From: Gammaproteobacteria bacterium
Lineage (GTDB): Bacteria; Pseudomonadota; Gammaproteobacteria; J044
Direction: 5' to 3'
Length of the DNA stretch: 15,574 nucleotides
NCBI GenBank assembly: GCA_026995955.1
Contig: JALWNJ010000214.1
Location: 1 to 15,574, forward strand
In this document: in pieces, positions 1 through 15,574 of the stretch
Numbering within the stretch: the first letter of the stretch is position 1
How the letters are laid out: each line of letters begins with the position of its first letter
The notes under the pieces: model-generated
What the model was told of the DNA's origin: nothing
The model's input: only the letters and a program-made list of their open reading frames with translations
Database searches by the model: none
Translations under genes and position numbers: made by a program

Positions 1-735
1 CGTGCCGTGCCCCGTGAGGTGCAGGCCGCGCAGCTGCTCGCGCGGGGTGATGATCTCGGCCTCGGTGGGATAGTCCGGCCCCTGGATGTGCTCGCACAGC
101 GCCTCGACCGTGGCCTTCGGCTGCTCCAGCAGGCGGACGCACGCGGCGACCACCTCGTTGAGGTTGTGCGGCGGGATGTCGGTAGCCATGCCCACGGCGA
201 TGCCGGTGGCGCCGTTGAGCAGCACATTGGGCAGGCGCGCCGGCAGGGTGCGCGGCTCCTTCAGGGTGCCGTCGAAGTTGGGTACCCATTCCACCGTGCC
301 CTGCCCCAGCTCGTCGAGGAAGATGCGGGCAAAGGGCGCCAGCCGGGCCTCGGTGTAGCGCATGGCGGCGAAGGACTTGGGATCGTCGGGCGAGCCCCAG
401 TTGCCCTGCCCGTCGATGAGCGGGTAGCGGTAGGAGAAGGGCTGTGCCATCAGCACCATCGCCTCGTAGCAGGCGCTGTCGCCATGGGGGTGGAACTTGC
501 CCAGCACGTCGCCCACGGTGCGCGCCGACTTCTTGTGCTTGCTGCTGGCCGACAGCCCCAGCTCGGACATGGCATAGAGGATGCGCCGCTGCACCGGCTT
601 GAGCCCGTCGCCGATGTGCGGCAGGGCGCGGTCCATGATGACGTACATGGCGTAGTCGAGATACGCCTTCTCGGTAAACTGCGAGAGCGGCAGTCGTTCG
701 ACGCCCTCGTAGTCGATCTGCTGCTGTTCGCTCAC
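1..735 (-). CDS. parC: DNA topoisomerase IV subunit A, N-terminal part (cut by window edge)
   Basis: ParC is the DNA-cleaving subunit of topoisomerase IV, which with ParE decatenates replicated chromosomes. The visible 245 codons start at a GTG (735-733) that begins [17 protein letters not shown]; a purine-rich GAAGGACAG lies about 9-15 bases upstream. The winged-helix DNA-binding and breakage core is clear: [12 protein letters not shown] around residue 45, [15 protein letters not shown] at 79-93, and the catalytic tyrosine Y127 in MRYTEARL. The quinolone-resistance positions equivalent to E. coli S80 and E84 are S87 and E91, so both are wild type. [13 protein letters not shown] follows further on. 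The rest of the gene lies beyond base 1. It is last in a parE, HAD gene, parC operon, 17 bases after the HAD stop codon. The sequence matches ParC rather than GyrA, and its position next to parE supports this. Confidence 0.97.
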
Positions 736-752
736 TGGTGTACCCCTGTCCT

Positions 753-1685
753 TCAGTCGTTCAGGTGGCGGGGGGCCTCGCCCGCCTTGCTGCCCAGCGC
801 CTGCTCGCGCTCGGCGACGATACGATCGGCGATCTCCTCGATGCTGGTGGTGAGCCACATCCAGGTCTGCGAGCCCTCGCGGTAGTCGGCCGGCCCCATG
901 GAATCGATGCGTTCCTGCTGCTCCAGCGACTTGACCTGCCGGAACTCCTTCTTGTGGCCCGGGTTGTACACGCCGTAGGTGCGCCCGCCCATGCGCCGCA
1001 CCACCGAGAACACCGGCACGTCGGAGGGGCCGTCGGCGATGTAGATCATGTTGCGGAACGGCACGCGGCGCTCGTTCTCGGGAAAGGCGGCATTGACATC
1101 GATTTCCTGCGGATGCTTGTTGACGCCCTTGTTGATCTCGAACACCGCCCGCGTCTTGGTGGTGTTGTCGAGCACATAGGCCACGCGGTGCAGCAGCGGG
1201 CCGTCGGGGGTGTCGCGCTCGATGAACTCGCAGCCCCACACGCCATCCACATGGCGCGCGATGGCGCTGCCGCGGATGGTGCGGGTAAAGCCGGTGCTGA
1301 CGATGTAGTGCTCGAGGGTGATGTCGTGCTTCTGCCACTCGGCCCGCGAGGCAACCAGGGCGCGGGTGGCGGCGAAGAAGTCGGGCAGTCCCGGATAGAA
1401 CTCGAGCTCGCGGCCCAGCTCGGCCAGGATCGCGTTGTTAAGCCCGGCGAAGCGCCCCTGTTCGGTGTACTCGAGCACATGGTTGAGATAGGCCATCTCG
1501 TTGGAGACCTGCTCGCAGCCCATCTCGCGGTATTGCCGGTCGAGCGCGTTGACCTCCTGCCAGAAGGCCTGCTCGTCCACGCCGTAGCGTTCGAACAGCG
1601 GCCGCTGCATGTAGCCCGGGATGAGGGTCTTGTCGAAGTCCCACACCAGGGCGATGACGGTCTGGGTGAACACCGGCGCGTTCAT
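753..1685 (-). CDS. HAD-superfamily phosphatase encoded between parE and parC
   Basis: This 310-residue protein is a probable cytosolic phosphatase or phosphotransferase of the haloacid dehalogenase superfamily; the substrate cannot be told from sequence. Motif I is VWDFDKTL with nucleophile D16 and acid-base D18, motif II is probably the threonine in IVSTGF, motif III a lysine in the [13 protein letters not shown] region, and motif IV is [13 protein letters not shown] with the acidic DxxxD pair. A long, mostly helical insert (residues about 22-90, rich in aromatic and acidic residues) follows motif I and would be the cap. The start is ATG 1685-1683, overlapping the parE stop as ATGA, so translation is probably coupled to parE. 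The same frame stays open upstream through parE by chance, but nothing there resembles a protein domain. Fold assignment is secure; a link to DNA topology is inferred only from position. Confidence 0.88.
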
Positions 1686-3571
1686 GCCAGAAGCTCCGCG
1701 TGGTCGCCCTTCTGCTCCAGCCAGTGGCGGCGATCGGCGGCGCGCTTGCGCGCCAGCAGCATGTCCATCAGGCGGTAGGTATCGTCGCCCGGCTCCAGCA
1801 CCAGCTGCACCAGGCGGCGGGTCTCCGGCGCCATGGTGGATTCGCGCAACTGCATCGGGTTCATCTCGCCCAGGCCCTTGAAGCGGGTGACCACCACCTT
1901 GCCCTTCTTCTTCTCGGCCTGAATGCGGTTGAGCACGCCCTCCTTCTCGGCCTCGTCCAGGGCATAGAACTTCTCCTTGCCGACATCGATGCGGAACAGC
2001 GGCGGCATGGCGACGAACACATGGCCCTGCTCGACCAGCGGCCGGTAGTGGCGCACGAACAGGGCGCACAGCAGGGTGGCGATGTGCAGACCGTCGGAGT
2101 CGGCGTCGGCAAGGATGCAGATCTTGCCGTAGCGCAGGCCGGAGAGGTCGTCGGAGCCGGGATCGACGCCAATGGCCACGGAGATGTCGTGGATCTCCTG
2201 CGAGGCCAGGATCTGGTCGGAATCCACCTCCCAGGTGTTCAGGATCTTGCCGCGCAGCGGCATGATGGCCTGGAACTCGCGATCGCGCGCCTGCTTGGCG
2301 GACCCGCCGGCCGAGTCCCCCTCCACCAGGAACAGCTCGGTGCGCGACAGGTCGGTGGAGGAACAGTCGGCCAGCTTGCCGGGCAGGGCCGGCCCCTGCG
2401 ACACCTTCTTGCGCGCCACCTTGCGCCCCTGGCGCATGCGCCGCTGGGCATTGCTGATGGCCAGTTGCGCCAGCTGCTCGCCCACCGCCGGGTGCTGGTT
2501 GAGCCACAGGCTGAAGGCATCCTTGACCACGCCGGAGACGAACGGCGCCGCCTCGCGCGAGGACAGGCGCTCCTTGGTCTGGCCGGCGAACTGCGGGTCC
2601 TGCAGCTTGGCCGAGAGCACATAGCTGATCTTCTCCCACACGTCCTCGGGGCTGAGCTTCACCCCGCGCGGCAGCAGGTTGCGAAACTCGCAGAACTCGC
2701 GGATGGCCTCGGTGAGCCCGGCACGCAGGCCGTTGACATGCGTGCCGCCCTGCGGCGTGGGGATCAGGTTGACATAGCTCTCGGCCACCGGCTCGCCGCC
2801 CTCCGGCAGCCAGATCACGGCCCAGTCCACGGCCTCGGTCTCGCCCTGCATGCTGCCCATGAAGGGCTCGTCGGGCAGCGTCTCCCAGCCCTTGACCGCC
2901 TCCATCAGATAGTCGCGCAGGCCCTGCTCGTAGTGCCAGGTCTCGGTCTTGCCGCTGACCTCGTCGGTGAAGCTGACGGTGAGCCCCGGACACAGCACCG
3001 CCTTGGCCCGCAATACATGCCGCAGTTTGGGCACCGAGAAGCGCACCGAGTCGAAGTACTGCGCATCGGGCCAGAAACAGACCCGGGTGCCGGTGTTGCG
3101 GCGCCCCACCTCGCCCACCGCCTCCAGCTCCCCGACCTTCTCGCCGTTGGCGAAGGCCATGCGCCAGAGCCGGCCGTCGCGGCGGATCTCCACCTCGAGC
3201 CGTTTCGACAGGGCATTGACCACCGACACCCCCACCCCGTGCAGGCCGCCGGAGAAGCGGTAGTTCTTGTCCGAGAACTTGCCGCCGGCGTGCAGCGTGG
3301 TGAGGATCACCTCCACCCCCGGGCGCTTCTTTTGCGGATGCAGGTCCACCGGCATGCCGCGGCCGTCGTCGGTCACGCACAGCGAGCCGTCGCGGCGCAG
3401 CACCACATCGATGCGGCTGGCATGCCCGGCGATGGCCTCGTCCACGCTGTTGTCGATCACCTCCTGGGCGAGGTGGTTGGGGCGCGTGGTGTCGGTGTAC
3501 ATCCCGGGCCGCTTGCGCACCGGGTCCAGACCGGTGAGGACCTCGATGTCCGAGGCGTTGTAGTCGCTCAT
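1682..3571 (-). CDS. parE: DNA topoisomerase IV subunit B (ATPase)
   Basis: ParE supplies ATP-driven strand passage for topoisomerase IV. The 629 residues match the usual gammaproteobacterial length (E. coli about 630). The GHKL ATPase domain shows QEVIDNSVDEA with the probable catalytic base E37 and magnesium ligand N41, the VTDDGRGMPVD loop at 66-76, and the ATP lid GGLHGVGVSVVNALS from 108. The transducer domain follows. The TOPRIM domain begins with FLVEGDSAGGSAKQARDR near residue 413 and has ILADADSDGLHI near 489. The C-terminal RFKGLGEMNP motif is present. ATG 3571-3569 is chosen because MSDYNASDIEVL aligns with known ParE starts and an AGGAG lies 12 bases upstream. The frame continues open to 3835, but that extension has no ParE homology. 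It is first in the operon and overlaps the next gene by four bases. Confidence 0.98.
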   Translation of the reverse strand: MSDYNASDIEVLTGLDPVRKRPGMYTDTTRPNHLAQEVIDNSVDEAIAGHASRIDVVLRRDGSLCVTDDGRGMPVDLHPQKKRPGVEVILTTLHAGGKFSDKNYRFSGGLHGVGVSVVNALSKRLEVEIRRDGRLWRMAFANGEKVGELEAVGEVGRRNTGTRVCFWPDAQYFDSVRFSVPKLRHVLRAKAVLCPGLTVSFTDEVSGKTETWHYEQGLRDYLMEAVKGWETLPDEPFMGSMQGETEAVDWAVIWLPEGGEPVAESYVNLIPTPQGGTHVNGLRAGLTEAIREFCEFRNLLPRGVKLSPEDVWEKISYVLSAKLQDPQFAGQTKERLSSREAAPFVSGVVKDAFSLWLNQHPAVGEQLAQLAISNAQRRMRQGRKVARKKVSQGPALPGKLADCSSTDLSRTELFLVEGDSAGGSAKQARDREFQAIMPLRGKILNTWEVDSDQILASQEIHDISVAIGVDPGSDDLSGLRYGKICILADADSDGLHIATLLCALFVRHYRPLVEQGHVFVAMPPLFRIDVGKEKFYALDEAEKEGVLNRIQAEKKKGKVVVTRFKGLGEMNPMQLRESTMAPETRRLVQLVLEPGDDTYRLMDMLLARKRAADRRHWLEQKGDHAELLA

Positions 3572-3628
3572 GGGCGGAAGGGACTCCTGGGGGTGGCAGA
3601 CCCCATATCCTGTGGTCGATGGCGCCCG

Positions 3629-3658
3629 AAGATACCGGATGTGGGGCCATGGTGACAA
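3629..3658 (-). promoter_or_regulatory. Possible sigma-70 promoter for the parE operon
   Basis: Read on the minus strand, TTGTCA (3658-3653, five of six matches to the -35 consensus) is followed after 18 bases by TATCTT (3634-3629, four of six matches to the -10 consensus). Transcription would start about 50 bases before the parE ATG. It is the best match I found in the interval, but the -10 is imperfect and the spacer slightly long. Confidence 0.35.
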
Positions 3659-3712
3659 GCAAGCCCGGCTACGGCCGTTTTCCCCACTACTTGCACGGTT
3701 TGCCGAATCCTC

Positions 3713-3739
3713 TAAAGTATGGACGAAAACGGCCGTTAT
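3713..3739 (+). promoter_or_regulatory. Sigma-28 (FliA) flagellar-class promoter of the taxis cassette
   Basis: TAAAGTAT (3713-3720), then exactly 11 bases, then GCCGTTAT (3732-3739). The established FliA consensus is TAAAGTTT, N11, GCCGATAA, so the match is 7 of 8 at -35 and 6 of 8 at -10 with ideal spacing. FliA drives chemoreceptor and late flagellar genes, which fits the genes downstream. Transcription would start near 3746, giving a leader of about 130 bases. An overlapping weaker sigma-70-like pair (TTGCAC with TAAAGT, 16-base spacer) is also possible. Confidence 0.8.
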
Positions 3740-3832
3740 CCCGGGCAGAGACCACGGCCGACGCACCCGCGGGGCATCGGGCCGATGCCGAAAAGACGGG
3801 CAAACGCTGCAACACGAGGATCGTGCACGAAC

Positions 3833-3853
3833 CACCGGTCCGCCGGACCGGTG
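3833..3853 (+). promoter_or_regulatory. Perfect hairpin in the leader, just before the ribosome binding site
   Basis: CACCGGTCC (3833-3841), loop GCC, GGACCGGTG (3845-3853) form a perfect 9-base-pair stem. It ends 12 bases before the GGAGG Shine-Dalgarno sequence of the first PAS gene. There is no following T-run, so it is not a standard terminator. It could stabilise the message or tune translation, or, as a DNA palindrome, bind a regulator. The role is inferred. Confidence 0.4.
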
Positions 3854-3876
3854 CAGGGAGACAGCGGAGGAACAGA

Positions 3877-4404
3877 ATGAAAAACCGGGTCACGCCCACC
3901 CAGCGGGAGATTGCCCTTGGCGAGCAGGACTTCATCGTCTCGAAGACCGACCTCAAGGGCCGTATCACCTACGCCAACCGCATCTTCATGAACATCAGTG
4001 GCTACAGCGAGCCGGAACTGCTCGGCCGGCAGCACAACATCCTGCGCCATCCCGACATGCCGCGCGCCATCTTCAAGCTGCTGTGGGACTACATCCAGGC
4101 CGGGCGCGAATGCTTTGCCTACACCAAGAACCTGTGCAAGAACGGCGACCATTACTGGGTACTCGCCAATGTGACACCGGACCGCGACGAGGGCGGGAAC
4201 ATCAGCGGCTACTTCTCGGTGCGGCGCAGGCCACGCGATGAGGCCATTCGCTATTTCAGCGACCTCTATGCCCGCATGCTGGATGCGGAACGCCGCGCCG
4301 GCCCGCGCGAGGCCATCGCCGCCTCCACCGCGCTGCTCGAAGACGAAATCAGCCAGAAGGGGTTCAAGGACTATGAAACGTTTGTACTTGCAGACGCGCT
4401 ATAA
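3877..4404 (+). CDS. Aer/CetB-like cytoplasmic PAS protein (first copy), probable FAD redox sensor
   Basis: A single-PAS-domain protein of 175 residues with no membrane segment. It aligns without gaps, as I recall the sequence, to the PAS domain of the E. coli aerotaxis receptor Aer: [21 protein letters not shown], then [14 protein letters not shown], then [12 protein letters not shown] and [10 protein letters not shown]. Aer residues needed for FAD binding, N34, R57, H58 and D60, are at identical positions; the fourth, W79, is C79 here. A helical tail (about 120-175) follows and could contact the receptor. The start has GGAGG seven bases-plus upstream. The gene overlaps the receptor gene by 32 bases. 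The expected role is to sense redox or electron-transport state and pass it to the neighbouring receptor, as in Campylobacter CetB and CetC. FAD binding is inferred. Confidence 0.9.
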
Positions 4405-5824
4405 CCTGATCATTGCCCTGCTCGTGCTCTACAGCCTGCTGATCGCGGGGCTGGGCGCACTGGGCATCGACCCGCTCTGGCAAGGCGTGGTGGCGCTGGC
4501 CGCGCTGGCCACCGGACTGCTGGCCTGGTGGGTCATGCGCATGCCGTTCCGGGTCATCAACAACATCCGCACCCTGCTCGGGGAGATGCGCCAGGGCCGC
4601 TACACCTCGCGCATCACCCGGGTGCCCTGGATGGGAGAGGCCGGGCACCTGGCCTGGGATCTGAACGAGGTGCTGGACCAGCTCGAGACTTTCTTCCGCG
4701 AAGTTTGTACAAGCTTCGAACTGGTTTCCCAGGGCAGGTTCTACCGCCGTACCCTGCCGCAGGGCCTGCCGGGCCATATGGCCCGCACCCTCGAGCGAAT
4801 CAACGAATCATTGGAGGCGATGGCACAAAATGCCCTCTACATCCGCGAGAACGAAATGGCCTCGCAGCTGCAGCAGCTCAACACCAGCCAGATCATGAAC
4901 AACTTGACGCTCACCCAAAACGATCTGATGCGCATCACCGACGAGATGGAAAAGGTCTCCGGCATCGCCCTGGACACCATGCAGAAGGCCAACGAGAGCG
5001 AGCACAGCGTGAGCGAGGTGGTGAGCGCACAAAACCAGACCCTGCAGCTCATCCAGCAGGGCAACGAGACCATGTCCCAGCTCAAGGCCATGAGTTCCGA
5101 GATCACCCAGGTGCTGGGGATGATCACGGAGATCGCCGACAAGACCAACCTGCTGGCCCTCAATGCCTCCATCGAGGCCGCCCGCGCCGGCGAGCACGGT
5201 CGCGGCTTTGCGGTGGTAGCCGACGAGGTCAAGCAGTTGGCCGAGAGCACCAAGCAGGCCACCGAGGAGATCCGCGAAGTAGTGAGCACCTTCGAGCGCG
5301 AGACCGGCACCATGCTCGACAACTCCAACCGCATGATGGAGATGGCCGATCACGTGCAGCAGGTGGTCACCGACATGAGCCGCCAGTTCAACGAGTTCGC
5401 GACCCAGTCGCGCGAGACCCACCGCTCGGTGGACTACGCCCATGACATCTGCTTCGCCTCGCTGGTGAAGGTCGACCACATGATCTACAAGCAGCGCGCC
5501 TACAAGGTATTCTACGGAGGCACAGATACCCCCGATGCCGAGGCCGTGCGGGTCGACCATCACAGCTGCCGGCTGGGCAAGTGGTACTACGAGGGCATCG
5601 GCAAGCAGCAGTTCGCCGGCCTTTCCTGCTATCGGCAGCTCGAGGGGCCGCATGCCGAGGTGCACGAAGCCGGGCGCACCGCCCTTGCTTACCTGCAAGA
5701 GGACTGGAAACAGGACGAGGCGCTGCAGCAGAAGATCCTCGACGCCTACCGGCAGATGGAAGAGGCCAGCGAGCGGGTCATGGAAGTCATCGACTGCATG
5801 GTGCCGGAAAAGCACGGCCACTGA
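4373..5824 (+). CDS. Methyl-accepting chemotaxis protein with no periplasmic domain and a C-terminal CZB domain (CetA-like)
   Basis: A 483-residue chemoreceptor. Two closely spaced hydrophobic segments (about 12-32 and 36-55) are joined by only three or four residues, so there is no periplasmic sensor. One or two HAMP-like segments follow (about 56-150, including [14 protein letters not shown] and [16 protein letters not shown]). The signalling hairpin is unmistakable: [20 protein letters not shown] from E253, then [19 protein letters not shown], the tip that binds CheA and CheW. The C-terminus is a CZB zinc-binding domain: H369 in [21 protein letters not shown] with C399, and PHAEVH with H427 and H431, giving a three-His one-Cys set. 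The start ATG 4373 lies inside the preceding gene behind AAGG. With no extracellular input, its signal probably comes from the adjacent PAS proteins and from zinc or oxidant at CZB. Confidence 0.93.
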
Positions 5825-5853
5825 TCACCCACCGAACCGCAACCGGACACGAC

Positions 5854-6372
5854 ATGAAGAACCGCGTCACCCCCACGAATCACGAGGTCCGGCTCGAGGC
5901 CGACCACTTCATCGTCTCCAAGACCGATCTCAAGGGTCGCATCACCTATGCCAACCGCGTGTTCATGCACATCAGCGGCTACCGCGAACCGGAACTGCTC
6001 GGCGCGCAGCACAACATCATTCGCCACCCGGACATGCCACGCGGCGTCTTCCTGCTGCTGTGGAAGATGATCCAAAACGGCGAGGAATGCTTCGCCTATG
6101 TCAAGAACCTGTGCAAGAACGGCGACTACTACTGGGTGTTCGCCAATGTCACCGTGGACCATGACCCGTCCGGCCAGCCCAGCGGCTACTTCTCGGTACG
6201 CCGCCAGCCCCGCCAGGCCGCCATCGATGCGGTGACCCCGCTGTACCAGGAGATGCTGCGCATCGAACGCGAGGCCGGCCCCCGCGATGCCCCGCAGCGC
6301 TCGCTGGACTGGCTGCAGGCGCAGCTTGCGGAAATGAACAAGGACTACAACGAGTTCGTGCTGTCGCTCTGA
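5854..6372 (+). CDS. Aer/CetB-like cytoplasmic PAS protein (second copy)
   Basis: This 172-residue paralogue of the first PAS protein is identical at about 90 of the first 120 residues by hand count and much less similar in the helical tail. It has the same MKNRVTPT start, [17 protein letters not shown] strand, N34, R57, H58 and D60 of the Aer FAD site, and again C79 where Aer has W79. The divergent tails (about 120-172) suggest different contacts with the receptor or with each other, while sensing chemistry is shared. It starts 29 bases after the receptor stop, with no strong Shine-Dalgarno sequence, so it probably relies on the same transcript. Its last 28 bases overlap the end of the convergent gene on the other strand. 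Order and size recall Campylobacter cetC-cetA-cetB. Confidence 0.9.
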   Translation: MKNRVTPTNHEVRLEADHFIVSKTDLKGRITYANRVFMHISGYREPELLGAQHNIIRHPDMPRGVFLLLWKMIQNGEECFAYVKNLCKNGDYYWVFANVTVDHDPSGQPSGYFSVRRQPRQAAIDAVTPLYQEMLRIEREAGPRDAPQRSLDWLQAQLAEMNKDYNEFVLSL

Positions 6373-6911
6373 AACAGCCTGCCGAACCCGGTATGACAGG
6401 CCCGGATGGCCTCGTCCGACGCATGCGCCTCCCGCAATCGCCGCAGAAGCTCACCCCTCAGGCGTTCAATCGCCTCACGATCCGGCTTGCTGCGCTCGCT
6501 GGCATGGCCAGACGCCATCATTCGACAGGACGACTCGGCCAGGAAGGGCAACACCACCAACGCCCGAACCACTTCCTCCCCATGACGCCGATAGAGTGGC
6601 AGGAACACATCGGCAAGGAACTCCAGCGTCATGGCATCGCGCCGCGTCTGCGCCGCCCGGGCCAGCAGGAGCATGGCCCGGATGCTGCGCGTATCCGCTT
6701 CCGATGACAGCGCCCGATCCCGAAAGTAAAGCAGCCAGCGCTGCTGCTCCTTGATTCGAACCAGAGGATCTGCCTGATCGGAAAACCTGCCGGTCTCCAG
6801 CCAGTAGTCCAGCAGCGCCCGTTCAGGATCTACAAAAGAGTTGGCATGCACAGATGCCGGGCACAAGATGGCCAAAGCAGCCAACCAGAAACAAGCAGAA
6901 GATTTCACCAT
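6345..6911 (-). CDS. Exported protein of unknown function
   Basis: I do not recognise this 188-residue protein. It has a typical Sec signal peptide: MVKSS, a hydrophobic core at about 6-19, and a probable cleavage site after VHA (residue 23). The mature part appears almost wholly helical and rich in Arg, Glu, Ala and Leu, with repeated pairs such as RR and EE, and two cysteines (C128, C171) that could form a disulphide in the periplasm. The ATG at 6911-6909 is well supported by GGGAGGA nine bases upstream. The composition looks like real protein: the signal peptide and binding site fit only this frame. It is divergent from mutS (92 bases apart) and convergent with the second PAS gene, overlapping it by 28 bases. 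No operon partner is visible. Confidence 0.75.
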   Translation of the reverse strand: MVKSSACFWLAALAILCPASVHANSFVDPERALLDYWLETGRFSDQADPLVRIKEQQRWLLYFRDRALSSEADTRSIRAMLLLARAAQTRRDAMTLEFLADVFLPLYRRHGEEVVRALVVLPFLAESSCRMMASGHASERSKPDREAIERLRGELLRRLREAHASDEAIRACHTGFGRLFQSDSTNSL

Positions 6912-7003
6912 GGCAGTCCATCCTCCCTGAACAGTAAGTTATCCTGCCCATGGATCTTGCCACAGGTGGCCGCAAAGGCGTAAGGGCAGTAGACTTTGGC
7001 ACC

Positions 7004-9604
7004 ATGACCCAGGCCCCCTCCAAGCGCAGCACCGACCGCCATACGCCAATGATGCAGCAGTATCTGGCGATCAAGGCGGAGCACCCGGACATCCTGCTGT
7101 TCTACCGCATGGGGGACTTCTACGAGCTGTTCTACGACGATGCCCGACGGGCTGCGGAACTGCTCGACATCACCCTCACCCAGCGCGGCCAGTCGGCGGG
7201 CGAGCCGATTCCCATGGCCGGCGTACCGGTGCACGCGGTGGAGAACTACCTGGGGCGGCTGGTGCGCATGGGCGAGTCGGTGGCAATCTGCGAGCAGATC
7301 GGCGATCCGGCCGCCAGCAAGGGGCCGGTGGAGCGCAGGGTGGTGCGCATCGTCACCCCGGGCACGCTGACCGAGGAGGCCCTGCTCGACGAGCGCCGCG
7401 AGAACCTGCTGGCGGCGCTGGCCAGCCAGGCCGGTCGACATGCCCTGGCGCTGCTGGAACTCTCCACCGGCCGCTTCACGGCGCTGGAGGTGGCCGGTGA
7501 CGAGGCCCTGCAGGCGGAGCTGGAGCGCCTGCAGCCGGCCGAGCTGCTGATCGAGGAATCGGCGCCAAGCCCACCCGGTTTCGACGAGGCGCGCCTGCAG
7601 CGGCGCCCGCCCTGGCACTTCGACAGTGCCTCGGCGCGCGAATTGCTGCTGGGCCAGTTCGGCACCCGCGACCTGGCGGGCTTCGGCATCGAGGACCGGC
7701 CCGGCATCATAGCCGCTGCCGGCGCGCTGCTGCAGTACGCGCGCGACACCCAGCGCGGCGCCCTGCCCCACATCGACGGCCTGCAACTGGAACAGCAGGA
7801 CGAGGCGGTGATCCTCGACGCCTGGAGCCGGCGCAACCTGGAGCTGGAGCGCAATCTGCAGGGCGGCGAGGAACACACCCTGGTGTCGGTGCTGGACACC
7901 ACGCGCACGCCGATGGGCGGGCGCCTGCTGCGGCGCTGGATCCACCGCCCGCTGCGCCGTCGCGCGCCGCTGGTGGAACGGCTGGACGCCATCGAGGCGC
8001 TGCAGCAGGGTGGCCGTCTGGAGGCCATCCGTGAGCTGCTGCGCCCGGTGGGCGACATGGAGCGCATCCTCACCCGCATCGTGCTGCGCTCGGCCCGCCC
8101 GCGCGACCTCAAGGCGCTGGGCGTGTCGCTGGCGCAGCTGCCGCTGCTGCAGGCGGAGCTGGCCATGCACGAGGCGCCGCTGCTGCGCCGTTGCGCCGAG
8201 GAGATGGCGGAGTTCCCGCAGCTTGCCGAACTGCTGCAAGGGGCCCTGGTGGAGAATCCGCCGGCGGTGATCCGCGACGGCGGCGTCATCGCCGCCGGCT
8301 ACGACGCCGAACTGGACGAGCTGCGCGCCCTGTCGCAACACGCCGACGGCTTCCTCGAGGAACTGGAGCAGCGCGAGCGGGCACGCACCGGCATCGACAG
8401 GCTGAAGGTGGCCTACAACCGGGTACACGGCTACTACATCGAGGTGTCGCGCGCCCATGCCGACAAGCTGCCGCCGGAGTACCAGCGGCGGCAGACGCTG
8501 AAGAACGCCGAGCGCTACATCACGCCGGAGCTGAAGGCCTTCGAGGACAAGGTGCTGTCGGCCCGCGAGCGCGCCCTGGCCCGCGAAAAGGCGCTCTACG
8601 AGGGCCTGCTGGACACGCTCAGCGAATGGCAGGCACCGCTGCGGCGCAGCGCCCAGGCCCTGGGCCGACTCGACCTGCTGGCGACCCTGGCGGAACGCGG
8701 CCTGGCGCTCGACTACTGCCGGCCGGAGCTGGTGGACGAGGCACGGGTGGAGATCGAGGGTGGCCGTCACCCGGTGGTGGAACGGGTACTGGACGAACCC
8801 TTCGTACCCAACGATGCCCGCCTCGACGACCGCCAGCGGATGCTCATCGTCACCGGACCCAACATGGGCGGCAAGTCCACCTGGATGCGGCAGACCGCGC
8901 TCATCGTGCTGCTGGCGCGCATCGGCAGCCCGGTGCCGGCCAGCCGCGCCGTGGTCGGCGACATCGACCGCATCTTCACCCGCATCGGCGCCGCCGACGA
9001 CCTGGCCTCCGGCCGTTCCACCTTCATGGTGGAGATGACCGAGACCGCCAACATCCTCAACAACGCCACCGACCGCAGCCTGGTGCTGATGGACGAGATC
9101 GGCCGCGGCACCTCCACCTTCGACGGCCTGTCGCTGGCCTGGGCCTGTGCCGAACACCTGGCCAGCCGCAACCGGTCACTGTGCCTGTTCGCCACCCACT
9201 ACTTCGAGCTCACCGCCCTGCCGGAGCAACTGCCCGGCGTGCACAACGTGCACATCGACGCCATCAAGCACGGCGAGAAGATCGTCTTCCTGCACGCTGT
9301 CAAGCCGGGACCGGCGAGTCAGAGCTACGGGCTGGAGGTGGCACGCCTGGCCGGCGTGCCGAAGCGCGTCATCGAACGCGCCCGCCGCCACCTGCGGCGG
9401 CTGGAGGAACAGGGAGCCGCCGACAGTGGGCCGCAACTCGGCCTGTTCGCGCCAGAAGGCGCCAGCGACGCCTCCGCAACGGAGCCGGATGCGCCGCACC
9501 CCGTCCTCGAACGCCTGCGGGACACGGACCCGGACCGGCTCACGCCGCGCCAGGCGCTCGATCTGCTGTACGAACTGAAAGAGACGATCGACGATGGAGC
9601 CTGA
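7004..9604 (+). CDS. mutS: DNA mismatch repair protein MutS
   Basis: MutS recognises mismatches and small loops and recruits MutL. The 866 residues compare with 853 in E. coli. The N-terminal mismatch-binding domain carries [16 protein letters not shown] and [11 protein letters not shown], where F39 and E41 are the stacking Phe and Glu of the FYE motif. The core and clamp follow ([12 protein letters not shown] near residue 470), then the ABC-type ATPase: Walker [15 protein letters not shown] from 617, [14 protein letters not shown], and Walker [19 protein letters not shown] from 693. A C-terminal tetramerisation-type tail ([17 protein letters not shown]) is present. The frame opens at 6950, but ATG 7004 is chosen because only from here does it align with known MutS. 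Neither start has a good Shine-Dalgarno sequence, so the start is less certain than the identity. The stop overlaps tpm. Confidence 0.97.
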
Positions 9605-10250
9605 GTTCTGGATCCGGCGCTGGGAGGAAGGCCAGACCGGCTTTCATCTCGACGAGGTCAACCGCCACCTGCAGGACCACTGGCCAGTGCTGGCACTGCC
9701 CGCCGACTGCGGCGTGTTCGTCCCGCTGTGCGGCAAGAGCCTGGACCTGCTGTGGCTGCGGGGCCAGGGCCATGCCGTACTGGGCGTGGAGATCAGTCCC
9801 CGGGCGGTGCGGGAATTCTTTGCCGACAACGGACTCGAGCCGCGGCACGAGACGCGCCCGCCGTTCGAGGCCTGGCACCTCGACGGACTGGAGATCCTGC
9901 AGGGCGACTTCTTCGACCTGCAGCCGATCGACACTGCCGGCTGCGGCGGGCTCTGGGATCGCGCCTCGCTGATCGCCCTGCCGCCGGAGATGCGGCCCCG
10001 CTACGCGGCGCAGCTCACGCGCCTGATGCCGCGCGGCAGCCGCGGCCTGCTGGTGACGCTGGAATATCCGCAGGAAGAGATGCAGGGCCCACCCTTCAGC
10101 GTGACGGGCGAGGAGGTCCGCCGACTCTATGCGGAGGGTTGGCGCATCGAGCCGCTGGCGCGTCACGATGTGCTGGCGGAACAGCCACGCTTTCGCGAAC
10201 GCGGCCTCACCCGGCTGGAGGAATGCGTCTGGCGACTGGAGCGCGTCTGA
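9594..10250 (+). CDS. tpm: Thiopurine S-methyltransferase (bacterial TPMT)
   Basis: A 218-residue cytosolic S-adenosylmethionine-dependent methyltransferase, the size usual for the Pseudomonas enzyme. Bacterial TPMT methylates thiopurines and has been linked in Pseudomonas to selenium and tellurium methylation and resistance. Family marks are the N-terminal [14 protein letters not shown], the SAM-binding motif [15 protein letters not shown] followed by [10 protein letters not shown] (acidic residue for the SAM ribose), the stretch GDFFDL, the [18 protein letters not shown] segment and [15 protein letters not shown]. It starts inside the last codons of mutS, overlapping by 11 bases, so translation is probably coupled and no separate promoter is likely. 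The native substrate cannot be decided from sequence. Confidence 0.95.
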
Positions 10251-10266
10251 TCGGAAGGCCGGTCAG
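10247..10266. terminator. Hairpin spanning both stop codons of convergent genes
   Basis: CTGATCGG (10247-10254), loop AAGG, CCGGTCAG (10259-10266) make an eight-base-pair stem with one G-U pair. The stem contains the tpm TGA and, on the other strand, the stop of the 75-residue gene. It sits exactly where a bidirectional terminator would be useful, but no T-run follows on either side, so intrinsic termination would be weak at best. Confidence 0.3.
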
Positions 10267-10490
10267 CAGGTATCGTCCTGCTCCCCGTCCTCGCGCAGAT
10301 CGTACACCGCCATGATGCTGCGCAACTCGTCCAGGAAGCGCTGGCGCAGGGTATCGTCGAGAGCCCGGGCCGAGGCGCTCACCTCGCCCCGGCTCAGCGC
10401 CTGAATCTCGGCCCGCACCGACTGACAGCCCGCCCGGCAGGCCACCTCCAGCGCCTGGGCCAGGCGTTCCTCCCGTGTCGTCCCGCTCAT
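10263..10490 (-). CDS. Small protein of unknown function, coupled to the SMR transporter gene
   Basis: A 75-residue soluble protein starting MSGTTREERLAQALEVA and ending in DGEQDDTC. I do not recognise it. It is predicted largely helical, with a basic-acidic mix, a pair of cysteines C18 and C22 (CRAGC) and a third as the final residue, C75. It has no signal peptide or membrane segment. The case for a real gene is that its ATG (10490-10488) overlaps the transporter stop as ATGA, the common coupling arrangement, and that it runs right up to a hairpin at the tpm end. There is no independent promoter. A CxxxC pair plus a terminal Cys could bind metal or be redox active, but that is speculation. 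Confidence 0.6.
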   Translation of the reverse strand: MSGTTREERLAQALEVACRAGCQSVRAEIQALSRGEVSASARALDDTLRQRFLDELRSIMAVYDLREDGEQDDTC

Positions 10491-10816
10491 TCCACGCTCA
10501 TGTCCGAAAACAGTTGCAGCACCACCACCCCGGCCACGATCAGCCCCATGCCGACGACCGCCGGCAGATCGGGACGCTGACCATAGACCACGATGGCCAG
10601 CAGGGTCACCAGCACGATGCCCACCCCCGACCACAGCGCATAGACCGGCCCCACCGGCAGATGACGCAGGGTCAGGCTCAGCAGCCAGAACGCCAGGCCA
10701 TAGCCCAGCACCACCACCACGGTGGGCAGGGGCCGGGTGAATCCGTCGGCCGCCTTCAGCGCCGTGGTCGCCGCCACCTCGGCGACGATGGCGATGGCCA
10801 GGTAGAGATAGGCCAT
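10487..10816 (-). CDS. emrE: EmrE-type small multidrug resistance transporter
   Basis: A 109-residue inner-membrane protein with four hydrophobic helices, the standard SMR size (EmrE 110). It acts as a dual-topology dimer exchanging protons for cationic toxic compounds such as quaternary ammonium ions. The functional residues of EmrE are all present one position earlier: the essential proton- and drug-binding glutamate E13 in IVAEVAATTALK, Y39, Y59 and W62 in YALWSGVGIVLVTLL. GQRPDLPAVVGMGLIVAGV also matches EmrE. These favour the drug-exporting branch over the guanidinium exporter branch (SugE/Gdx). The ATG at 10816-10814 has AGGAGG about eight bases upstream. It is transcribed away from yrbG from a probable promoter at 10847-10875 and is followed by a coupled small gene. 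Confidence 0.93.
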   Translation of the reverse strand: MAYLYLAIAIVAEVAATTALKAADGFTRPLPTVVVVLGYGLAFWLLSLTLRHLPVGPVYALWSGVGIVLVTLLAIVVYGQRPDLPAVVGMGLIVAGVVVLQLFSDMSVE

Positions 10817-10846
10817 GGCTCGCCCTCCTGCCCGAGAAAAGGGGCA

Positions 10847-10875
10847 ATTATAGGGGATGCCGGGGCCTGCGGCAC
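10847..10875 (-). promoter_or_regulatory. Probable sigma-70 promoter for the SMR transporter gene
   Basis: On the minus strand a perfect -10, TATAAT (10852-10847), lies about 31 bases before the transporter ATG. The -35 at a 17-base spacing is GTGCCG (10875-10870), a weak three of six, so strength or dependence on an activator is unclear. The predicted leader is about 24 bases and contains the AGGAGG site. Confidence 0.6.
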
Positions 10876-10879
10876 CTCG

Positions 10880-10908
10880 CGGACAGGCGACCGGCCATGC
10901 TCTATAAT
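10880..10908 (+). promoter_or_regulatory. Probable sigma-70 promoter for yrbG and the kds-lpt operon
   Basis: CGGACA (10880-10885, four of six) and a perfect TATAAT (10903-10908) are separated by 17 bases. Transcription would start near 10915, only about 18 bases before the yrbG ATG at 10933. Because the -10 lies inside the reading frame that opens at 10897, this also argues for the downstream yrbG start. Confidence 0.7.
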
Positions 10909-10932
10909 TGCCCGCTCGTTCCCGGAGCCACC

Positions 10933-11928
10933 ATGTCACTCGCACTTTCCCTGCTAGCCATCGTCGCCGGACTCGCCCTGCTGGTATGGGGGGCCGACCG
11001 CTTCGTGCTCGGCGCCGCCAGCCTGGCGCGGACCCTGGGCGTGTCGCCGCTGGTCATCGGTATCACGGTGGTGGGCTTCGGCACCTCGGCGCCGGAGCTG
11101 CTCATCTCCACCATCGCCGCGCTGGAGGGCACGCCCCAGCTCGCGGTGGGCAACGCCATCGGCTCCAACATCGCCAACATCGCCCTGATCCTCGGCGTCA
11201 CCGCGCTCATCACCCCGCTGGCCGTGCATTCGAAGACCCTGCGCCACGAGTTCCCGCTGCTGCTGGGCGTGTCGCTGCTGACCTGGTGGCTGCTGGCCGA
11301 CGGCACCCTGGGCCGGATCGACGGACTGCTCCTGCTGGTCCTGCTGCTGCTGGTCATGATCTGGCTGGTGTGGGACGCACTGCGTGCACGGCCCGACGAT
11401 CCCCTCAGCCAGGAACTGGTGGCCGAGCTGGAGCAGGACCTGCCGCCCACGATGAGCACCGGCCGTGCCCTCATGTGGTTCCTGATCGGCCTGGTGGTGC
11501 TGGTCGCCAGCTCGCGCATGCTGGTCTGGGGCGCTGTCAACATCGCTCATGCCCTGGGGGTGAGCGACCTGGTCATCGGTCTGACCATCGTCGCCCTCGG
11601 CACCAGCCTGCCGGAACTGGCCGCCTCCATCGTCAGCGCCCGTCGCGGCGAGGCCGACCTGGCGCTGGGCAACGTGCTCGGTTCCAACCTGTTCAACACC
11701 CTGGGGGTGCTGGGCCTGCCGGGGCTGATCCACCCGGCCGTGCTGGAGGCGGGCGTCCTCGACCGCGACCTGCCGGTGATGCTGGCACTGACGGTGCTGC
11801 TGTTCGCCATGGCCTATGGCTTCCGCGGCCCGGGACGCATCAACCGCTGGGAGGGCGGTTTTCTGCTAGCCTGTTTTGCAGGCTATCAGTGGTACATCTA
11901 CCAGAGCATCCAGACCACCGCGACATGA
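10933..11928 (+). CDS. yrbG: Calcium/sodium antiporter family inner-membrane protein
   Basis: A 331-residue membrane protein of the Ca2+/cation antiporter (CaCA) superfamily, close in length to E. coli YrbG (about 325). The two inverted halves that define the family are visible: first alpha repeat GFGTSAPELLISTIAAL followed by AVGNAIGSNIANIALILG, second alpha repeat ALGTSLPELAASIVSA followed by ALGNVLGSNLFNTLGVLG. The two glutamates in TSAPE and TSLPE are the expected ion ligands. A hydrophilic acidic loop (about 150-175, ARPDDPLSQELVAELEQDL) joins the halves. About ten hydrophobic helices can be counted. The start ATG 10933 follows GGAG; upstream codons would include the promoter. The gene begins the kds-lpt operon, as in E. 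coli, though no role in lipopolysaccharide is established for it. Confidence 0.93.
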   Translation: MSLALSLLAIVAGLALLVWGADRFVLGAASLARTLGVSPLVIGITVVGFGTSAPELLISTIAALEGTPQLAVGNAIGSNIANIALILGVTALITPLAVHSKTLRHEFPLLLGVSLLTWWLLADGTLGRIDGLLLLVLLLLVMIWLVWDALRARPDDPLSQELVAELEQDLPPTMSTGRALMWFLIGLVVLVASSRMLVWGAVNIAHALGVSDLVIGLTIVALGTSLPELAASIVSARRGEADLALGNVLGSNLFNTLGVLGLPGLIHPAVLEAGVLDRDLPVMLALTVLLFAMAYGFRGPGRINRWEGGFLLACFAGYQWYIYQSIQTTAT

Positions 11929-12905
11929 ACGACGGACATGCCGACAAGCTGAAGGCCCTGGGCCGGGCAGTGGTGGAGACCGAGCGTGCGGCCGTGGACG
12001 CCCTGCTGCCCCGCATCGACGACGACTTCGTGCGCGCCTGCGACCTGTGCCTGGCCTGTCGTGGCCGCATCGTGGTCACCGGCATGGGCAAGTCGGGCCA
12101 CATCGGCAGCAAGATCGCCGCAACCCTGGCCAGCACCGGCTCGCCGGCCTTCTTCGTCCACCCGGGCGAGGCCAGCCATGGCGACCTGGGCATGATCACC
12201 GCCGAGGACGTGGTCATCGCCATTTCCAACTCGGGCGAGACCGAGGAGCTGCTGACCATCGTCCCCATCATCCGCCGTCTCGGCGTGCCGCTGATCGCCA
12301 TGACCGGCAACCCGGCCTCCAGCCTGGCGCGCGAGGCGGAAGTGAATCTCGACATCAGCGTGGAGAAGGAGGCCTGCCCGCTGGGGCTGGCGCCCACGGC
12401 CTCCACCACCGCCACCCTGGTGATGGGCGATGCCCTGGCCGTGGCGCTGCTGGAAGCGCGCGGCTTCACCGCCGACGACTTCGCCCGCTCGCACCCGGGG
12501 GGGCGACTGGGCCGGCGCCTGCTGCTGCATGTCGCCGACATCATGCGTCGTGACGAGCAGCTGCCCAGGGTCGGCCCCGAGACCCGGCTCGACCAGGCCC
12601 TGCTGGAGATCTCGCGCAAGGGCCTGGGCATGACCGCCATCGTCGACGAACAGAACCGCGTGATCGGCGTCTATACCGACGGCGACCTGCGGCGCAGCCT
12701 GGACCAGCGCATCGACATCCACGAAACCGAGGTGGGCCAGGTCATGACCCACCCCTGCCGCACCGCACGCCCCGACATGCTGGCGGTGGAGGCGCTGAAG
12801 CTGATGGAGGACCACCGCATCAACGCCCTGCCGGTGGTGGACGAAGAAGGGCGCATGATCGGCGCCCTCAACATGCACGACCTGCTGCGCGCGGGCGTGG
12901 TCTGA
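11925..12905 (+). CDS. kdsD: D-arabinose 5-phosphate isomerase
   Basis: KdsD converts ribulose 5-phosphate to arabinose 5-phosphate, the first dedicated step to Kdo, the inner-core sugar of lipopolysaccharide. The 326 residues (E. coli 328) comprise a sugar-isomerase SIS domain and two CBS domains. In SIS, GMGKSGHIGSKIAATLASTG has K56 (E. coli K59), ISNSGETEELL binds phosphate, and SHPGGRLGRRLL has H190 (E. coli catalytic H193). The CBS pair begins near HVADIMRRDEQLPRV and includes VIGVYTDGDLRR and VMTHPCRTARP, ending IGALNMHDLLRAGVV. The ATG at 11925 overlaps the yrbG stop as ATGA, so translation is coupled. kdsC follows after 13 bases. Confidence 0.97.
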   Translation: MNDGHADKLKALGRAVVETERAAVDALLPRIDDDFVRACDLCLACRGRIVVTGMGKSGHIGSKIAATLASTGSPAFFVHPGEASHGDLGMITAEDVVIAISNSGETEELLTIVPIIRRLGVPLIAMTGNPASSLAREAEVNLDISVEKEACPLGLAPTASTTATLVMGDALAVALLEARGFTADDFARSHPGGRLGRRLLLHVADIMRRDEQLPRVGPETRLDQALLEISRKGLGMTAIVDEQNRVIGVYTDGDLRRSLDQRIDIHETEVGQVMTHPCRTARPDMLAVEALKLMEDHRINALPVVDEEGRMIGALNMHDLLRAGVV

Positions 12906-12918
12906 ACGGAGCGAGACG

Positions 12919-13443
12919 ATGCAGGACATCCTCGAAAAGGCGCGCGACATCCGCATGGTGATCTTCGATGTCGATGGCGTGCTCACCGACGGCAGTCTGT
13001 TCGTGGGCGACGACGGCCAGGAATACAAGGCCTTCAACTCGAAGGACGGGCACGGCATGCGCATGCTGCAGGAGGCCGGCGTGGAGATCGCCATCCTCAC
13101 CGGCCGCACCTCAAATGTAGTGCGCCTGCGCATGGAGGAACTGGGCATCGAGCGGGTGATGCAGGGCCACCGCGCCAAGCTGCCGGCCTTCGAGGCCCTG
13201 CTGGCGGACAGCGGCCTGGCCCCGGAGCAGATCGCCTATGTCGGTGACGATGTGGTCGATCTACCGGTGATGACCCGGGTGGGACTGGCCATCGGCGTGG
13301 CCGACGCCCATCCGCTGGTCAAGCGCCATGCCCACTGGCTCACCGGCAGCCCTGGCGGGCGCGGGGCGGCGCGCGAGGTCTGCGAGCTGATCCTGGAGGC
13401 CCGCGGCGAGCTCGACGCGCTGCTGGCGCGCTACCTGCAATGA
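12919..13443 (+). CDS. kdsC: 3-deoxy-D-manno-octulosonate 8-phosphate phosphatase
   Basis: KdsC removes phosphate from Kdo 8-phosphate to give Kdo. The 174-residue protein is a C0-type HAD phosphatase that forms tetramers in known cases. Motif I VIFDVDGVLTDG has nucleophile D17 and acid-base D19, motif II is ILTGRTS, motif III the lysine in GHRAKLPAFEALL, and motif IV YVGDDVVDLPVM. The glycine-rich C-terminal tail GGRGAAREVCELIL, which reaches the neighbouring subunit's active site in the family, is intact. It is shorter than E. coli KdsC (about 188) mainly at the N-terminus. CGGAG lies eight bases before the start. The stop overlaps the lptC start by four bases. Confidence 0.97.
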   Translation: MQDILEKARDIRMVIFDVDGVLTDGSLFVGDDGQEYKAFNSKDGHGMRMLQEAGVEIAILTGRTSNVVRLRMEELGIERVMQGHRAKLPAFEALLADSGLAPEQIAYVGDDVVDLPVMTRVGLAIGVADAHPLVKRHAHWLTGSPGGRGAAREVCELILEARGELDALLARYLQ

Positions 13444-14000
13444 GGCTGCGCGGCCTGCTGGGCCTGCTGCTGGTGCTGGCCGTGGCGGCCTTCAGCTGGT
13501 GGGTGCAGCAGTTGTCCCGGGAACTGGAGCAGCGGCCGGACCGGCGGCACCAGGAGCGTGTGGACTACTACCTGGAGGGCTTCAGCGTGCTGGCCACCGA
13601 TGCCGGCGGCACGCCGCGCTATCGGCTCGACGGGCGGCGTCTGGAGCACCGCGTGCCCTCCGACACCGCCACCATGAGCGACCCGGTGCTGCGCTGGTAT
13701 CCCGACGCGGGTCCCGAGGTGACCCTGCGCGCAGAGCGCGCCGAGGGCAGCCCGGGCGGCGAGGAGGTGCTGCTGGCCGGCGAGGTGACCCTGAACCGCC
13801 CCGCCTGGCAGGATCAGGACCGCGTCGATGCGCGCACCCGCAACCTGCGCGTGCGCCCGGCCCAGCGCACCGCGCACACCCCGGAACCGGCCCAGGCCGA
13901 GGGCGAGCGCTATCGCATCCGGGGCCGCGGGCTCGCGCTCGACCTGAATCGCGGTACACTCACGCTGGAACACGAGGTACGCGGAACCCATGCGCCCTGA
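13440..14000 (+). CDS. lptC: Lipopolysaccharide export protein LptC
   Basis: LptC is the bitopic inner-membrane part of the Lpt machine that receives lipopolysaccharide from LptB2FG and passes it to LptA. The 186 residues (E. coli 191) have one N-terminal hydrophobic helix (about 4-24, GLLGLLLVLAVAAFSWWVQQL) and a periplasmic beta-rich domain with YYLEGFSVLATDAGGTPRYRL and repeated strands such as VLLAGEVTLNRP and VDARTRNLRV. Sequence conservation in this family is low, so the call leans on the membrane topology, the YxLxxxxxxxxDxxGxxxYxL pattern and the position between kdsC and lptA. A segment at about 140-155 (QRTAHTPEPAQAEGE) looks like a loop insertion. Start overlaps kdsC as ATGA, end overlaps lptA by 11 bases. 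Confidence 0.9.
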   Translation: MRLRGLLGLLLVLAVAAFSWWVQQLSRELEQRPDRRHQERVDYYLEGFSVLATDAGGTPRYRLDGRRLEHRVPSDTATMSDPVLRWYPDAGPEVTLRAERAEGSPGGEEVLLAGEVTLNRPAWQDQDRVDARTRNLRVRPAQRTAHTPEPAQAEGERYRIRGRGLALDLNRGTLTLEHEVRGTHAP

Positions 14001-14553
14001 TGCCCTCAAGCAGCTTCTCCTGTTCCTGCCCCTGCTGGCCCTGCTCGCGCCCGGGACCCTGCCTGCCCTGAGCAGCGACCGCGAGCAGCCCGTACACATC
14101 GAGGCCGACCGTCTGGTGATCGACGAACCCAAGGGCACCATGACCTACAGCGGCCATGCCCGGCTCACCCAGGGCAGCATCGTCCTGGAGGCGGATCGCG
14201 TGGTGCTCTACAGCCACCAGCGGCGTCTGACCCGGGCCGAGGCCAGCGGCAACCCGGTGCGCTTCCGCCAGAAGACCGACGACGGCCATCTGATCCGCGC
14301 CCGCGCCCGGCGCATGGAATACGAGGTGGCCACGCGTCTTCTGCGGCTGCGCGGCGAGGCCGAGCTGTGGCAGGACGAGAATCACATCCGCAGCCCCCGC
14401 ATCGACTACGACATGGCCAGCAACCGGGTCGAGGCCCGGGGCAGGCCCGGCACCGACGCCCCCCCGGGCAGCAAGCCGGGACGGGTCGAGATCATCCTGC
14501 AGCCGGAGACGGTGTCCGACCACCAAAGCGGCGATGGGGACCCGCCACGGTGA
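13990..14553 (+). CDS. lptA: Lipopolysaccharide transport periplasmic protein LptA
   Basis: LptA forms the periplasmic bridge carrying lipopolysaccharide from LptC to LptD. The 187 residues (E. coli 185) start with a Sec signal peptide ([20 protein letters not shown], probable cleavage around 25-29). The beta-jellyroll domain shows the family pattern [20 protein letters not shown], then [21 protein letters not shown], repeated as [21 protein letters not shown] and [21 protein letters not shown]. The C-terminal tail is polar ([21 protein letters not shown]). It starts 11 bases before the lptC stop, and its own TGA is contained in the GTGA that starts lptB. Confidence 0.95.
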
Positions 14554-15275
14554 AGACCCTGCGTGCCAGCAATCTGGTCAAGCGCTATCGCCGCCGCACG
14601 GTGCTCGACGGCGTCTCCATCGAGGTGCGCCAGGGCGAGGTGGTGGGCCTGCTGGGACCCAACGGCGCCGGCAAGACCACCAGCTTCTACATGATCGTGG
14701 GCCTGGTCCCGCCCGACGAGGGCGAGATCTGGCTCGACCGCCAGGAGATCACCGACTTCCCCATGCATGCCCGCGCGCGCATGGGCGTGGGTTACCTGCC
14801 GCAGGAGGCCTCGGTGTTCCGCAAGCTCAGCGTGGCCGACAACCTGCGTGCCGTGCTCGAGCTGCGCGAGGACCTCGATGCGCAGGGCCGCGAGCAGGCC
14901 CTGCAGGCGCTGCTCGACGAGTTCCAGATCGACCACATCCGGGACAACCTGGGCATCAGCCTGTCCGGCGGTGAGCGGCGGCGGGTGGAGATCGCCCGCG
15001 CGGTGGCCTCGGAGCCGGCCTTCATGCTGCTCGACGAGCCCTTCGCCGGTGTCGATCCGATCTCGGTGCTGGACATCCAGCGCATCATCACGCATCTCAC
15101 CGAACGCGGCATCGGCGTGCTCATTACCGACCACAACGTGCGCGAGACCCTGAGCATCTGCGCGCGCGGCTACATCCTCAGCGATGGAAAGGTCCTGGCC
15201 GAAGGCCCGCCCGAGGCGATCCTCGCCGACCAGCGCGTGCGCGAGGTCTATCTGGGGCGGGAATTCAGCCTGTGA
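14550..15275 (+). CDS. lptB: Lipopolysaccharide export ATP-binding protein LptB
   Basis: LptB is the cytoplasmic ATPase dimer that powers lipopolysaccharide extraction through LptF and LptG. With the GTG start at 14550 it has 241 residues, the same as E. coli LptB. ABC motifs run in order: Walker [17 protein letters not shown]-loop [14 protein letters not shown], signature [14 protein letters not shown], Walker [17 protein letters not shown] and switch histidine in [11 protein letters not shown]. The C-terminus, LGREFSL, is typical of the family. The GTG overlaps the lptA stop as GTGA with GGGGA a little upstream. The frame is open further left to 14367, but that part only shadows lptA. LptF and LptG are usually encoded elsewhere and are not in this window. 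Confidence 0.97.
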
Positions 15276-15315
15276 CCCCAAGCTGCCGGCGTGGGCATGG
15301 CAGGATGCAGAAATG

Positions 15316-15344
15316 ATGCCAACCGCCCTCGCCTCACCTATAAT
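15316..15344 (+). promoter_or_regulatory. Probable sigma-70 promoter for rpoN
   Basis: ATGCCA (15316-15321, four of six at -35), a 17-base spacer, and a perfect TATAAT (15339-15344). Transcription would begin near 15351, after lptB and about 90 bases before rpoN. rpoN could therefore be expressed independently as well as by read-through from the lpt operon. Confidence 0.65.
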
Positions 15345-15354
15345 TGACACAACG

Positions 15355-15447
15355 ATGAACGAAAACGACCACAATCCCCGAGCCGGCGGCCGCACTGCCC
15401 CGCGCCTCGACGGACCGGGGGCTCATCGGGCCATGCGGGCATGCTGA
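15355..15447 (+). CDS. Possible 30-codon leader reading frame overlapping the rpoN start
   Basis: ATG 15355 opens a frame encoding [20 protein letters not shown] and ten further residues, ending at TGA 15445-15447, seven bases after the rpoN ATG begins. The peptide is hydrophilic and matches nothing I know. Its ATG lies only about four bases from the predicted transcription start, so it would be read as an almost leaderless message. The frame could be chance; its end overlapping the rpoN start would allow translational coupling. Confidence 0.3.
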
Positions 15448-15574
15448 AACAGTCCATCCAGCTCAAGCTCGGCCAGAATCTCACCATGACGCCGCAGCTG
15501 CAGCAGGCCATCCGCTTGTTGCAGCTCTCCACGCTCGACCTGCAACAGGAGATCCAGCAGGCGCCGGAGGAGAA
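15441..15574 (+). CDS. rpoN: RNA polymerase sigma-54 factor, N-terminal 44 codons (cut by window edge)
   Basis: The visible part begins [20 protein letters not shown] and continues [20 protein letters not shown], which is the glutamine- and leucine-rich Region I of sigma-54. This region binds the AAA+ enhancer-binding activators and holds the closed complex inactive. The match to E. coli RpoN from [18 protein letters not shown] is nearly exact. Sigma-54 directs transcription of nitrogen, flagellar and other genes from -24/-12 promoters. Start ATG 15441 lacks a clear Shine-Dalgarno sequence; an earlier ATG at 15433 gives only MRAC and a stop in another frame. Location immediately after lptB is the conserved gammaproteobacterial order. 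Confidence 0.96.

What the first reader, a model, noticed from the sequence alone, without database searches (positions are those of the whole stretch)
3713..6372. CetABC-like split energy-taxis cassette (PAS, receptor, PAS) in a gammaproteobacterium
Two stand-alone Aer-type PAS proteins (175 and 172 residues) flank one membrane chemoreceptor (483 residues) that has no periplasmic domain. In Campylobacter jejuni, as I recall, cetC-cetA-cetB have the same order, similar sizes and the same split of Aer into separate sensor and transducer. Unlike my memory of CetA, this receptor also carries a CZB zinc-binding domain. Seen: domains, order, overlaps. Known: Aer and Cet biology. Inferred: that these three proteins form one complex sensing redox or energy state.
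Basis: partly seen in the sequence, partly recalled or inferred. Interest (0 to 1): 0.75.

Follow-up and report, generated by a model that had tools for sequence, protein, structure and literature searches.

The report
Split redox receptor with zinc domain
These three bacterial genes look like a navigation sensor made of two flavin-type sensor proteins and one membrane receptor with a zinc-binding tail, a receptor type of which a known Campylobacter sensor looks like a worn-down member.

Summary
PAS1 (3877-4404), a membrane chemoreceptor with a C-terminal CZB domain (4373-5824) and PAS2 (5854-6372) lie head to tail behind a flagellar sigma-28-type promoter at 3713-3739 (1 match in the window, 0.01 expected). 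PAS2 matches E. coli Aer's PAS best in the PDB, and both PAS proteins carry all 8 FAD-contact residues reported for CetB2.

The surveys change the interpretation. The conserved unit is PAS followed by receptor, usually with CZB among the loci closest to PAS2, in Gammaproteobacteria and Campylobacterales. The trio is rare: seen intact in the window's genome and two others (G466, G263) and inferred in a fourth. It arose by PAS duplication inside Gammaproteobacteria, probably twice.

CZB does not set this receptor apart from CetA by origin. The zinc site is intact in 57 of 66 aligned receptors, and proteins named CetA in Campylobacter keep a decayed CZB by profile comparison; Pfam and structure search did not see it.

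Best reading: a CetBA-type energy-taxis receptor with two redox inputs, flavin and zinc. FAD, zinc, protein contacts and taxis are untested.

The parts
3713..3739 (+). sigma-28 (FliA)-type promoter, TAAAGTAT-n11-GCCGTTAT
   Evidence: 3 mismatches to TAAAGTTT-n11-GCCGATAA, only match in the window, 0.01 expected; consensus as printed in PMC2859248; boxes scoring 13 or more of 16 upstream in 10 of 24 relatives scanned; FliA gene in the genome
3877..4404 (+). PAS1, stand-alone Aer-type PAS protein, 175 aa (upstream copy, CetB/CetC-like)
   Evidence: Pfam PAS 54 bits; 8 of 8 CetB2 FAD-contact residues identical
4373..5824 (+). membrane chemoreceptor, 483 aa, CetA-like with C-terminal CZB
   Evidence: Pfam MCPsignal and CZB; homologues; tree
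4394..4543 (+). two membrane helices in a hairpin (residues 8-57), no periplasmic domain
   Evidence: hydropathy
4544..4702 (+). HAMP-like segment (residues 58-110), presumed PAS docking site
   Evidence: position and conserved columns in A1; no Pfam HAMP match; inferred
5042..5428 (+). MCP signalling domain (residues 224-352)
   Evidence: PF00015, 115.9 bits
5477..5686 (+). CZB zinc-binding domain (residues 369-438); ligands H369, C399, H427, H431
5854..6372 (+). PAS2, stand-alone Aer-type PAS protein, 172 aa (downstream copy)
   Evidence: best PDB match E. coli Aer PAS 8dik, E 8.1e-30; 8 of 8 FAD-contact residues

Best explanation
This is a split energy-taxis receptor of the CetBA kind with an intact-looking CZB domain and a duplicated PAS sensor. 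Shown by sequence: the genes, domains, order, FAD-contact residues, zinc-ligand residues, promoter box, and the conservation of the PAS-receptor pair. Inferred: PAS1 and PAS2 each bind FAD, report the redox state of the respiratory chain, and dock on the HAMP region of the receptor dimer; the CZB reports labile zinc or oxidants; because the receptor's long hairpin folds back, the CZB should sit at the membrane-near end close to the docked PAS proteins, so that both redox signals converge on one CheA-controlling receptor; the genes are made together with the flagella under FliA. The two PAS copies probably compete for, or share, the same receptor, with the upstream copy the more dispensable one.
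For: Aer is the best PDB match for PAS2. All 8 CetB2 FAD-contact residues listed in PMC12442639 are in both window PAS proteins, and 65 of 69 PAS proteins collected keep at least 6 of the 8. A search with PAS2 alone, blind to CZB, was made in 369 genomes of the class; of the loci it laid, 26 with stand-alone-type PAS frames were read: 25 have a receptor gene next to them (one, L295, only as a short frame cut by the contig end, 12 bits), and of the 23 whose receptor end can be read 20 carry CZB (in G036 on a separate frame). In the best 30 Campylobacterales loci from the same query, 28 have the receptor next to the PAS and all 27 uncut ones match the CZB profile. Zinc ligands are intact in 57 of 66 aligned receptors. 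The promoter box is in the window and in 10 of 24 relatives scanned. CheA and FliA are in the genome. CetB2-CetA2 of Magnetospirillum is an interacting FAD pair with overlapping genes and an aerotaxis phenotype (PMC12442639).
Against: I found no biochemistry or phenotype for a split receptor with CZB. The HAMP is below Pfam's reach. CZB is not universal: absent in 3 of 23 gammaproteobacterial loci, and among 12 PAS loci of five Campylobacterales genomes reached through named loci it was clear beside 3, weak beside 1, absent beside 5, and 3 had no receptor detected. So PAS signalling does not need CZB. Nothing shows that both PAS proteins use this receptor; the genome also holds long frames matching both PAS2 and the receptor. 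14 of 24 relatives scanned have no convincing promoter box.
Confidence: 0.72

Rival explanations
1. The zinc tail is the real sensor and the PAS proteins only tune receptor stability or adaptation; the receptor works like Salmonella McpA or H. pylori TlpD, steering by zinc or oxidants.
For: CZB ligands are invariant in the 31 sequences of A1. A 2026 preprint reports McpA's CZB driving attraction to O2 and oxidants through zinc (PMC13370339, abstract and discussion read).
Against: The PAS gene stands next to the receptor in nearly all loci read, and 65 of 69 PAS proteins keep at least 6 of 8 FAD-contact residues, while zinc ligands have been lost several times with a PAS gene retained (6 changes on the tree).
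Confidence: 0.15
2. A true three-protein CetC-CetA-CetB system shared by descent with Campylobacter.
For: Same order and similar make-up as described for C. jejuni (PMC3558505, passages read).
Against: PAS1 and PAS2 split inside Gammaproteobacteria (clades 99/95 and 98/93); the downstream PAS is missing in most relatives read; C. [quoted passage not shown] Named CetB and CetC were not obtained for the tree.
Confidence: 0.05
3. One PAS copy is a decaying duplicate without function.
For: The upstream PAS is a 57-62 aa remnant in G349 and G520 and absent upstream of the receptor in G002.
Against: In the window both copies keep all 8 FAD-contact residues, and the two copies have stayed distinct since before the window's family and the genus of G466 split.
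Confidence: 0.15

Closest known systems
CetB2-CetA2 of Magnetospirillum gryphiswaldense (Herz et al. 2025, PMC12442639; abstract and sections 6, 7, 10, 11 read)
   Same: PAS gene overlapping the receptor gene; soluble FAD-PAS protein; membrane receptor without sensor domain; all 8 FAD-contact residues shared
   Different: the parts read report no CZB for CetA2 and one PAS gene in the pair; its sequence was not compared here
CetA, CetB, CetC of Campylobacter jejuni (PMC2628428, PMC3558505; passages read)
   Same: order PAS-receptor-PAS, split of Aer, second PAS able to replace the first
   Different: named CetA proteins of C. upsaliensis and C. vulpis keep only a decayed CZB by profile comparison; cetAB is reported independent of the flagellar regulon; trio not of common origin on present evidence. 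C. jejuni CetA itself was not obtained
Aer of Escherichia coli
   Same: best PDB match of PAS2; aer has a sigma-28 promoter (PMC2859248, start of abstract and passages)
   Different: PAS, membrane anchor and signalling domain in one chain; no CZB (recalled)
CZB receptors TlpD and McpA; membrane-bound CZB chemoreceptors of the 2021 census (PMC8262984, 12 of 20 matched places seen)
   Same: C-terminal CZB with 3His/1Cys
   Different: no partner PAS protein is mentioned in the passages seen, nor a link to CetA-type receptors

Membership tests
bipartite (CetBA-type) energy-taxis receptor | separate Aer-type PAS protein with FAD-contact residues | tested here: met
   (8 of 8 in both)
bipartite (CetBA-type) energy-taxis receptor | membrane receptor with helical hairpin, no periplasmic domain, MCP signalling domain | tested here: met
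bipartite (CetBA-type) energy-taxis receptor | HAMP domain with the nine conserved residues of Elliott et al. 2009 | not testable with these tools
   paper not held; Pfam HAMP gives no match
bipartite (CetBA-type) energy-taxis receptor | genes adjacent and conserved as a pair | tested here: met
bipartite (CetBA-type) energy-taxis receptor | receptor groups with named CetA | tested here: inconclusive
   29.6% identity over 389 columns to P0242, E 1.4e-52; same tree but without an outgroup of other receptors
bipartite (CetBA-type) energy-taxis receptor | bound FAD, PAS-receptor interaction, energy-taxis phenotype | not testable with these tools
   needs bench work
CetABC of Campylobacter | PAS-receptor-PAS order | tested here: met
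CetABC of Campylobacter | common origin of the two PAS genes | tested here: inconclusive
   PAS1/PAS2 split inside Gammaproteobacteria, but no protein named CetB or CetC was in the 120 listed
CetABC of Campylobacter | transcription independent of the flagellar regulon | tested here: inconclusive
   sigma-28-type box at 3713-3739 points the other way; no transcript data
CZB domain | Pfam cut-off and 3His/1Cys ligands | tested here: met
   62.2 bits, cut-off 29.4; H369 C399 H427 H431
CZB domain | zinc bound | not testable with these tools
   needs metal analysis

The most novel reading that the evidence does not exclude
Split energy-taxis receptors were built from the start, or early, as two-input redox sensors, with flavin PAS proteins docked from outside and a zinc CZB in the receptor's tail, and the CetA on which the field's picture of the system rests is a derived receptor whose zinc sensor has decayed. 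The two redox readings would be integrated at one membrane-near site.
Probability: 0.4. Interest if true: 0.75.

Novelty: new variant of a known kind. Interest (0 to 1): 0.5.

Why it matters
Flavin PAS receptors and CZB receptors have been studied as separate routes to sensing oxygen and redox state. Here both sit in one receptor system: 20 of 23 readable gammaproteobacterial loci and 27 of 27 of the closest Campylobacterales loci, fewer in more distant ones. That makes it possible to ask with single-gene mutants how a cell combines two redox readings, and it suggests re-reading the C-terminus of Campylobacter CetA, where Pfam assigns no domain, as a decayed zinc sensor.

Tried and rejected
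Elliott et al. 2009, the paper that defines the HAMP/PAS-pair family, is not held, so its nine HAMP residues were not tested and whether it mentions C-terminal domains is unknown.

In the control, 12 of the 19 intended control tails turned out to be CZB tails: all 12 show a C-x2-G-x-W motif, 11 an H-x3-H motif and 10 a D/E-H match, that of L045 doubtful. Only 7 true controls remain. They scored 8.5-18.8 against 40-62 for the 12 CetA-type tails.

First PAS tree (69 rows) had two rows mislabelled (L121 is the G349 downstream PAS; L123 held two genes under one name). One search corrected this and left out six long-branch rows (L134, L136, L138, L139, L154, L156). The clade of window-type PAS1 with the f151 genes (family of G263) has 93/90 support, so an older single duplication followed by loss and re-duplication in f151 is not excluded. 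The receptor tree left out rows of 420 aa or less and one copy of the window's own receptor.

One search, meant to bring named CetB or CetC, listed none among its best 120.

The receptors were found in part with a profile that includes CZB and so favours CZB; many of the 36 genomes match only over the last two thirds of the receptor and were not read as cassettes. The unbiased counts are those and 88/90, though these favour PAS genes close to PAS2. In one search, 17 further rows with open frames under 400 aa had no locus of their own and were not read there (one, G102, was read as L138), and 4 laid loci with long frames (573-1056 aa) were left out.

Full report
What is there. The window is one whole contig (C214) of a draft genome of 443 contigs, 86% complete; its family has three genomes in the held set. 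That it is a gammaproteobacterium is inferred from close homologues named so (P0005, 87% identical, and Candidatus Thiodiazotropha). On the plus strand lie PAS1 (3877-4404, 175 aa), a receptor (4373-5824, 483 aa) and PAS2 (5854-6372, 172 aa), with a 32-base overlap and a 29-base gap. The receptor has a two-helix membrane hairpin at residues 8-57, an MCP signalling domain and a CZB domain. Pfam sees no HAMP, but the segment after the helices is strongly conserved in 31 aligned sequences, as are the four CZB ligands H369, C399, H427 and H431.

Promoter. Against the sigma-28 consensus TAAAGTTT-n11-GCCGATAA (printed in PMC2859248, passages read) it has 3 mismatches. It is the only such match in the window, with 0.01 expected. 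Of 25 upstream regions scanned (24 loci, as L216 and L248 are the same gene), 10 hold a box with a score of 13 or more out of 16 that none of 60 base shuffles reached; the others do not. These regions were cut at frame starts, so some may be misplaced. The genome has a FliA gene (265.9 bits, cut-off 189.6) and CheA. E. coli aer is also transcribed by sigma-28 (PMC2859248, start of abstract), while C. jejuni cetAB is reported independent of the flagellar regulon (PMC2628428, abstract passage).

PAS proteins. The best solved relative of PAS2 is the PAS domain of E. coli Aer (8dik, E 8.1e-30). Herz et al. 2025 (PMC12442639, abstract and sections 6, 7, 10, 11 read) list eight FAD contacts in CetB2; all eight residues are identical at the same spacing in PAS1 and PAS2. 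Of 69 PAS proteins collected, the window's two included, 35 have all 8, 22 have 7, 8 have 6, and 4 have 4 or fewer. PAS1 and PAS2 are 65% identical to each other.

Which genes stay together. A class-wide search with the receptor profile gave 36 of 369 genomes at E<=1e-60, some of them matching only over the last two thirds; 25 loci were read (L118-L142). A PAS gene or its remnant stands directly upstream in 22 of 25; the others are two at contig edges (L119, L141) and L120 (G002), which has none in the 4.7 kb read upstream. A search with PAS2 alone, which cannot favour CZB, found 66 of 369 genomes at E<=1e-30, many of them matches inside long fused proteins. Of 26 laid loci with stand-alone-type PAS frames, 25 have a receptor gene beside them (L295 only as a cut frame of 68 aa, 12 bits), and L306 has none. 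In 23 the receptor can be read far enough, and 20 carry CZB (in G036, L011/L140, on a separate frame); L296, L301 and L302 do not. In Campylobacterales 73 of 80 genomes had PAS matches at E<=1e-20. Of the best 30 loci, 28 show the receptor adjacent, and all 27 not cut by a contig end match the CZB profile, some weakly. In five Campylobacterales genomes reached through named loci the picture is more mixed: of 12 PAS loci, CZB is clear beside 3 (L151, L153, L160), weak beside L156, absent beside 5 (L152, L157, L161, L166, L175), and 3 show no receptor.

The trio is rare. Same-strand PAS pairs about 2 kb apart on one contig, both at E<=1e-30, appear in 2 of 369 genomes of the class (window, G263), with G001 carrying both PAS types on two contigs that end within the cassette. 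In the family of G349, 1 of 96 genomes has it (G466). None of 20 Campylobacterales loci read past the receptor has a second PAS behind it. In G349 and G520 the upstream PAS is a remnant of 57 and 62 residues, in G002 it is missing, and the receptor with the downstream PAS remains (in G002 the receptor and PAS2 lie on two contig ends). In the tree of 64 PAS proteins, window PAS1, G001 and G466 upstream copies form one clade (99/95), and the downstream copies of six genomes another (98/93). The G263 pair groups with the PAS genes of its own family (100/99). So one duplication is older than the split between the window's family and G466's genus, and the G263 pair is most simply a second one. The bootstrap had not fully settled.

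CZB and CetA. In 66 aligned receptors 57 have all four zinc ligands. Proteins called CetA by NCBI in Campylobacter vulpis and C. upsaliensis (P0204, P0242) show no CZB in the Pfam rows listed at E<=10. A profile of 57 CZB sequences nevertheless aligns over 112 columns to the end of a profile of 20 CetA-type receptors (HHalign probability 97.7, E 1.8e-12). Taken one by one, 12 CetA-type tails score 40-62, against 8.5-18.8 for the 7 usable control tails without CZB and 66-232 for 12 tails with CZB. In the named CetA proteins the first His is kept, the Cys and the other two His are gone. On a tree built without the CZB columns, eight CetA-type receptors with lost ligands form one clade (SH-aLRT 100) inside a clade of 30 Campylobacterales receptors (99), 19 of them with intact ligands; six changes explain all 14 rows with lost ligands among 69. 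The root is a midpoint, and one row without any CZB (L150, Rhodocyclaceae) lies at the base on a long branch, so whether the very first split receptor had CZB stays open. Structure comparison was not informative here.

How it probably works. By analogy with CetB2-CetA2, where FAD binding, PAS-receptor contact and an oxygen response were shown (PMC12442639), the PAS proteins read the redox state of the cell through FAD and pass it to the HAMP region. The CZB is the domain by which TlpD responds to HOCl (PMC8262984, passages) and by which Salmonella McpA is proposed to follow oxygen and oxidants through zinc availability (PMC13370339, preprint, abstract and discussion). Because chemoreceptor hairpins fold back towards the membrane (general knowledge), the tail CZB should lie near the HAMP region and the docked PAS proteins. 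This placement and any crosstalk are inference.

Is it known. Split PAS/receptor pairs are an established kind; Elliott and DiRita mention 55 pairs (PMC2628428, passages). CZB on membrane receptors is also known (PMC8262984). In the held library the whole words CetA and CZB occur together in one paper, PMC9665402, which gives CZB to another receptor, Tlp6; a second search (CZB, bipartite, PAS domain, chemoreceptor; 33 papers, 15 listed) showed no paper that joins them in its title or in the abstract starts shown. Elliott et al. 2009 could not be read. So the cassette is a new variant of a known kind, and the more general point, that split energy receptors often carry CZB and that CetA has a decayed one, was not found in print by these searches.

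Noticed in passing
L244 (G349) 2932-3102 and L243 (G520) 2388-2573: Remnant of the upstream PAS gene (57 and 62 residues around the FAD motif) just before the receptor in two species of one genus.
   Followed up: partly
L256 (G553): A lone PAS gene of this type with no receptor detected within the 6 kb read, although G554 and G263 of the same genus have a receptor beside it.
   Followed up: no
L138 and L139 (G102, G317): Gammaproteobacterial receptors beside divergent PAS genes whose CZB ligands are lost, apparently independent of the CetA loss; their PAS proteins keep only 2 and 1 of the 8 FAD-contact residues.
   Followed up: partly
G409:C22:148251-149299, G419:C1:1382261-1383269, G385:C62:2780-4163, G459:C135:2985-4291: Pairs of stand-alone PAS genes directly next to each other in Campylobacterales.
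   Followed up: no
L140 (G036) 1498-3824: Receptor split over two reading frames, with a PAS gene upstream, in a one-contig genome.
   Followed up: no
G000:C183 and G000:C124: Own genome also has long frames (721 and 585 aa) that match both PAS2 and the receptor, probably fused Aer-type receptors.
   Followed up: no
window 6950-9604, 10897-15275 (+); 1682-3570 (-): Neighbours are housekeeping-type genes by my reading of the ORF list (mutS-like, kdsD/kdsC and lptC-lptA-lptB-like, topoisomerase IV-like on the minus strand), not chemotaxis genes; names recalled, not searched.
   Followed up: no
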